A DNA stretch of 64,000 nt from Acinetobacter piscicola (GTDB lineage: Bacteria > Pseudomonadota > Gammaproteobacteria > Pseudomonadales > Moraxellaceae): the NCBI RefSeq assembly GCF_015218165.1, contig NZ_CP048659.1:3795083-3859082 (forward strand), read 5' to 3'. This document shows, piece by piece, positions 1-64,000 of this stretch. A program made the position numbers and the translations under genes. The notes below the pieces were generated by a model, which was given only the letters and a program-made list of their open reading frames with translations, was not told where the DNA came from and did not search any database. The stretch's first letter is position 1. The number at the start of each line of letters is the position of its first letter.

Positions 1-441
1 ACCTGTGCTATTGAGGAAACCTGTGAAGAATCCATTAATGCTCGACCATTAGGTTTAAATGCACATAGCGATTTTAAAGCTTGTTTTTATCAAGCCTGTG
101 AATTGGCAATGAATATCATTTATTTACCTGAAGCCCTTAAACTCGATCATTTACTGCTCGAACTTGCTGCACAAAAAAATCCACTTGCTCTAAAATTTTA
201 TAATGCTTCACACCAACGTATGTGGAACGTTTGGCAAGAGTTTTTACAACAAGCCACAACCTTTAAGTTTATTCGCCCTGATGAAATCGAGAAACAGACT
301 GATCTGATTCTGTCGTTATTATTGGGAGTACGTCATCATGAAGTGTTACTTGGTATTCGCCCTATACCCGATGCTCAAGAAAAACATCTCATCATTCAAG
401 AGAGTATAGATTTATTCCTTTTACGCTATAACCCGATGTGA
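1..441 (+). CDS. TetR/AcrR-type transcriptional regulator, C-terminal part (5' end outside window)
   Basis: The reading frame is open from the first base of the window and ends at 441, so this is the last 146 residues of a longer protein whose start lies upstream. The visible part is all-helical with Leu/His-rich helices (HHEVLLGIRPIP near the end), which fits the ligand-binding/dimerisation half of a TetR-family repressor. The DNA-binding helix-turn-helix would be in the missing N-terminus. A TTG at 103 could be mistaken for a start, but the open frame continues upstream without interruption. The family call is an inference from helix pattern and size; the target genes cannot be read from this fragment. 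Confidence 0.5.
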   Translation, partial: TCAIEETCEESINARPLGLNAHSDFKACFYQACELAMNIIYLPEALKLDHLLLELAAQKNPLALKFYNASHQRMWNVWQEFLQQATTFKFIRPDEIEKQTDLILSLLLGVRHHEVLLGIRPIPDAQEKHLIIQESIDLFLLRYNPM

Positions 442-608
442 ATGTATTGAATTTCTAAATAATACTTCTGGTTTTTTTACGGCATACTGTTTTTAAGGAT
501 ATAAATCGCTGTTGAAATCGCCGACTGCTTTTCTACTTTTGTAGGGGGTCTACTTGGAATGTCAGCATAGCAAGTTATAGTCATCAGGATAAGAATTGGA
601 GAATAGCA

Positions 609-3299
609 ATGATTCAACAAATTAATGCTCCACTGCGTGAGGATGTACGTTTACTCGGGAATCTTTTAGGTGAAACCCTAAAGGAACAAGCGGGACAAGA
701 TTTGTTTAATCAAATTGAGCAAATTCGTGCCTTAGCCAAAGGTGCACGTGATGGTCAAGTTGAAGCAGAAAAACAACTCGAACAATTATTTCTTCACTTA
801 AAAGATGATGAGATTTTGCCACTGACTCGTGCATTTTCACATTTTTTGAATTTTTCAAACATTGCTGAGCAATATCATGTCGTGCGTAGTCGTCGCCAAA
901 GTGAGTTTGATGAAAATGAACCCTCTCCAAATGTACTCGTTCCGCTCTTTGAACAATTTAAAAATAAGAACATCACGACTACTCAACTTTACCAACAAGT
1001 CTGTGAACTGAGCATCGAATTAGTGCTTACGGCACATCCAACTGAAGTCAGTCGCCGTACCTTGATTCAAAAGTATGATGGTATTAATAATTGTCTATCC
1101 AAATTTGACCAACAAAAACTTACACCTAAACAACGTGCAGAGGTTTTAGCAGATTTAAAACAATTGATCTGTTCTGCATGGCAAACGGATGAAATTCGTC
1201 AGCACCGCCCAACCCCTGTAGATGAGGCAAAATGGGGCTTTACCACCATTGAGCAAACCTTGTGGAATGCTGTGCCAAAATTCATCCGTGAATTAGATGA
1301 CTTAGTACAACAAAATTGCGACAAAGCTTTACCTTTAGACATTTCGCCAATTCGCTTTGCATCATGGATGGGGGGTGACCGTGATGGTAATCCAAACGTG
1401 ACCCACAACATTACCCAAGAAGTTTTGTGGTTATCCCGTTGGAAAGCGACAGACTTATATGTACGTGATATTGAAGACTTACGTTGGGAGCTGTCCATCG
1501 CTGCATGTTCAGATGAACTCAAACAAGCCTTAGGCAGTGAACATCCTGAACCATATCGTGAATATTTACGTGCAACTCGTACCCGCTTAAAGGCTACTCG
1601 TCAATGGTTAGCAAGTAAGCTGCAAGGACAACATTCCGATGTAGACCGCAGTCTGATCATTCGCCATAAAGATGAACTCTTACAACCACTGCTGCTCTGC
1701 TATCGTTCATTGATTGACAGTAATTTACCTGAAATTGCCAATGGCAAATTGCTCGACTTTATTTATCGGGTGAATTGTTTCGGTATTGAATTGCTCAAAC
1801 TCGATATTCGTCAGGAATCAGGTCGTCATCGCCAAGCGATTTCAGCAATTACCGAATATTTAGGACTTGGCAATTTTGAAACGTGGACAGAACAAGCACG
1901 TCAAAATTTCCTCATTCAAGAGTTACAAAGCAAACGTCCACTCTTGCCAAAGCATTTAAATGAACCTGCCAATAGCCTGATTGAACATCCTGATGTACAA
2001 GAAGTGTTTGCCACAATGCGCACGTTGGCAGAACAGCCCAAAGAAAGTTTAGGTGCTTACATCATTTCTATGGCGGAATATCCAAGTGATGTTTTAGCTG
2101 TTTTACTCTTGCAAAAAGAAGCAGGTATTGAGCATCCATTACGTGTGGTGCCGTTATTTGAAACTTTAAAAGATTTGGACAGTGCCGCAAATACCATGAA
2201 CACCTTGTTCAATATGCATTGGTATAAACAGCATATTCAAGGCAAACACGAAGTCATGATTGGTTACTCAGACTCGGCTAAAGATGCAGGCTTCATGTCA
2301 GCAAACTGGGCACAGTATCGTGCCCAAGAAGAGTTAACTGCTGTGGCAAAACAACACGGCGTACAATTGACGCTGTTCCATGGTCGTGGCGGTTCAATCA
2401 GTCGTGGTGGTGCACCAACGCAACAAGCATTATTCTCACAACCACCAGGGTCAATTTCAGGTGCGATTCGCGTCACTGAACAAGGCGAAATGATTCGCTT
2501 TAAATTTGGTTTGGAAGAGATTGCCTTACAAAATCTAGAAATTTATACCGCTGCTACACTTGAAGCAACCTTACTACCACCACCTGAACCTAAACAGGAA
2601 TGGCGTGATTTGATGCACACCATGACGGATTTATCCGTACAGGTCTATCGTCAAACGGTACGTGAAAACCCACACTTTGTTAAATACTTACGCACCGTAA
2701 CACCTGAACTCGAATTGCAAATGCTGCCGCTCGGTTCACGTCCTGCAAAACGTAAAGTCAGTGGGGGCATTGAGTCATTGCGTGCGATTCCATGGGTCTT
2801 TGCATGGACACAAATCCGTTTGATGCTGCCAGCATGGCTCGGTACAGGTGCCGCAATTAACCAAGTGATTCATCAAGGACAAAAAAATCTGTTGGATGAA
2901 ATGCTCGCAGAATGGCCATATTTCCAAACCTTAATCGATATGCTCGAAATGGTTTTGTCAAAAGCAGATTCTAATATTGCACTGTACTATGAATCGCATT
3001 TAACCGATGACGAAGACCTCAAAGTATTGGGGGCTGAATTACGTCAACGCTTACATGATGCAGTACAAACATTGTTGGCAATGAAAGGTGAATCGCAACT
3101 TTTAAGCTCAAATGATGTTCTAGATCAAGCGATGAAAGTACGTAAGCCGTATCTATTGCCTTTGCATTTACTACAAGCGGAATTGATGAAACGCCGTCGT
3201 GCCTATTTGGTTGAAAAACAAGCCGAACATACTCCTGTAGATCATGCCCTGATGGTGAGTATTGCAGGAATTGCGGCTGGATTGCGTAACACAGGCTAA
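609..3299 (+). CDS. ppc: Phosphoenolpyruvate carboxylase
   Basis: Carboxylates phosphoenolpyruvate with bicarbonate to oxaloacetate, the main anaplerotic feed into the TCA cycle; cytosolic. At 896 residues it is close to the usual bacterial length (about 880). The catalytic signature LTAHPTE carries the key His near residue 143, and the mobile loop motif FHGRGGSISRGG with its conserved Arg is near residues 590-601. GYSDSAKDAG is also intact. The start ATG at 609 follows a GGAG-type ribosome binding site (ttggagaatagc). It is monocistronic: a strong hairpin with a T-run follows the stop directly. No defects are visible. Confidence 0.98.
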   Translation: MIQQINAPLREDVRLLGNLLGETLKEQAGQDLFNQIEQIRALAKGARDGQVEAEKQLEQLFLHLKDDEILPLTRAFSHFLNFSNIAEQYHVVRSRRQSEFDENEPSPNVLVPLFEQFKNKNITTTQLYQQVCELSIELVLTAHPTEVSRRTLIQKYDGINNCLSKFDQQKLTPKQRAEVLADLKQLICSAWQTDEIRQHRPTPVDEAKWGFTTIEQTLWNAVPKFIRELDDLVQQNCDKALPLDISPIRFASWMGGDRDGNPNVTHNITQEVLWLSRWKATDLYVRDIEDLRWELSIAACSDELKQALGSEHPEPYREYLRATRTRLKATRQWLASKLQGQHSDVDRSLIIRHKDELLQPLLLCYRSLIDSNLPEIANGKLLDFIYRVNCFGIELLKLDIRQESGRHRQAISAITEYLGLGNFETWTEQARQNFLIQELQSKRPLLPKHLNEPANSLIEHPDVQEVFATMRTLAEQPKESLGAYIISMAEYPSDVLAVLLLQKEAGIEHPLRVVPLFETLKDLDSAANTMNTLFNMHWYKQHIQGKHEVMIGYSDSAKDAGFMSANWAQYRAQEELTAVAKQHGVQLTLFHGRGGSISRGGAPTQQALFSQPPGSISGAIRVTEQGEMIRFKFGLEEIALQNLEIYTAATLEATLLPPPEPKQEWRDLMHTMTDLSVQVYRQTVRENPHFVKYLRTVTPELELQMLPLGSRPAKRKVSGGIESLRAIPWVFAWTQIRLMLPAWLGTGAAINQVIHQGQKNLLDEMLAEWPYFQTLIDMLEMVLSKADSNIALYYESHLTDDEDLKVLGAELRQRLHDAVQTLLAMKGESQLLSSNDVLDQAMKVRKPYLLPLHLLQAELMKRRRAYLVEKQAEHTPVDHALMVSIAGIAAGLRNTG

Positions 3300-3317
3300 A
3301 AAGCAGACATCTCAAAA

Positions 3318-3348
3318 CAGGAGAGCACAATAAATGCTCTCCCTTTTT
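3318..3348 (+). terminator. Intrinsic terminator after ppc
   Basis: An 8-bp stem ggagagca/tgctctcc (3320-3327 and 3335-3342) with a 7-nt AT-rich loop is followed by TTTTT. It lies 20 bases after the ppc stop. Confidence 0.85.
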
Positions 3349-3623
3349 GGCAAAATTTTTATTTTTGGATAAATTTGTCTCTTGCCGCTTCATTAAAAAT
3401 AAAAAAATTCATCCATAAATTAATATTTAATTCTGCATTTTTTTAATTTTATATATTTTTAATACTTTGATTTTGTTTATTTAGATTTTAAAAAAATTTT
3501 ACCAAATGGTATAAGTCACCAATAATTCCTAATAAATGCAACCCTTTAGTTTGACTAAAATGATTAAAACTCAATAGCAGAAAGAGTATGATGGGCGCAA
3601 TTTGTTTTTTGAGCGCTCAATTT

Positions 3624-4928
3624 ATGTCCAATTGGTTTCCCAAATGGCGTCCTTATCATGGCAGTATCGATGCACGGCCTGTCGGAACGAATGAATATCT
3701 CCCTCCTGCTCAAAGTGTTGTTCTCGGCATCCAACATGCTTTCGCGATGTTTGGCGCAACCGTACTCGCACCCTTTTTAATGGGCTTCGATCCCAATCTT
3801 GCGATTTTAATGTCAGGGATTTGTACGATCTTGTTCTTTATCATCACCGGTGGTCGAGTTCCAAGTTATTTAGGATCTAGCTTTGCCTTTATTGGTGTCG
3901 TCATTGCAGCAACAGGTTATGCCGCATCAGGTACAGGTGCGCCGAATGTGAATATTGCCCATGCAGCAGGCGGGATTATGGCATGTGGTATTTTATATGC
4001 TATTTTCGGTTTTATTGTCATGGCGACAGGCACAAAATGGATCGAAAAACTCATGCCTCCTGTCGTTACAGGCGCCGTCGTCATGATTATTGGTCTAAAC
4101 CTTGCTCCTGTCACAGTCAAAGGTGTTGCTGGTAATAACTTTAATATGTGGATGGCATTGGTCACTGTACTGTGCATGGGCTCAATTGCCGTATTCACCA
4201 AAGGTTTATTACAACGCTTATTGCTTTTAGTCGGTTTATTGTCAGCGTATTTGATCTATTTTATCGTTGCCAATGTCATGGGCAATGGTACACCGATTAA
4301 CTTTGCGCCCATCCAAGAGGCTGCTTGGTTTGGTATCCCAAGCTTTCACTCACCTGTTTTTGATGTCAATGCTATTCTCATCATTGCTCCGATTGCTTTG
4401 ATTTTAGTGGCTGAAAACTTAGGTCATATCAAAGCGGTTAGTGCCATGACAGGTGAAAATCTTGATCCGCATATTGGTAAAGCGTTTGTCGCAGATGGGA
4501 TCGCAACGACACTGTCTGGTGGTGTTGGCGCACCAGGGATGACCACCTATGGTGAAAACATTGGTGTTATGGCGGTCACTCGAGTTTACTCGACTATTGT
4601 CTTTGTCATCGCAGGTGTATTTGCTATTTTCTTAGGTTTTTCACCTAAGTTTGGTGCGGTGATTCACACCATTCCGACTGCAATTTTAACAGGTGCTTCG
4701 ATTGTGGTTTTTGGTCTAATTACCATTGCAGGTGCGAAAATTTGGATCGAAAATAAAGTTGATTTTTCCAAAAATAAAAATTTGATGGTTGCAGCAGTCA
4801 CCATTATTTTAGGTACTGGTGATTTTGCCCTTCAATTTGGTGACTTTAACTTAGGTGGAATTGGTACTGCAACATTTGCAGCATTGATTTTAAACTGGTT
4901 CTTTAGTCTAAAAGATCCATCTGAATAA
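3624..4928 (+). CDS. RutG-like pyrimidine/uracil permease (NCS2 family)
   Basis: Inner-membrane proton-driven nucleobase importer of the NCS2/SLC23 family. The whole length resembles E. coli RutG as I recall it: HAFAMFGATVLAPFLMG near the N-terminus, ITGGRVPSYLGSSFAF, AENLGHIKAV and TTYGENIGVMAVTRVYS. The last two carry the Glu residues that bind the pyrimidine in UraA. About 14 membrane segments. An upstream in-frame ATG at 3588 has a better ribosome binding site (agaaagag), but homologues begin near the Met at 3624, so the start is uncertain. No other rut genes are adjacent, so uracil salvage rather than the full Rut catabolic pathway is the likely role. A hairpin terminator follows at 4956. 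Confidence 0.85.
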   Translation: MSNWFPKWRPYHGSIDARPVGTNEYLPPAQSVVLGIQHAFAMFGATVLAPFLMGFDPNLAILMSGICTILFFIITGGRVPSYLGSSFAFIGVVIAATGYAASGTGAPNVNIAHAAGGIMACGILYAIFGFIVMATGTKWIEKLMPPVVTGAVVMIIGLNLAPVTVKGVAGNNFNMWMALVTVLCMGSIAVFTKGLLQRLLLLVGLLSAYLIYFIVANVMGNGTPINFAPIQEAAWFGIPSFHSPVFDVNAILIIAPIALILVAENLGHIKAVSAMTGENLDPHIGKAFVADGIATTLSGGVGAPGMTTYGENIGVMAVTRVYSTIVFVIAGVFAIFLGFSPKFGAVIHTIPTAILTGASIVVFGLITIAGAKIWIENKVDFSKNKNLMVAAVTIILGTGDFALQFGDFNLGGIGTATFAALILNWFFSLKDPSE

Positions 4929-4955
4929 AATAATAAAAGCATAAATTTATATTTT

Positions 4956-4982
4956 AAAAGCAGCTGAGAAGCTGCTTTTTAT
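4956..4982. terminator. Bidirectional hairpin terminator after the permease
   Basis: A perfect 10-bp stem aaaagcagct/agctgctttt with a GAGA loop. It has T-runs on both strands, so it can serve both the permease and the convergent TDT gene. Confidence 0.75.
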
Positions 4983-5055
4983 ATTTTCACCAATACTAAG
5001 CAACATATGTCTAGAATAAAAAATATATTGATCAAAGTTTAGGGGGGATTCTTCA

Positions 5056-5091
5056 TCCCCTTAACTCAACTCGGTTAAGGGCTTTTTATTT
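5056..5091 (+). terminator. Second hairpin with T-tract between convergent genes
   Basis: Stem cccttaac (5058-5065) pairs with gttaaggg (5074-5081) and is followed by ctttttattt. It faces the plus direction and overlaps the arm of an alternative hairpin, ggggattcttcatcccc (5044-5060). Confidence 0.55.
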
Positions 5092-5105
5092 CTATCGTTG
5101 AAACA

Positions 5106-6242
5106 TTAACGTTGTTGGCTGTCTAATAACGCCTTTAAGCAAGGAGAAAAGAATAAATGACCTTGGTACATGCCTTTTAAAGTTTTCGCCATCACCATGA
5201 CCCAAAGCATCATCAAAATTGCTGCAAATGCCAAACCTGTATTCACAATAAAACTCACATGCAACTGATGCCCCAGATTTAACACTGCCAAAGTAAATAC
5301 ACCCAATGGAAATGTCAGTCCCCACCAACCGAGGTTAAACGGTAAGTCTGTGGCCGCATGTTTCAATGTAGTCAACACGGCTATGGCAAACCACCACACC
5401 CCAAAGCCAAGCAGGATAAAACTCGCTACGATGCCTGCATTTTTAAAGAACACACCCAATTGTTCTAACTGAATATAAGCCAAGACTTGTGGTGCTTGAG
5501 CACCTAAAACCAACAATGCCAATGCCCCTGTACCAATCGGTCCCAAAGCCAGCCAACCACTGATTGCCAATTCTTTGCCAGGCAGTTTATGCAATGCCAG
5601 ACGTAACATTAAAATGGTCAAGATTGCAAAAGCAGGCAATACAGACATACCCCATAGTATATAACTTGCAAATAAAATACCGACTGCCTGTTGCCCTGCT
5701 GCCAAATGCGCCAACAATAAACCACCAGAAGTTGCTGTGACTTCACACGCCACGATTGGCAGTAACCACATTGCAGTCATGCTATGTAACTGATGCTCTT
5801 GCTTATAGAACATACAAAATGGAACCAATACCCCGATGCCCACTGCTAAAATCGCATCCACGAACCACAGGACTTGTGCGATCTGAATCGCGACATCACC
5901 ATACAATGCAACGCCATATTTTAAAAAGCCATTGAGTACTGTCGCTAAACCCATCGGAATCGCACCTAAAAACAATGCCATGCTTGGGTGGGAAAAAATC
6001 TGCTTTGCTTCCTGAGGATAAATCAACCAACGTAATGCATAAACTAAGCTAAATACGATGAATACAAACGCGTTGAATTGCCATAATGCTGTTGCCCCTT
6101 GCCATAAAATCTCTTGTGCAAATGGAAATTCGGGTAAAATCAATGCCACCACACCTGTGCCCATGGTCATGGTGAACCAGTTCGGGGTAAACTGCCGAAT
6201 CACATTACGGCTTTGTTTCAGTTGATAAAATGGCTTTTTCAT
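5106..6242 (-). CDS. TDT/SLAC1-family anion transporter (TehA-like)
   Basis: A 378-residue integral membrane protein with about ten hydrophobic segments and the N-terminal motif FTPNWFTMTMGTGVVAL, typical of the tellurite-resistance/dicarboxylate transporter (TDT) and SLAC1 anion-channel family, which includes TehA, Mae1 and the sulfite exporter Ssu1. It acts in the inner membrane. The substrate cannot be decided from sequence; sulfite, C4-dicarboxylates and other small anions are known for relatives. It starts at 6242 with a cttttt-rich leader and is transcribed toward the permease gene. No tehB partner is adjacent. It is divergent from ribF with about 200 bases of AT-rich promoter region between. 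Confidence 0.8.
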   Translation of the reverse strand: MKKPFYQLKQSRNVIRQFTPNWFTMTMGTGVVALILPEFPFAQEILWQGATALWQFNAFVFIVFSLVYALRWLIYPQEAKQIFSHPSMALFLGAIPMGLATVLNGFLKYGVALYGDVAIQIAQVLWFVDAILAVGIGVLVPFCMFYKQEHQLHSMTAMWLLPIVACEVTATSGGLLLAHLAAGQQAVGILFASYILWGMSVLPAFAILTILMLRLALHKLPGKELAISGWLALGPIGTGALALLVLGAQAPQVLAYIQLEQLGVFFKNAGIVASFILLGFGVWWFAIAVLTTLKHAATDLPFNLGWWGLTFPLGVFTLAVLNLGHQLHVSFIVNTGLAFAAILMMLWVMVMAKTLKGMYQGHLFFSPCLKALLDSQQR

Positions 6243-6449
6243 GGCTTTTTCCTCATTTCAGCAGATAAATTGATTATAAAAGGCCTTATTAATAAATAAA
6301 ATTGATTTGTTTTTATAAAATGAATCAGTTTTATTGATATAAATGTATATTCACATTAAAAATTTCTGGATAAAAACACAACAACAAAGACGAAACTGTG
6401 AGAATATGGCAATATATATCCTTTCAAATTTTAAGTTTATTTTGAAATC

Positions 6450-7451
6450 ATGCAGCTGTTACGTCTAAATGCCTTAGCACCGAATTTACAATTGCCCCAA
6501 ACCGCAGTGACGATTGGCAATTTTGATGGTGTCCATTTGGGACATCAAGCCATGGTTTCTCAACTTCAGGAAGTTGCTCAAGCCAAAAATCTGAAAACAT
6601 TGGTGATGATTTTTGAGCCACAACCATTGGAATTTTTTAAAGCTTATGATGCACCACCACGCATCACCTCACTCAGAGAAAAAGTAGAATATTTGACTGA
6701 ATTGGGTGTGGACTACATTGCGATTGCGAAGTTTGATAATCAATTCCGTAGTCTGAGCGCTGAAAATTTTGCTGATGTTTTAAAAGATAAACTCAATGCA
6801 CAAAGCCTGATTTTGGGTGATGACTTTCACTTTGGTAAAGACCGTCAGGGCAACAGCGAATTTTTAAAAAAATATGGTTTTGATGTCACCAATCTGACCA
6901 CTATCGAATTTGATGGTGAGCGTGTCAGTTCAACGCGTATTCGTCAGGTGCTGCAAGCGGGCGATTTGGCTTTGGCGGCCAAATTATTGGGACGTCCTTA
7001 TAGCATGATTGGACGAGTTCAATATGGCGACCAGATTGGACGCACCATCAATTTCCCGACCATCAATGTTCGTATGGGGCGCCATCGACCATGTTTAAAT
7101 GGTATTTATGGGGTTGAAGTGATATGTGAAACCACATCTTTAACTGAAAAAGTCAAAGCCGACAATCCAGATAAAACAGGCATTTTAGGCTACCAAACGA
7201 ATGCCTTATATGGTGCTGGACATGTCGGTACTCGCCCTGCCATCAAACAGGATCATCCTGAATGGCGATTAGAAGTACATTTCCCTGATGTTTCTGCTAA
7301 TCTGTATGGCTTGTTAATGCGGGTAACTTTTCTCGACTATTTACATGGCGAGTTAAATTATCCTTCGCTTGAAGCACTTCAGGCAGGAATTGACGATGAT
7401 GTTGAGCGATTACTTGAATTTCGCAAAAATACACCCCATTTTCCGTTCTAA
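6450..7451 (+). CDS. ribF: Bifunctional riboflavin kinase / FAD synthetase
   Basis: Converts riboflavin to FMN and then FAD. The N-terminal nucleotidyltransferase (FMN adenylyltransferase) domain shows IGNFDGVHLGHQ near residues 22-33 and the SSTRIRQ motif. The C-terminal kinase domain starts near residue 185 with GRPYSMIGRV and contains TINFPTIN (the PTAN-like motif). At 333 residues it is slightly longer than E. coli RibF (313). The gene heads the conserved ribF-ileS-lspA-fkpB cluster, with a 50-base gap before ileS. The start at 6450 lacks a strong ribosome binding site but fits the family N-terminus. Confidence 0.95.
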   Translation: MQLLRLNALAPNLQLPQTAVTIGNFDGVHLGHQAMVSQLQEVAQAKNLKTLVMIFEPQPLEFFKAYDAPPRITSLREKVEYLTELGVDYIAIAKFDNQFRSLSAENFADVLKDKLNAQSLILGDDFHFGKDRQGNSEFLKKYGFDVTNLTTIEFDGERVSSTRIRQVLQAGDLALAAKLLGRPYSMIGRVQYGDQIGRTINFPTINVRMGRHRPCLNGIYGVEVICETTSLTEKVKADNPDKTGILGYQTNALYGAGHVGTRPAIKQDHPEWRLEVHFPDVSANLYGLLMRVTFLDYLHGELNYPSLEALQAGIDDDVERLLEFRKNTPHFPF

Positions 7452-7514
7452 ACCCAAATTTTTTATTGTAAAACGCGTCAGCAATCAGGCTGATAATATT
7501 GGATGACAACTTGC

Positions 7515-10358
7515 ATGAGCGATAAGCAAACTCCTGAAAATGCTGTGGATTATAAATCTACGCTGAATCTACCAGGTACTGAATTTGCAATGAAAGCAAA
7601 TCTCGCAGTACGTGAAGCGAAATGGTTGGAAGAGTGGTATGCCGACAACATTTATCAGCAGATTCGTGCATCGCGTATTGGCAAGAAAAAATATGTGCTT
7701 CATGACGGCCCTCCATATGCCAATGGTCAAATCCATTTAGGGCATGCTGTAAACAAAGTTCTCAAAGACATCATCATTAAAAGCCGTGTCATGGACGGTT
7801 TTGATGCGCCTTATGTACCTGGTTGGGACTGTCACGGTCTACCGATCGAACTCAAAGTTGAAGAAAAAGTCGGTAAAGTGGGTCAAAAAGTTGATGCTCC
7901 AACTTTCCGTAAAGCATGTCGTGAATATGCCTACACGCAAATCGAACTTCAGAAAAAAGATTTCGTGCGTATGGGTGTGTTTGGCGATTGGGACAATCCT
8001 TATTTGACCATGAACTTCAAACAAGAAGCCGACATCGTACGTTCATTGGGTGAAATTGCCAAAGCGGGTCATATTGAACCGGGTCTTAAACCAGTCAATT
8101 GGTGTCTAGATTGTGGTTCTTCACTTGCTGAAGCAGAAGTTGACTATAAAGATAAAAAATCTGACGCGATTGATGTCGGTTTTGGCGTGGTTGACCTTGC
8201 TGATCTTTCAGCAAAAATTGGTGTGACTGTTGCAAATCCTACAGATATCGTAATCTGGACAACCACGCCTTGGACACTTCCTGCCAACCAAGCAGTTGCA
8301 CTACATGCTGAAATTGAATATCAATTGGTTGAAGTTCAGTCTGAACGTGGCGCGCAAAACCTCATCTTAGCGAAAGATTTGGTTGAGTCCGCATGTGAAC
8401 GTTATAAACTCGAAGACCCGAAAGTATTAGCTGACTTTGTTGGTGCAAAACTTGAAGGTTTAAAATTACAACATCCTTTAATTACAGAACGTCAAGTTCC
8501 TGTGATCTTAGGTGAACACGTCATTGCAACCAGTGGTACGGGTGCTGTACATACTGCACCTGGTCATGGTGTGGACGATTATAAAGTTGGCTTACAGTAC
8601 AATCTAAAAGTGGACAATCCTGTTGGCGGTAATGGTGTGTACTTACCTACTGCACCGATTTTTGCAGGTGAGCACATTTATAAAGCCAATCCGCAAATCA
8701 TTGCTGCTTTAACCGAAGCAGGCAAGCTTTGGGCACATGTACCAATCGTACATAGCTATCCACATTGCTGGCGTCATAAAACGCCGATTATTTTCCGTGC
8801 TACACCACAATGGTTCATCAGCATGGACAATAAAGGCTTACGTCAAGATGCGTTAAATGCCATTGAAAATGACATCGGGTTTGTTCCAGACTGGGGTAAA
8901 AACCGTATCGAAGCGATGATCGAAGGTCGTCCAGACTGGTGTATCTCACGTCAACGTACTTGGGGTGTGCCAATCCCATTCTTCGTGCATAAAGACACCA
9001 ACGAATTGCATCCTCGCACACCTGAACTCATTGAAGAAGTTGCGAAACTGATCGAAAAAGAAGGCATTGATGGTTGGTACAACCGTGATGCCGCTGAGTT
9101 CATTGGTGCAGATGCTGAACAATATAATGCAGTTCGTGACACTTTGGATGTTTGGTTCGACTCTGGTACAACCCATTATGCAGTGCTTCGCCAACGTGAA
9201 GAACTACAAGACCCTGCTGACTTGTATCTTGAAGGTTCAGACCAACATCGTGGTTGGTTCCAATCTTCATTGTTGACCTCAATTGCCATCAACAAACGTG
9301 CGCCATATAAAGGCTTGCTTACTCACGGTTTTGTCGTGGATGAGAAAGGTCGTAAGATGTCGAAGTCAATTGGGAATATCATTACCCCTCAAGACATCAT
9401 CAAAGATATGGGTGCGGACGGGTTACGTTTCTGGATCGCATCTGCGGATTACCGTTATGAAATGACCGCAGGTAAAGAAATCTTTAGCCGTGCATCTGAT
9501 GGTTACCGTCGTATTCGTAATACTTTACGTTTCTTGTTGGCGAACTTGAATGGTTTCAAACCATCGACTGATGCACTGCCTATCGATCAATTGATTGCTC
9601 TTGATCAATACATCTTGCAACGTGCTGCAGACGTACAGAAAACCATTCAACAAGCCTATGAAGATATGAACTTCCATATCGTCACAAATGCATTAACCAA
9701 TTTCTGTATCAATGACTTAGGTGGTTTCTACTTAGACATCATCAAAGACCGTCAATATACGACTAAAGCGGATTCAGCAGCACGTCATTCTGCGCAAACT
9801 GCTTTGTATCACTTGGTACAAGCATTCGTACGTTGGATGTCACCTATCTTGAGTTTCACAGCACAAGAAGCTTGGCCGCTGATTCCTGAACAGTCTGAAA
9901 AATATGTCTTTACGGCTGAATGGTATGACATTCCAGTTGCATCAACTGCAAACTTGATTTCAGAAGCAGATTGGCAAACATTAATCACTGTAAAATCTGC
10001 GGTGAACAAGCAAATTGAAGCGGCACGTAATGCCAAACTGATTGGTTCAAACTTGTCAGCAAAAGTTGAACTTTGGGCAAATGCAGAACTTAAAACTGTT
10101 TTAGACCAATTGGGTGATGAGCTTCGTTTTGTCTTGATCACGTCTCAAGTGATTGTTCATACATTTGATGAAGCACAAGGTGAAGTCACGGATCTAGAAG
10201 GTCTACGTGTTAAAGTGTCTGCGGCTGAAGGTGAAAAATGCGCGCGTTGTTGGCATGTGCTTCCTGATGTAAATACACACCACGAACATCCAGGTCTTTG
10301 TTCTCGTTGTATTATTAACCTTCCTACAGGTCAAGGCGAAGAGAGAAAATATGCCTAA
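7515..10358 (+). CDS. ileS: Isoleucyl-tRNA synthetase
   Basis: Class I aminoacyl-tRNA synthetase that charges tRNA-Ile and edits valine. Visible are the HIGH-type motif (HLGHAVNK, after [10 protein letters not shown]), the editing (CP1) domain, WFDSGTTHY, and KMSKS within [12 protein letters not shown]. The C-terminal zinc finger CARCW...CSRC is also intact. An upstream in-frame ATG at 7503 exists, but the Met at 7515 (MSDKQTPEN) matches my recollection of Acinetobacter IleS and has ggatga upstream. About 947 residues. The gene overlaps lspA by 8 bases, indicating translational coupling. Confidence 0.97.
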
Positions 10359-10887
10359 TCCACAAAATAAAAAGGGCTTATTGCAGTTTTATCCTCACAA
10401 TTTACTTTGGCTTGGACTTTCAGTCCTTGCCATTGTATTGGATCAATGGACCAAATGGATTGCAGTTAGCCATTTAAAATATGGTGAACAAAATCCTGTA
10501 CTGCCCTTTTTAAATTGGACATTGGCACATAACTATGGCGCAGCCTTTAGTTTCTTGTCCGATGCTGGTGGATGGCAAAAATATTTCTTTACAGGCTTAG
10601 CAGGCGTTGTTTCGATTATCTTTATTTTTTGGCTGATGCGTATGCCCAAAAAAATGATCATCCTGCCTGCGGCTATTGCTCTCATTTTAGGTGGGGCGGT
10701 TGGCAATCTAATTGACCGAGTTTCATTAGGTTATGTTGTCGATTTTATACATGTATATTATAACAATAGCCATTTCCCAATTTTTAATCTAGCAGACAGC
10801 GCCATTACTTTGGGCACTATTTTATTGTTAATTGATACCTTCTTTTTAGAAAAGAAACGTATTCAAAATGCGGAAAGCGCAAAATGA
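10351..10887 (+). CDS. lspA: Lipoprotein signal peptidase (signal peptidase II)
   Basis: Inner-membrane aspartyl protease that cleaves prolipoprotein signal peptides at the lipidated Cys. 178 residues with four membrane helices. The catalytic Asp pair sits in GNLIDRV and FNLADSAI, and the N-terminal DQWTKW motif is intact. It overlaps ileS by 8 bases and fkpB by 4 (ATGA), so the three are co-translated. Its substrates would include the several lipoproteins encoded in this window. Confidence 0.97.
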
Positions 10888-11369
10888 CTGAAGAAATTAT
10901 TAATCCCAATGAAGAAACCCGCATTGCGGATGGCTCCAAAGTAGAGCTGCATTTTTCTGTTGCCATTGAAAATGGTGTGGAAATTGACAATACCCGTAGC
11001 CGTGAACAACCTGTCAGTCTGGTGATGGGCGATGGTAGTTTATTACCGGGTTTTGAAAAAGCATTATTTGGTCTACGTGCAGGTGACCGTCGTACGGTTA
11101 GCCTTCTTCCTGAAGATGCTTTCGGTCCTTGGAACCCTGAAAATGTACAAAAATTCGATACCGTGAAGTTTGAACAACGTCCTGTTGAAGGTCACATGAT
11201 CGAGTTTGAAGACAAAGCTAAACAAAGCCTATTTGGTGTAGTTAAAACAGTTGGTGAAGATATTACCGAAGTCGATTTTAACCATCCTTTAGCAGGGAAA
11301 AACATTACTTTTGAAGTAGAAATTTTCAAAGTCACACCTGCAGGTCAACAAGGTGTGAAATTGATGTAA
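10884..11369 (+). CDS. fkpB: FKBP-type peptidyl-prolyl cis-trans isomerase
   Basis: SlpA/FkpB-type prolyl isomerase of 161 residues; the FKBP fold carries the long inserted flap typical of SlyD/SlpA proteins. Motifs seen are VELHFSVAIENG near the N-terminus and LLPGFEKALFGLRAGD, the isomerase core. It lacks the metal-binding His/Cys tail of SlyD, which favours FkpB. It is the last gene of the ileS-lspA-fkpB run (ATGA overlap with lspA) and is followed by a terminator; ispH, the usual next gene in many gammaproteobacteria, is not here. Confidence 0.92.
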   Translation: MTEEIINPNEETRIADGSKVELHFSVAIENGVEIDNTRSREQPVSLVMGDGSLLPGFEKALFGLRAGDRRTVSLLPEDAFGPWNPENVQKFDTVKFEQRPVEGHMIEFEDKAKQSLFGVVKTVGEDITEVDFNHPLAGKNITFEVEIFKVTPAGQQGVKLM

Positions 11370-11381
11370 GCATCAAAATAT

Positions 11382-11407
11382 AAAAAGCTCTTTCGGGAGC
11401 TTTTTTT
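11382..11407 (+). terminator. Intrinsic terminator after fkpB
   Basis: Stem aaaaagctc/gagcttttt with a tttcgg loop, followed by a run of T. Confidence 0.85.
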
Positions 11408-11499
11408 ACATATAAAACTTAATAAATACAATTTATGACTATCAAAAATAAATTTTTCAGACTAATTTAAAACCACAATACGATAAACGCAGGAAATAC

Positions 11500-12042
11500 A
11501 TGAATATATTTATTATTGTGGGCAGCATTCGTCAAGGACGTACTGCCATTAAAGTTGCAGAATGGTTATCTAAAGAAATTAACCAACTCGACTTTCATAC
11601 ATTAAATACACGCATAGTTGATTTGAAAGAATGGAACTTACCTCTTTTTGCCGGTGCACATCCTCCAGCCTCAGGTATTTACGACCAACCTCGACAACAA
11701 GAATGGGCAGATCATATTGCCCAAGCGGATGCTTTTATTTTTATTTCACCAGAATACAATCACGGCTACAGTGCAGTGCTTAAAAATGCCATTGATTACC
11801 TTGGCAAAGAATGGAAAAGCAAACCTTTTGGTATTGTCAGTTATGGAGGTAACAATGGTACTTCATCGGTCGAGCAACTCAAACAAGTGTGCACTGCCCT
11901 CGATATGATCGACTCAAATGCCGTCATTCAGCTGCGAGATATTTTCAATCGTAACAAAACTGAGCATTTTGAAGGTAACGAATTTGATAACAAAGCCGTT
12001 GCGTCAGTGATCAATAAACTGATTCAGTATAGTAATATATAA
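11500..12042 (+). CDS. NADPH-dependent FMN reductase family protein
   Basis: A 180-residue flavodoxin-like protein. The FMN phosphate-binding loop is GSIRQGRTAIKVAEW at residues 8-22, and SPEYNHGYSAVLKNAIDYL matches the isoalloxazine-contacting segment of the NAD(P)H:FMN/quinone reductase family. It is cytosolic and probably reduces quinones, azo dyes or chromate-like acceptors; the physiological substrate is unknown. Preceded by a terminator and a good ribosome binding site (caggaaatac), so it is likely a single-gene transcript. Confidence 0.85.
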   Translation: MNIFIIVGSIRQGRTAIKVAEWLSKEINQLDFHTLNTRIVDLKEWNLPLFAGAHPPASGIYDQPRQQEWADHIAQADAFIFISPEYNHGYSAVLKNAIDYLGKEWKSKPFGIVSYGGNNGTSSVEQLKQVCTALDMIDSNAVIQLRDIFNRNKTEHFEGNEFDNKAVASVINKLIQYSNI

Positions 12043-12059
12043 AATTTTAAAGATGATCA

Positions 12060-12272
12060 AAAGTAATGTAAGTTTAAGCTTACATACACTGCGGTCATTT
12101 GCAGCTATGCAGTGATCTTAAAATTTTATATTCTATTGTTATAGGGAACAGGAAGTTTCCAAAACGAAAAACAATAATCATAAGTTTTAGCATCAGGATG
12201 TGAGGTACGACAGGAGTTATACCTAAGTAACTGATACAAAAAAGCCCATTCAGGATGATTGGGCTTTTTTCT
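12060..12272 (+). ncRNA. Candidate intergenic small RNA ending at a strong terminator
   Basis: The 320-base stretch between the FMN reductase and the transglycosylase has no credible ORF but ends in a good intrinsic terminator 200 bases past the preceding stop. It holds an imperfect palindrome tgtaagtttaagcttaca (12067-12084), a second stem-forming stretch (cactgcggtcatttgcagc), and purine-rich segments (gggaacaggaag, aggatgtgagg, gacaggag). A -10-like TTATAGG lies near 12137. It could instead be only the 3' UTR of the reductase gene. The 5' end given is a guess. Confidence 0.3.
12237..12271 (+). terminator. Intrinsic terminator of the intergenic segment
   Basis: Arms agccca/tgggct with flanking A- and T-runs and an 11-nt loop. 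Confidence 0.75.
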
Positions 12273-12362
12273 ATTCAAATTCTACTCACATTCCTTTGCA
12301 AATGTTAAAGCATTCAGCCTTGACTCTCCGAACAACGCTACTTAAGATTTTGCCTAAAGATT

Positions 12363-12959
12363 GTGAGTGTTGGTTATATTTTGTTGATTTCTACCTATTT
12401 TTCTAAATGTTATCAAAACTTTTTAAAAGTACATTCAAATTTTATAAATTTGGCACTTTTGTCTACTACGCTTGTGATTACAGGTTGTTCTACGCTAGGT
12501 GGAGGTTCTATTGAAAAGCGCTCAGCTAAATTAGCACAAGGCATTCAAAAAGCATATTCAGTAGAACCTAATACTGCTGCACGCATTGCACCAATAATTA
12601 TACAAAATGCTGAACAATATGAAGTAGATCCCGTATTGATCGCTGCAATGATTCGCCAAGAATCAAGTTATCGAAGTGATATTGTTTCACCTGCAGGTGC
12701 TGTTGGACTTACTCAAGTGATTCCGCGTTATTGGCAACAAACTTGTCAAGGTGACCTATTTAATGAGCAGATCAATATCCAATGTGGTACTTATATTTTA
12801 GCCAAATATAACCAATCTGCAGGGAGCTGGAAAAAAGCATTAGCATATTATAATGTTGGGCCTACAGGCTATCAATCTAGTTGGAAAATGAAACGCCAAG
12901 GTAAAAAATATGCACGAGAAGTGAAACAACACCAACATCTTTTAAAAGATGCCTTATAA
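12363..12959 (+). CDS. Lytic transglycosylase (SLT domain) lipoprotein; start region questionable
   Basis: Cleaves the MurNAc-GlcNAc bond of peptidoglycan with 1,6-anhydro product formation. The SLT/lysozyme-like domain spans about residues 70-185, with the catalytic Glu in AAMIRQESSY, then PAGAVGLTQVIP and YILAKYN, and the ALAYYNVGP motif. A lipobox LVITGC puts the lipidated Cys at residue 42 when read from the GTG at 12363, which is too far in. A normal signal peptide would begin at the ATG at 12407, but that ATG is one frame off and would need a one-base deletion in TTTT near 12443. It is either a long odd N-terminus or a frameshift. A terminator follows. Confidence 0.8.
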   Translation: MSVGYILLISTYFSKCYQNFLKVHSNFINLALLSTTLVITGCSTLGGGSIEKRSAKLAQGIQKAYSVEPNTAARIAPIIIQNAEQYEVDPVLIAAMIRQESSYRSDIVSPAGAVGLTQVIPRYWQQTCQGDLFNEQINIQCGTYILAKYNQSAGSWKKALAYYNVGPTGYQSSWKMKRQGKKYAREVKQHQHLLKDAL

Positions 12960-12969
12960 CGCTTTGATA

Positions 12970-13000
12970 AAAAAACCTTGGCACAAACCAAGGTTTTTTT
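12970..13000. terminator. Shared bidirectional terminator
   Basis: Arms aaaccttgg/ccaaggttt with A-run and T-run flanks. It sits between the convergent transglycosylase and MFS genes. Confidence 0.85.
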
Positions 13001-13015
13001 ATCATTCTATCTTGC

Positions 13016-14368
13016 TTAGTTTGCAGAAATTGCAGCGGTTGCTTTCACTTCTATTTTACTCTCAGCTTTTTTAATTCGAATACATGAGATTGCGATCGCA
13101 CCAATAATACCAGGAATCGCTACCGCAATAAAATTCCATTTATGAGGCAGCTCTAACCCTAATAAATAACCAATCAAAATCGGCCCTACAATCGCACCTG
13201 TACGTCCAATTGCAGAAGCCCAACCAATTCCTGTAGAACGTACTGCAACAGGATAAAAGTGTGCAACATAGCTATAAAGTAAGATACTACAACCAATCGA
13301 AGATGCACCTGCCAAACTAACCAATAAATAAATCACTGGTTGTGGTGAGTTAAAGCCTAGTCCGACCAGTGAGCAAACACCTACTATGAGCATACCAATT
13401 AATACAGGTTTAAAGTTAAAACGATCTGCTAAAACACCACCACCAATCGTACCAATCACAGCACCAATATTCAGTGCCATTAAGAACATCAAACTACTAC
13501 CTAATGAATAGCCTGCTGCCATCATTAATTTTGGTAACCAACTTCCCAATGCATAAAGCATTAATAAACACATGAAAAATGCAATCCAAAATAATAATGT
13601 CCCGACTGCACGATTTTCAGAAAATAATGCTTTGACTGAAGCTGTTTGTGTTTGATCATCTGATGATAAAACTAATTGAGTTTCAGATGACACTTGCGCC
13701 GTAGGTTCTATTTTCTTTAAAAAATAACGTGCTTCATCCATTTTCTGTGCTTTTACCAAAAAGGTTAAAGACTCAGGTAAAAACTTCCAAAAGAATGGAA
13801 CAAATAATAGTGGGATTCCTGCGATATAAAACATGATTTGCCAACCAAAATCAGCTGCAAACCATGTACCACATAATGCTGCCATAATACCGCCAACAGC
13901 ATAACCACTAAACATTGTGGTTACTAAAGTACTTTTTAAGCGTTGTGGTGCATATTCTGCTGTTAAAGCAACAAGATTAGGTAAAACGCCCCCAATTCCT
14001 AGACCTGCAATAAAACGTAAAATTGCAAATTCAGTTGGATTTGAAGCAAAGCCACCCAAAAAAGTAAAAAAACTAAATAAAGAAACACAGATTAAAATGA
14101 CTTTTTTACGACCAATTTTATCTGCAAGCATACCAAAGGACATCGCACCAAACATCATGCCTGCCAATGCAGTACTGGCGAGCATACCAGCTTGTACAGC
14201 AGTCATCCCCCACTCTTTCATCAATAATGGCAAAACTACGCCATTGATTGCTAAATCATAACCATCAAATAAGACGATAAATAAACACCAAAGAATAATA
14301 TTGACATGGAATGATTTAAACTTCGCATGGTCCACTACAGCATTTACATTCATTGTTTGCGCTGTCAT
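13016..14368 (-). CDS. Aromatic acid:H+ symporter (MFS, AAHS family)
   Basis: Inner-membrane importer for aromatic acids or related ring-cleavage products, of the group containing BenK, PcaK, VanK and MucK of Acinetobacter baylyi. About 450 residues with 12 membrane segments. The hallmark FDGYDLAINGVVLPLL lies in helix 1, and GMLADKIGRKK in the loop after helix 2. The start is set at 14368 because GGAGGTGAG lies just upstream; the in-frame TTG at 14383 lies within that ribosome binding site. No catabolic genes are adjacent, so the exact substrate (muconate, benzoate, protocatechuate, vanillate) is open. Confidence 0.85.
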   Translation of the reverse strand: MTAQTMNVNAVVDHAKFKSFHVNIILWCLFIVLFDGYDLAINGVVLPLLMKEWGMTAVQAGMLASTALAGMMFGAMSFGMLADKIGRKKVILICVSLFSFFTFLGGFASNPTEFAILRFIAGLGIGGVLPNLVALTAEYAPQRLKSTLVTTMFSGYAVGGIMAALCGTWFAADFGWQIMFYIAGIPLLFVPFFWKFLPESLTFLVKAQKMDEARYFLKKIEPTAQVSSETQLVLSSDDQTQTASVKALFSENRAVGTLLFWIAFFMCLLMLYALGSWLPKLMMAAGYSLGSSLMFLMALNIGAVIGTIGGGVLADRFNFKPVLIGMLIVGVCSLVGLGFNSPQPVIYLLVSLAGASSIGCSILLYSYVAHFYPVAVRSTGIGWASAIGRTGAIVGPILIGYLLGLELPHKWNFIAVAIPGIIGAIAISCIRIKKAESKIEVKATAAISAN

Positions 14369-14383
14369 TTTACTCACCTCCAA

Positions 14384-14772
14384 TTGTGAGACTTATATTT
14401 CAAACTACAATGAATGGCTGTTCATTTTTTGTCTAAAACCTTATAAGCATAAAATTATACCTTCTCAGTATAAAAATTATTTTTTGGTATAAAATGCCAC
14501 CTACAGCTGACACAAAAGATCAATAAAATGGATAAATTATATAAAAAGTGTAACAAAGAAAAAAATTAAATCCTGAATAAACAAAAACTTAATTAAAAAC
14601 ACTACAGATATTAGACTTTAGTTAGCTTGCAAACATAACAACAGAGAAATAATTGATTAATCTTTAGTCTAATGTGACAAATACTATGTCTTATTTATTT
14701 GAACTTATCATAATAATGATGAAAAAACGTCCAAATTATTCCATTTTTATAAACATTATTTTCCCACCCGCC
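14384..14772. promoter_or_regulatory. 390-base AT-rich intergenic region, likely regulatory for the AAHS transporter
   Basis: No credible ORF. It holds an inverted repeat ATTAGACT (14610-14617) and AGTCTAAT (14666-14673), and TTATCATAATAATGATGA near 14707. These could be operator half-sites for a transporter regulator, but no regulator gene is next to it. Confidence 0.3.
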
Positions 14773-14812
14773 ATAAAAAACACCCCCAACCTTATGGTTG
14801 GGGGTGTTTTAA
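14773..14812 (-). terminator. Terminator of the rRNA operon
   Basis: A 15-bp perfect stem (14777-14791 with 14796-14810) and a 4-base loop, followed by a T-run on the minus strand; GC-rich core ACCCCCAACC. It lies just after the 5S gene. Confidence 0.92.
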
Positions 14813-14820
14813 ATTTAAAA

Positions 14821-14934
14821 GCTGGCGATGACTTACTCTCACATGGGTAATCCCACACTACCATCAGCGCTAAGAGGTTTCACTTCTGAGTTCGGGAAGG
14901 GATCAGGTGGTTCACTCTTGCTATTGTCGCCAGC
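14821..14934 (-). rRNA. rrf: 5S ribosomal RNA
   Basis: About 114 nt. The complementary termini GCTGGCGAC and GTCATCGCCAGC pair, and the internal CCCGAACTCAGAAGTGAAAC segment is diagnostic of 5S rRNA. Last gene of the minus-strand rRNA operon. Ends are placed from the terminal helix. Confidence 0.96.
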
Positions 14935-15129
14935 AAACTGTTATGGATACTTGCTTTGGTCTTATTTATTCACTTTTCAGTGTATGCCAATGCTTTTTCC
15001 AAATGAGTTATTAACAGGATAATTTGAGTTGCTATTGTAACTAGCTTTTGAACTAAATCAAGGTTTGATCTGACTGTTAGATCAGATATGAATCGATTTC
15101 AGTTTATACAACAACTGTTTGGGTGTTGT

Positions 15130-18022
<2,893 letters not shown>

Positions 18023-18461
18023 ATACAACCCCAAACAGTCGTTCATCCCTACAAGTAGGATGAGCAACAGATCAACTAATTACTCAGTCAATCATACAGT
18101 TGGCGTCTTGTGCACTTAAGCACTGTACAGCTTCAATCTAAATTCATATACCAAAACGCTTGATTCAGTTTTATCGCTAGTAACTCATCAATCTCTCAAA
18201 CTTAGAATTGCTTCTTCGTTTTTTGATTTCAATGAGTATGAACAATTTATTTCAACTCAAATATATTCTGTTAATGATTCACTACGTCTTCGTCAGATCG
18301 CAGTCAACTGTGATAAATCACAGAAGTTAACAAGATGCGCATATTACGCCAACTTCTTATTAATTTCTATAATCTAGGACTTCGTTCGATTAAAGCCTGC
18401 GCAAAGCATAGCTTTTTGCTTAAATTTTAAGGAAAAGCGTTGCTTTTCTATTCTTAAAATT

Positions 18462-18537
18462 TGGTGGAGACTAGGAGAGTCGAACTCCTGACCTCCTGCG
18501 TGCAAAGCAGGCGCTCTACCAACTAAGCTAAGTCCCC
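18462..18537 (-). tRNA. alaT: tRNA-Ala (TGC anticodon)
   Basis: 76 nt including encoded CCA. The acceptor arm GGGGACT pairs with AGTCTCC region, the anticodon loop TTTGCAC gives anticodon TGC, and the T-loop GTTCGACTC is present. It lies in the 16S-23S spacer as is usual. Confidence 0.95.
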
Positions 18538-18611
18538 AGCTTAAGATCTAAAATATCTAATTCCCTGTACTCAATATTTAATTTTTCAATTAAATAATGT
18601 GTTCGTCAGAA

Positions 18612-18688
<77 letters not shown>

Positions 18689-18747
18689 TCAGATACTTCA
18701 ATGAAGAACAACTTGTTGTGGATTCTTACCGATCGTCAATCTTTCGT

Positions 18748-20284
<1,537 letters not shown>

Positions 20285-20543
20285 AAAATCATTAGTACCT
20301 ATAAGGGTACAAATCTTGGCTCATCAATTTTCTGACTTTAATTTCTCAAATAAACTTCGAGTAATTTCTACCATCAATCAATGAAAATAATTTCGATCAA
20401 TCAATCAGTAAAAATCCACACAAGTTGTTCTTCATATTCTCTTAATGAATTATTTACCACCTCGTCAGTGATAAATAAGACGCAATAAAAAACTCAACAA
20501 CTTAACCCTGTAAGCTAAGTTTGTTTGCTGTATCGCGTCGGGA
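20285..20543 (-). ncRNA. rRNA operon leader with RNase III processing arm
   Basis: Transcribed leader between the promoter and 16S. Its segment near 20408-20433 (GAAGAACAACTTGTGTGGAT, minus strand) is complementary to the sequence just after 16S near 18700-18728. The two form the long stem that bounds pre-16S rRNA. Confidence 0.7.
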
Positions 20544-20578
20544 TGAGCACAGTATAGGGAATTTTAAAATGCTTGCAA
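20544..20578 (-). promoter_or_regulatory. rRNA operon sigma-70 promoter
   Basis: On the minus strand, TTGCAA (20578-20573) is separated by 16 bases from TATACT (20556-20551), with a GC-rich region after it (CCCGACGCG), typical of a stringently controlled rRNA promoter. AT-rich sequence upstream could act as an UP element. Confidence 0.75.
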
Positions 20579-20670
20579 GTACTTTTAAGCATTTGTTTTA
20601 TTGAGTGTCTTTTTTTTACGCACCAATATGATGCATATTTATTCAATTTCAAGTATAAGTTTTTAATTAT

Positions 20671-20709
20671 AAAGCAGAAATATGAATATAATATTTCTGC
20701 TTTATTTTT
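20671..20709. terminator. Hairpin downstream of ppiA
   Basis: A 13-bp stem aaagcagaaatat/atatttctgcttt with a 7-base loop. The T-run lies on the plus-strand side, so as a terminator for the minus-strand ppiA gene it is imperfect. Confidence 0.5.
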
Positions 20710-20711
20710 TA

Positions 20712-21275
20712 TTATTTTTTCGCAGTATTTATTTTCGTTTGAATACTGATGATTTTCACAGCTTGTACAGGTACGTTTTGGTATGGTCCTAAATTTTGTG
20801 TAGGCACATTGACAATCTTGTCAACAATATTCATGCCTTGAATCACTTTACCAAATACAGCATAACCAGGATTTCCTGAAGCTTTATTCAAAAATTCATT
20901 ATTTGCGACATTAATAAAAAATTGACTGGTGGCTGAATTTGGATCATTGGTTCTTGCCATTGCCAAACTACCACGTGAATTTTTCAAACCATTGCTTGCT
21001 TCATTTTTAATTGCTGCTTGCGTTGGTTTTTCTTGCATATTGCTATCGAAACCACCGCCTTGGATCATAAACCCCGGAATCACGCGATGAAAAATGGTGC
21101 CATTATAAAATTGACTATTTACATAGTTTTTGAAGTTTTTTACTGAGATGGGTGCTTGCTGGTCATATAGTTCAATTTCTATATCACCCTGATTGGTTTT
21201 AATTTGCATATGTGTGTTGGCAAATATTGAACTCGAAGCCACTAAAAGTAACAACGATAGACTCAGTTTTTTCAT
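20712..21275 (-). CDS. ppiA: Periplasmic cyclophilin-type peptidyl-prolyl isomerase
   Basis: 187 residues. A Sec signal peptide (MKKLSLSLLLLVASSSIFA, cut after the A of IFA) leads into a cyclophilin domain. The active-site segment FHRVIPGFMIQGGG with the catalytic Arg is at about residues 57-70, and the second motif SATSQFFINV follows. It catalyses prolyl cis-trans isomerisation in periplasmic protein folding. Single gene, with a typical ribosome binding site (aaggaataaagc). Length matches E. coli PpiA (190). Confidence 0.92.
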   Translation of the reverse strand: MKKLSLSLLLLVASSSIFANTHMQIKTNQGDIEIELYDQQAPISVKNFKNYVNSQFYNGTIFHRVIPGFMIQGGGFDSNMQEKPTQAAIKNEASNGLKNSRGSLAMARTNDPNSATSQFFINVANNEFLNKASGNPGYAVFGKVIQGMNIVDKIVNVPTQNLGPYQNVPVQAVKIISIQTKINTAKK

Positions 21276-21453
21276 GCTTTATTCCTTGGCTTAAATTTCA
21301 GTTCTTATAGACTACGATGAACTAGCATGCAGTCTTTATCAATAATGCTTTTATTTACCATTGGATTTAAAGAAGCTGAATGTAAAGCTGAACTCGGGTT
21401 TTAGAAATGCTTTCATTTCACATAAAACAAAAGTATTTCTCTAGATCTCATGA

Positions 21454-22524
21454 TTATTTATTTTTGTCCCAAAATTTTCTGAACTCTCTACTCATTTCAA
21501 TCACGTTTCTTTTTGCTTTTCGTGAAATTGGAGTCAAGTTGATAAAACCATGCGTTTGATCTTCGTAATCATGATAATGAACTTTGACATTGTTTTGACG
21601 TAGCTTATAAGCGTAAATTTTACCTTCGTCATGCAATACATCATGCCCTGCTGTGACAATAAAAGCAGGTGGTAATTTCTTAAATGTGCCATAGGTTGGT
21701 GAAATTATGGTTGCATCAAGTGGTACATTGTATTTTGTCGCATAGTATTCAGTCACATAGTCAATATCTGAGCTAGTTAAAACCAAACCATCCTTATAGG
21801 CAAAGAATGATGGATGACGGCTCTTAAAATCGACCGCTGGATAAATCAAAAACTGTGCTTCAGGTGCATAAGCTTTATTTACTGTTCGTTGTGACAGGAC
21901 TGCACAAATATTTCCACCTGCACTATCACCTGCAATCGCTATACGATTTTTAAATATTTTGAATTGACGACGGTTTTGATAGACCCAAGCCAATGCATCT
22001 TCACAGGATTGAATTAAATCATAAGGTCCAACCTCTGGTGCAAGTGGATATTCAATACTCAGTACTTGTACTTTGGCATGCGTGGCAATGAGTCGACAGA
22101 CTTCATCATGCGTGTCCACACTTCCCACCACGAAACCACCACCATGATAAAACACCACGATAGGTAGTTTTTTGCTTGGTGCAGGATGGTAATGGCGTGC
22201 ATAGATACTGCCACTTTGCAAAGGTAGACGAATGTCTTCAACAAATTGCACAGATGTAGGTCTGTTCACAATCGATTGCATTTGCATTTCAAATTGTTTA
22301 CGTGAAGATTCAACATTTGCACCAATAAATCCAGCCTTACCCTGTTTTAATTGGGCAGCCATCATACATTTAGTGAAACTGTCTAATTGTGGGTACTGAT
22401 AGGGATAGCCCAATAATTTTGTTAATGATTCTTGCGCAAATTTAGGTAAGCGATCCAAAGAACGCGCCGCAGGACCTTGTGCCTTTTCTATTAATTCTTG
22501 GATGTTATTGTTCAAAGCGACCAT
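21454..22524 (-). CDS. Alpha/beta hydrolase, HSL-family esterase/lipase
   Basis: 356 residues. The oxyanion-hole motif HGGGFVVGS (about residues 127-135) and the nucleophile elbow GDSAGG (Ser about residue 200) define the hormone-sensitive-lipase (family IV) group. The acid is the Asp of the GHDVLHDEG segment, and the base is the His of THGF near residue 325. It hydrolyses short-chain esters; the natural substrate is unknown. No signal peptide, so cytosolic or membrane-associated. An N-terminal helical cap (about residues 1-80) precedes the fold. Isolated from its neighbours by intergenic regions of 180-200 bases. Confidence 0.88.
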   Translation of the reverse strand: MVALNNNIQELIEKAQGPAARSLDRLPKFAQESLTKLLGYPYQYPQLDSFTKCMMAAQLKQGKAGFIGANVESSRKQFEMQMQSIVNRPTSVQFVEDIRLPLQSGSIYARHYHPAPSKKLPIVVFYHGGGFVVGSVDTHDEVCRLIATHAKVQVLSIEYPLAPEVGPYDLIQSCEDALAWVYQNRRQFKIFKNRIAIAGDSAGGNICAVLSQRTVNKAYAPEAQFLIYPAVDFKSRHPSFFAYKDGLVLTSSDIDYVTEYYATKYNVPLDATIISPTYGTFKKLPPAFIVTAGHDVLHDEGKIYAYKLRQNNVKVHYHDYEDQTHGFINLTPISRKAKRNVIEMSREFRKFWDKNK

Positions 22525-22729
22525 AGCTCGTCCTTCTGTATACTTGATTCTTCATATTTTCTACACGATCAGCCTTTAGCTGACTATATTTGTATATAAG
22601 TCTCGCAATCCATATACAAATATAAAACTTAAATACGCTAATCTGACTACATAGTGCTTGTCATTAGCATTTTTGCTTTAAATCAGTTTTTTTATGCTAT
22701 TCGGTTAATTTATTTTGGAGGCAGTCAAG

Positions 22730-23194
22730 ATGATGAAAACAATTATTGTATCAATAACAACTGCTGTATTGACTGTCGGTTGTGTGGCTTTTCCTGATGA
22801 TGGCTCTTATCGTCAAGGTGGTTATTACGGTGGAAATTATGGCGGTTATGATCGCGACCGCCGCTATGACCGCGATCATGATCGTGACCGTTGGGAAAGA
22901 GAACGCGCTTATCGTTTACAGCAAGCTCGCTTAGAACAACAACGTCGCCAACAACAAGTTGACCGTGATCGACAACATCAACGCGACTGGCAACAACGCG
23001 AAAGACAACAACATTTAGATCGTCAACGTAGAGAACGTGAACAGCAACGCTTACAACAAATCCAAAGACAGACTTGGGAGCAGCGTCAGCAGCAGAAACC
23101 AAACTTTGACAACAATAAACGAAAATGGGAACAACAAAACCAACGTCGAGATGATAAAAAACGTGATCAGCGCAGAGAGCATGATCGTGACTAA
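22730..23194 (+). CDS. Arg/Gln/Asp-rich small lipoprotein
   Basis: About 154 residues. Signal peptide MMKTIIVSITTAVLTVGC with lipobox LTVGC, then a Gly/Tyr-rich stretch and a long low-complexity tail of Arg, Gln, Asp and Glu, probably helical or disordered. The start is the ATG at 22730 because GGAGG lies nine bases before it; the in-frame TTG at 22715 overlaps that site. A lipid-anchored periplasmic or outer-membrane protein with a highly charged tail suggests binding to polyanions or peptidoglycan, but no family is recognised. A terminator follows. Confidence 0.75.
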   Translation: MMKTIIVSITTAVLTVGCVAFPDDGSYRQGGYYGGNYGGYDRDRRYDRDHDRDRWERERAYRLQQARLEQQRRQQQVDRDRQHQRDWQQRERQQHLDRQRREREQQRLQQIQRQTWEQRQQQKPNFDNNKRKWEQQNQRRDDKKRDQRREHDRD

Positions 23195-23220
23195 TCACTT
23201 CTATACATCATAAATCAATC

Positions 23221-23248
23221 AAAACCTGTATTCACGCAGGTTTTTTTG
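23221..23248 (+). terminator. Intrinsic terminator after the RQD-rich lipoprotein gene
   Basis: Arms aaacctg/caggttt with an 8-base loop, followed by seven T. Confidence 0.8.
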
Positions 23249-23297
23249 ATTCAAGCTTGAATATCTTTAAACCTCAATACTTTAAAAAAATAAGTCA

Positions 23298-23337
23298 TTA
23301 AAAAATAGACAGTAAGGCATCCTAACTACTGTCTATC
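23298..23337 (-). terminator. Terminator for the small lipoprotein at 23359-23619
   Basis: A 10-bp stem atagacagta (23305-23314) and tactgtctat (23327-23336), followed by TTTTTT on the minus strand. Confidence 0.8.
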
Positions 23338-23358
23338 TATTTCACCTAAATTTAACGG

Positions 23359-23619
23359 TTATTGTGCAGCAGGCTGCTCAACCACATCGGCTTCTGGATT
23401 CACTTGCACAGGTGCAGCTTGTTGTAATGTTGGGTCAGATTGCACCGCAACACCTGTTTGTGATGATGTCTCCACGCTTGCAGCTTGTGCAGAGCTATCT
23501 ACTGGTGCTTGTTGTGTTGCTGCGGTTTCTGGTGCACTGCTCGATTCTGTTGAAGTACATCCAACGGCAGCCAAAGATACGCCTGCCAATACAAGTGAAA
23601 TTAAACCTAACTTTTTCAT
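23359..23619 (-). CDS. Small Ala/Gln/Ser-rich lipoprotein
   Basis: 86 residues. Lipoprotein signal peptide MKKLGLISLVLAGVSLAAVGC with lipobox AAVGC at residues 17-21, then a low-complexity tail rich in Ala, Gln, Ser, Thr, Val and Pro with no folded domain visible. Good ribosome binding site (ggaagtat). It has its own terminator. Such short tailed lipoproteins are common in Acinetobacter envelopes; function unknown. The opposite-strand frame over the same bases is an artefact of its composition. Confidence 0.75.
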   Translation of the reverse strand: MKKLGLISLVLAGVSLAAVGCTSTESSSAPETAATQQAPVDSSAQAASVETSSQTGVAVQSDPTLQQAAPVQVNPEADVVEQPAAQ

Positions 23620-24234
23620 TTAAAAATACTTCCTTTCTAGACTCTATAAACAACACAAAGATTCAAATTCTTTGTGTTGCCTATGATTCCTGATATTTAT
23701 TTGCATTGCGTGTGTTCTTAGTTAGACTTTTAAGCACATCAGGTAAAATGTTGTAGATATTTTATTAATGTTTAAATCGGTCTATTTTCATTAAAATTAG
23801 TCTAAATAATCTACTGTTTTTAGAGTAAAAATAGATAAAATTTTGCTTTAAATTTAACAGATATCCGCACAACCTCAGTTAAATATCGCAATATAAAGCT
23901 CTATTTACCTTACATTGTAAAATCGATGTTTTAGCCAAAAAAAAAGCGTATCCAAGAGGGTCGGATACGCATTGAAAAAGTATTTCTAAATTACACAGGA
24001 TTAACTACAGCGAAAAGAATAGCGCTTTCAATCCAAAATAAGAAAGATTTTATTTTAATCACATTATTGGTTTTATGTATAAATATTAAGCAGCAAACAA
24101 AATGATTCGTACCAACAAAATGCTGATGAGGGGTAAATTTTTGCGAATTTCTCTGTAAATTCCCTACAAAAAATATCAAATTGTAAGTAAATCTTAGAAA
24201 TATACGAAATAACAGTAAATAATCACCGCAATAA
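23620..24234. other. 615-base AT-rich intergenic region without a convincing gene
   Basis: It contains an orphan minus-strand terminator (23937-23970) and an 89-codon minus-strand frame (23991-24260, GTG start). The frame's codons look like random AT-rich sequence, and its start overlaps the grpE promoter. I see no other supported gene. See the matching finding for the possible small RNA. Confidence 0.5.
23937..23970 (-). terminator. Orphan minus-strand intrinsic terminator
   Basis: Stem gcgtatcc/ggatacgc (23946-23953 with 23963-23970), 9-base loop, then nine T on the minus strand. No recognised gene lies upstream on that strand. Confidence 0.8.
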
Positions 24235-24262
24235 CTTGAATTTTTTGGCGATGCCCACACAT
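24235..24262 (+). promoter_or_regulatory. Sigma-32-like heat-shock promoter of grpE
   Basis: CTTGAA at 24235-24240, a 13-base spacer and CCCACACAT match the RpoH consensus CTTGAAA-N11..15-CCCCATNT closely, about 110 bases before grpE. Confidence 0.6.
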
Positions 24263-24372
24263 TTTGAGTATTAACAAATTAAACACTCATGGCAGTTCAG
24301 CTTAAACACAGTGAACCCTGATGCCAAAAAGGACTGTACATGTTTAAGAACCCATTTAAACGGAGTAAATCT

Positions 24373-24909
24373 ATGGCGACTGAGCAAAACCAAGACGCTC
24401 AAGATCTTCAACAAGAGCAAGCAGAACAGCAAACTCAAGCTGAAACCGAGCAAGCTGAAGTTTCAGTTGAAGATTTACAAGAAAAAATTGCACAGCTTGA
24501 AGGTGATTTAAAACTTGAAAAAGCACGTACTGCCAATGCTGTGTATGAAGCACAAAAAAGTGTAGAGCGTATTCAACGAGAGTCTGAAAAACATAAAGAC
24601 ACGGTACTCGAAAAATTTGCTAAAGAGTTATTGGATTCTGTTGATAACCTTGAGCGCGCGATCCAAGCCGCAGGTGAAGACAATGCAGTACTTGAAGGCG
24701 TGAAACTTACCCTGAAATCATTACTTACTACACTGGAGAAATTTGGTGTTGTAGAAGCAGATACAGCAAATGGCTTTAACGCAGACTTACATCAAGCAGT
24801 AGGTATTGATCCAAATGCTAAAGCCAATGAAATTGGCAACGTTTTACAAAAGGGCTACACCCTAAATGGTCGCTTGCTCCGCCCTGCAATGGTTATGGTC
24901 GGTCAATAA
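24373..24909 (+). CDS. grpE: Nucleotide exchange factor GrpE
   Basis: Homodimeric co-chaperone that releases ADP from DnaK. Residues 1-35 are a Gln/Glu-rich disordered leader, followed by a long coiled coil (about 35-90) containing [14 protein letters not shown], and the C-terminal beta domain ending with [14 protein letters not shown]. The start is set at 24373 (MATEQNQ) because of cggagt upstream and because Acinetobacter GrpE as I recall it begins there. An in-frame ATG at 24340 with aagga upstream would add 11 residues. It lies 158 bases before dnaK with its own heat-shock promoter. Confidence 0.95.
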
Positions 24910-24954
24910 GGTCAAAATATTTGAGAGTTTTTTAAAATATTTTCTAAAAAATAA

Positions 24955-24982
24955 CTTGAAAAATTTTGAATGGCTCTCATAT
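24955..24982 (+). promoter_or_regulatory. Sigma-32-like heat-shock promoter of dnaK
   Basis: CTTGAAA (24955-24961), a 12-base spacer and CTCTCATAT (24974-24982) match the RpoH consensus well, about 85 bases before the dnaK start. Confidence 0.7.
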
Positions 24983-25067
24983 CGGATTACAAGAAAATGC
25001 CTTTTGTATTCCCTAATGAATAAAAGGGAAAACGAAAGGATTCAAAAGAATTTAGAGGAATAAATGA

Positions 25068-27011
25068 ATGGCTAAAATTATTGGTATTGACTTAGGTACA
25101 ACAAACTCATGTGTTGCAGTACTTGAGGGTGACAAAGTTAAAGTAATCGAAAATGCTGAAGGCGCACGTACAACTCCTTCTATCGTTGCTTATAAAGATG
25201 GCGAAACTTTAGTGGGTCAATCTGCTAAACGTCAAGCAGTGACTAACCCTAAAAATACATTGTATGCAATCAAACGTTTGATCGGTCGTAAATATCAAGA
25301 CCAAGCAGTACAAAAAGACATCGGCATTGCACCATTTAAAATCGTGAAAGCGGACAATGGCGATGCTTGGGTTGAAGTAAACGACAAAAAACTTGCACCA
25401 CAACAAGTTTCAGCAGAAATTTTGAAAAAAATGAAAAAAACTGCTGAAGACTATTTAGGTGAAACAGTAACAGAAGCAGTGATTACTGTTCCTGCATACT
25501 TCAATGATGCGCAACGTCAAGCAACAAAAGATGCAGGTAAAATTGCAGGTTTAGATGTTAAACGTATCATCAACGAACCAACTGCTGCGGCACTTGCGTT
25601 CGGTATGGACAAAAAAGAAGGTGACCGTAAAGTTGCTGTATATGACCTAGGTGGTGGTACATTCGACGTATCTATCATTGAAATTGCTGACTTAGATGGC
25701 GACCAACAAATCGAAGTATTGTCTACAAATGGTGATACATTCCTTGGTGGTGAAGACTTTGATAATGCATTGATCGACTATTTAGTTGAAGAGTTCAAAA
25801 AAGAACAAAACTTCAACTTAAAACAAGATCCGCTTGCACTTCAACGTTTAAAAGAAGCAGCTGAAAAAGCAAAAATTGAGCTTTCTTCATCGAACTCAAC
25901 TGAAATTAACCTTCCATACATCACAGCTGATGCAACTGGTCCTAAACACTTAGTGATCAATGTTACACGTGCAAAACTTGAAGGTTTGGTTGCTGACTTG
26001 GTTGCTCGTACCATTGAGCCATGTAAAGTTGCGCTTAAAGATGCAGGTCTTTCGACTTCTGACATCTCTGACGTAATCTTGGTGGGTGGTCAGTCACGTA
26101 TGCCACTTGTACAACAAAAAGTACAAGAGTTCTTCGGTAAAGAGCCACGTAAAGACGTGAACCCAGATGAAGCAGTGGCGATTGGTGCTGCGATCCAAGG
26201 TGCCGTACTTTCAGGTGACAAAACTGACGTACTTTTACTTGACGTAACACCGTTGACACTTGGTATTGAAACAATGGGTGGTGTATTAACACCAATCATT
26301 GAGAAAAACACAACGATTCCTGCGAAGAAATCTCAAGTGTTCTCAACTGCTGCGGACAACCAACCAGCTGTAGATATTTCAGTTTACCAAGGTGAACGTA
26401 AAATGGCTCAACAAAACAAGTTGTTGGGTAACTTCCAATTAGGTGACATTCCCCCTGCTCCACGTGGTGTGCCACAAATTGAAGTATCGTTCGACATCAA
26501 CGCTGATGGTATCTTAAAAGTATCTGCGAAAGATAAGAGCACAGGTAAAGAGCAATCAATTCAAATTAAAGCAAACTCAGGTTTGAGCGATGCTGAAATT
26601 GAAGCGATGATCAAAGACGCTGAAGCAAATGCTGAAGAAGACCGTAAATTTGAAGAGTTAGCAAAAGCACGTAACGAAGCTGATGCACTTGTATCTTCTG
26701 CTCAAAAAGCAGTAAAAGATTTGGGCGAGCAAGTGACTGCTGATGAAAAATCTGCAATCGATGCTGCTGTGTCTGAGCTTGAAGTTGCTGCAAAAGAAAA
26801 TGACGTTGATGCGATCAAAGCAAAAACTGAAGCTTTACAAAACATCATTATGCCAATTACGCAACGTGCGTATGAAGCGGCTCAAGGTCAAGGCGGAGCT
26901 CAAGGTTTCGACCCGAACCAATTTGGCGGTGATGCTGGTCAACAACAGCAAAAAGCAGATGATGGCGTAGTTGATGCTGAGTTCACTGAAGTGAAAGATG
27001 ACAAAAAATAA
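25068..27011 (+). CDS. dnaK: Molecular chaperone DnaK (Hsp70)
   Basis: ATP-dependent chaperone, 647 residues. The nucleotide-binding domain has [13 protein letters not shown] at the N-terminus, [12 protein letters not shown] near residue 195 and the [10 protein letters not shown] motif near 340. The hydrophobic linker DVLLLDVTP is followed by the substrate-binding beta domain and lid, and the C-terminus is Gly/Gln-rich with an acidic tail ([12 protein letters not shown]). It works with GrpE upstream and DnaJ (not in the window directly after it). A terminator closes the unit. Confidence 0.99.
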
Positions 27012-27028
27012 TTTGTCGCTTTAAATAA

Positions 27029-27059
27029 AAAACCGCTCAAGAAATTGAGCGGTTTTTTT
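27029..27059 (+). terminator. Intrinsic terminator after dnaK
   Basis: Stem aaccgctcaa/ttgagcggtt with a GAAA tetraloop and a run of T. Confidence 0.92.
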
Positions 27060-27096
27060 ATACTTCAATTTATTCTATATTGATCACGTTTATAAA

Positions 27097-27531
27097 ATGA
27101 GAATGACAAGAATGCAAAAATCCCCTGCTATTTCTTTACCTATATTTTATAGCTTGATTGCAGCCCAATTCATTCTGCCAATCATTGCAGCATTGGTCGA
27201 TGTACTCAGTCCACAACCTGAACTTGCATTACTCGACAAAACCTTATATATCGAACCACAAAGCCTTGAACTCTTTATCATCACAGGCGCAACGATTCTA
27301 ATTTCCATCATTAGCATTGGCTTATTTTTACGAAAAAATTGGGCTCGAAAAGCTTATTTATATACATTTTTCCCTGCCTTTCTCATCTACTTTTTGCCTT
27401 ATATGCATTGGATTTATATGAGCAGTTTTGCCGCTATTTTCAATGACTTGGCTTTTGTAGCTGCAGGCATTTTGCTGACAATCTTAGCAATTCCAGCATT
27501 GTATCAGCCTTTATTTGAAGAAAAAAATTAA
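27097..27531 (+). CDS. Small four-helix membrane protein, unknown function
   Basis: 144 residues with about four hydrophobic segments: near 15-37, 57-78, 86-105 and 113-135. A short Arg-rich link (RKNWARKA) lies between the second and third. No family is recognised. The start could be the ATG at 27097, 27103 or 27112, since none has a strong ribosome binding site. It lies just after the dnaK terminator and 100 bases before the metalloprotease gene, in the same direction. An inner-membrane location is inferred from hydrophobicity only. Confidence 0.6.
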   Translation: MRMTRMQKSPAISLPIFYSLIAAQFILPIIAALVDVLSPQPELALLDKTLYIEPQSLELFIITGATILISIISIGLFLRKNWARKAYLYTFFPAFLIYFLPYMHWIYMSSFAAIFNDLAFVAAGILLTILAIPALYQPLFEEKN

Positions 27532-27627
27532 TTTCTTAAGATTTCAGCATAGCGCACACTTAAAGTTCACTTGCGCATTTTTGAATTTAAGTTAAATTAG
27601 CAATATTGCAACTTTCAAATATAAAAA

Positions 27628-28542
27628 ATGCGCTTTTGGTTGATTGTTTTCACGATTATTTTTACTGCTTATTTTTCTATACAGCGTTATTTACACCCGC
27701 ACCTAAACCACAATTCTACGATTGACCGCATTTCTCACCCGCTAGATACTCGCTTACGTTATCACATTGGTGAAATTGACCCACGTTTTCATATGAGTCG
27801 TGAACATTTAGCACTTTTAGCACAACAAGGTGCAGATATTTGGCATCAAGGTACAATGAGAAGACTATTTGTTTATGACCCTCACGCCAAATTAGCCATT
27901 AATTTAATTTATGATGAACGCCAAGCAGAGTCCACAGCACGCCAACAAGAATTAAACATTTTAGAAAATACACAACAATATCAAAATAATGAAAGATTAA
28001 ATATTGAAAAATTACGTGCCGAATTAGATCAGTCTAATCGTGAAATAAACATCTATAAAGTGAATTATGAAAGCAAAGTTTCCCAATATAATCAGTTTGT
28101 GCAAAGTATTAATCAATCAAATCAATCCTTGCATCCATCAACGCAAGCACAATTAGAACAATTAAAAAATCAACTAGATACTGAACGTATCAATCTCAGT
28201 CAAAAACTGGCACTACATAATCAAAAAGTAAATCAACTCAATCAACTCGTGGATGCCTTAAACTCAAATACCCAACAATTCAATCATTCAGTCGATCAAT
28301 TTAATGCTCGTTTTCAACCGCGCCAATTTGATAAAGGTGTGTTTAATGGTGAAAGTATTAATATTTATGAATTTCAATCTGATGCAGATCTGCGTGTAAC
28401 GATTGCACATGAACTTGGTCATGCACTCGGACTTTTACATAATACCGACCCAAAAGCACTGATGTATCCCATAATGAAAGAACAAGATTTGCAAAACTTT
28501 AGATTAACCGCTGCAGATTTAGCCATGCTAAACTCACGCTAA
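27628..28542 (+). CDS. Matrixin-type (M10-like) zinc metalloprotease, membrane-anchored
   Basis: 304 residues. A single N-terminal membrane segment (about 3-18) is followed by a coiled-coil region rich in Asn, Gln, Leu and Glu (about residues 95-220). The C-terminal protease core has the zinc motif HELGHALGLLH and a downstream Met-turn-like ALMYP, which is the metzincin/matrixin signature. The catalytic part likely sits in the periplasm, held by the N-terminal anchor, with the coiled coil as spacer or oligomerisation element. The propeptide Cys switch of secreted matrixins is absent. Substrate unknown. Confidence 0.8.
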   Translation: MRFWLIVFTIIFTAYFSIQRYLHPHLNHNSTIDRISHPLDTRLRYHIGEIDPRFHMSREHLALLAQQGADIWHQGTMRRLFVYDPHAKLAINLIYDERQAESTARQQELNILENTQQYQNNERLNIEKLRAELDQSNREINIYKVNYESKVSQYNQFVQSINQSNQSLHPSTQAQLEQLKNQLDTERINLSQKLALHNQKVNQLNQLVDALNSNTQQFNHSVDQFNARFQPRQFDKGVFNGESINIYEFQSDADLRVTIAHELGHALGLLHNTDPKALMYPIMKEQDLQNFRLTAADLAMLNSR

Positions 28543-28644
28543 ACATGATTTTATGCTTATTTAAAACCCATATTATAAATAAGTATTAATTTTATTTTCT
28601 GAAAATCATGCTATGGTGATCATAGATATTTAAAGGAGATTCCT

Positions 28645-29022
28645 GTGAGTTATTATCATATTATTCTTGAAGTAAATGATCATATCAGCACGATTGAACA
28701 AACACGTGATATTGAAATTTTTGATATTACTGAACTTCAACCTTATCTCCATGCTATTTTATTGCCTTATTTCAATGAACAACAAATCGAACTCGAAGAT
28801 GAAAATATCGAATTCGCTGATATTTTACATATTGAAATTAAACAAACTTTGCTCCCGATCCAACATTTAATTGAAGAAGAACAAAAACAATTACCAAGCG
28901 ATACAGATGTAACCATCACCGCTTATGAAATTTTCAATGATCGTGATCATACGCAAGATGTTACGGCTGTGATTTTAGATTTATTAGAAGCTGTGAAAAT
29001 TGATCAAATAGATATTGAATAA
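28645..29022 (+). CDS. Acidic small protein, unknown function
   Basis: 125 residues starting at a GTG preceded by AAAGGAG. Rich in Asp, Glu and Ile with predicted alternating strands and helices, no signal peptide and no membrane segment. It looks like a small soluble acidic protein, and I recognise no family. It follows the matrixin-type protease gene by 100 bases on the same strand and ends at a shared terminator. The clear ribosome binding site and normal amino-acid composition support a real gene. Confidence 0.65.
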   Translation: MSYYHIILEVNDHISTIEQTRDIEIFDITELQPYLHAILLPYFNEQQIELEDENIEFADILHIEIKQTLLPIQHLIEEEQKQLPSDTDVTITAYEIFNDRDHTQDVTAVILDLLEAVKIDQIDIE

Positions 29023-29046
29023 ATCTTTATACCTCACTACATCATA

Positions 29047-29077
29047 TAAAAAGGTCTGCCATTGCAGACCTTTTTTA
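29047..29077. terminator. Shared bidirectional terminator
   Basis: Stem aaaggtctgc/gcagaccttt with a 4-base loop, with A- and T-runs on both sides. It serves the acidic protein gene (+) and the mltB-like gene (-). Confidence 0.85.
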
Positions 29078-29101
29078 AGAGATTTAAATGATCAATACAT
29101 T

Positions 29102-30397
29102 TTACTGCATCATACTTTTTGCCGCCTCATTACGAAATGCTTTTAAAATCTGCTGCCCTGCACGACCTGTTGGCTTTAAACCCAATTTATTTTGTTCTTG
29201 TTGAATGGCTTGACGGGTTTTATCGCCAATCAAACCATCTGCATCACCAATATCATAGCCTTTTTTCAACAAATAATTTTGAATTTCACGACGTTCCGCA
29301 CGAGATGTTCCCGCATCATCTGTTGGCCAAGCTGTTTGGAAAGCTCCCTTACCTTGTAAACGATCAGATAAATGAGCAATCGCCAAAGCATAACTTTCTG
29401 CTGCGTTATAACCATAAATCGCATCAAAGTTTTTAAAGACTAAAAATGCCGGACCATTCGCACCTGCAGGCATCATCAAACCTGCTGATGACGCACCTGA
29501 TAAATTACCTTGAATAATCGGTGTACCATCTACACGGGTAAAACCACGACTTTGCCAAGAACTTAACGACTTTTTATTACGTCGACTTTCACCACCAACC
29601 GAAGCACCATCGGGAATTCTGACTTCAAAGCCCCATGGCATACCTGTTTGCCAACCACGTTTTTTCAAGAAATTTGCAGTAGATGCTAAGGCATCAGCAG
29701 TACTTGAAACCAAGTCACGACGACCATCTCCATCAAAATCAACAGCTAATTCTTCATAAGTAGATGGCATAAATTGAGTATGACCAAATGCCCCTGCCCA
29801 CGAGCCTTTTAATTGTTCTTCACGTAGATCACCGCGCTGTAAAATACGCATAGTGGCAAAAAATTCACCTCGGAAATAATCTTGACGACGCCCTTCACAA
29901 CTCAAAGTGCCCAAAGCTTGCAATAATGGATATTTACCTGAAATATCACCAAAATTACTTTCTACACCCCATACAGCAACAACCGTTTCAGCAGGCACAC
30001 CATATGCCGCAGCCACACGATTTAGAATATCGCGGTGCTGCGCTAACATTTGACGACCTTTTTCTACACGTTCCTCATCCACCAAACCCGAAAGATAATC
30101 CCAAATCGGGGTAGAAAATTCAGGTTGATAATTCAACTTCGCAATCACTGAATAATCAGGTGTTAAATTCTGCGTATAACGGTCATAGGTTGAACCACTC
30201 ACGCCTGAAGCAATCGCACGTGAACGTAAATTGGCTAAACAACCTTGAAAATCACGTTGTGGGGAATAATCTGAAGATGTATTGGCAATCACAGAAGTTG
30301 CACTAACAGGTGATGTTTGACCATTAATCACCAATTCAGCATTTGCCTGTGTCATGGCTAAAAGAGCAGTACCACATAAAAAATATAAGCTACGCAT
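29102..30397 (-). CDS. Lytic murein transglycosylase, MltB family, with peptidoglycan-binding domain
   Basis: Periplasmic enzyme that cleaves glycan strands of murein. Signal peptide MRSLYFLCGTALLAMTQANA from the ATG at 30397, which has tggat just upstream; an in-frame ATG at 30421 has no ribosome binding site. The MltB-type domain carries the catalytic Glu in VVAVWGVESNFG, followed by GAFGHTQFMPSTY. A C-terminal peptidoglycan-binding domain (about the last 65 residues, LLKKGYDIGDADGLIGDKT) completes it. No lipobox, so it is a soluble periplasmic form similar to Pseudomonas SltB-type enzymes. It is next to the repeat array at 30399-30845. Confidence 0.92.
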   Translation of the reverse strand: MRSLYFLCGTALLAMTQANAELVINGQTSPVSATSVIANTSSDYSPQRDFQGCLANLRSRAIASGVSGSTYDRYTQNLTPDYSVIAKLNYQPEFSTPIWDYLSGLVDEERVEKGRQMLAQHRDILNRVAAAYGVPAETVVAVWGVESNFGDISGKYPLLQALGTLSCEGRRQDYFRGEFFATMRILQRGDLREEQLKGSWAGAFGHTQFMPSTYEELAVDFDGDGRRDLVSSTADALASTANFLKKRGWQTGMPWGFEVRIPDGASVGGESRRNKKSLSSWQSRGFTRVDGTPIIQGNLSGASSAGLMMPAGANGPAFLVFKNFDAIYGYNAAESYALAIAHLSDRLQGKGAFQTAWPTDDAGTSRAERREIQNYLLKKGYDIGDADGLIGDKTRQAIQQEQNKLGLKPTGRAGQQILKAFRNEAAKSMMQ

Positions 30398-30398
30398 A

Positions 30399-30845
30399 TA
30401 ATCCACAAAATCTTTGTTCATTAAAATTATGTAATTAACATACCATTCTGTGGATAAAATGACAGAAACAAAACGTAAATTTTAAATTCATTTTCTACTT
30501 TTTAAATTCATAATTCATTTTTTGAATTTAAAAAACTATCCACAGGCTAAACATTCTTTAATGTTTGAATTTAAAACTATCTCAAAGTTTTAAATTCAAA
30601 CTATTATCAAAAGTTATCCACAAACCTTTCGATTTTAAATCTTGCAAAAATAAGATCTAAAGCATTTAATTTTATTCATTTTTTATTTAAATTCAAAAGG
30701 GGATTTTTAAATTTAAAAAGCAATTTAGATTGAATTTAAACTTTACCTTTTTAAATTCAAAAGTTTTGAATTCATTTCTCAAAATTTGAATTCAAATATT
30801 GCAATAGGCTCAATTTAAATTCAAAAATAAAAGTTTGAATTTAAA
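30399..30845. repeat. Array of about twelve TTTGAATTTAAA repeats with four DnaA-box-like sites
   Basis: The 12-mer TTTGAATTTAAA or its reverse complement occurs perfectly or nearly so at 30478-30490, 30501, 30521, 30564, 30589, 30686, 30706 (TTTAAATTTAAA), 30729, 30750, 30785 (TTTGAATTCAAA), 30814 and 30834. Perfect DnaA boxes TTATCCACA lie at 30614-30622 (+) and 30449-30457 (-). One-mismatch boxes lie at 30399-30407 and 30536-30544. The same AT-rich words and boxes make up the oriC region at 63.5-64 kb. No gene fits this stretch. Confidence 0.8.
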
Positions 30846-30943
30846 TCATGAATTAGCATAATTAGAGGAGATTAATGTTCATACATGCTCGATGCCGAGA
30901 TGATGAAAATGAAAGGTCGACATCATACTGAAATAAAAAAAAT

Positions 30944-30976
30944 AAAAAAGCGACCAAAGGTTTGATCGCTTTTTTT
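30944..30976 (-). terminator. Terminator of the purE-purK unit
   Basis: Arms agcgaccaaa/tttgatcgct (one mismatch) flanked by A- and T-runs; on the minus strand it is followed by a long T-rich tract. Confidence 0.75.
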
Positions 30977-30992
30977 ACATGCAAATTTAGAT

Positions 30993-32114
30993 TTAAATGC
31001 TCATATCTTCGCTAAGTGCCAAAGGATTTGGTAAAATTTTCGCCAATTGACGGCATAAATTCGTCAATTCAGCGCTGTCATTTGGCATTAATGTAATATG
31101 ACCAATCTTACGACCTTCACGCTCTGTTTTATTGTAAAGGTGTAAATGAGCACCATTTAACGCTAAAACTTCTTCAGATTTTGGATATTGCCCAATGATA
31201 TTGATCATCACCGTTGGACGAACCACTTCAGTTGAACCAAGCGGTAAACCTGCCACTGCACGAATGTGATTTTCAAACTGAGAGCATACAGCGCCTTCAA
31301 TCGACCAATGTCCTGAGTTATGCACACGTGGTGCCATCTCATTGGCATATAAGCCTTTTTCAGTCACAAACAACTCAAGTGTGAGTACACCAACATAGTT
31401 CAAATGATTAAGCAGGCGAGTGATGTAGTCTTGTGCCACAGGTTGTAAATCTGTGCTATTCGGTGCAGGTACAATCGAATGTGACAAAATACCATTGTGA
31501 TGATGATTTTCAGCCAAAGGCCAAGTTTTCACATCACCATCTATACCACGTACGGCAATAATTGAAACTTCACGAGAGAAAGTCACAAAACTTTCTGCAA
31601 TGAGTTCACCTGCTGGACCTAATTCTGCCCATGCTTGATCAATTTGATCTGCTGAGCGCAAGACGAACTGACCTTTACCATCATAACCACCACGAGAGGT
31701 TTTCAGCACGATGGGTAAGCCAAGTTCTGCCACTGCCGATTGCAAGCTTTCCAATGAAGTTACTGCTTTATAGGGTGCAACAGGAATCGCAAGCTCATCA
31801 AATAAAGCTTTTTCAGATAAGCGATGTTGTGCAATCGCTAAAGCTTGACGCGTTGGGTGTAAATCTTTTTGCTTGGTCAATACATCAACATCAATCAACG
31901 GCGTATTTTCAAACTCAAGACTAAATACATCTGCACTGGCAATGAAGTCTTGTAGACCATTTGCAGCCTTGGTTGAAAATACTGGACCTAATGCTGCAGA
32001 AGGACAGTCTGTATTGGCTTCAAAGAAAGTACATTGAATATTGAGCGGTAAGGCAGCTTGCGCCATCATACGACCCAATTGACCGCCACCAAAAATCCCA
32101 ATGGTTTTATTCAT
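30993..32114 (-). CDS. purK: N5-carboxyaminoimidazole ribonucleotide synthase
   Basis: Uses ATP and bicarbonate to convert AIR to N5-CAIR in purine synthesis. 373-residue ATP-grasp protein: the N-terminal Rossmann-like segment is IGIFGGGQLGRMMAQAA, then the glycine-rich KTSRGGYDGKGQ loop near residues 138-149 and NEMAPRVHNSGHW near 265. It lies 27 bases downstream of purE, and the two products act in sequence, so they form an operon closed by the terminator at 30944. Confidence 0.97.
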   Translation of the reverse strand: MNKTIGIFGGGQLGRMMAQAALPLNIQCTFFEANTDCPSAALGPVFSTKAANGLQDFIASADVFSLEFENTPLIDVDVLTKQKDLHPTRQALAIAQHRLSEKALFDELAIPVAPYKAVTSLESLQSAVAELGLPIVLKTSRGGYDGKGQFVLRSADQIDQAWAELGPAGELIAESFVTFSREVSIIAVRGIDGDVKTWPLAENHHHNGILSHSIVPAPNSTDLQPVAQDYITRLLNHLNYVGVLTLELFVTEKGLYANEMAPRVHNSGHWSIEGAVCSQFENHIRAVAGLPLGSTEVVRPTVMINIIGQYPKSEEVLALNGAHLHLYNKTEREGRKIGHITLMPNDSAELTNLCRQLAKILPNPLALSEDMSI

Positions 32115-32141
32115 AATCTATGTCCTATGTTCAGCTTGGCT

Positions 32142-32657
32142 TTAGATTTGACCTGGAATATTTTTGCTCGCCACTTTTTCAGTTTGCGCAGCACGGAATT
32201 CTGCAACATTTTTTGCGATTTCAGGACGTGTTAAACCTAAAATTTGTGCTGCCATAATGGCTGCATTGGTTGCACCTGCAGGACCAATTGCCAATGTACC
32301 TACCGCAATTCCCGCAGGCATTTGTACAATTGAAAGTAATGAATCCACACCATTTAAGATCGAAGATTTTACGGGTACGCCCAATACAGGAAGATCAGTT
32401 TTTGCCGCACACATGCCCGGTAAATGTGCTGCGCCACCTGCACCTGCAATAATCACTTGAATACCCCGTTCACGTGCAGTTTCAGCATATTCAAACAAAC
32501 GATCTGGTGTACGGTGTGCAGAAACAACTTCCGCTTCAAAAGGAACACCAAGCTGTTTAAGCATATTGGCAGTGTTTTCTAAGGTTGCCCAATCTGACTG
32601 AGAACCCATGATAATTCCAACTAGAGGTTGAGCGTCTTGTGCTGCGGCCGCATTCAT
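32142..32657 (-). CDS. purE: N5-carboxyaminoimidazole ribonucleotide mutase
   Basis: Moves the carboxyl group of N5-CAIR to C4 to give CAIR, the product of PurK's step. It is the class I octameric PurE type: [13 protein letters not shown], then [11 protein letters not shown] with the catalytic His, and [11 protein letters not shown]. The ATG at 32657 ([11 protein letters not shown]) is chosen because the family begins close to it. An upstream in-frame start at 32711 would add 18 residues without support. About 171 residues. First gene of the purEK pair. Confidence 0.96.
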
Positions 32658-32832
32658 TGCAAATTTTCCAGAGATTAAAAAAGTAGAGATAAATCTCGAC
32701 GAGAGAGCCAAGCTTTAATAAGAGCCCCATATTATAGACTGATTTTTCATCTCAAGAAAATTTAACGGACGTAGTAGGGCGATATTTTCATTATTTTTTT
32801 GGAGAATATGAAAATTATTTAAATACTTTGGT

Positions 32833-33174
32833 TTATTGACTTCTAAACACAAAATATACACAGCCCAATAAGCATAAACCTGCCCATACATAATCAAGTT
32901 TAAAGGGTTGTTTAAATAGGAAAATCATAAAAGGAACAAAAACTAGTAGAGTCACAACTTCCTGTGTTATTTTCATTTGCCCAATAGGCCAACCTTGTTG
33001 TGCTAAAAGTTTAGTCGCAGGAATCATTAGACTATATTCAAACAGGGCAATCACCCAACTGAATAAAATCGCCTGCCAAAGCGGTGCATCGTGCGGTAAA
33101 AATTTTAAATGCCCGTACCATGCAAGCGTCATAAAACAGTTGGCAAGGATGAGGAGTAAAAAGGGAAGCAGCAT
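32833..33174 (-). CDS. DMT-superfamily membrane protein of the DUF486 type
   Basis: 113 residues, four membrane helices, ending in the conserved WAGLCLLGCVYFVFR. The family is a single four-helix unit of the drug/metabolite transporter fold and probably dimerises like small multidrug resistance proteins. The motif LAWYGHLKF in helix 1 and ALFEYSLMIPATKL in helix 2 are typical for DUF486. Substrate unknown. It is separated from purE by about 175 bases, so it is a separate unit. Confidence 0.75.
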   Translation of the reverse strand: MLLPFLLLILANCFMTLAWYGHLKFLPHDAPLWQAILFSWVIALFEYSLMIPATKLLAQQGWPIGQMKITQEVVTLLVFVPFMIFLFKQPFKLDYVWAGLCLLGCVYFVFRSQ

Positions 33175-33268
33175 GTTATTTTAAACACAGTATAATGATG
33201 CTAAATTACACAAAAATATCAACAAAAAAGAAAGCTATTATTTACAAATTTTTATTGGAAATAGACGT

Positions 33269-34018
33269 ATGGGTATAGATCTTGATCTTATAAATTCTCA
33301 ATTAGATTTTTCACACGAAACTCCTCAATATTCAGAAATTCAAGCCTTATTCAAGAAAAGTTTAATTGAAGGAAATACTGAATATGCACAATCAATTTAC
33401 TTTCATCATGATCACTTTCAAAATATCTCCAATTCATTCGAACTGGATGAATTTGCCATCCGCTCTAAAGAGCAAATGTATGTTGACTGGAGAAAAATAG
33501 ATGCACTAGATGTAGCAGCATCGCCATACAATTACATGTTATTTGCATTTTACTTATATCTTGCATTATTTAAACAACAAACCATTACGCTTCATTTAAA
33601 TCATAAAAATTCTTTTATTGATCAAATCGTTATTAAACCTATAGCATTTTATCAATTTGATATAAATATAGAAAAAATAGAATATTCATTTAGCGAAATT
33701 TATTCATATCTAGATGCCTTATATCAAACTAAACAAAAATTAGAATTTATTCAAACGACAGGTTTAGATGAAATTGAATCTCATAAAATAAATTGGGAAA
33801 AAGATCGTAAAACTATTCTTATTCAAGGAGATTTTTTTCGCCTTTTTCATACTGCTGAATTGATTCTAAACTTTATCCACCCATTAAATACCACTGATGA
33901 GTTAGAACTGACAGGCATTGTAGGATATAAAGAACACTTAACGGCACTCAGTGCAAATATTGTTTTTTGGCGACCAAATTCAATCGGGTACTTTCTAGGT
34001 TGGGATGAGGGAGAATAG
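33269..34018 (+). CDS. Hypothetical cytosolic protein, no family recognised
   Basis: 249 residues, acidic and aromatic-rich, without signal peptide or membrane segment. The first half contains FELDEFAIRSKEQMYVDW, and the end has ELTGIVGYKEHLTALSANIVFWRPNS. Base composition is AT-rich, like nearby genes, and the start ATG at 33269 follows ggaaatagacgt. It lies alone between a divergent DUF486 gene and mpl. I can offer no function; the arrangement suggests an orphan gene of restricted distribution. Confidence 0.6.
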   Translation: MGIDLDLINSQLDFSHETPQYSEIQALFKKSLIEGNTEYAQSIYFHHDHFQNISNSFELDEFAIRSKEQMYVDWRKIDALDVAASPYNYMLFAFYLYLALFKQQTITLHLNHKNSFIDQIVIKPIAFYQFDINIEKIEYSFSEIYSYLDALYQTKQKLEFIQTTGLDEIESHKINWEKDRKTILIQGDFFRLFHTAELILNFIHPLNTTDELELTGIVGYKEHLTALSANIVFWRPNSIGYFLGWDEGE

Positions 34019-34168
34019 ATCATTAAAACACAACAAGAAAAACTATCTTTTCCCTTAAACCCTTGCTATCGTTGCTTTCAAATCGAATCAACCTTTTAAG
34101 TTAAATTTATAATGACAACACCACAACAACAAAGTGATGTGTCTATAAAAGCAGTGGAGTAAGAACGA

Positions 34169-35536
34169 ATGCATCTGCATATTTTGGGTATTTGTGGCAC
34201 TTTTATGGGTTCATTGGCACTGTTAGCACGTGACTTGGGACATAAGGTGACAGGGTCAGACGCAAACGTCTATCCACCCATGTCAACCCAACTTGAAAAT
34301 GCAGGCATCACCTTGATGCAAGGCTATGACCGTAGTCATTTACAACCCCATCCTGACCTTGTGATTGTGGGCAATGCCATGAAACGCGGTATTGATGCGG
34401 TAGAATATATGCTCAACGAAGGTCTACCGTATATTTCAGGTCCACAATTCCTTGCAGATCACGTATTACAAGGCAAGCACGTACTGGGTGTTGCAGGCAC
34501 ACATGGTAAAACTACAACCACAACCATGTTGGCTTGGGTACTTGATCAGGCAGGTTTAAATCCAGGCTTTTTAATTGGTGGTGTTCCTTTAGGTTTTAGT
34601 GAAAGCGCACGTTTAGGCGGTGGAAAATACTTCTGTGTAGAAGCCGATGAATACGATTCTGCATTCTTCGATAAACGTTCTAAGTTCGTGCATTACCATC
34701 CCAAGACAGCCATTTTAAATAACCTTGAATTTGACCATGCGGATATTTTTGATGACTTAGCCGCAATTCAAAAACAATTCCATCACTTAGTTCGTACCAT
34801 TCCAAGTGAAGGTCGTATCATTGCGCCGATCACTGAAAGCAATATTGATGAAGTCTTGGAAATGGGCTGTTGGACACCTGTGGTTCGTACTTCTTTAGAT
34901 GCAAATGACTCTGCTGAAGTCTATGCAGAACAATTGTCTGCGGATGGTTCACATTTCAAAGTCTTACAACACGGCGTTGTCAAAGGTGAAGTGAAATGGA
35001 ACATGACAGGGCAACACAGTGTCGCCAATGCTTTGGCGACGATTGCAGCTGCTGAACATGTCGGTGTTTCAATTGAAACTGCATGTGAAGCTTTATCTAA
35101 CTTTGGCGGTGTAAAACGCCGTATGGAACTGCTTGACACAGTGAATGGTATTGAAGTTTATGATGACTTTGCACACCACCCAACGGCAATTGACACCACG
35201 CTGGAAGGCGCACGCAAACGTTTAGGCGAACGTAAACTGTGGGCAATCATTGAACCACGTTCAAATACCATGCGTATGGGTTCGCACAAAGATGGTTTGG
35301 CACATTCTGCACGTTTGGCTGATGAAGTCATTTGGTATCAACCTGAAGGTCTAGACTGGGATTTACAACCTGTCATTGATGCCGCACCGAATAAAGCTGT
35401 GGTTGCTCGTACTTTGGATGACATCATCAACACTATAGTTGCTGAAGCAGGTGAGGGCGATGCCGTGGTGATTATGTCTAACGGTGGTTTTGGTGGTTTA
35501 CATCAAAAATTGATTACGGCATTAAAAGCTAAATAA
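34169..35536 (+). CDS. mpl: UDP-MurNAc:L-Ala-gamma-D-Glu-meso-DAP ligase (murein tripeptide recycling)
   Basis: Joins recycled murein tripeptide to UDP-MurNAc, bypassing de novo synthesis. 455 residues with a Mur-ligase fold: N-terminal ILGICGTFMGSLA, the P-loop VAGTHGKTTTTTM near residues 108-120, NLEFDHADIF in the central domain, and the C-terminal YDDFAHHPTAI motif. MurC is the close paralogue, but the ICGTFMG start and lack of a ddl or murG neighbourhood favour Mpl. It works on the products of lytic enzymes such as the transglycosylases encoded nearby. A terminator follows. Confidence 0.95.
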   Translation: MHLHILGICGTFMGSLALLARDLGHKVTGSDANVYPPMSTQLENAGITLMQGYDRSHLQPHPDLVIVGNAMKRGIDAVEYMLNEGLPYISGPQFLADHVLQGKHVLGVAGTHGKTTTTTMLAWVLDQAGLNPGFLIGGVPLGFSESARLGGGKYFCVEADEYDSAFFDKRSKFVHYHPKTAILNNLEFDHADIFDDLAAIQKQFHHLVRTIPSEGRIIAPITESNIDEVLEMGCWTPVVRTSLDANDSAEVYAEQLSADGSHFKVLQHGVVKGEVKWNMTGQHSVANALATIAAAEHVGVSIETACEALSNFGGVKRRMELLDTVNGIEVYDDFAHHPTAIDTTLEGARKRLGERKLWAIIEPRSNTMRMGSHKDGLAHSARLADEVIWYQPEGLDWDLQPVIDAAPNKAVVARTLDDIINTIVAEAGEGDAVVIMSNGGFGGLHQKLITALKAK

Positions 35537-35565
35537 GCTGTTATAAAACCATTAATTTAATTTAG

Positions 35566-35592
35566 AAAAACCCGCAAGAGCGGGTTTTTTTA
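35566..35592. terminator. Terminator after mpl
   Basis: Stem aacccgc/gcgggtt with an AAGA loop and a T-run; symmetrical enough to serve the convergent BLUF gene too. Confidence 0.85.
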
Positions 35593-35611
35593 TGTACTGA
35601 AAACATGGCGC

Positions 35612-36082
35612 TTAAAAATAATTTTGATAACCTCGATTTTGATAACCAATATGATGTTTTGTAGGTTTTTCTACATTTGCAGTCTGTAATAAAATTTTGA
35701 GAAAGCCATCCATCTGTTCGACTGTTAATAAATTAGGCTTAAAATGGCTTAAGCCAATATTTTTAAAGTAACTTGAAATTTTAGTATTAGGATTTACATA
35801 TTTCATCGACCATTGTTTAAAACTCAATTCAGTAATAGAGCAAATGTGAAATAGATGAATATCAGTATGTCGACTATCGCGTTGGATCGACTCAAATAAT
35901 GCAAAAACGTGTTCTCTTTCACCTTCGAGACATTGAAAAAATGAACCCTCAGCATAATACAGTACCCCGACAATACCTTGTTGGGCATTAAATCCTCGCG
36001 CTCTGGATAAAATATCACTTAAATCAAGCAGCAAATCATTGTCACTTTCTACTCGAACACTGGCATAGCATAAGCGAATCAT
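35612..36082 (-). CDS. BLUF-domain blue-light photoreceptor (BlsA-like)
   Basis: 156 residues, essentially a stand-alone BLUF flavin domain with a short C-terminal helix region, as in A. baumannii BlsA. Key residues are present: Tyr6 (RLCYAS), Asn32 (GFNAQQG), Gln50 (FFQCLEG) and the Trp91-Ser-Met93 motif (KQWSMKY). Blue light rearranges the FAD hydrogen-bond network and changes partner-protein binding; in BlsA this influences motility, biofilm and metabolism through regulators such as Fur. There is no enzyme output domain, so it must act by protein-protein contact. Single-gene unit. Confidence 0.92.
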   Translation of the reverse strand: MIRLCYASVRVESDNDLLLDLSDILSRARGFNAQQGIVGVLYYAEGSFFQCLEGEREHVFALFESIQRDSRHTDIHLFHICSITELSFKQWSMKYVNPNTKISSYFKNIGLSHFKPNLLTVEQMDGFLKILLQTANVEKPTKHHIGYQNRGYQNYF

Positions 36083-36275
36083 AACTTTTCTTCTTTATCA
36101 TGGTTAATTTTATTATTGCTCATTTTTTAATCATTTGTAATTTTTTTCTCACAAAATTCATCTGTTCTGATCACTCAATTTTCTCTGACCACTAAGCGAT
36201 AATAAGAAATAGGAGAAGTAAACCGATTTTTCCCTGAGTGAACCTAATTGTTAAGTTTTTTTATTCGAGAATAAA

Positions 36276-36593
36276 ATGATTAAAAATTTATTATTGCTCA
36301 CGATCCTACAAATTTTTTACATTGGTCTTGTACTATTCTTACATAAACTTGGGTTGAACGAGTTTATCAATATTGCCATCATGTCATTTATTTTAGGTAT
36401 ATGTAGCCATTATCTACTTAACACTTGGATATTTAAATTAATACTAGTTTTTTGCCTATCCATACTCTTTATTGCTTTACATGGTTATCTGATGTGGGCT
36501 GTATTTATGAGTTGTTATGGTTTAGCACTCACGATTTTTCAATTTAATCTCAATCATTCTGTCCAAAGTAAATATAAGCTTCATCCCCATTGA
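36276..36593 (+). CDS. Small hydrophobic membrane protein, unknown function
   Basis: 105 residues, about four membrane segments (near 5-24, 28-48, 52-70 and 72-90) and a polar C-terminal tail ending KLHPH. No family recognised. The start ATG at 36276 has gagaata upstream, a weak ribosome binding site. It lies between the BLUF gene and the GNAT pair, which are on the opposite strand, so it is transcribed alone and divergently from the BLUF gene. The consistent hydrophobic pattern supports a real gene. Confidence 0.55.
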   Translation: MIKNLLLLTILQIFYIGLVLFLHKLGLNEFINIAIMSFILGICSHYLLNTWIFKLILVFCLSILFIALHGYLMWAVFMSCYGLALTIFQFNLNHSVQSKYKLHPH

Positions 36594-36620
36594 GGCTTAT
36601 ATTCCTGCAATACATTTCTT

Positions 36621-36905
36621 TTATAGCATCACATCAGCAAAGCTTTTATCACGTCTAAACATAACATCTACATAGGAGCAAGTCGGCACAATTTTTAACT
36701 GCTTTTTACGTGCAAAATCAACCAAAGTATCCAATAACTGACGTGCCATACCTTGCCCACGTAGAGAGTCATCTACCCAAGTATGATTAGCGATGATCTT
36801 ATCTTCACCACTCCACACATAACTGATCTCAGCAATGCGTTGACCTTGCTCATTTTCTAAAAAAAATTCACCTTGATTTGCATCATCAATATGTTGGAAT
36901 TGCAT
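36621..36905 (-). CDS. Small GNAT-family N-acetyltransferase (YjdJ/NATD1 type), copy 1
   Basis: 94 residues, the compact GCN5-related acetyltransferase type: acetyl-CoA-binding segment LRGQGMARQLL at about 48-58 and the conserved Cys in PTCSYV. The EISYVWSGEDKIIANHTWV beta hairpin precedes it. Substrates are unknown for this group. It is a diverged paralogue of the next gene (about half of the positions look alike by eye). The two are in the same direction, 78 bases apart, suggesting a tandem duplication. Confidence 0.85.
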   Translation of the reverse strand: MQFQHIDDANQGEFFLENEQGQRIAEISYVWSGEDKIIANHTWVDDSLRGQGMARQLLDTLVDFARKKQLKIVPTCSYVDVMFRRDKSFADVML

Positions 36906-36983
36906 ATTTTTATCTCATCAATAATTTATCAATATAAATTTAACAAAGTTCATGCAAAAAGAAAATTTGATTAAACAAGATCC

Positions 36984-37274
36984 TTACGATGAAAATAACA
37001 CATCACGAATAGATTCATCTTTATCAAAGACTGACTTTGCAAAAGGACAAAGCGGTATCACTGCTATGTTTTTTTCACGTGCAAATTCAACTAAATTATT
37101 TAACAATTTACGTCCTACACCTTCACCACGCAATTCATCTTCAACTGTGGTATGGTCAATAATCAATTTATCCTCACCTGCCCATGTATAGGTCATTTCA
37201 GCCAAACGATGACCTTCCTCGCCAATATAAAATTCGCCTTTTTTAGCATCATTTTTATGCTTGATTTCTAACAT
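36984..37274 (-). CDS. Small GNAT-family N-acetyltransferase (YjdJ/NATD1 type), copy 2
   Basis: 96 residues with the same layout as its neighbour: MTYTWAGEDKLIIDHT, LRGEGVGRKLLNNLV, and PLCPFAKSVF with the conserved Cys. The Gly-rich LRGEGVGRKL loop is closer to the acetyl-CoA consensus (RxxGxG/A) than that of copy 1. It is first in the pair; the 5' side has an AT-rich promoter region and a ribosome binding site (agaggtag). Function beyond acetyl transfer is unknown. Confidence 0.87.
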   Translation of the reverse strand: MLEIKHKNDAKKGEFYIGEEGHRLAEMTYTWAGEDKLIIDHTTVEDELRGEGVGRKLLNNLVEFAREKNIAVIPLCPFAKSVFDKDESIRDVLFSS

Positions 37275-37594
37275 TTTTCTACCTCTTGATAAAATCAGTA
37301 TTTTTCAACATGCCATAAATATTCAATATTTTCTGTTAAGTTTTTTTATAAATTTAAAATCATCAGCACAGCACTTAAAATCAATAATCACAAAATCGTC
37401 AACTTAAAATACAGCGTAAAATGCTGTTAGACTCAGGTTTATCGCATTCTACTCACAGATCAAAGAAGGGCACTATGAAAAAATGATCACGACCAACTAA
37501 TGATCTTCTTTCTACATATTTCTAAACTTTATTTCACTTAACAAGCCCACCAAATCAGCCTAAAATTTAGTACACATTATTTAAACAATTGACG
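37275..37594. other. 320-base intergenic region, no gene seen
   Basis: AT-rich divergent promoter region between the GNAT pair and sotB. A perfect-looking start context (aagaagggcactatgaaaaaa) near 37473 runs into a stop after two Lys codons, so it encodes nothing. No terminator or repeat is apparent. Confidence 0.5.
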
Positions 37595-38794
37595 ATGTCA
37601 GCCTCTACTACTCCCCAAAACCCAAGATCAGCATCCACACCAAATCAAACACAGCAATGGATCAGTGTCATTAGCCTTGCTTTTGCTGCATTTATTTTTA
37701 ATACCACAGAATTTATTCCTGTTGCTTTGCTCAGTGATATTGGTCAAAGCTTTGCTATGCCTGCCACCGATGTGGGCATCATGATTACCATTTATGCATG
37801 GGTGGTTGCACCGATTTCCCTCCCCATCATGTTATTGACTAAAAATTTTGAACGTAGATTTCTACTGATCGCATTATTCTGCGTTTTTATTCTCAGTCAT
37901 ACCTTGTCTTATTTTGCATGGAATTTTGAAGTTTTATTGCTCAGTCGCATCGGGATTGCTTTTGCCCATGCTTTATTTTGGTCAATTACAGCTTCTCTTG
38001 CTGTGCGTGTTGCCCCTCAGGGCAAAGCGTTTCAAGCCTTGGGCTTACTTGCTACAGGCACGGCTTTGGCCATGGTCTTAGGTATTCCATTTGGGCGCAT
38101 CATTGGTGAAACATACGGATGGCGTAATACTTTTGCATTGATCGCCATTGGGGCTGCGATTGTTTGTTTAATTTTAGCCAAAACTTTACCCAAGCTTCCG
38201 AGTGTCAATTCAGGCTCATTAAGCAGTTTAAAAGTATTCTATCAACGTCCAGCCTTAATGATGGTATTTGCACTCACCATTATTGTGATTACCGCTCAAT
38301 TTACCGCATATAGTTATATTGAGCCTTTTGCCCTAAATATTGCACATTTCAGTTCATCACAAACGACAACCTTATTGCTGATCTATGGGGCTGCTGGCTT
38401 TTTAGGCTCTTATTTATTTGGAAAATTTGCTAAAAAATATCCAAAACTCCCGATCCCATTGAGTAGTGCTGTACTCGCAATTTCAATGCTATTGCTGATT
38501 CCACTTGCAACTGACTTTATTTATTTTAGTTTGGTGAGTTTATTCTGGGGAATAGCGATTATTTGTTTTAGCCTTGCACAACAAGCCAAAGCCCTAAATT
38601 TAGCTTCGGATGCTACAGATGTCGCAATGGCAATCTATTCAGGACTTTATAATGTCGGCATCGGCGGTGGTGCTTTACTGGGTGGGTTCGTTACAGCACA
38701 TTATGGTTTAAATCACATTGGCTTAGTCGGAGGCGTCTTAGCACTGCTCGGCACAATATTGGCCTGCATTTTAGTGACTCGTAAAGATTTTTAA
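37595..38794 (+). CDS. sotB: Sugar efflux transporter SotB-like (MFS)
   Basis: Inner-membrane major facilitator of about 400 residues, 12 helices, closely resembling E. coli SotB (YdeA), which exports arabinose and related sugars and IPTG. Shared stretches include [64 protein letters not shown] and TAYSYIEPF. The ATG at 37595 is used; an in-frame TTG two codons earlier is less likely. The ribosome binding site is weak. The natural substrate in Acinetobacter, which rarely uses sugars, may differ. Confidence 0.88.
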
Positions 38795-38897
38795 CTGCAA
38801 TTATTCTGAGGAAATGTGTAAAAAGAAATTGCGTCAGTTTAAAAATTATGCAATATTAATCACATTAAGTATCCACGTTTGATACTTATTCCAAATT

Positions 38898-39068
38898 CAT
38901 TGAACAAGGGGAGTAGCCTCTCCAAATGATCTCTATAGGATTATAAATTTTATATAGAGACCAGATGTCAGAATATCGTCATTACGCATTTTTTATTTAC
39001 ACAAATAAAAAAGCCGGTATCTGAGCATTATCTGTCACAGATAATGTAGGCAAGACTTTGATCATGTT
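38898..39068 (+). promoter_or_regulatory. yybP-ykoY manganese riboswitch (aptamer)
   Basis: The leader before the Alx/TerC gene has both conserved ends of this class: caaggggagtagcc at 38906-38918 and ggcaagactttgatca near 39049-39064. Variable hairpins lie between (ctctata/tatagag around 38932 and 38957; cattatctgtcacagataatg around 39027-39047). In known members Mn2+ binding stabilises the four-way-like fold and turns on export genes such as alx and mntP. Confidence 0.85.
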
Positions 39069-39113
39069 GATACAGATGTTTAATCGTCTGGCAACTGGTC
39101 AAGGTCTTTTTTT
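39052..39113 (+). terminator. Riboswitch expression-platform terminator
   Basis: The 3' strand of the aptamer closing helix, aagactttgatca (39052-39064), can instead pair with tggtcaaggtctt (39096-39108), which runs into TTTTTTT. Aptamer and terminator are thus mutually exclusive, as expected for a metal-activated ON switch. Confidence 0.75.
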
Positions 39114-39145
39114 ATGCCTGATTGATTGCCAGAAATGGAGTTTTT

Positions 39146-40108
39146 ATGGAATCAATCGGTAATCTTTGGCTGTATTTTGCATTTTTTGCAATTGTTGCAG
39201 TCATGCTTCTCATCGACTTTCTAGGCTTTAAACAAAAAGAAGGGCAAGAAGTAAAAGTTAAAACCGCAGCGTACTGGAGTATTGCTTGGGTCACGGTTGC
39301 AACTTTATTTGGTGGTGGTTTGTGGTTGTATCTACAACAAACCGCAGGTGTGACCATCGCCAATACCAAAACCATGGAATATTTTGCAGGTTATTTACTC
39401 GAAAAATCCCTCGCAATTGACAACGTTTTCGTCTGGATGATGATCTTCGCAGCTTTTGCTATTCCGCCCGCTTTACAACGTAAATTATTACTCTACGGCG
39501 TACTCGGTGCAATCGTATTAAGAACCATTTTTATCTTTATTGGTGCATGGTTCGTTCAAGAATTTTCGTGGATTTTATATATTTTCGGTGCATTTTTGGT
39601 CTATACAGGCTTTAAATTATTGAAAGGTCAAGATGAAGAAGACAGCAATATTGAAGATATGGCGATTCTAAAATGGTTGCGTAAACACATGCGAATTATG
39701 CCGAATTTGGAAGGTGGAAAATTCTTTGTCCGTCAAAATGGCGTGTTATGGGCAACGCCATTATTCTTGGTCTTGATTTTAGTGGAAGCATCTGATGTTA
39801 TCTTTGCGGTCGACTCTATTCCTGCAATCTTTGCTGTCACAACCGACCCCTTTATTGTATTAACCGCAAACCTCATGGCGATTTTAGGTTTACGTGCAAT
39901 GTTTTTCCTGCTTTCAGGTGCAGCAGCAAAAATGCATTATTTGCCATATGGTCTTGGGATTATTCTCGTTTTCATCGGCTTTAAAATGTTAATGCTCGAT
40001 GTGTTCCATATGCCAATTTGGATTTCGTTAGGCTTTATTGTGATTGTCTTAGCGATCACAGCATGGTTATCGATTCTATATAATAAGAAACAAACACTAA
40101 ACTCTTAA
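39146..40108 (+). CDS. alx: Alx/TerC-family membrane protein (probable manganese exporter)
   Basis: About 320 residues, eight to nine membrane helices. TerC/Alx hallmarks are the acidic motifs FAGYLLEKSLAIDNVFVW and LILVEASDVIFAVDSIPA, each with paired acidic residues that likely bind metal. In E. coli, Alx is controlled by a Mn2+ and pH-responsive leader and lowers cytosolic Mn. The same control class is seen here upstream. The start is the ATG at 39146 with ggag five bases before; the in-frame TTG at 39122 lies near the terminator. Terminator at 40117. Confidence 0.9.
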   Translation: MESIGNLWLYFAFFAIVAVMLLIDFLGFKQKEGQEVKVKTAAYWSIAWVTVATLFGGGLWLYLQQTAGVTIANTKTMEYFAGYLLEKSLAIDNVFVWMMIFAAFAIPPALQRKLLLYGVLGAIVLRTIFIFIGAWFVQEFSWILYIFGAFLVYTGFKLLKGQDEEDSNIEDMAILKWLRKHMRIMPNLEGGKFFVRQNGVLWATPLFLVLILVEASDVIFAVDSIPAIFAVTTDPFIVLTANLMAILGLRAMFFLLSGAAAKMHYLPYGLGIILVFIGFKMLMLDVFHMPIWISLGFIVIVLAITAWLSILYNKKQTLNS

Positions 40109-40116
40109 GTTCCGTT

Positions 40117-40148
40117 TAAAAAGCCTTTCTCAATGAAAGGCTTTTTAA
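40117..40148. terminator. Shared terminator between alx and the nucleotidyltransferase gene
   Basis: Stem aaaaagcctttc/gaaaggcttttt with a 5-base loop, with A- and T-runs on both strands. Confidence 0.85.
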
Positions 40149-40157
40149 AAATCAATA

Positions 40158-40754
40158 TCAGGACACAATCTCTAACTTTTCCCATCGCTGCAAAAACCGT
40201 TTAGACATCACACGTTGCATAAACACATCATGGCTGACCAACCGATCATTCCAGCGTAACTTTAATGCAAATAAATCATACAAACCGAAGGGTGCAATGA
40301 TCTCTAAATCATCATTTTCTAATAAACGTATTGCGATTGCAGTGGCTGTTTCAGGCCAAACGGACAAAGCCTCATGTAACGAAGCATAAGGCAAAATCGA
40401 CTGACCATTTTCCGTGCTATACCATGTATGCACAGTGGCTTGATTCACAACATCCCACTCATTTTCAGGGAAATTTTGGATTAATTGTCTCGTAATTTCA
40501 TGGGTTATTCTTTGATGCTCTTCATGCTCATCAAAGAAAATGACGTCAATTTCGCTGTGTATCACATCATAGGTTTGACCATGTAAAACTGACCATACAA
40601 GGTTGCGAATCACACCCGCACTCAAATATGCATCGGGTGCAATGTGTCTTAAATAAACCAATCTTTGCCACAAGGCTTGTTCACGAAAAATTATTTCTAT
40701 CAGGGCCTGATCAAAATTCTGTTTTGTAAAATCAAATAGTTGTAGGTTTTTCAT
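40158..40754 (-). CDS. Nucleotidyltransferase-fold protein (DUF925/NTP_transf_6 type)
   Basis: 198 residues. The family is a minimal nucleotidyltransferase fold: LSAGVIRNLVWSVLHGQ at about 43-59 replaces the usual GS motif, and HSEIDVIFFD at about 66-75 has the metal-binding acidic pair. A C-terminal RWNDRLVSHDVFMQRVMSKRF helix is also typical. Biochemical role unknown. It is a single gene, divergent from the lipoprotein gene at 40897. Confidence 0.8.
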   Translation of the reverse strand: MKNLQLFDFTKQNFDQALIEIIFREQALWQRLVYLRHIAPDAYLSAGVIRNLVWSVLHGQTYDVIHSEIDVIFFDEHEEHQRITHEITRQLIQNFPENEWDVVNQATVHTWYSTENGQSILPYASLHEALSVWPETATAIAIRLLENDDLEIIAPFGLYDLFALKLRWNDRLVSHDVFMQRVMSKRFLQRWEKLEIVS

Positions 40755-40896
40755 GCGCTTTCAACATGCTTTTTTGGAAAAATAGTCACTGTACAATTTC
40801 AGCACATGCCCATATTATACAGCGCATAAAATTTGTTTTAATTTTTATTCTGTTAGAAAGCAAATAGATAAAAATACTGAAAATGCAAGGCAGACC

Positions 40897-41265
40897 ATGC
40901 GTTCAAAAAAAATCAGTTTAGTCATTGTGCCACTTTTGATGACTGCGTGTAGTAGTCATGATAAACCACTTGTTCAAGATGTTTATAACAGCCAATATGA
41001 TTGTGCATACGATTGGGATACAGAACTCTGTGAAGAAGAACAAACCACGAGTTCATCCCATAGTGGCTATTATGGCGGGATACGTTATATAGGCCCGCAA
41101 TATTATCAGGGCAATCGTAAAGTGAATTTTGCAGGGCGTAAAATCCAACCCTCAAGCAATCTCAGTGTTGGGCAACCTTATATTTCCCAAGTCGCCAAAT
41201 CAAATAGTAAATCTTCACCTGTGCGTGGTGGTTTTGGACGTAGTGGCGGATCATTTGGTGGTTAA
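40897..41265 (+). CDS. Lipoprotein resembling YgiB (DUF1190 type)
   Basis: 122 residues. Signal peptide with lipobox LMTACSS (lipidated Cys at 18), a Cys-containing acidic segment (QYDCAYDWDTELCEEEQ), a Gly/Tyr-rich middle (YYGGIRYIGPQYYQG) and a Gly-rich C-terminal tail RGGFGRSGGSFGG. The tail and the position directly before a glutathionylspermidine-synthase-like gene match the E. coli ygiB-ygiC and yjfM-yjfC pairs. The DUF1190 assignment is by this resemblance and not proven. Anchored to the inner or outer membrane. Confidence 0.65.
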   Translation: MRSKKISLVIVPLLMTACSSHDKPLVQDVYNSQYDCAYDWDTELCEEEQTTSSSHSGYYGGIRYIGPQYYQGNRKVNFAGRKIQPSSNLSVGQPYISQVAKSNSKSSPVRGGFGRSGGSFGG

Positions 41266-41319
41266 AACTCACATCCTGAGTTTGCTGTAACAATTCATTT
41301 AAAAGTTATTGATGACATT

Positions 41320-42480
41320 ATGAAAAGAAAACTGTTCCAAGCCCGTCCAAACTGGCAGCAAGAACACGAAAATATTGGCTTTGATTATTATAATTTACCT
41401 TCTGCGGATGGCTCGATTTATTGGTCTGAAGGGGTAGCATATGAGTTTAGCTTAAAGCAAATCGAACAGCTTGAAGATGCCTCGAATGAACTGCATCAAA
41501 TGTGCTTACACGTGGCAGGGGAGATGATTCAGCAGGGTAATTATCCTGATTATTTTCAAATACCACACAGCGCTATTCCGCTCATTGAACATTCATGGCA
41601 TCACCATGCACCCATGCTTTATGGACGTTTTGACTTTGCCTATGATGGTCAACAAATCAAGATGCTTGAATACAATGCCGATACCCCTACAGGTTTACTT
41701 GAAGCATCAGTTGCACAGTGGCATTGGATTGAACAAGTTGAAAATATTGCAAACCGTGATCAATTTAATAGTATTCATGAAGACCTGATTAAACGCTGGA
41801 AAACAATTTTTCCACGTGGCGCACATATCCATTTTGCAGCATGCCAAGAAGCAGGACGTGAAGACTGGGGCAATCTGGAATATTTAATGGATACAGCCTT
41901 TCAAGCAGGGCATAAAGTGTCTGAGCTATCGATGGAAAATATCGGTTGGGATGGCAACAACTTTGTCGATTTGAATGATCAAGAAATTCAAAATTTGTTT
42001 AAGCTGTATCCTTGGGAATGGATTTGGGAAGAAAATTTTTCTCAGTACTTAAAACCTGAAACGCATTGGGTTGAGCCGTGTTGGAAAATGCTCTTGTCCA
42101 ATAAAGCACTATTAGTCGAGCTTTGGAAGAAGTTTCCGCATCATCCGTTATTACTCGAATCACATGCATTTAAATCTGATATGCAGCTGCATGGCAAATG
42201 GGTCAAAAAACCTATTTTGGCACGTGAAGGTGCCAATATTCGTGTAGTACAGGACAATCTCGACCAAGGTGCTGCATCGGGTAGTTTCTATTTCGATGAT
42301 TATGATAAATATGGCTACATCGCGCAGAAATGGGTAGATACGCCGTTATTTGATGGCAAATTACCAACCTTAGGTTTATGGATGGTGGGACACACCTGTG
42401 CAGGTATGTCGATCCGTGAGGACGAGTTTGACATTATTGGCAATGATGCACATTTTGCAGCACATTATTTTGTGGAATAA
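41320..42480 (+). CDS. Glutathionylspermidine synthase-like ATP-grasp protein (YgiC/YjfC type)
   Basis: 386 residues matching the C-terminal synthetase half of bifunctional glutathionylspermidine synthetase/amidase, without the amidase domain. Motifs are GRFDFAYDGQQIKMLEYNADTPTGLLEAS near the middle and the ATP-grasp lysine-containing segment WVKKPILAREGANI. E. coli YgiC and YjfC are of this size and their substrates remain unclear; peptide-spermidine ligation is suggested by homology. It lies 54 bases after the YgiB-like lipoprotein gene and is likely in one operon with it. A terminator follows. Confidence 0.9.
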   Translation: MKRKLFQARPNWQQEHENIGFDYYNLPSADGSIYWSEGVAYEFSLKQIEQLEDASNELHQMCLHVAGEMIQQGNYPDYFQIPHSAIPLIEHSWHHHAPMLYGRFDFAYDGQQIKMLEYNADTPTGLLEASVAQWHWIEQVENIANRDQFNSIHEDLIKRWKTIFPRGAHIHFAACQEAGREDWGNLEYLMDTAFQAGHKVSELSMENIGWDGNNFVDLNDQEIQNLFKLYPWEWIWEENFSQYLKPETHWVEPCWKMLLSNKALLVELWKKFPHHPLLLESHAFKSDMQLHGKWVKKPILAREGANIRVVQDNLDQGAASGSFYFDDYDKYGYIAQKWVDTPLFDGKLPTLGLWMVGHTCAGMSIREDEFDIIGNDAHFAAHYFVE

Positions 42481-42590
42481 ACACGATGTACTTAAAATGT
42501 ACATTGATCTACGCAGAGAAAAGATGATTTCAAAATTAATCACTCAAAATCAGATCAGATAAAATTCAACAAATTTATTGACCCTAAAAT

Positions 42591-42621
42591 AAAAAAGCCG
42601 ATCTTATCAATATCGGCTTTT
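42591..42621. terminator. Shared terminator between convergent genes
   Basis: Stem aaaagccgat/atcggctttt with a 9-base loop; T-runs on both strands. Confidence 0.85.
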
Positions 42622-42645
42622 CAACAACATAGACACTCGATGAGA

Positions 42646-43119
42646 TTAAATCGTATGCTCGGCTACTCGTTTCATGTATTTATTCAAACGGGTAAAAAAT
42701 AAAATCTGTAAAAAAATGGTAAAAGCAGAGACACACCATTCATACCACAGATCAAAAGCAGTATTTTCTAGTTGGAAAAACTGATAAATCCCCAGTAATA
42801 CCAAGCCAAATACAATACCTGCGACTGTGGTTTGCAACAAAATTGGAAATGATAATGCCGTGATCCGATTCATAAAATGCACACCATGATCACCGCCATT
42901 GGCAACATAGCTGCGCTGAATCCCAATAAACATAATGATTAAAGTTAAAATTGCTTCCACCCCAATCACACGTATATCGTAATAAGGTGAATACATACCA
43001 TAGTAATACACAGCACTGACGACCAATGCGGCGATCAAATAATAATTTTTATAATGGCGTTTCTCTAAAGTGTCTTCTGAAAGTTCATGCGCTAAGGCTT
43101 TGGTATTCCAAAAATACAT
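42646..43119 (-). CDS. Four-helix membrane protein, unknown function
   Basis: 157 residues. A cytosolic-looking charged N-terminus (about 1-24) is followed by four hydrophobic segments near 27-45, 52-68, 89-112 and 125-147. The central loop has RSYVANGGDHGVHFMNR. I do not recognise a family. It converges with the GspS-like gene but does not share its direction, so operon membership is unlikely. A weak ribosome binding site precedes the ATG at 43119. Divergent from guaD. Confidence 0.6.
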   Translation of the reverse strand: MYFWNTKALAHELSEDTLEKRHYKNYYLIAALVVSAVYYYGMYSPYYDIRVIGVEAILTLIIMFIGIQRSYVANGGDHGVHFMNRITALSFPILLQTTVAGIVFGLVLLGIYQFFQLENTAFDLWYEWCVSAFTIFLQILFFTRLNKYMKRVAEHTI

Positions 43120-43298
43120 AAATATTGTTATCTCTTATTCGTTGATTTGTGCACACTTTACGCATTCTTTTCACAAAGATAAAGCACTAAAACCAACACT
43201 TTCATGGCAGCTGTCACTGTGCATTCAGACATAAATTACTGAAGCATGCTACTAAATGGGCTACAATCAATCGAAAAAATTCACAACGTAGGTTCAAA

Positions 43299-44615
43299 AT
43301 GTCTTCTATCATTGCAACGACGGCGATTCGCGGTCGCTTCCTCGATATTCAGAATACGGTTGCCCAAGCGCGTGATATTCACGACCAAGTGCGATATGTA
43401 GAAGATGGTTTATTACTCATCAATGACGGAAAAATTGTTTGGTTTGGTGCTTGGACGGAAGGGCAAACCTATTTGCCTGCTGATCTCAAAGTTGAACATT
43501 ATGCAAATCAATTAATTGTTCCAGGTTTTATCGACACACATATTCATTTTCCTCAAACAGAAATGGTCGGTGCCTACGGTGAACAACTTTTAGAATGGCT
43601 CAATACCTATACCTTCCCAACTGAAATTCAATTTCAAGATAAAGCTTATGCTGACCAAATTGCCCATTTCTTTATCAATGAACTTCTAAAAAATGGTACA
43701 ACCACAGCTTTAGTATTCTGTACAGTACATCCACAATCAGTTGATGCCTTGTTTGAGGCGGCTGAACGCCATCAAATGCGTTTGATCGCAGGTAAAGTGA
43801 TGATGGATCGTCATGCACCTGAAGCACTCACAGACACAGCAGAAAGTGCGTATGATGACTCCAAAGCCCTCATTGAAAAATGGCATGGCAAAGGGCGTAA
43901 CCTGTATGCGATTACCCCACGTTTTGCTCCGACCTCAACGCCTGAACAATTGCAGCGGGCAGGGCAGCTCAAAGCTGAATATCCTGATGTCTATGTACAT
44001 ACCCATTTAAGTGAAAATAAAAATGAAATCGCATGGGTTAAAGAATTATTCCCTGAACAAAAAGGGTATTTGGATGTGTATCACCATTATGGCTTAACAG
44101 GCGAGCGTTCGGTTTTTGCCCATTGTGTGCATTTGGAAGAACATGAATGGGATTGTATGCATGATACAGACTCGGCCATCGCGTTCTGTCCAACCTCAAA
44201 CCTGTTCCTCGGCAGTGGTTTATTTCCATTGAAAAAAACATGGGAAAAGCAAGTCAAAGTTGGACTCGGAACTGATATTGGCGCAGGGACATCATTCTGT
44301 CAATTACAAACATTAAATGAAGCCTATAAAGTACAGCAACTACAGGGTGACAAACTGTCTGCCTTTGAGTCGCTTTATCATGCCACGCTTGGCGGTGCCA
44401 AAGCCTTAGACTTGCAAGATAAATTAGGCAACTTCAATGTCGGCAAAGAAGCAGATTTTGTGGTCTTGAACTTAAAAGCGACAGCGCTACAACAGTTACG
44501 TCAGCAACGTGCCAAAAACATTGAAGATGCGTTATTTGCCTTATTTACTATGGGGGATGATCGTAATATTCAAGCCACGTATATCTATGGAAATAAAGCC
44601 TATGAACAAAGCTAA
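43299..44615 (+). CDS. guaD: Guanine deaminase
   Basis: Zinc-dependent deamination of guanine to xanthine in purine salvage and degradation; cytosolic. 438 residues of the amidohydrolase fold. Metal ligands and active-site motifs are PGFIDTHIHFPQTEMVGAYG, YVHTHLSENKNE, SVFAHCVHLEE and LGTDIGAGTS. Length matches E. coli GuaD (439). It overlaps a short downstream frame (44602-44715) by 14 bases and is about 240 bases upstream of hpt, so purine salvage genes are clustered here, though a terminator separates them. Confidence 0.96.
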   Translation: MSSIIATTAIRGRFLDIQNTVAQARDIHDQVRYVEDGLLLINDGKIVWFGAWTEGQTYLPADLKVEHYANQLIVPGFIDTHIHFPQTEMVGAYGEQLLEWLNTYTFPTEIQFQDKAYADQIAHFFINELLKNGTTTALVFCTVHPQSVDALFEAAERHQMRLIAGKVMMDRHAPEALTDTAESAYDDSKALIEKWHGKGRNLYAITPRFAPTSTPEQLQRAGQLKAEYPDVYVHTHLSENKNEIAWVKELFPEQKGYLDVYHHYGLTGERSVFAHCVHLEEHEWDCMHDTDSAIAFCPTSNLFLGSGLFPLKKTWEKQVKVGLGTDIGAGTSFCQLQTLNEAYKVQQLQGDKLSAFESLYHATLGGAKALDLQDKLGNFNVGKEADFVVLNLKATALQQLRQQRAKNIEDALFALFTMGDDRNIQATYIYGNKAYEQS

Positions 44616-44715
44616 ACAACCACAGCAAAAGCTGAAACAATCCAAGAAAAAATTGATTTTAATTGGAACAGTTTTTGTGGTCTGTGCGCTCTTGCTGAAA
44701 AAAGATGCTCACTAA
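44602..44715 (+). CDS. Possible 37-residue single-helix protein overlapping the guaD end
   Basis: A short frame MNKAKQPQQKLKQSKKKLI followed by a hydrophobic stretch of about 14 residues (LIGTVFVVCALLL) and KKDAH. The basic N-terminus plus one membrane helix is a believable inner-membrane mini-protein. Its start lies inside the last codons of guaD (14-base overlap), so translation would be coupled. The ribosome binding site is weak (tggaaataaag). It could equally be chance, since the 3' UTR ends in a terminator 80 bases later. Confidence 0.4.
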   Translation: MNKAKQPQQKLKQSKKKLILIGTVFVVCALLLKKDAH

Positions 44716-44792
44716 ACTTTAGCGTTTTTACATTTCAACTGGCAAAAAAGATGCATCTTCAGTCGATATGTTTTAAAATTGATGCATCTTAT

Positions 44793-44820
44793 AGGTGTTG
44801 CTCGTCAACACCTTTTTTAC
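44793..44820 (+). terminator. Terminator of the guaD unit
   Basis: Stem aggtgttg/caacacct, 5-base loop, followed by TTTTTT. Confidence 0.85.
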
Positions 44821-44857
44821 TTTGCGAATTTGATATTTTTAGTTTTAGGTATTTCCC

Positions 44858-45385
44858 ATGACTGTTGAAATGAAAGTAATGATTTCTGCTGAAGAAATTC
44901 AAGCAAAAGTTCAGGAACTTGGTCAGCACATTAATGCGCATTATGCCAATAGTGACAAAGAGTTGGTATTAATCGGATTATTGCGTGGTTCAGTGATTTT
45001 CATGGCAGATCTTTGCCGTACAATCACCAAAGAACATGAACTCGACTTCATGACCGTATCAAGTTACGGTGGTGGGACAACTTCAACACGTGATGTCAAA
45101 ATTTTAAAAGATCTTGATGGTGAAATTCGTGGTAAAGATGTACTCATCATCGAAGACATCATCGACTCGGGCAATACCCTAAGCAAAGTGCTCGAAATTT
45201 TAAGCACGCGCCAACCCAACTCGATTGAACTTTGTACTTTAGTGAGCAAACCTTCACGCCGTGAAATCGAACTCGATGTGAAATTTTTAGGTTTTGAAGT
45301 CGAAGATAAATTTATTGTGGGTTATGGTCTGGACTATGACCAAAAATATCGTCATCTTCCATTTATTGGTGAAATTGGTCTGTAA
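44858..45385 (+). CDS. hpt: Hypoxanthine phosphoribosyltransferase
   Basis: Salvages hypoxanthine (and guanine) to IMP and GMP with PRPP. 175 residues of the type I PRTase fold. The PRPP loop is DVLIIEDIIDSGNTL at about 90-104, the flexible-loop Ser-Tyr is in TVSSYGGGT, and the C-terminal base-binding segment is KFIVGYGLDYDQKYRHLP. The ATG at 44858 follows a weak ribosome binding site (ttaggta). Located after guaD and its terminator. Hpt could reuse hypoxanthine and guanine that GuaD would otherwise deplete. Confidence 0.96.
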   Translation: MTVEMKVMISAEEIQAKVQELGQHINAHYANSDKELVLIGLLRGSVIFMADLCRTITKEHELDFMTVSSYGGGTTSTRDVKILKDLDGEIRGKDVLIIEDIIDSGNTLSKVLEILSTRQPNSIELCTLVSKPSRREIELDVKFLGFEVEDKFIVGYGLDYDQKYRHLPFIGEIGL

Positions 45386-45420
45386 TTCAGCTTTGATATA
45401 ATTTCCCCCCATAATACTTA

Positions 45421-45442
45421 AGCGGCTTCGGTCGCTTTTTTT
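45421..45442 (+). terminator. Terminator after hpt
   Basis: Stem agcggc/gtcgct capped by a stable TTCG loop, followed by a T-run. Confidence 0.8.
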
Positions 45443-45583
45443 ATGTTTCATTTCCACTACTTTAGAACAAAAATGCAACAACTTGTAGCATATCAATTCT
45501 TTCAATCATCATATAAATATTCAAAAATAACAATCAGGTTAACGTTCTAAATTCAAGATCAGACAAAGAAAAGGAGAAGGATT

Positions 45584-45835
45584 ATGATGGCACTGATTGG
45601 CGCAATCATCATCGGTTTTTTTGCAGGTCTCATTGCACGTGCAATTCATCCAGGGAATGATAAAGCAGGCTTCATTGTCACAGTTGCTTTGGGGATTATC
45701 GGTTCATTGGTTGCAACCTATGGCGGTCGAATCATCGGACTCTATTCTGACGGCTCATCAGCAGGCTTTATTGCCTCTGTGATTGGTGCAATTATCGTTT
45801 TGTTTATTTACAACATGGTCACCAAGAAAAGCTAA
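45584..45835 (+). CDS. GlsB/YeaQ/YmgE-family stress-response membrane protein
   Basis: 83 residues, three glycine-rich membrane helices: GAIIIGFFAGLIARAI, TVALGIIGSLVATYGG and SVIGAIIVLFIYNM. The GLIARAIHPGNDKAG loop is the family signature. Relatives are induced by osmotic, acid or general stress; the biochemical role is unknown. A strong ribosome binding site (aaaggagaagg) precedes the ATG at 45584. Single-gene unit with a terminator on its 3' side. Confidence 0.9.
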   Translation: MMALIGAIIIGFFAGLIARAIHPGNDKAGFIVTVALGIIGSLVATYGGRIIGLYSDGSSAGFIASVIGAIIVLFIYNMVTKKS

Positions 45836-45852
45836 TGCAAACGTGAAAACTT

Positions 45853-45882
45853 AAAAGCATCTCCATCGAGATGCTTTTTTTT
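45853..45882. terminator. Shared terminator of the GlsB-type gene and dsbC
   Basis: Stem aaaagcatct/agatgctttt with a 6-base loop, T-runs on both sides. Confidence 0.85.
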
Positions 45883-45887
45883 ATTTT

Positions 45888-46592
45888 TTACAAACCAAAA
45901 TTTTGCCAAATTTTTTCAATTTCTTCGGCAGGGTAGGCACCCATCACAGTATGACCATTCGAGAAAATAATTGCAGGTGTCCCATGTAGACCCAATTGTT
46001 TACCCAAAATCAAATTACGTTCAATGGGTGTGGCACAATTGGCTGCAGCTGTGGGTTGAATATTGTTTTGAATTAAATTGTGCCATGCATAGGCTTTATT
46101 GTCAGAACACCAGACTTGTTTAGAGGGCAGAATCGACTGATTTTTAATAGGATAAATAAAAGTATAAATCGTGACATTATTCAGCTTGGCTAAATTCCCT
46201 TCAAGACTTTTGCAATATGGGCAATTTGGGTCAGAAAAGATGGCGAGCTGACGCTGACCATTCCCCCTGACTGTTTTAATTGCATCATTAAAGGGGAGCT
46301 TTTTAAAATCAGCTTTGGGGCTATTTTGAAGTGCTAAATCTTTGGTGAGGTTTTTTTGGTCTTTCAGCCGAATCATTGAACCAATAAACAGATGCTGTAC
46401 ATCTTCATTAACGTAAACCACCTGACCATCTAATGTACCACTGTACAAGCCTTGCATTTCAGTGGCTTGTACATTGTCGATTTTGACATTTGGATATTGC
46501 TGCGACAGTTTGGCTTTAACACTGTCAACATTGGCAAAACTACTGCCACAAACAGCGAGACTTAAACTCAATGCGATCAATTGCTTTAACAT
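45888..46592 (-). CDS. dsbC: Thiol:disulfide interchange protein DsbC
   Basis: Periplasmic disulfide isomerase, 234 residues. A signal peptide covers about residues 1-20 (cleaved after SSFA). The N-terminal dimerisation domain is followed by a thioredoxin fold with the active site CPYC (Cys124 and Cys127) in FSDPNCPYCKS, and the cis-Pro loop GTPAII near the C-terminus. It corrects wrong disulfides and needs DsbD for reduction (not in the window). A second Cys pair (CSDNKAY...NCATP) resembles the structural disulfide of E. coli DsbC. Single-gene unit. Confidence 0.93.
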   Translation of the reverse strand: MLKQLIALSLSLAVCGSSFANVDSVKAKLSQQYPNVKIDNVQATEMQGLYSGTLDGQVVYVNEDVQHLFIGSMIRLKDQKNLTKDLALQNSPKADFKKLPFNDAIKTVRGNGQRQLAIFSDPNCPYCKSLEGNLAKLNNVTIYTFIYPIKNQSILPSKQVWCSDNKAYAWHNLIQNNIQPTAAANCATPIERNLILGKQLGLHGTPAIIFSNGHTVMGAYPAEEIEKIWQNFGL

Positions 46593-46673
46593 ATTGAATA
46601 AATATCTTAGAAATTTAAATAATCAAAATATTAAAGCACAATCTAACACCCCTGATGTTGAAGAACTGTTGTT

Positions 46674-47651
46674 TCAATGCGTTTCACGTGGAACAAAGTT
46701 AAACATTGCAGGACGATTGATTTCCACAGAAATATGTACCAATTCTTCATGTATGGCTAATGCCTGACGAATACGATCTGCGGTTAAGTCCTGCAGTGGT
46801 GTTTGCAACGCTAAAATCACTGAAAACTTGCCTTTACCCACTTTCCAAACATGCAAATCTGTAATCTGAATATCCAATTTTAAATCTGAAATCACATCAC
46901 GTATTTCATCTACGACAGGATGATCCATTTCAGCATCTAATAAAGTTTTTCCTGTTTCCTTGATCAATCCAAACGACCATCTACCCACTAAAATTGCACC
47001 GACGATTCCCAATAAAGCATCTAAAAAGTCCCAACCAAAATATTTTCCTGCGAATAAAGCAATGATCGCTAAAACAGACGTTAGAGCATCTGCAACTACA
47101 TGTAAAAATGCTGCTTTTTGGTTTAAATCATGCTCATGATGCTCGCCATGTTCATGTTCATGTTCATGAGGGTGATGGTGATGGTGATGGTGATGGTGAT
47201 GGTCATCATGCAATAACCACGCACACATCAGGTTAATCCCTAAACCTAAAATCGCAATAACAATTGCTTCATTATAATGAATCTGTACAGGGTGAAATAG
47301 GCGCTCAACCGACTGAAAAGCCATAAATAAAGCCACAACCATCAACAAAATTGCACTGCTATAACCAGCAAGAATCTCGATTTTCCAAGTCCCAAAACTA
47401 AAACGGGCATCTTGTGCATAATGCCGTGCTGCTCGATATGCCATATATGCCAAGCCCAGCGCTAACATATGGGAACTCATGTGCCAACCATCAGCAAGTA
47501 AAGCCATTGAATTAAAAACCCAACCGCCTGCAATCTCAAAAATCATCATCAGCCCTGTCAAAATCGTGGCAAATAAGATTTTCTTCTGTGCTAAAGGATT
47601 GCCTTCGTCAAATTGATGAGAATGCTGCCGTTGAATGGTTTTAAATTGCAT
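46674..47651 (-). CDS. dmeF: Cation diffusion facilitator, Ni/Co exporter of the DmeF type
   Basis: Inner-membrane metal/proton antiporter, about 325 residues with six helices and a cytosolic C-terminal domain. The metal site residues are in LADGWHMSSH (helix 2) and VVADALTSV (helix 5). The loop between helices 4 and 5 has an unbroken run of ten His followed by a His/Glu repeat, typical of DmeF and ZitB-like pumps. Its regulator is encoded divergently at 47739 with two operator-like sites between. The ATG at 47651 is preferred over an in-frame TTG at 47666. The dmeRF pairing suggests Co2+ and Ni2+; Zn2+ is not excluded. Confidence 0.88.
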   Translation of the reverse strand: MQFKTIQRQHSHQFDEGNPLAQKKILFATILTGLMMIFEIAGGWVFNSMALLADGWHMSSHMLALGLAYMAYRAARHYAQDARFSFGTWKIEILAGYSSAILLMVVALFMAFQSVERLFHPVQIHYNEAIVIAILGLGINLMCAWLLHDDHHHHHHHHHHPHEHEHEHGEHHEHDLNQKAAFLHVVADALTSVLAIIALFAGKYFGWDFLDALLGIVGAILVGRWSFGLIKETGKTLLDAEMDHPVVDEIRDVISDLKLDIQITDLHVWKVGKGKFSVILALQTPLQDLTADRIRQALAIHEELVHISVEINRPAMFNFVPRETH

Positions 47652-47666
47652 GTGAATTGAATCCAA

Positions 47667-47720
47667 TATACTCCCCTAGAGTATATTCTCGGATTTTAAA
47701 ATATACTATAAGGGAGTATA
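47667..47720. promoter_or_regulatory. Divergent promoter with two RcnR/DmeR-type operators
   Basis: Two sites of the form TACT-N7-AGTA with a G/C tract: TACTCCCCTAGAGTA at 47669-47683 and TACTATAAGGGAGTA at 47704-47718. Their centres are 35 bp apart and inverted to one another. This matches the TACT-G-tract-AGTA sites of RcnR-like repressors and lies between dmeF and the repressor gene. Confidence 0.75.
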
Positions 47721-47738
47721 TTTTTTTGGAGTCAATAG

Positions 47739-48005
47739 ATGGGACATTTACATCAAGATCAAAAAGTTTTAAATCGGGTCAAGCGTCTCAAAGGGCAGAT
47801 CAATGCAGTGGAAGAGTCTTTAATCCAACAGGATAAATCTTGTATTGAGATTTTACAGCAGGTGGCAGCCATTAAAGGTGCAGTAAATGGCTTAATGAAT
47901 GAACTGATTGAAGCCCACTTGAAAGAACATGTTATTTCAGATCATCAGGCTATAGATGAAGCAGAGCTTGAAATTTTTATGCAATTGTTAAAACGTTACG
48001 GATAA
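47739..48005 (+). CDS. CsoR/RcnR-family metal-sensing repressor (DmeR-like)
   Basis: 88 residues, all-helical. RcnR-type metal ligands are at the expected positions: His3, Cys35, His60 and His64. This combination fits Ni/Co sensing rather than copper (CsoR) or formaldehyde (FrmR). It likely represses dmeF and itself through the operators in the 47667-47720 gap and releases DNA when metal binds. Ribosome binding site ttggag before the ATG at 47739. Homologues paired with dmeF are called DmeR. Confidence 0.88.
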   Translation: MGHLHQDQKVLNRVKRLKGQINAVEESLIQQDKSCIEILQQVAAIKGAVNGLMNELIEAHLKEHVISDHQAIDEAELEIFMQLLKRYG

Positions 48006-48080
48006 TTTGACCAACGAATTAAAAACACATTGACCTGTTGCTGATTAAGTTTTAATCTGACATCCAATCAGACTCCTCCC

Positions 48081-48114
48081 GCCAAACTCAATTTCTTTGA
48101 GCTTGGCTTTTTTT
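48081..48114 (+). terminator. Terminator between the repressor gene and the MFS gene
   Basis: Arms gccaaactcaa/ttgagcttggc (one mismatch) with a short loop, followed by TTTTTTT. Confidence 0.75.
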
Positions 48115-48149
48115 ATCTGCAAATGATTTAGAAATTAAGTGCTCAATAC

Positions 48150-49334
48150 ATGAATCAACAATCATGGCGTTCATTTTTACTCGTGAGCCTAGCCCTGTGT
48201 ATCGGAACGATTGGAACCGCATTAGCAAGTCCCTTATATCCAATTTATCAACAATTTTGGCATCTACTTCCAAGTCACATTACTTATATTTTTGTGGCAT
48301 ATATGTTTGGTTGTATGACAACTTTATTATTTTTAGGACGCAGCAGTAATAGTTTTGGATTTATCCGTACGCTACAAGCAGGTTTACTCTTTGCCATCGT
48401 TGGCTTGGGACTTTCTGTCTTTGCAAGCAATGCTTATTTTTTAGGATTTGGACGCTTTATTATTGGGATTGCTTCAGGTCTCATCAGTACTTCTGCTATG
48501 CTTGGACTGATTTATACGATTCCAGACACACATAAAAACAGTGCTGCACAGCTCAGTTCAATCATCACGGTATTGGGCTTCGGCTTTGGCCCTCTGATTG
48601 GTGGTGCAATTGCACAATTTTCGGATGCCCCCTTAGTTACCCCCTATATTCCCGTCATTATTGCAGCAGCGATCAGTTTTTTCAGTTTATTTAGCATTAA
48701 AATCATTCAGTTTGAAAAACAAGTTTTTTCAGTTGCACCACATTTAGAACTGCCCGAAATACACTTTAAAACGCTGTTTTATCTTGCTAGTTTTACCGCT
48801 TTTTGTGCTTTTGGTTCATTTAGTTTATTCGCTTCACTTGCACCCTCATTTATCAAAGACGTGATTCCTTGGCACGGTCCTTTGGTGAGCGGTGCAACGA
48901 TTGCCAGTATTTTATTGGTTTCAGCCTGTGCCCAATTTATGGCGAAATCACTGAACATGCATAAAGCCTTGAATACAGGTTTAATCTTGTTATTGCTCAG
49001 TTATCTAATTCTTATGATTTGCATGACCATGCACCTGAGTTTTTTATTCTTTTTGAGTGTTGTTTGTGTGGGCATGGGACATGGCTTAGGTCTACTCGGT
49101 GCTTTTGCCTTGATTCATCACATGACCAATATTGATAATCGCGCAGCAGTGGTTTCCACATATTTGTTTATTGCCTACTTTGGTACGATTGTTCCGATTA
49201 TTGGCGCTGGTTATTTGTCAGATCATTTTGGCTTAATGACTGGCGTATTGGGTTTCTGTGTGGGTATGGGGTTGCTATCTCTGTATTTATTGATTCAGCA
49301 TTTAAAAATTAAAATAATTCCAAATAATTCATAG
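48150..49334 (+). CDS. MFS transporter, substrate unknown
   Basis: 394 residues with twelve hydrophobic helices: SLALCIGTIGTALASPLYPIYQ in helix 1, GRSSNSFGF in the helix 2-3 loop, GRFIIGIASGLISTSAML in helix 4 and GFGFGPLIGGAIAQF in helix 5. Helix 5 has the G-x-x-x-G-P-x-x-G-G motif C typical of drug/proton antiporters, so efflux is more likely than uptake. No regulator or enzyme neighbour hints at the substrate. The start is in a weak context (gctcaatacATG). A terminator follows at 49346. Confidence 0.75.
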   Translation: MNQQSWRSFLLVSLALCIGTIGTALASPLYPIYQQFWHLLPSHITYIFVAYMFGCMTTLLFLGRSSNSFGFIRTLQAGLLFAIVGLGLSVFASNAYFLGFGRFIIGIASGLISTSAMLGLIYTIPDTHKNSAAQLSSIITVLGFGFGPLIGGAIAQFSDAPLVTPYIPVIIAAAISFFSLFSIKIIQFEKQVFSVAPHLELPEIHFKTLFYLASFTAFCAFGSFSLFASLAPSFIKDVIPWHGPLVSGATIASILLVSACAQFMAKSLNMHKALNTGLILLLLSYLILMICMTMHLSFLFFLSVVCVGMGHGLGLLGAFALIHHMTNIDNRAAVVSTYLFIAYFGTIVPIIGAGYLSDHFGLMTGVLGFCVGMGLLSLYLLIQHLKIKIIPNNS

Positions 49335-49345
49335 ATAAAATGAGA

Positions 49346-49385
49346 ATGTAGGGATCACACATTTCGGCATCCCTACATATTTTTA
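49346..49385 (+). terminator. Terminator after the MFS gene
   Basis: A 10-bp stem atgtagggat/atccctacat with a 13-base loop, followed by ATTTTTAT. Confidence 0.8.
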
Positions 49386-49639
49386 TACCAAAAACTTAAG
49401 GTGAAATTTCAACCTTTACAACGTCAATGTCTGTCAGTTTATAACGATGCGCATCCACTTCAATATTGATCGTACCTGTATGATCTTTTAACTCATAATG
49501 CTCGGCTTTGGTTTTACGTACAATTTTTCCTGTCAGCGTCAATACTGTTTCATCCTTGGCTTTAAGTGCCTGTCCCACAGTTAACTTATTCTTTGTCACT
49601 TTGAACCGTACCGGGTTTGTCGGAGACTTTTTATTTAAG

Positions 49640-50542
49640 TTAGGCCACGTGACCTAACGGGTTAATCTTATCATAGTACATTGCTTCAAACTCAAAAGGC
49701 GATACATAACCCAATGCGCTGTGTACACGCTTTTTGTTGAACCAATCTACCCAATTTAATGTCGCAAGTTGTACATCCGCTAAACCTTGCCAGTCTGCTT
49801 TTAAATATTCAATCACCTCTGTTTTGTATAAGCCATTCACTGTTTCAGCCAAAGCGTTATCGTATGAATCACCGGTCGTACCGACTGATGCTCGTAAATT
49901 TGCTGCTTCTAAACGATTGGTATAGCGAATGGAAAGATATTGAACCCCTCTGTCACTATGGTGAATCACATTCTTTGGCATGTCTCGAGCATGTAACGCT
50001 TGCTCAAGTGCATCGAGCACCATATCTGTATTCATCCGTGTCGATACTTTCCATCCAACAATTGCTCGTGAGAAGACATCAATAATAAATGCAGTATAAA
50101 CCCAACCTGAATTTGTTTGAATATACGTGAAGTCAGCGACCCATAGCTGGTCAGGATGATCAGCACTAAAATTGCGTTTCACCAAGTCATCTGCTCGTTT
50201 TTGATCCTCTCGGCTACGGGTAGTTTGTTTATTCTTACCACGCCAAACACCTTGTATACCTAGTTTTTGCATCAATCGAGCAACTGTACAGCGAGCAATA
50301 ACATAGCCTTCACGTTTCAATTTTTGCCAAACTTTACGCACACCATATCGACCTGAACTTTCCTTCCAAATTCGTTTAATTTGTTCAGCATGATGCAAGT
50401 CATGTAGATCTCGCTTTGCTCGATGTTCTGGGTTTTCAACGAAATCTAGTGTTCGATAATAGGTAGAAGCCGCGATCGGTAAAATCCTGCAAATCGCCTC
50501 AACACCATATAACGCCTTATTGTTATGGATGAAATCTACCAT
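49640..50542 (-). CDS. IS3-family transposase OrfB (DDE integrase domain)
   Basis: 300 residues. An N-terminal HTH_21-like region (YGVRKVWQKLKREG) is followed by an rve integrase core with the DDE triad: Asp in WVADFTYIQT, Asp in IHHSDRGVQY and Glu in ALAETVNGLYKTE. It catalyses transposition after -1 frameshift fusion with OrfA; a T6C run in the orfA end (GCTTTTTTC, around 50575) is the probable slip site. The C-terminus has the family's NWVDWFNKKRVHSALGY. Confidence 0.95.
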   Translation of the reverse strand: MVDFIHNNKALYGVEAICRILPIAASTYYRTLDFVENPEHRAKRDLHDLHHAEQIKRIWKESSGRYGVRKVWQKLKREGYVIARCTVARLMQKLGIQGVWRGKNKQTTRSREDQKRADDLVKRNFSADHPDQLWVADFTYIQTNSGWVYTAFIIDVFSRAIVGWKVSTRMNTDMVLDALEQALHARDMPKNVIHHSDRGVQYLSIRYTNRLEAANLRASVGTTGDSYDNALAETVNGLYKTEVIEYLKADWQGLADVQLATLNWVDWFNKKRVHSALGYVSPFEFEAMYYDKINPLGHVA

Positions 50543-50859
50543 TATTTGTGTGGGCGGTCGAGCTCCGCCTGGGCGAAAAAAGCGGCTGCTTTACGTAGAA
50601 TTTCGTTAGCACGTTGCAGTTCTTTATTTTCACGTTCGAGTTGTTTAATACGTTCTTGATCTGAAAGTTGCTGTACTTTAATTGGGTTTTGTTTATCTAA
50701 ATATTTTTGATACCAAACACGTAGAGTTTCAGGAGTACAACCTATCTTGGGAGCAATAGCGGTGATCGCAGCCCAATTCGATGGATAATCTTTCTCGGAT
50801 TCAATCAATAATTCAACCGCTCTTTCTCTGATTTCAGGGGTATATTTTACTTTTTTCAT
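50542..50859 (-). CDS. IS3-family transposase OrfA (helix-turn-helix)
   Basis: 105 residues: an HTH DNA-binding domain (YTPEIRERAVELL and TPETLRVWYQKY) followed by a leucine-zipper coiled coil (about 70-95, RIKQLERENKELQRANEILRK). It binds the terminal repeats and dimerises. The stop overlaps the orfB ATG by one base (TAATG), standard for IS3. Confidence 0.93.
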   Translation of the reverse strand: MKKVKYTPEIRERAVELLIESEKDYPSNWAAITAIAPKIGCTPETLRVWYQKYLDKQNPIKVQQLSDQERIKQLERENKELQRANEILRKAAAFFAQAELDRPHK

Positions 50860-51027
50860 CGGGACATTCTCTCAGAAAGCTTGGTCTCCGACAAACCCGG
50901 TACGGTTCACTTCTTGAATGATGAGATGATCCTGTTTACCTGCCCAAACATTGGCTGTTAAACCGAGTAAAGTAACAAAAGCAATAAAGGAGATTTTTTC
51001 ATACAAAAGTGCCTTTATTGGATGTCG

Positions 51028-51044
51028 CTCTTTAACTTAAAGAG
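51028..51044 (-). promoter_or_regulatory. 17-bp palindrome upstream of the broken YgiW-like gene
   Basis: CTCTTTAACTTAAAGAG is a perfect odd palindrome centred on C, 26 bases before the disrupted gene's start. It is a likely operator for a dimeric regulator. Confidence 0.45.
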
Positions 51045-51090
51045 GATGTTGTGCCCTATAAATCAAAGTTACGCAATACTAAAAATTGCT

Positions 51091-51116
51091 AAAAAAGCTG
51101 ACATTTAGTCAGCTTT
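51091..51116 (-). terminator. Original mnmE terminator, displaced by the integrated element
   Basis: Stem aaagctgac/gtcagcttt (51094-51102 with 51108-51116), followed by T-run on the minus strand. It directly follows the attL copy that encodes the end of MnmE, so it should once have terminated mnmE. Confidence 0.75.
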
Positions 51117-51134
51117 ATGAAGCGAATCGGATTG

Positions 51135-51153
51135 TTATTTACCAATACAGAAC
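51135..51153 (-). other. attL: remnant of the original mnmE 3' end
   Basis: On the minus strand, GTTCTGTATTGGTAAATAA reads F-C-I-G-K-stop. It matches the mnmE end at 59240-59258 at 16 of 19 positions. It is the same kind of site used by trmE/thdF-specific integrases such as that of SGI1. Confidence 0.8.
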
Positions 51154-51989
51154 ATAATTTTAATTATATTTTTTATATAAATTAGTAGCTTATAAATAAA
51201 ATTAAAATCAAGTGACTAAACAGTGCCTATTTATGTCAACAATAGGATAGACGGGGATATATATTACATTCTTCTTTTTAGGATTTTTTAAGCCTCATGC
51301 GCTCCAGTGCATTTTATTCTACTGGTGACTTGTTCGGGTTCATTATGTTTTTCACATTTAAAATGGTGAGTTCAATCGCCTTGATCTGTAGGCAATGACA
51401 ACTATAAACAACCATTCAAAAAATATTTTAGGGATTAGGGAAGTTTTAACCTCAATTTGAGGGTGGCATTTGAAAGGCGACCCTTTGGGTTGTCGTCAAA
51501 AATGACGATAAGCCAAATACCTCTTTTAAGGGTGAATAAAGCAGTATTTAAAATCTATCCATTCATGATTTTTAAGGTGAACGCAAACTTGCGTTTTGTG
51601 ATATGAGATTATCCCACTTCACTAAATAATTGATTTAATACCAAAGCTCAAAATTGAGCCTTGTAAGTCTTTAACTTTCTTTAACCTCAATAATTAACTT
51701 TTAACATAAGAGTTAAAAGACAAAACTTGTAAATCAATAACTTAATCAATATCAGCTTTAACTTTTAACCTAAAACAGAATTTTTTTATAAGTGGGATGA
51801 TGGGCGGTCTAGGTACTGGCAACTCATGAAAGATAGCAATACCCCCACCCCAAAAATGCGCTTGTAGTTTATTAAGATCGTCAAAAGAAACGAGCTTTCA
51901 ATCATCATGATTTTAGTGATAGATCAACTTGGTCACATTTAGAATCGCAGCAAGTTAAGGCTTAATGGTTAAAATAACCATGCAGATAT
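51154..51989. other. Non-coding left end of the element with hairpins and TTAAC repeats
   Basis: No credible ORF in 840 bases. It has several hairpins: cgtca/tgacg near 51500, AACGCAA-AC-TTGCGTT at 51580-51595, GCTCAA-AA-TTGAGC at 51646-51659, and CTTTTAAC/GTTAAAAG at 51698-51719. About seven copies of TTAAC lie between 51670 and 51780. Candidates are a cis-acting replication region, a packaging site, or UTR. Confidence 0.4.
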
Positions 51990-52021
51990 TAAAAAGCTCC
52001 TCATATTTAGGGAGCTTCTTT
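51990..52021 (-). terminator. Terminator of the element's long minus-strand operon
   Basis: Stem aagctcc/ggagctt with a 10-base loop and a T-run on the minus strand, directly after the ssb stop. Confidence 0.75.
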
Positions 52022-52022
52022 T

Positions 52023-52349
52023 TTAAATTAACTGCAATACATCCGCCCGAACTTCGACTATCTCCCGATCTGCACCGCTTTGATCTTTCCATTTCCGTGT
52101 CCTTAAACTGCCCTCAATATAAACCTTACTGCCTTTTTTAAGGTACTTGCCTGCAATCTCTGCCAATCGGTTATTGGTACTGATTCGATGCCATTCGGTG
52201 TGTTCTTTACGTTCTCCAGTGGTTTTGTCTTTCCATTGCTCAGTCGTTGCTATGCTGAAATTGGTAATACTGCCACCATTGGGAAAATTCTTTGTTTCAG
52301 GGTCACGACCTAAAACGCCCATTAAAATAACTTTGTTCACATTTGGCAT
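52023..52349 (-). CDS. ssb: Element-encoded single-stranded DNA-binding protein
   Basis: About 108 residues comprising only the OB fold: [18 protein letters not shown] at the start, then [11 protein letters not shown] and [11 protein letters not shown], and [15 protein letters not shown]. The flexible linker and acidic DDDIPF-type tail of housekeeping SSB are missing. It would protect ssDNA during element replication without recruiting host repair partners through the tail. The ATG at 52349 is chosen by homology; an in-frame TTG at 52385 would add 12 residues. Last gene of the operon, followed by a terminator. Confidence 0.9.
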
Positions 52350-52401
52350 TGTTCTAAATCTCTTAAATTCTTTCTTATCTATCAAATCGTGGCTTAATGG
52401 C

Positions 52402-52641
52402 TTAACGATTAATTACTATGTGCCAATGAGTTACCCCCATATTTTTAAGAAATACATTTACGCCGTTAAATGTGTCATAACAAAGGTGGTAAAAATATCC
52501 GTCATCATCTTTACCAATTGTCATCACTTGAGCATTAAGAGGTAGTACATCACCATCTTTTAATCTTTTCCAACTATCTGTTGGATAACCAAAGTTATCA
52601 TTCATTAATTTTAAGAACTCTGTTCTTGTCGTATTTTTCAT
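52402..52641 (-). CDS. Hypothetical protein, 79 residues
   Basis: A small soluble protein with a basic N-terminal helix ([15 protein letters not shown]) and beta-rich remainder ([19 protein letters not shown], then [18 protein letters not shown]). No family recognised. It is between the DUF3987 gene and ssb, so a replication or anti-defence role is possible by position only. The ribosome binding site is poor, but the frame fits neatly between its neighbours (52 bases before ssb). The upstream side is the TTGCGA repeat cluster. Confidence 0.55.
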
Positions 52642-52678
52642 ATCTTGTATGCCTTAATTTTTTTCACTTCTAGGAAAT

Positions 52679-52895
52679 CGTGCGATTTTGCGATTTTATA
52701 GCCGTATCGCTTGTATAGCTTGCCTCTTGGTGTCGGAATCCATTTGCGATTTATTGCGACTTTGCGATTCATAATTTAGATTTTCATCATCGCTACCCTA
52801 CGAATCGCAACGTGTCGCAACCGAATCGCAGGCTAATTGCGACACTAAAAGCCTTGCTATTAGAGGCTTTCATCCTAAAAATCGCAGAATCGCAG
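52679..52895. repeat. TTGCGA(T/C) iteron-like cluster beside the DUF3987 gene
   Basis: About eleven copies of the core GCGA(T/C) within TTGCGATT-like words or their complements lie in 217 bases: near 52681, 52689, 52744, 52754, 52762, 52802, 52813, 52823, 52837, 52879 and 52886. Both orientations occur, often spaced by 8-10 bases. This is a typical layout for initiator-bound repeats. It is the only untranslated stretch between genes of the operon. Confidence 0.7.
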
Positions 52896-55028
52896 CTATT
52901 CTAACAATAAAGGATTTAATTCTATGTATTGTGTCTTGTTAATCGTAACCAATCTGACATAGTTATGATTAATCAATGTGTCTAAATAGCGGTTAAACTC
53001 CTTAACTGTTCTTAGTTTTGATGGCGCACCCTTTAAAGCTAAAGTCTTAGAAAATAGGTTGCTTTTATCTTCCATACACTTATCAATCAAATAACGTGCA
53101 AGACGCTCCGCCTCACTTTCTGTTTTGATTTCAATATCTGTATAGCTTGCCCATTCGTTTAATGAATGATTTACAACCTCACTAGCTCCCTGTAAGGTTT
53201 TGGCATCAATCCACTGCGCCCCCTCAAAATAAGCGAATACAGTAGCTAAACGCCGTGCTAGTTGGCTTGCTCTGCTTGCGAATGCCTGCAAGTATTCAAA
53301 ACGCTTTCCTCTCTTTTGTAGTGCTTCGATTTGATTATAAAACTCTATATCTATGGCTTCTGCTTCTTCACTCATAGGCATAACGAAACGCCCATTATGT
53401 AATTCATGTTCAGGCTTTAGATGAGGGCAGTCATCGAGTAGATATTCGCAACGTGTCCAGTAAGCTATAAGCCTATGGTCAATGCTTGCATTCTTATTTC
53501 TATGAATCGCATCCTGTAAGCGTGTGCCTGCAAGGTTTTCGGGTACGGTTAAAATAAATCTAGGTAAAAAGCCTTGTCCTCTTAACACTGGGTCTTTTAA
53601 TGCACTGGCTAACACTTCATGCTGCCCCTGCAGGTTAAATGTAGCTCTCACATCATAAGCACGACCGCTACCATTTAAGTTTGACTTAGATCGAGTACGC
53701 TCTATAAAACCGTCATCAAATAACTTGGCATAGCCTCCTAGTGCTTGGTTCCGTGTATCGGCTTTCATTGTATGACCGCCAAAGAATTGACCTGCTTCAT
53801 CACTGGAAATTGAAGCATTACTTAAAATGCCGTCAATGTATAAGCCTGCAATTGATTCAAGCGTAATATCTGTGAATATTGTACTTGGGTCATTGGGTGG
53901 TGGGTTCTCAGCACAATAAGCCTCACGGTCTTTTTTACTCAATGATGCCTGTCCGCTTTTCCATTGCTCTAGGTCACGGCGATATTCTTCATATTGCTTA
54001 CGCTCATGTTTAATAATGGCTTGATCTGCTAGGTTCTTACTTGTGCTTTTACGGCTTCCACTTTGACCCTCAGTAAGTAAAAACAAACTGCATGGCTCGC
54101 CTTGTGTTTGGAACGGATGAGGGGCATTTACTTTGGCTTGTGCAATATGTGATAAAGCACCAATAACACATTGGGCAGTCATGGCAATGGGCGACTGCAC
54201 ATGCTCTGATATGGCTTGCACTGCCTCTTTTGCCAGTGGTGGTAAAGCATCAATAGGGTAAGGTTTTATCACTATGTCATCTTGTGCCAATGGTAATAAT
54301 TCGCCCCATAAAGTCGGCTTATTTAATTGCTCTATCGCTTCATGAATAAATGCCTGTACTTCGGCATCGTCATTTTCTTTAATCAGTTCAGTGAAAAACT
54401 CATTTTCGCCATATTTCAAATATTGATTGAGTAAACGAACAGCCGTGTTTTGCTCAAGCTGTTTAAATGGCTCAAGCTGTATCTGTTCAGGTCTAACAGG
54501 CATGTATAACTGTTGATAGCCTGCCTTAGATAACTGCTGAATAACATATTGTATTTGCTCAAAATCAAACGTCTTGAGTTCCGTTAATTTCTTACTGGTG
54601 AGATTAGACAATACAACCAACACAACGGAAAACGGCTGTAATGGTGGTTCAAAACCAATGGCAATACTGGAGGCAAGTTTAAAAAATGCCTCTAAATTAT
54701 GAGTGATGATGATAGGTTTATCTTTCTGCATTTCACCATAGCAAGCAAAGCCTTTTGCTAAACCATCAGGTATGACTTGAATACGTTGTTTGTCCTGTAG
54801 TACGGCGCATTGCACATGCTCAAGCTGTCCATTGACGATAGGTAGAATCAAAGGTTGCTCATAGCTCACGCCGTTAATCTCTACCTTGCATTGGTCTACA
54901 TAGATCGGCTGTGATGGATTGCCAAAGCGTTCAATGATGGGATGGTTTAAATATGTGTCATCCGATGGATTAAGCAACGTACAATTTGCTAGAATCGAAT
55001 CGGGTTTGATGGAGGTGGTGATATTCAT
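52896..55028 (-). CDS. DUF3987-domain helicase/primase-like protein
   Basis: 710 residues. Residues about 90-180 look like a degenerate Toprim-type segment (PIIITHNLEAFFKLA), as in satellite primases. The DUF3987 ATPase follows: Walker A GQSGSRKST at 321-329 and Walker B-like SSDEAG at 408-413, with a C-terminal helical part. Such proteins replace the alpha primase-helicase of P4-like elements and probably start replication at a nearby origin. The start overlaps the preceding gene by four bases (ATGA), so translation is coupled. The TTGCGA repeats lie directly after its 3' end. Confidence 0.85.
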   Translation of the reverse strand: MNITTSIKPDSILANCTLLNPSDDTYLNHPIIERFGNPSQPIYVDQCKVEINGVSYEQPLILPIVNGQLEHVQCAVLQDKQRIQVIPDGLAKGFACYGEMQKDKPIIITHNLEAFFKLASSIAIGFEPPLQPFSVVLVVLSNLTSKKLTELKTFDFEQIQYVIQQLSKAGYQQLYMPVRPEQIQLEPFKQLEQNTAVRLLNQYLKYGENEFFTELIKENDDAEVQAFIHEAIEQLNKPTLWGELLPLAQDDIVIKPYPIDALPPLAKEAVQAISEHVQSPIAMTAQCVIGALSHIAQAKVNAPHPFQTQGEPCSLFLLTEGQSGSRKSTSKNLADQAIIKHERKQYEEYRRDLEQWKSGQASLSKKDREAYCAENPPPNDPSTIFTDITLESIAGLYIDGILSNASISSDEAGQFFGGHTMKADTRNQALGGYAKLFDDGFIERTRSKSNLNGSGRAYDVRATFNLQGQHEVLASALKDPVLRGQGFLPRFILTVPENLAGTRLQDAIHRNKNASIDHRLIAYWTRCEYLLDDCPHLKPEHELHNGRFVMPMSEEAEAIDIEFYNQIEALQKRGKRFEYLQAFASRASQLARRLATVFAYFEGAQWIDAKTLQGASEVVNHSLNEWASYTDIEIKTESEAERLARYLIDKCMEDKSNLFSKTLALKGAPSKLRTVKEFNRYLDTLINHNYVRLVTINKTQYIELNPLLLE

Positions 55029-55336
55029 AGTGTCACCGCCTTTTTATTTGCCTCAAATTCTTCTCTGAATTTTTCAGCTTCTTTTTCATGATAACGGCAA
55101 CGATCTTCTGATAAATATACAAACATTTCTAAGACTTTCTCCAAGTTGGAAAAATGGTATTCAGCACTTGGATTACGAGCCATTAAATCTTTTTTGATTT
55201 GTTTCACTTTGAGCTGCACATCTGATAGGGCTGTCCTCATCCAATCCATATCACACTCAGCCATTGAGGCTAAGTCGTGCATGTCATCAGCGTTATAAAT
55301 TTTAGGCGTGTTTGTAGTGTTATTTTGATTAGGCAT
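55025..55336 (-). CDS. Hypothetical coiled-coil protein, 103 residues
   Basis: Acidic and helical: a short disordered N-terminus (NQNNTTNTPKIYNADD), then helices through MAECDMDWMRTALSDVQLKVKQ and a C-terminal charged helix EKEAEKFREEFEANKK. No family recognised. It overlaps the DUF3987 start by four bases (ATGA) and lies two bases after the next gene's stop, so it sits in a tight operon; a co-factor of the replication protein is possible. Starts at 55336 after ggag-type ribosome binding (gcgcattaatc is weak). Confidence 0.6.
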   Translation of the reverse strand: MPNQNNTTNTPKIYNADDMHDLASMAECDMDWMRTALSDVQLKVKQIKKDLMARNPSAEYHFSNLEKVLEMFVYLSEDRCRYHEKEAEKFREEFEANKKAVTL

Positions 55337-55338
55337 GA

Positions 55339-55791
55339 TTAATGCGCTCCGTTTGAGTTTAAAGGAGCTTTACCATTCACGACCAAATGAGGGTGGCAAA
55401 GCTGTAAAGGGTTGGTCGATAGGTTCAAACGGATACCTACACACGTAAACGTGTCCCTCCACAGCTTCACCATAAAATGCGAACGCATAGAGATATTACG
55501 CACAAAAAAAGCCCTTGCGGACTGTGCGCCGTTTGAATCATAGCCGACCAAAGCTAACTTTGAGATTTTGCTCAAAGCAAGGGAACTATAACTACGAAAG
55601 TTTCGTAGTGCAACAAGAAAAACAACAATAAAGTATTTTAGTGGTGCATCCAGTTTTGGATATACTCCCATAGGATTTAAAATACTGTCAGAATAAATGT
55701 GAGCAAATTTGCTCATATCTAAATAGATACGCTCAAATCTGAGTGCATCTAAGGCTTGAGTTTTGGCTTTAAAATCTATTATTTGATTCAT
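55339..55791 (-). CDS. Possible Ash/Icd-like protein or structured RNA region
   Basis: 150 residues with unusual composition: RNFRSYSSLALSKISKLAL, then SNGAQSARAFFVRNISMRSH and NPLQLCHPHLVVNGKAPLN. The ARAFFVR and CHPH pieces recall the Ash-type proteins of P4-like elements, but I am not sure. Inside the same bases lie perfect hairpins: ACTACGAAA-G-TTTCGTAGT near 55591-55609, and CCCTTGC/GCAAGGG at 55511 and 55577. The segment may function partly as RNA, as P4 immunity RNA does. Coding status is therefore only moderate. Confidence 0.5.
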   Translation of the reverse strand: MNQIIDFKAKTQALDALRFERIYLDMSKFAHIYSDSILNPMGVYPKLDAPLKYFIVVFLVALRNFRSYSSLALSKISKLALVGYDSNGAQSARAFFVRNISMRSHFMVKLWRDTFTCVGIRLNLSTNPLQLCHPHLVVNGKAPLNSNGAH

Positions 55792-55799
55792 ACTTTCAC

Positions 55800-56168
55800 C
55801 TACTGCACACGGTTAATATGAATGTCTGAATTAATCAAAATGCCGTCATTGGATAGCCCGATCTGTTGACGGTTGTCCATCATTTTCAATAACTGCTGTT
55901 CAGCTTCTTCAAAACTGATACCAAAATGCTTGGCAATATCTTCAAGGCTATACATTGGGTCGCCGTCATCGGTGTAACCGCTTACTGGTGGCAGTAGGTT
56001 TAATTCTTTGGCTTTGGCATCCATTTCCTTTTTGATGTGTTCAGGCATTAAATGCAAAGTCATCATGAAAGCCTGCTCTGTAATGGGATGACCATCGCCG
56101 TACTGTTTAAGCATTGCCTTGTAGTGGTCAAAGGCTTTGAAAAACTCAGGGTTTACATGCTCAGTCAT
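55800..56168 (-). CDS. Hypothetical protein with possible HTH, 122 residues
   Basis: Start at the ATG 56168, with GAGGGG about nine bases upstream and an 8-base overlap with the Bro-N gene's end (ATGACTGA). The C-terminal part SLEDIAKHFGISFEEAEQQLLKMM has the spacing of a helix-turn-helix; the N-terminus NPEFFKAFDHYKAMLKQYGDG is helical. No family recognised. Its position in the regulatory half of the element suggests a regulator or accessory replication protein. Confidence 0.6.
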   Translation of the reverse strand: MTEHVNPEFFKAFDHYKAMLKQYGDGHPITEQAFMMTLHLMPEHIKKEMDAKAKELNLLPPVSGYTDDGDPMYSLEDIAKHFGISFEEAEQQLLKMMDNRQQIGLSNDGILINSDIHINRVQ

Positions 56169-56667
56169 TGTGTAACCCCTCAAAAGTTAGCTGTAAATTG
56201 TTTTTGCATGTTGTGATTCTTAGGTTTAAATCTCGCATTGAATAACGATGATTTACCAACCCAGTACCATGAAATGATCCTTTAGCCTTTTGGGTCTTTG
56301 CCTGCATACATAAGCGGTTTAATTCTTCATAGGCGGTTTGTCGTGCTGAATAACTGCCAGTCTTACGAATGCTTGGTAATACTTCTTTAAATACCCAAGT
56401 TTGGAAATTTAATGCTTCTTTTTTGGTAGATCGGAAAACAATGCGGTAAAGATTTTCTTCACTGATAAAAGTAATGAATTGATTTCCGCTTGTGGTAGGG
56501 GTACACAAACTATGTGTACCCTTTGGATTTAAATTAAATCGGCTTGGGTTTGCTCTTTGCATATCTAATGCCTTACAAACATCAGCCAAGCAAAATAAAG
56601 GCTGTCCATTTTCATCAAAGGCAACTCGAACGCCGTGTTCATTAAAATTAAAAATAGATGGATTCAT
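56161..56667 (-). CDS. Bro-N domain protein (phage antirepressor type)
   Basis: 168 residues. The Bro-N domain (about 1-105) shows VRVAFDENGQPLFCLADVCKALD, then FITFISEENLYRIVFRSTK and WVFKEVLPSIRKTGSY, the standard pattern of phage antirepressors. The C-terminal part lacks the usual ANT or KilA-C domain and has Cys/Arg-rich sequence. It probably controls the element's gene expression or induction. It overlaps the next gene upstream by four bases (ATGA) and the downstream one by eight. Confidence 0.85.
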   Translation of the reverse strand: MNPSIFNFNEHGVRVAFDENGQPLFCLADVCKALDMQRANPSRFNLNPKGTHSLCTPTTSGNQFITFISEENLYRIVFRSTKKEALNFQTWVFKEVLPSIRKTGSYSARQTAYEELNRLCMQAKTQKAKGSFHGTGLVNHRYSMRDLNLRITTCKNNLQLTFEGLHND

Positions 56668-56876
56668 GCAACAAACTCCCCGATCAATTCATAACGAGCG
56701 TGGTAGCCGTCACGGTTTAAGTTCGGCTCTTGGTGGGTCACAATGTCACAACCAGAACGGCGTAAACGCTGTATGACAGCACTCAGGCGATAGCAATTAA
56801 ATAGATTGATTGCTTCGGCTTGGCTCAAGGTTTTACCTTGCTTGAGGTGGTCTAAAACTTGGGTTTGGTGGTTCAT
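56664..56876 (-). CDS. Winged-helix (HTH_39-like) small regulator
   Basis: 70 residues: QTQVLDHLKQGKTLSQAEAINLFNCYRLSAVIQRLRRSGCDI is the compact helix-turn-helix with a wing (RYELI) found in many prophage and satellite loci. Four-base overlap with the Bro-N gene and two bases after the AlpA-like stop. It likely binds DNA in the element's control region; the target is unknown. Confidence 0.75.
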   Translation of the reverse strand: MNHQTQVLDHLKQGKTLSQAEAINLFNCYRLSAVIQRLRRSGCDIVTHQEPNLNRDGYHARYELIGEFVA

Positions 56877-56878
56877 GT

Positions 56879-57115
56879 TTAAGCCTCCATCGTTACAATG
56901 TTGGCTTTATGTTTGGCTATACGATCTGCTACCCATGAATCGACATCTGATTCAATCCAAGCGACACGGCGTTCTGACAGGTTTAAGCATTGAGGAAAAT
57001 CACCGCTTCTCATCATGGCATAGATGGATGAAGCTCCAAGTCCTGTTTTTTCTTGGACTTCTTTACGGCGAATCAAGCGATTATTTTCAGTTTGTTGCGA
57101 TTTAGATAAAGTCAT
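56879..57115 (-). CDS. AlpA-family excisionase/transcription activator
   Basis: 78 residues. MerR-like HTH: RLIRRKEVQEKTGLGASSIYAMMRSGDFPQ, then RRVAWIESDVDSWVADRI. AlpA proteins activate integrase expression and act as recombination directionality factors in P4-like elements. It is the first gene of the operon that runs to ssb. The hairpin cluster at 57281-57499 is upstream, between alpA and int, where AlpA operators would be expected. Confidence 0.88.
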   Translation of the reverse strand: MTLSKSQQTENNRLIRRKEVQEKTGLGASSIYAMMRSGDFPQCLNLSERRVAWIESDVDSWVADRIAKHKANIVTMEA

Positions 57116-57280
57116 CTAAACATTCTCCAGTGATGGAAATGCCTAGACACAAAAATAGAAAAGTAGGAATGTTTGAGTTTTTAAACTAAGTTTTATCAGC
57201 TAGATATAGCATTGTATTGGTGTTCAATAGGTTCAGTAAGAAACAATGGAATGTATCTTTAAGTAAACAAAATGTTGACC

Positions 57281-57348
57281 AGTTAGTCTTTCCTAACTAT
57301 AGTTCTACCTATAGGGTAAGTTTACTTACCTATATCGGAGTTCCGATA
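57281..57348. repeat. Four back-to-back 6-bp inverted repeats
   Basis: In order: AGTTAG/CTAACT (57281-57298), CTATAG/CTATAG (57297-57314), GGTAAG/CTTACC (57315-57330) and TATCGG/CCGATA (57333-57348), with loops of 6, 6, 4 and 4 bases. They tile 68 bases without gaps. Confidence 0.8.
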
Positions 57349-57424
57349 AAACTTGTTTTTAAGCTGTTTACATTTCTAAAGTTCCTTTAGGTTTGTGTCT
57401 TGGTGGACATGGTTTAAAAATATC

Positions 57425-57499
57425 GACATGTAGTAATTTCCAGTTACTCCATGTCATCCAAAGAGTTGATGTATTTCCAGTACATCAACTCTTTTTTAT
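57425..57499 (+). ncRNA. Candidate regulatory RNA: two hairpins with the same TTTCCAG loop, second is a terminator
   Basis: Hairpin 1: GACATG-t-AGTAA / TTACT-c-CATGTC (57425-57455). Hairpin 2: 13-bp perfect stem (57461-57473 with 57481-57493), then TTTT. Both loops read TTTCCAG. The layout recalls small antisense immunity RNAs of P1/P4-type elements. The 5' end is not visible and the direction rests on the T-run. Confidence 0.45.
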
Positions 57500-57795
57500 T
57501 ATTCATTGATTGCTTTCACATTTATTACAACTCAATGAACATGCTGTAACTTTATAAGAGTTATGTTTAAATGGCTACCCCTTTGCCACACAAGTGCGTT
57601 AAATGTTGTCGTAAAACTAAGCGAACAAACGGATGTGTGTAAGTTCATATTTATGCATATAGTGTCATATTGGTTTCGACACTATCCATTTGACTTTAAT
57701 AAGTTTGTTAAATAAAAACATTAACAAAAGTTAATATAAGTTGTTCATTTTTATGAACATAATATTCATATTTGAATATTACAAATAATTACAAA

Positions 57796-59046
57796 TTACC
57801 CTACCTTATTATTTTTAACCTGATTAAAAAAGATTATGTTTTGTTCATAAATCACACTAAAAATATAATCGCTCCACTTTTGCAACATCGTAGTACGCTC
57901 CTTTTCGTACTTCGCCTTGTTATACACTGCTCGCACCCCTTTCCCCGTGTGGTTCAAACACGCCTCAATCGCATCACTGTTAAAACCTTGTTCATTTAAA
58001 TGCGTGCTTGCTGTACGCCGTAGATCGTGAATAGTGAAGTCAGCTAAACTTGTTAATTTAAGGGCGTTCTTTTGGGACTCATTAAAGGCATTATGGCTTA
58101 TATGTGTGCCTGTCTTTCTACCTACAAAAACATAAGGCTCATCACCTGCAATCTGTTTTAATTCTTTTAATATTTCTATAACTTGATCAGACATATAAAC
58201 AAGCATTTCACGGCTATGCCCAGTTGTACTATCTGCCTTTGTTTCAGGAATTAACCATATACGTGTTTCAAAATTGATATGCTCCCACTTCGCCCTCAAT
58301 AGCTCTGACTTTCTAATCAAAGTTAATAGTGATAATAGAATGCCTAATTTTCTAGGACGATATATACGTGAGTTGAGTAGGGCAGTGTAGAACTCTTTTA
58401 TTTCGTTTGTTTTTAAATAACGATCTCTCGGCACTGCCTTATAGATATGGCGTGTTGGGATAGCAAGCACTGGATTAAACGGAACTAAACCCAATGTCAT
58501 AGCATAATCAAACATACGTTTTAATAAACCTCTGACTTGATTGGCTGCTGCATCATAACCTTGATCTTTCTTACGCCATATTACACGGCGGACATCATCA
58601 ACGCCGATCTGTTCTATAGCCATATTGCCAATCATGGGATAAATATCATTTTTCAAACATAAAGCCATGTTATATGAGTTCTTACGCTCTTTTTGAATAA
58701 CATCCTTGAAATACATTTCTCCATAGTCACGGAATAGCACACTGGTGACTTTACTTTTATTTTGTTTTGGTGAAATGCCTTTCGCCACCAATGAGGCTGA
58801 TTCATCTCTAATCTGTCGAGCTTCTTTTAATGATAGATCGGGATAACGACCTATCACCAATCTTTCTTGTTTACCGTTTAATGAGTAACGATAGTGCCAA
58901 GACTTCACACCCGATTCTTTAACCTCAATGAATAAACCATTATTCAATTTATCTTTCACTGAATAGCGTTTTTCCTGTGGTTTGAGGTTTTGAATTTCTC
59001 TATCTGTAGAAAAAAATAAACCATTTATCTTGGGCATCTTAGGCAC
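57796..59046 (-). CDS. int: Tyrosine recombinase, P4-type integrase
   Basis: 416 residues. An N-terminal arm-binding DUF4102-type domain (about 20-95, WHYRYSLNGKQERLVIGRYPDLSLKEAR) and a core-binding domain precede the catalytic domain. Catalytic residues are Arg245 (LIRKSEL), His340 and Arg343 (HDLRRT), His366 (NHTGKG) and Tyr375 (AVYNK). It inserts the element at the mnmE 3' end: it ends 193 bases from attR, and mnmE is intact after integration. The attL/attR sequences support the site. The C-terminal tail after Tyr375 is longer than in some relatives. Confidence 0.93.
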   Translation of the reverse strand: MPKMPKINGLFFSTDREIQNLKPQEKRYSVKDKLNNGLFIEVKESGVKSWHYRYSLNGKQERLVIGRYPDLSLKEARQIRDESASLVAKGISPKQNKSKVTSVLFRDYGEMYFKDVIQKERKNSYNMALCLKNDIYPMIGNMAIEQIGVDDVRRVIWRKKDQGYDAAANQVRGLLKRMFDYAMTLGLVPFNPVLAIPTRHIYKAVPRDRYLKTNEIKEFYTALLNSRIYRPRKLGILLSLLTLIRKSELLRAKWEHINFETRIWLIPETKADSTTGHSREMLVYMSDQVIEILKELKQIAGDEPYVFVGRKTGTHISHNAFNESQKNALKLTSLADFTIHDLRRTASTHLNEQGFNSDAIEACLNHTGKGVRAVYNKAKYEKERTTMLQKWSDYIFSVIYEQNIIFFNQVKNNKVG

Positions 59047-59239
59047 TCACACTTAAAACCAGTATTTTTAAGTCACGTATCTAATAAGTGACTAAAAAAA
59101 GCATAGCACTAGTTGAATATATTGAACACTATTGAATAATAATTAAATATTAAAAAAGCACTAAGTATATATTACTTAATGCTTTTTATTTACTTATTAG
59201 AACTTACTAGAACGTATTGAACAATACTAAAAAATGAAA

Positions 59240-59258
59240 TTACTTTCCAATACAAAAC
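59240..59258 (-). other. attR: element junction inside the mnmE 3' end
   Basis: The minus strand reads GTTTTGTATTGGAAAGTAA, encoding F-C-I-G-K-stop of MnmE. It matches attL at 16 of 19 bases. The element has supplied the last codons of mnmE without changing its protein. Confidence 0.8.
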
Positions 59259-60604
59259 GATCCAAAGATCACCCCAAGCAGATCATCGGCACTAAAGTCA
59301 CCTGTAATCTCACCCAAAGCATTTTGTGCCAAACGCAATGACTCTGCGACCAATTCTCCAGCATGATAAACCACAAGCTGCTCATGTGCTTCTGCCAGAT
59401 AGTGCTGAGTGCGCTTCATTGCGTCTAAATGACGAGTTCGAGCAATAAAGGTATCTTCTTCAGGCTGAAAACCTGCATGCGCTGTAATCGCATCTATGAG
59501 CGACTGAACACCCATATCTTGTTTTGCCGATACAGTGATATGCCTAAAACCATCCAAATCACTTAATGCAGGTTGTTGTGTAGTTAAATCACATTTATTT
59601 CCAATCAGCATCAAGCGTTTTGGTTCTATATGATCCGCAAAATAATTCTTTGCCAATTCCAAAGGATTTTCACCTTGGCTTAAGTCATATACCAACAGTA
59701 AAAGATCGGCTTGTTCAATTTCTTGAATTGCACGACGAATCCCTTCTTTTTCGACAATATCGCCAGTTTCACGTAAGCCTGCGGTATCCGTTAAAGTGAT
59801 TGGTAAACCATTTAAGGTAATTTTTTCATGTAAAACATCACGGGTCGTTCCTGCAATATCCGTCACAATGGCACGATCATTGCCTGCCAAAGCATTGAGT
59901 AATGAAGATTTACCTGCATTGGGTTTACCTGCAATCACCACCTGTAAGCCTTCACGCAACAACTGCCCCTGACGCGCAGATTGCTGTACCGCAGCCACTG
60001 AAGATTGCACATCTTGCAATAAACTCAGAATCTTACCGTCTGCTAAAAAGTCGATTTCCTCTTCAGGAAAGTCGATGGCTGCTTCAACATGCAAACGTAA
60101 ATGAATCAGTTTTTCTAAAACGGTATTTACTTTATTGGAAAATGCGCCTTGTAATGAACGTACTGCAGAACGCGCAGCCGCCTGTGAAGTTGCATCAATT
60201 AAATCGGCAATCGCTTCAGCCTGTACCAAATCCATTTTGCCATTTTCAAACGCACGCATGGAGAACTCACCTGCTTTTGCCGCAGTCGCACCCAGCTCAA
60301 GTAAACGTGCCAATAAGGCATTTTGAATCACAGGCCCACCATGCCCCTGTAACTCCACCACATCTTCACCGGTGAACGAGTTTGGATTTGGGAAGCAAAT
60401 CACCAAGCCTTCATCCATCACTTCATTGCGTTCATCTAAAAACTGACGAAAACCTGCAAAACGTGCTTTGGGTAAGCTTTTTTGAGTGAATGCTTCTGCA
60501 ATCGCATAAGCTTTCGGTCCAGATAGACGAATCACACCTACCCCCCCACGGCCCGGTGGCGTCGCAATGGCTGCAATTGTGGTTTGGCTGATAGGGTTAC
60601 TCAT
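59240..60604 (-). CDS. mnmE: tRNA modification GTPase MnmE
   Basis: With MnmG installs the cmnm5 group on U34 of several tRNAs. 454 residues. The N-terminal tetrahydrofolate-binding domain (IAAIATPPGRGGVGVIRLSG) and helical domain are followed by a G domain with GKPNAGKSSLLN near residue 220, DIAGTTRD, DTAGLRETG and NKCD. The C-terminal Cys motif FCIGK is complete. The last codons come from the integrated element (see attR), so the protein is unchanged in sequence. Its old terminator is now 8 kb away. Confidence 0.98.
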   Translation of the reverse strand: MSNPISQTTIAAIATPPGRGGVGVIRLSGPKAYAIAEAFTQKSLPKARFAGFRQFLDERNEVMDEGLVICFPNPNSFTGEDVVELQGHGGPVIQNALLARLLELGATAAKAGEFSMRAFENGKMDLVQAEAIADLIDATSQAAARSAVRSLQGAFSNKVNTVLEKLIHLRLHVEAAIDFPEEEIDFLADGKILSLLQDVQSSVAAVQQSARQGQLLREGLQVVIAGKPNAGKSSLLNALAGNDRAIVTDIAGTTRDVLHEKITLNGLPITLTDTAGLRETGDIVEKEGIRRAIQEIEQADLLLLVYDLSQGENPLELAKNYFADHIEPKRLMLIGNKCDLTTQQPALSDLDGFRHITVSAKQDMGVQSLIDAITAHAGFQPEEDTFIARTRHLDAMKRTQHYLAEAHEQLVVYHAGELVAESLRLAQNALGEITGDFSADDLLGVIFGSFCIGK

Positions 60605-60629
60605 CTAGATCACTCAAATTTTGACAATA

Positions 60630-60668
60630 AAAAAATCCGCCTAAGATTACCATCTTAAGCGGATTTAA
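60630..60668 (-). terminator. Terminator after yidC
   Basis: Stem aaatccgc/gcggattt with inner pairing taagat/atctta, followed by a T-run on the minus strand. Confidence 0.8.
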
Positions 60669-60693
60669 TCAGCTATTGCTTAATTTTTTAAGT

Positions 60694-62433
60694 TTAAGCT
60701 GCTTCTCGTTTTAAACGATCTTTTTCAACAGATTTATTAATAAACCATTGCTGTAAAATTGTGATCGAGTTGTTCACAATCCAGTATAAAACCAAGCCAG
60801 CAGGGAAGAACAGCATAAATACTGTAAACATGATTGGCATGATTTTAAATACTTTAGCTTGCATTGGATCAGCAGGTTGTGGGTTCAAACTTTGTTGAAC
60901 AAACATGGTTACACCCATCAACAACGGCAAGATGAACCAAGGATCCATCGCTGACAAATCTTGAATCCACAGCATCCAAGGTGCATGACGAAGTTCTACA
61001 GACTCCATCAGTACCCAATACAATGCTAAGAAAATCGGCATTTGTAGCAACAATGGTAAACAACCAGAAAGCGGATTCACTTGTTCGCGTTTGTAAAGTG
61101 CCATCATTTCTTGTGAGAAACGCATACGGTCTTCACCAAACTCTTCTTTCATGCGTTGCATTTCAGGTGCAATCACACGCATTTTCGCCATTGAGCGATA
61201 GCTCTTAGACGATAATGGCCAAAGAATCAGTTTCACTAAGATCGTCAATAGAATAATTGACCAACCCCAGTTGCCCACTACGTTATGGAACATTTGCAAG
61301 CCCATAAACAAGAGTTTTGCAATCGGCCATAACCAACCATAGTCTACAGTTTGGTTTAAGCCCACAGCTAAATCTTTCAATTCAGATTGAATTTTAGGAC
61401 CCGCGTAGAATGTTGCATCAATGCTCATCGCTTTACCAGCAGGAACATTAATGGTTGGAGATGTAAATCCAATGATATTCATACCATCTGCAGATTTACG
61501 CGACTCCAATTTCGCTGTGTATTCTTGACCACCAAAATGACCAGGAATCCAAGCGCTTACAAAATAGTGTTGAACAACAGCAACCCAACCGCCTTTTGCT
61601 TGTGTATCAAGTTTCTCTTCCGAGAAATTAGCAAATTTGAGTTTGTTATAATGTTCATCAGGCGTTCCCCAAGCACCACCTAAGAATGTACCCAAAGTGA
61701 AAATACCTTGGTCAGACTTACCTGGGTCTTCAGAGTTGTCACGTTTGAGTTGACCAAACATTTGACCCTGCCAATTTTGTGCACTACGGTTGACCACCTG
61801 ATAGCTCACTTCAATTGGATAATTACCTTGCTTAAAGTTAAAGGTTTTAATGATTTCCACGCCATCAGCAGTTTTGAAAATCATTGGTACAGCAAGTACC
61901 TTGATTGCTTTGCCGTCTTTGTCTTTAGTATCTTTTAAGTCTGCTAAAGTATACGCAGTTTTTTCAAACTCATAATTTGGACGACCTGCACGGCTGCTGT
62001 CTGGACCATTTAAGCCAATTAAGCCTGATTGTGCGACATAAGTTCGTTTAGGATCACTTTCAAGCATGACAAACGGCTGATCGCTGTTTTTACTTTGGTC
62101 ATGATTGAGTAATTCAATACGCACAATATCACCACCTTTCGGACTGATCCAAAGATGGTAAAGGTCAGTTTGTACTGAAATCAGTTGTTGATTTGCGGTT
62201 GCTGGTACAGTTGTCGGTTGTTGTGCAGCAGCAATATTTGCTTGCGGAACATCGCTAGTTGCCGCAGTCGTTTGACCATTTGGCAAATCGGCAGAAACAT
62301 CATGCGCTACCACAGCTGCTGGCTGTGTTTTAGTAGTGTTCGCATGACCATAATCTTTTTGCCAAGCCAAAATAAGCAAATATGCGACGACAAACATGGC
62401 CCCGAGGATTGCAAACCTGGCCCATTGTTGCAT
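60694..62433 (-). CDS. yidC: Membrane protein insertase YidC
   Basis: Inserts and folds inner-membrane proteins alone or with SecYEG. 579 residues: N-terminal membrane helix (about 7-24), large periplasmic beta domain (about 60-350, with an Ala/Gln-rich linker first), then the conserved five-helix insertase core with WGWSIILLTILVKLILWPLS and SGCLPLLLQMPIFLALYWVL, and the hydrophilic-groove Arg. Ends in a basic tail (KSVEKDRLKREAA). Downstream of yidD by a few bases in the rpmH-rnpA-yidD-yidC order. Confidence 0.98.
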   Translation of the reverse strand: MQQWARFAILGAMFVVAYLLILAWQKDYGHANTTKTQPAAVVAHDVSADLPNGQTTAATSDVPQANIAAAQQPTTVPATANQQLISVQTDLYHLWISPKGGDIVRIELLNHDQSKNSDQPFVMLESDPKRTYVAQSGLIGLNGPDSSRAGRPNYEFEKTAYTLADLKDTKDKDGKAIKVLAVPMIFKTADGVEIIKTFNFKQGNYPIEVSYQVVNRSAQNWQGQMFGQLKRDNSEDPGKSDQGIFTLGTFLGGAWGTPDEHYNKLKFANFSEEKLDTQAKGGWVAVVQHYFVSAWIPGHFGGQEYTAKLESRKSADGMNIIGFTSPTINVPAGKAMSIDATFYAGPKIQSELKDLAVGLNQTVDYGWLWPIAKLLFMGLQMFHNVVGNWGWSIILLTILVKLILWPLSSKSYRSMAKMRVIAPEMQRMKEEFGEDRMRFSQEMMALYKREQVNPLSGCLPLLLQMPIFLALYWVLMESVELRHAPWMLWIQDLSAMDPWFILPLLMGVTMFVQQSLNPQPADPMQAKVFKIMPIMFTVFMLFFPAGLVLYWIVNNSITILQQWFINKSVEKDRLKREAA

Positions 62434-62438
62434 ATCTA

Positions 62439-62759
62439 TTACCCCAAGTGGTTAGAGTGATGTTGGTTCGAAAAACGTTCACGCAAGGGTACAGCAACAT
62501 GAAACGTTTGAGAATCTATTTGCTGAAATGAAATAAAACGAATTGCTTTTTTAGGCACAGGATCATAACCAAATCCTCCCCAAGGATGGCAGCGACAAAT
62601 ACGCTTGGTGGCGAACCAACTACCTTTTAAGGCGCCATGGGTGTGGATTGCTTCTAACGAATATTGAGAACAAGTTGGAATATAACGACAACGAGGTCCA
62701 ATGAGGGGACTAATCGCAACTTGATAGAAACGAATCAACCAATGCAATATACGAACCAT
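62439..62759 (-). CDS. yidD: Membrane protein insertion efficiency factor YidD
   Basis: 106 residues. An amphipathic N-terminal helix and the Cys-rich [16 protein letters not shown] and [17 protein letters not shown] motifs are diagnostic. It sits at the inner membrane and assists YidC-dependent insertion. Its C-terminal tail (about residues 75-106) is longer than in E. coli (85 residues). It lies 9 bases from rnpA and 5 from yidC in one operon. Confidence 0.95.
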
Positions 62760-62768
62760 TGGCTTGCT

Positions 62769-63170
62769 CTAATTTTGAGGAGAGGAAATTGCTATTTTAT
62801 GGTGCTTTTTAACAAGACGCTGCAATTTCTGCCATGCAAACTGTAACTGCTGATGTAATTCAGCATTCGGAATTGCTTCAATACCCATTTTAGGCATCAC
62901 CACAATATCTAATAAGTCTATATGTTGCTGATTTAGGCGAAAACTTTCACGTGCTAAACGTTTTATTCGATTTCTTTCATGTGCACGGCGCACTTTTTTC
63001 TTAGCAACAACAATACCCAAACGGCTATTCGGCTGTTCGGTTACTTTTGCTAAAAATAAGAAATGGGGTTGATGCACTTTAAAAAGCGCACCATCAAATA
63101 CACTTTTGTAATCTGCAGCACAGTGGAGTCTCACCGCTGGACTGAAACTATAAAGTGACATAACACCCAA
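62769..63170 (-). CDS. rnpA: Ribonuclease P protein component
   Basis: Protein subunit of RNase P, which matures the 5' ends of tRNAs together with the M1 RNA. 133 residues. The RNR-type signature [18 protein letters not shown] lies at about residues 67-84, preceded by [10 protein letters not shown]. Tightly placed between rpmH (26 bases) and yidD in the universal order. The Met-Gly start at 63170 may be shortened by one or more codons, since [12 protein letters not shown] also begins plausibly (63161). Confidence 0.95.
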
Positions 63171-63196
63171 ATCGTATAACTTGACTATTTAAAAAA

Positions 63197-63331
63197 TTAA
63201 ACAGTTAAGCTATGACGACCTTTTGCACGACGACGAGCTAATACTTGACGACCAGCTTTAGTTGCCATACGAGCACGAAAACCATGAACGCGTTTGCGCT
63301 TTAATTCAGATGGTTGGAATGTACGTTTCAT
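63197..63331 (-). CDS. rpmH: 50S ribosomal protein L34
   Basis: 44 residues, highly basic: [20 protein letters not shown] at the start and the [11 protein letters not shown] end typical of L34. Located immediately upstream of rnpA on the same strand, the usual arrangement next to oriC. Too short for many ORF callers but unmistakable. The start ATG is at 63331 with an AT-rich promoter zone upstream. Confidence 0.97.
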
Positions 63332-64000
63332 GTTGAAACTCCAATGTTGATCTTTTCTAAAGGTTCGCGATTGTATTGTGCATTCTTTATGCTGTCAATG
63401 AATATAGACTTTTCTTTTACTTTTCTTTTACTTTTTTATATATTTTCATATTTTTAATTTCAGCCAACAATTGAATATTTTTAATTGTTTTGACCAAAAA
63501 CAAATAATATACACAGCTTATGCTTTTGTTTTATAAAATATAAAAACTTATAAACATTTATATCAACAAACTTATCCACAATAAGATTCACTTTTAAATT
63601 TAATTTCGTAAGATTTTAAATTTAAATTCATAACTTAAGTTTATCCACACAAAACCGTCTGCTTATAAATAAATTCAAATTTTAAAATTTAAATTTATTA
63701 TTATTAGGTTGCTATTTTTCTGAGGAAAAGCTACTTTTATTTTTTATAAATATAAACTTAACTTGTGAATAAGTCTGATCTTCAGGTGTTGATAAAATGT
63801 GGATAAATACACACCTTTTTTTATCCACAGGTTGTTCTAAAACTTATCCACAATAGGTTTAAATTTAAATTTATTTGCGAAAAGACTCTTTTTTAGCCAA
63901 TTTGGGTTGAATTAGTCATGACAGATGTGGATAACTTGGTTAGAATGGCGACCCCCGTATGGTCGGGCCGTATTTTTAAATTTAAATAAAGGAGTTTCAC
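63332..64000. other. oriC: Chromosomal replication origin region (oriC) and dnaA leader
   Basis: Perfect DnaA boxes TTATCCACA lie at 63572, 63641, 63821 and 63844 (+), with TGTGGATAA at 63798 and 63926 (-), plus a weaker TGTGAATAA at 63764. AT-rich unwinding candidates (TTTAAATTTAAA words) lie near 63590-63630, 63670-63705 and 63860-63872. The window ends with an AAAGGAG ribosome binding site, so the dnaA start codon should be at about 64001 on the plus strand. rpmH diverges on the other side. Confidence 0.88.

Follow-up and report, generated by a model that had tools for sequence, protein, structure and literature searches.

Twin hairpins with a shared, exchangeable loop in a predicted small RNA divergent from alpA in Acinetobacter integrative elements

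Locus and predicted small RNA

The window, that is, the whole 64,000-nucleotide stretch of Acinetobacter piscicola DNA that was analysed, carries two adjacent hairpins between an alpA gene and a tyrosine integrase gene. The features of this region, in window positions, are as follows.

55389-55477 (-), C4 antisense RNA, distinct from the predicted RNA but in the same element (RF01695 of Rfam, 62.8 bits, E 8.4e-10)
56879-57115 (-), alpA, the regulator gene divergent from the predicted RNA (PF05930, E 2.7e-18)
57263-57279 (no strand assigned), operator-like palindrome GTAAACA-NNN-TGTTTAC with one mismatch, overlapping the candidate -35 of the RNA
57275-57303 (+), candidate promoter of the RNA, TTGACC-17-TATAGT (consensus scan, 10/12)
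57309-57499 (+), predicted small RNA consisting of a 5' hairpin, J, hairpin 1 and hairpin 2/terminator (fold, promoter and terminator scans)
57355-57420 (+), J, a conserved three-helix domain 5' of the twin hairpins (match of profile R1 at 57356-57420, covariation)
57425-57455 (+), hairpin 1, loop TTTCCAG at 57437-57443 (sequence, fold)
57460-57494 (+), hairpin 2, with a T-run to 57499, loop TTTCCAG at 57474-57480 (terminator scan, sequence)
57549-57611 (-), 63-bp copy of a host MFS gene end with the start of the ssb leader (another copy in this genome, 95% identity)
57796-59046 (-), tyrosine integrase, its 3' end facing the hairpins (PF00589/PF13356)

Judged from its sequence, the element in the window is small, integrative and satellite-like, and lies at the 3' end of mnmE. 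Downstream of alpA it carries a winged-helix gene, a Bro-N gene, the C4 RNA, a gene for a DUF3987 protein and ssb. Of the 18 element loci compared, 15 have a relative of the integrase next to mnmE, that of G043 being a fragment (genomes and loci are cited by G and L labels). In G143, G163, G058 and G071, the mnmE-end stretch TGTATTGGAAAGTA was repeated 6.4-10.9 kb onward and thus marks the element ends; a second, left-end copy of this att repeat was not found in the window. Next to the element's left part are transposase genes of IS3-like appearance, with an ALIL frameshift signal (49640-50859). The C4 RNA precedes the DUF3987 operon, and among the element loci scanned C4 was found elsewhere in G111 only, the other element with a TTTCCAG loop.

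The stretch at 57549-57611, with its 95% identity within the genome, reaches up to 97% identity to other genomes. A 680-bp query was matched in 161 of 175 genomes, nearly all of the matches listed falling in this stretch. It may be a captured promoter or an old attachment site.

The stems of the two hairpins are unlike, and the 7-base loop TTTCCAG is common to both. An earlier note on this DNA had described such a pair, and the description was confirmed by the sequence and by the fold of 57410-57510 on the plus strand, for which RNAfold gave -31.7 kcal/mol versus -12.0 ± 2.9 in shuffles (z -6.8). The minus strand of the same region folded too (z -5.0). RNAfold closed the loop on the plus strand by two extra weak pairs, leaving UCC alone unpaired, and left the 7-base loop CUGGAAA open on the minus strand. 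Hairpin 2, which the note had called an intrinsic terminator, was indeed recognised as one by the plus-strand terminator scan on the criteria of a stable stem and a T-run. Of 2000 dinucleotide shuffles of 57116-57795, 3 contained neighbouring hairpins with an equal loop of at least 6 bases and 1 contained such twins with a T tail. The whole 64-kb window contained, on both strands, one further equal-loop pair with a T tail (TTATTT, minus strand).

The twin hairpins are predicted to form the 3' half of an RNA of about 190 nt divergent from alpA, since the region is bracketed by the candidate promoter (57275-57303) and by the terminator ahead of 57499. The promoter scan was weak by itself (5 sites in the scanned region versus 14.5 expected by chance), and the fold of 57309-57505 gave a z of -7.2. 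The palindrome at the candidate -35 is common to alpA elements and antA phage-like modules; in the form GTAAACANNNTGTTTAC it was present, with at most one mismatch, in 8 of the 20 control regions examined, where it lies 139-164 bases ahead of the regulator gene.

Domain J has a three-way layout in which 83.4% of the cells were standard pairs, compared with 36-46% when the layout was slid. Its covariation score was 0.178 versus 0.114 in shuffles (0/500), both figures being computed on 23 of the 25 members described below (22 distinct rows; G143 and G022 were left out owing to an insertion) and with a structure drawn on one of the tested sequences, which biases the test in its favour. The counts of pairs and of pair types with changes were weaker, being reached by 12 and 31 of 500 shuffles. 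Because the fold of the first J alignment contained zero base pairs, the model was used as a pure sequence profile. An apparent inverted relative of J lies in the alpA leader (57116-57270, minus strand). In 6 of 17 elements, no more than 5 of 300 shuffles equalled the local alignment to such a relative, which did not hold for the other 11, and the profile matched an inverted relative in Alkanindiges (L138, 1387-1432, E 0.0019).

At the RNA, no match to an Rfam family attained that family's cut-off. Over the window RNA, the search at E<=10 returned sub-threshold chance matches alone and no family at cut-off; those over the hairpins (SNORA14, E 0.24; URE2_IRES, E 4; MIR1886, E 8.6) were taken as noise. 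With all families of Rfam 15 at E<=1, nothing was found over the RNA in the 25 RNA-bearing loci.

Members and their loop words

The J profile at E<=0.01 matched 28 of 175 Acinetobacter genomes, 22 of which (the window's included) were accepted after inspection of the downstream sequence. The matches in G146, G145, G029, G106, G149 and G012 and a second match in G071 lacked such hairpins and were dropped. AlpA searches added three members, Alkanindiges illinoisensis and two IMG/VR contigs, making 25; a further IMG/VR contig (L150) was dropped, its hairpins being equal to those of G037. The profile matches all 25 members, 16 of which were used to build it. Across 341 genomes of the order it found the window's own genome and four weak matches, of which the one inspected, G146, had already been dropped. 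No J was detected at E<=1 in twelve distant AlpA loci (L139-L148, L152, L153). In blastn searches with three variants (window, G022, G150), the RNA was found in no named phage or plasmid record. Among named phages, the window query matched the 63-bp ssb-leader stretch only, G022 gave two 37-base partial matches and G150 none; among plasmids, the three queries matched the 63-bp stretch only or nothing.

The RNA is not confined to complete alpA elements. In G061, G171 and G150 it is divergent, at a similar distance, from a gene for an AntA/AntB antirepressor, which takes the place of alpA (called by Pfam in G061 and G171, by similarity of the translation in G150). It is retained in G024 and G151, where the integrase is gone, in G043, where the integrase is cut short, and in G153, where integrase and alpA were not found within 1.5 kb. 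In G022 its surroundings are phage-like (a prophage, judged from the translations), its neighbours share its strand, and there is no divergent regulator. There, a Pseudomonadales-1 RNA (RF03046; L116, 1200-1368, minus strand) directly follows the twin-loop RNA; RF03046 has two copies in the window's genome (G000:C1:1564716 and 1869108), in phage-like-looking stretches. No such RNA is present in the element of G011 (A. bouvetii), which carries integrase, alpA and primase, so the RNA is not needed for residence. One or both ssb-leader sub-sites were recognisable in 12 of the 25 members, on the side of hairpin 2 away from J (ACTTTATAAGAGTT at <=1 mismatch in 7 members, ACAAGTGCGTTAAATGTTGTCG at <=2 in 9).

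The loop words of the members are listed below, with a single word where both hairpins are equal and hairpin 1/hairpin 2 where they are not.

TTTCCAG: window, G111
GGTCGAA: G024, G151, L151
TTGGCG: G143, G163, G028, Alkanindiges
TTGACG: G043
CGTCAA: G037, G071
CGCTAA: G164
ACGCCAA: G117
CTGGTAA: G170
CTAGTAA: G153
TTGCCG: G171
TTGCAG: G150
TGTGGTG: L149
GAAAA/TTGCAG: G058
TTCTCG/TTGGCG: G009
TTGGCG/AAT: G113
CTCGTAA/CTGCGAA: G080
TTGCCG/TTAGCG: G061
CTGGTAA/TTGGCG: G022

Both hairpins thus carry identical loops in 19 of 25 members, with 12 different words, and unequal loops in 6, the limits of hairpins and loops having been set by eye, which may favour equality. When the hairpin-2 loops were shuffled among elements, the mean was 2.3 equal pairs of 25 (maximum 10 in 100,000); with each loop combination counted once, 12 of 18 were equal versus a permutation mean of 1.1 (maximum 7). 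The note's proposal that the loop is shared beyond chance is supported. In G117 and G024, the predicted fold closes hairpin 1 differently from the limits set by eye. A mechanical strict-stem search recovered equal twins in 7 of 14 RNA-bearing loci, none of which had been read as unequal; the remaining seven comprised four that had been read as unequal and G111, Alkanindiges and L151, all three read as equal.

The note had also expected stems to vary while the loop stayed. This was not found: loops differ between elements, and some stems are nearly unchanged. Five different loops occur on nearly one hairpin-2 stem (seven members). Hairpin 1 of G043 and that of G163 are one loop base apart, as are, at the same loop base, hairpin 2 of G043 and that of G028. 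The hairpin 2 sequences of the G143 element and the phage-like G022 region are nearly identical, and Alkanindiges has equal loops with quite different stems. Loop spacing ranges from 25 to 47 bases. The note had named unconserved loops in related elements as grounds for giving up the idea of a selected loop, and such elements do exist; yet both loops change together, and this coupled change speaks more strongly for a selected recognition loop than mere conservation would. Hairpin 2 was more stable on the plus than on the minus strand in 19 of 25 members (Wilcoxon p 1.4e-4), and hairpin 1 showed no strand preference (plus more stable in 11 of 25, p 0.21).

Two further properties of the words point to base pairing. 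Among the 16 distinct loops of at least 6 bases there were three exact reverse-complement pairs (ACGCCAA/TTGGCG, CGCTAA/TTAGCG and CGTCAA/TTGACG), compared with a mean of 0.12 in letter shuffles, where three were reached in 1 of 3000. A YUNR motif stood at the start of the loop (4) or of its complement (5) in 9 of the 12 identical loops, versus a mean of 1.6 in letter shuffles (0 of 20,000 reached 9); in all of these shuffles the significance is overstated, as members are not independent lineages and loop families are related, although the direction is clear. The YUNR of the window sits in the complement CTGGAAA, and TTGCAG, TTGCCG and TGTGGTG have none. Taken together, loop co-variation, reverse complements and YUNR support the view that the loop is not a chance product and acts like a base-pairing recognition loop. 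The note's proposal of a selected pairing loop is thereby strengthened, in a form that the note had not anticipated, but a ribosome-binding site as its target is not supported.

What may read the loops

The searches for a target did not favour CTGGAAA as part of a ribosome-binding site. The window contains 8 copies versus 10.9 expected. Within a range on the alpA strand that began 2.5 kb ahead of the alpA start and extended 8 kb beyond it, the complement of the hairpins themselves was the only copy, and paired CTGGAAA within 12-42 bases occurred once elsewhere in the whole genome, equal to the control count of 1. Over the same range in 17 elements (shorter where the locus ended), exact loop complements showed no positionally conserved site. 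In five of the 13 equal-loop elements (G000, G028, G037, G024, G151), the alpA strand held no complement beyond the hairpins' own, and the other eight had scattered extra complements with no position in common. The AntA leaders of the three modules had no common loop-complement site either. The alpA ribosome site CTGGAGA, which would pair with TTTCCAG with one G-U pair, fits the window but was rejected because a near-identical site is present in G024, G143 and G163, whose loops differ. A role of the loop as the integrase core was likewise rejected: among the repeated mnmE-end words listed, TGTATTGGAAAGTA is the same in G143, G163, G058 and G071, and their loops differ.

We tentatively favour an antisense RNA with duplicated, exchangeable tips that would kiss an opposite-strand transcript and thereby set immunity or incompatibility. 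The loops would act by kissing an RNA with complementary loops, and the likeliest partner would be a transcript running from the integrase or the ssb-leader-like site through the region towards alpA, because that transcript would form the same two hairpins, with complementary loops that often start with YUNR. Such a transcript would present the complementary loops at the same boundaries, where the YUNR of five loops lies, and could start at the ssb-leader-like site at 57549-57611. No terminator-like site was found by the scan on the minus strand between the integrase stop and the hairpins, and no promoter-like site by the consensus scan of the minus strand of 57116-57795. Pairing would destroy, stop or block the opposite transcript, so that the regulator, and perhaps the integrase, would be kept low. 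A resident element would then silence an incomer that shares its loop and leave alone one whose loop differs, by analogy with plasmid antisense RNAs, whose loop mutants found new incompatibility groups. With two equal loops, either tip could meet either partner tip, and a mutation in a single loop would be kept only once the other loop follows. The presence of the RNA beside antA without alpA, and in remnants without integrase, was counted for this antisense reading; the ssb-leader-like site recognisable in 12 of 25 members only, the missing promoter-like site on the minus strand, the unequal loops, the words without YUNR, the lack of a strand preference in hairpin 1, the context of G022 and the absence from G011 were counted against it.

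Possible but somewhat unlikely is action in trans, with the twin loops binding RNAs from other elements or from the helper phage instead of the RNA's own opposite strand. Loops would change with their partners, and elements with reverse-complement loops would antagonise each other; the three pairs of exact reverse complements in different elements suit this idea, as do the lack of a positionally conserved target in the own element and the presence of the RNA in AntA modules and in a phage-like region, with near-identical hairpin 2 in G143 and G022. It is weakened in that no sign of a paired target was seen in the own genome, that named phages and plasmids yielded no copy of the RNA in blastn searches with the three variants, and that the partner would need to follow each loop change. 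It is also conceivable, though unlikely, that the loops form a barcode system in which one six- or seven-letter word, written twice per RNA, would spell kinship: the same word would mean one immunity group, and reverse-complement words would mark natural antagonists (TTGACG versus CGTCAA, TTGGCG versus CGCCAA, TTAGCG versus CGCTAA), with exclusion by loop-to-loop pairing.

Quite unlikely is a protein, for example a dimer, that binds both loops and co-evolves with them. Paired hairpins can be dimer sites, as in the tandem pan motif in the portion of PMC2864571 concerned with it, but twelve loop words, some of them one base apart, would have to be accommodated, and binding by a protein would not lead one to expect reverse-complement loops. 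TTTCCAG, TTGGCG and CGTCAA all go with AlpA proteins that are 78-80% identical to that of the window. Residues S29-A33 are invariant in 13 AlpA proteins with differing loops (a comparison that leaves out the more distant AlpA of G024, G151, G170 and G080), which makes AlpA an unlikely loop reader, and beyond alpA and int no element gene family occurs in more than 10 of 18 loci.

That the hairpins are ordinary tandem terminators, equalised without function by small duplications or conversion between them, is very unlikely: hairpin 2 is a good terminator, but stems are not copied with the loops, and equality persists with 12 different loops and with the quite different stems of Alkanindiges, next to the YUNR excess. 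A DNA-level site, either a priming or recombination hairpin or a duplex binding site readable in either direction, would explain orientation-free and reverse-complement loop words in a region between integrase and alpA, but is extremely improbable given an att repeat at the mnmE end about 1.7 kb off, a loop spacing varying from 25 to 47 bases, greater stability of hairpin 2 as RNA on one strand, and RNA-like covariation in J.

In summary, the twin-loop RNA appears to represent a family recognised by no Rfam 15 model here, with the unusual rule that duplicated recognition loops evolve in step, and its loop word varies between elements much as an identity tag recognised through base pairing would. 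If the loops decide the mutual tolerance of elements, six bases would suffice to tell which immunity group a satellite belongs to, and natural variants with a simple reporter could test the rule that an equal loop is repressed, a different one ignored and a complementary one antagonised.

Comparison with known RNA systems

A description of the RNA was not found in searches of the open-licence PMC literature. The int-alpA RNA goes back to a 2017 motif survey. Table 3 of PMC12370729 names an int-alpA RNA as an Rfam family, and as far as that table goes the likeness to the twin-loop RNA is by name only, in the position between int and alpA. No int-alpA match was returned by cmscan at E<=1 in the 25 RNA-bearing loci (Rfam 15, inclusion of the model being unconfirmed by name).

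Kinship with C4 and CI, which the earlier note had suggested, was not borne out. The C4 model (RF01695) had no match at 57100-57800, and hence none at the hairpins, even at E<=10, the true C4 lying 2 kb away; no C4 was found at the RNA in the 25 RNA-bearing loci at E<=1. C4 sits ahead of ant on the same strand, whereas the twin-loop RNA is divergent from its regulator and shares its element with a separate true C4. C4 pairs with the ant leader through two different loops (a', b'), whereas both loops here are the same, and the alpA operon of the window contains no exact loop complement. As presented in the relevant part of PMC5320573, C4, which is processed from a longer transcript, and CI of P4 are small RNAs by the antirepressor or alpA genes of phages and satellites with variable specificity loops; to that extent the twin-loop RNA resembles C4 (P1/P7) and CI (P4) in adjoining a regulator and in its variable loops.

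In TwoAYGGAY and mini-ykkC, the loop word is nearly fixed across the family, whereas the word of the twin-loop RNA varies between elements. The TwoAYGGAY motif consists of hairpins with a common terminal-loop word, and mini-ykkC is the guanidine-II riboswitch. The mini-ykkC hairpins carry ACGR terminal loops, according to the motif's entry in PMC2864571.

The plasmid antisense RNAs act on copy control, whereas the twin-loop RNA lies in integrative elements, with no replication gene known as its target. Examples of copy-control antisense RNAs are CopA of R1, RNA I of ColE1 and RNAIII of pIP501, and the loop word TTGGCG/CGCCAA occurs in CopT/CopA too. YUNR, expected in the recognition loop of one kissing partner, is present in the loop or the complement of the 9 of 12 identical loops noted above. 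In the account of loop pairing in PMC4485353, the tips of the loops set specificity, YUNR is present and loop changes lead to new specificities, and the twin-loop RNA is like the RNAs so described in its specificity tips on hairpin loops and in YUNR. It differs from them in having two identical loops that change together.
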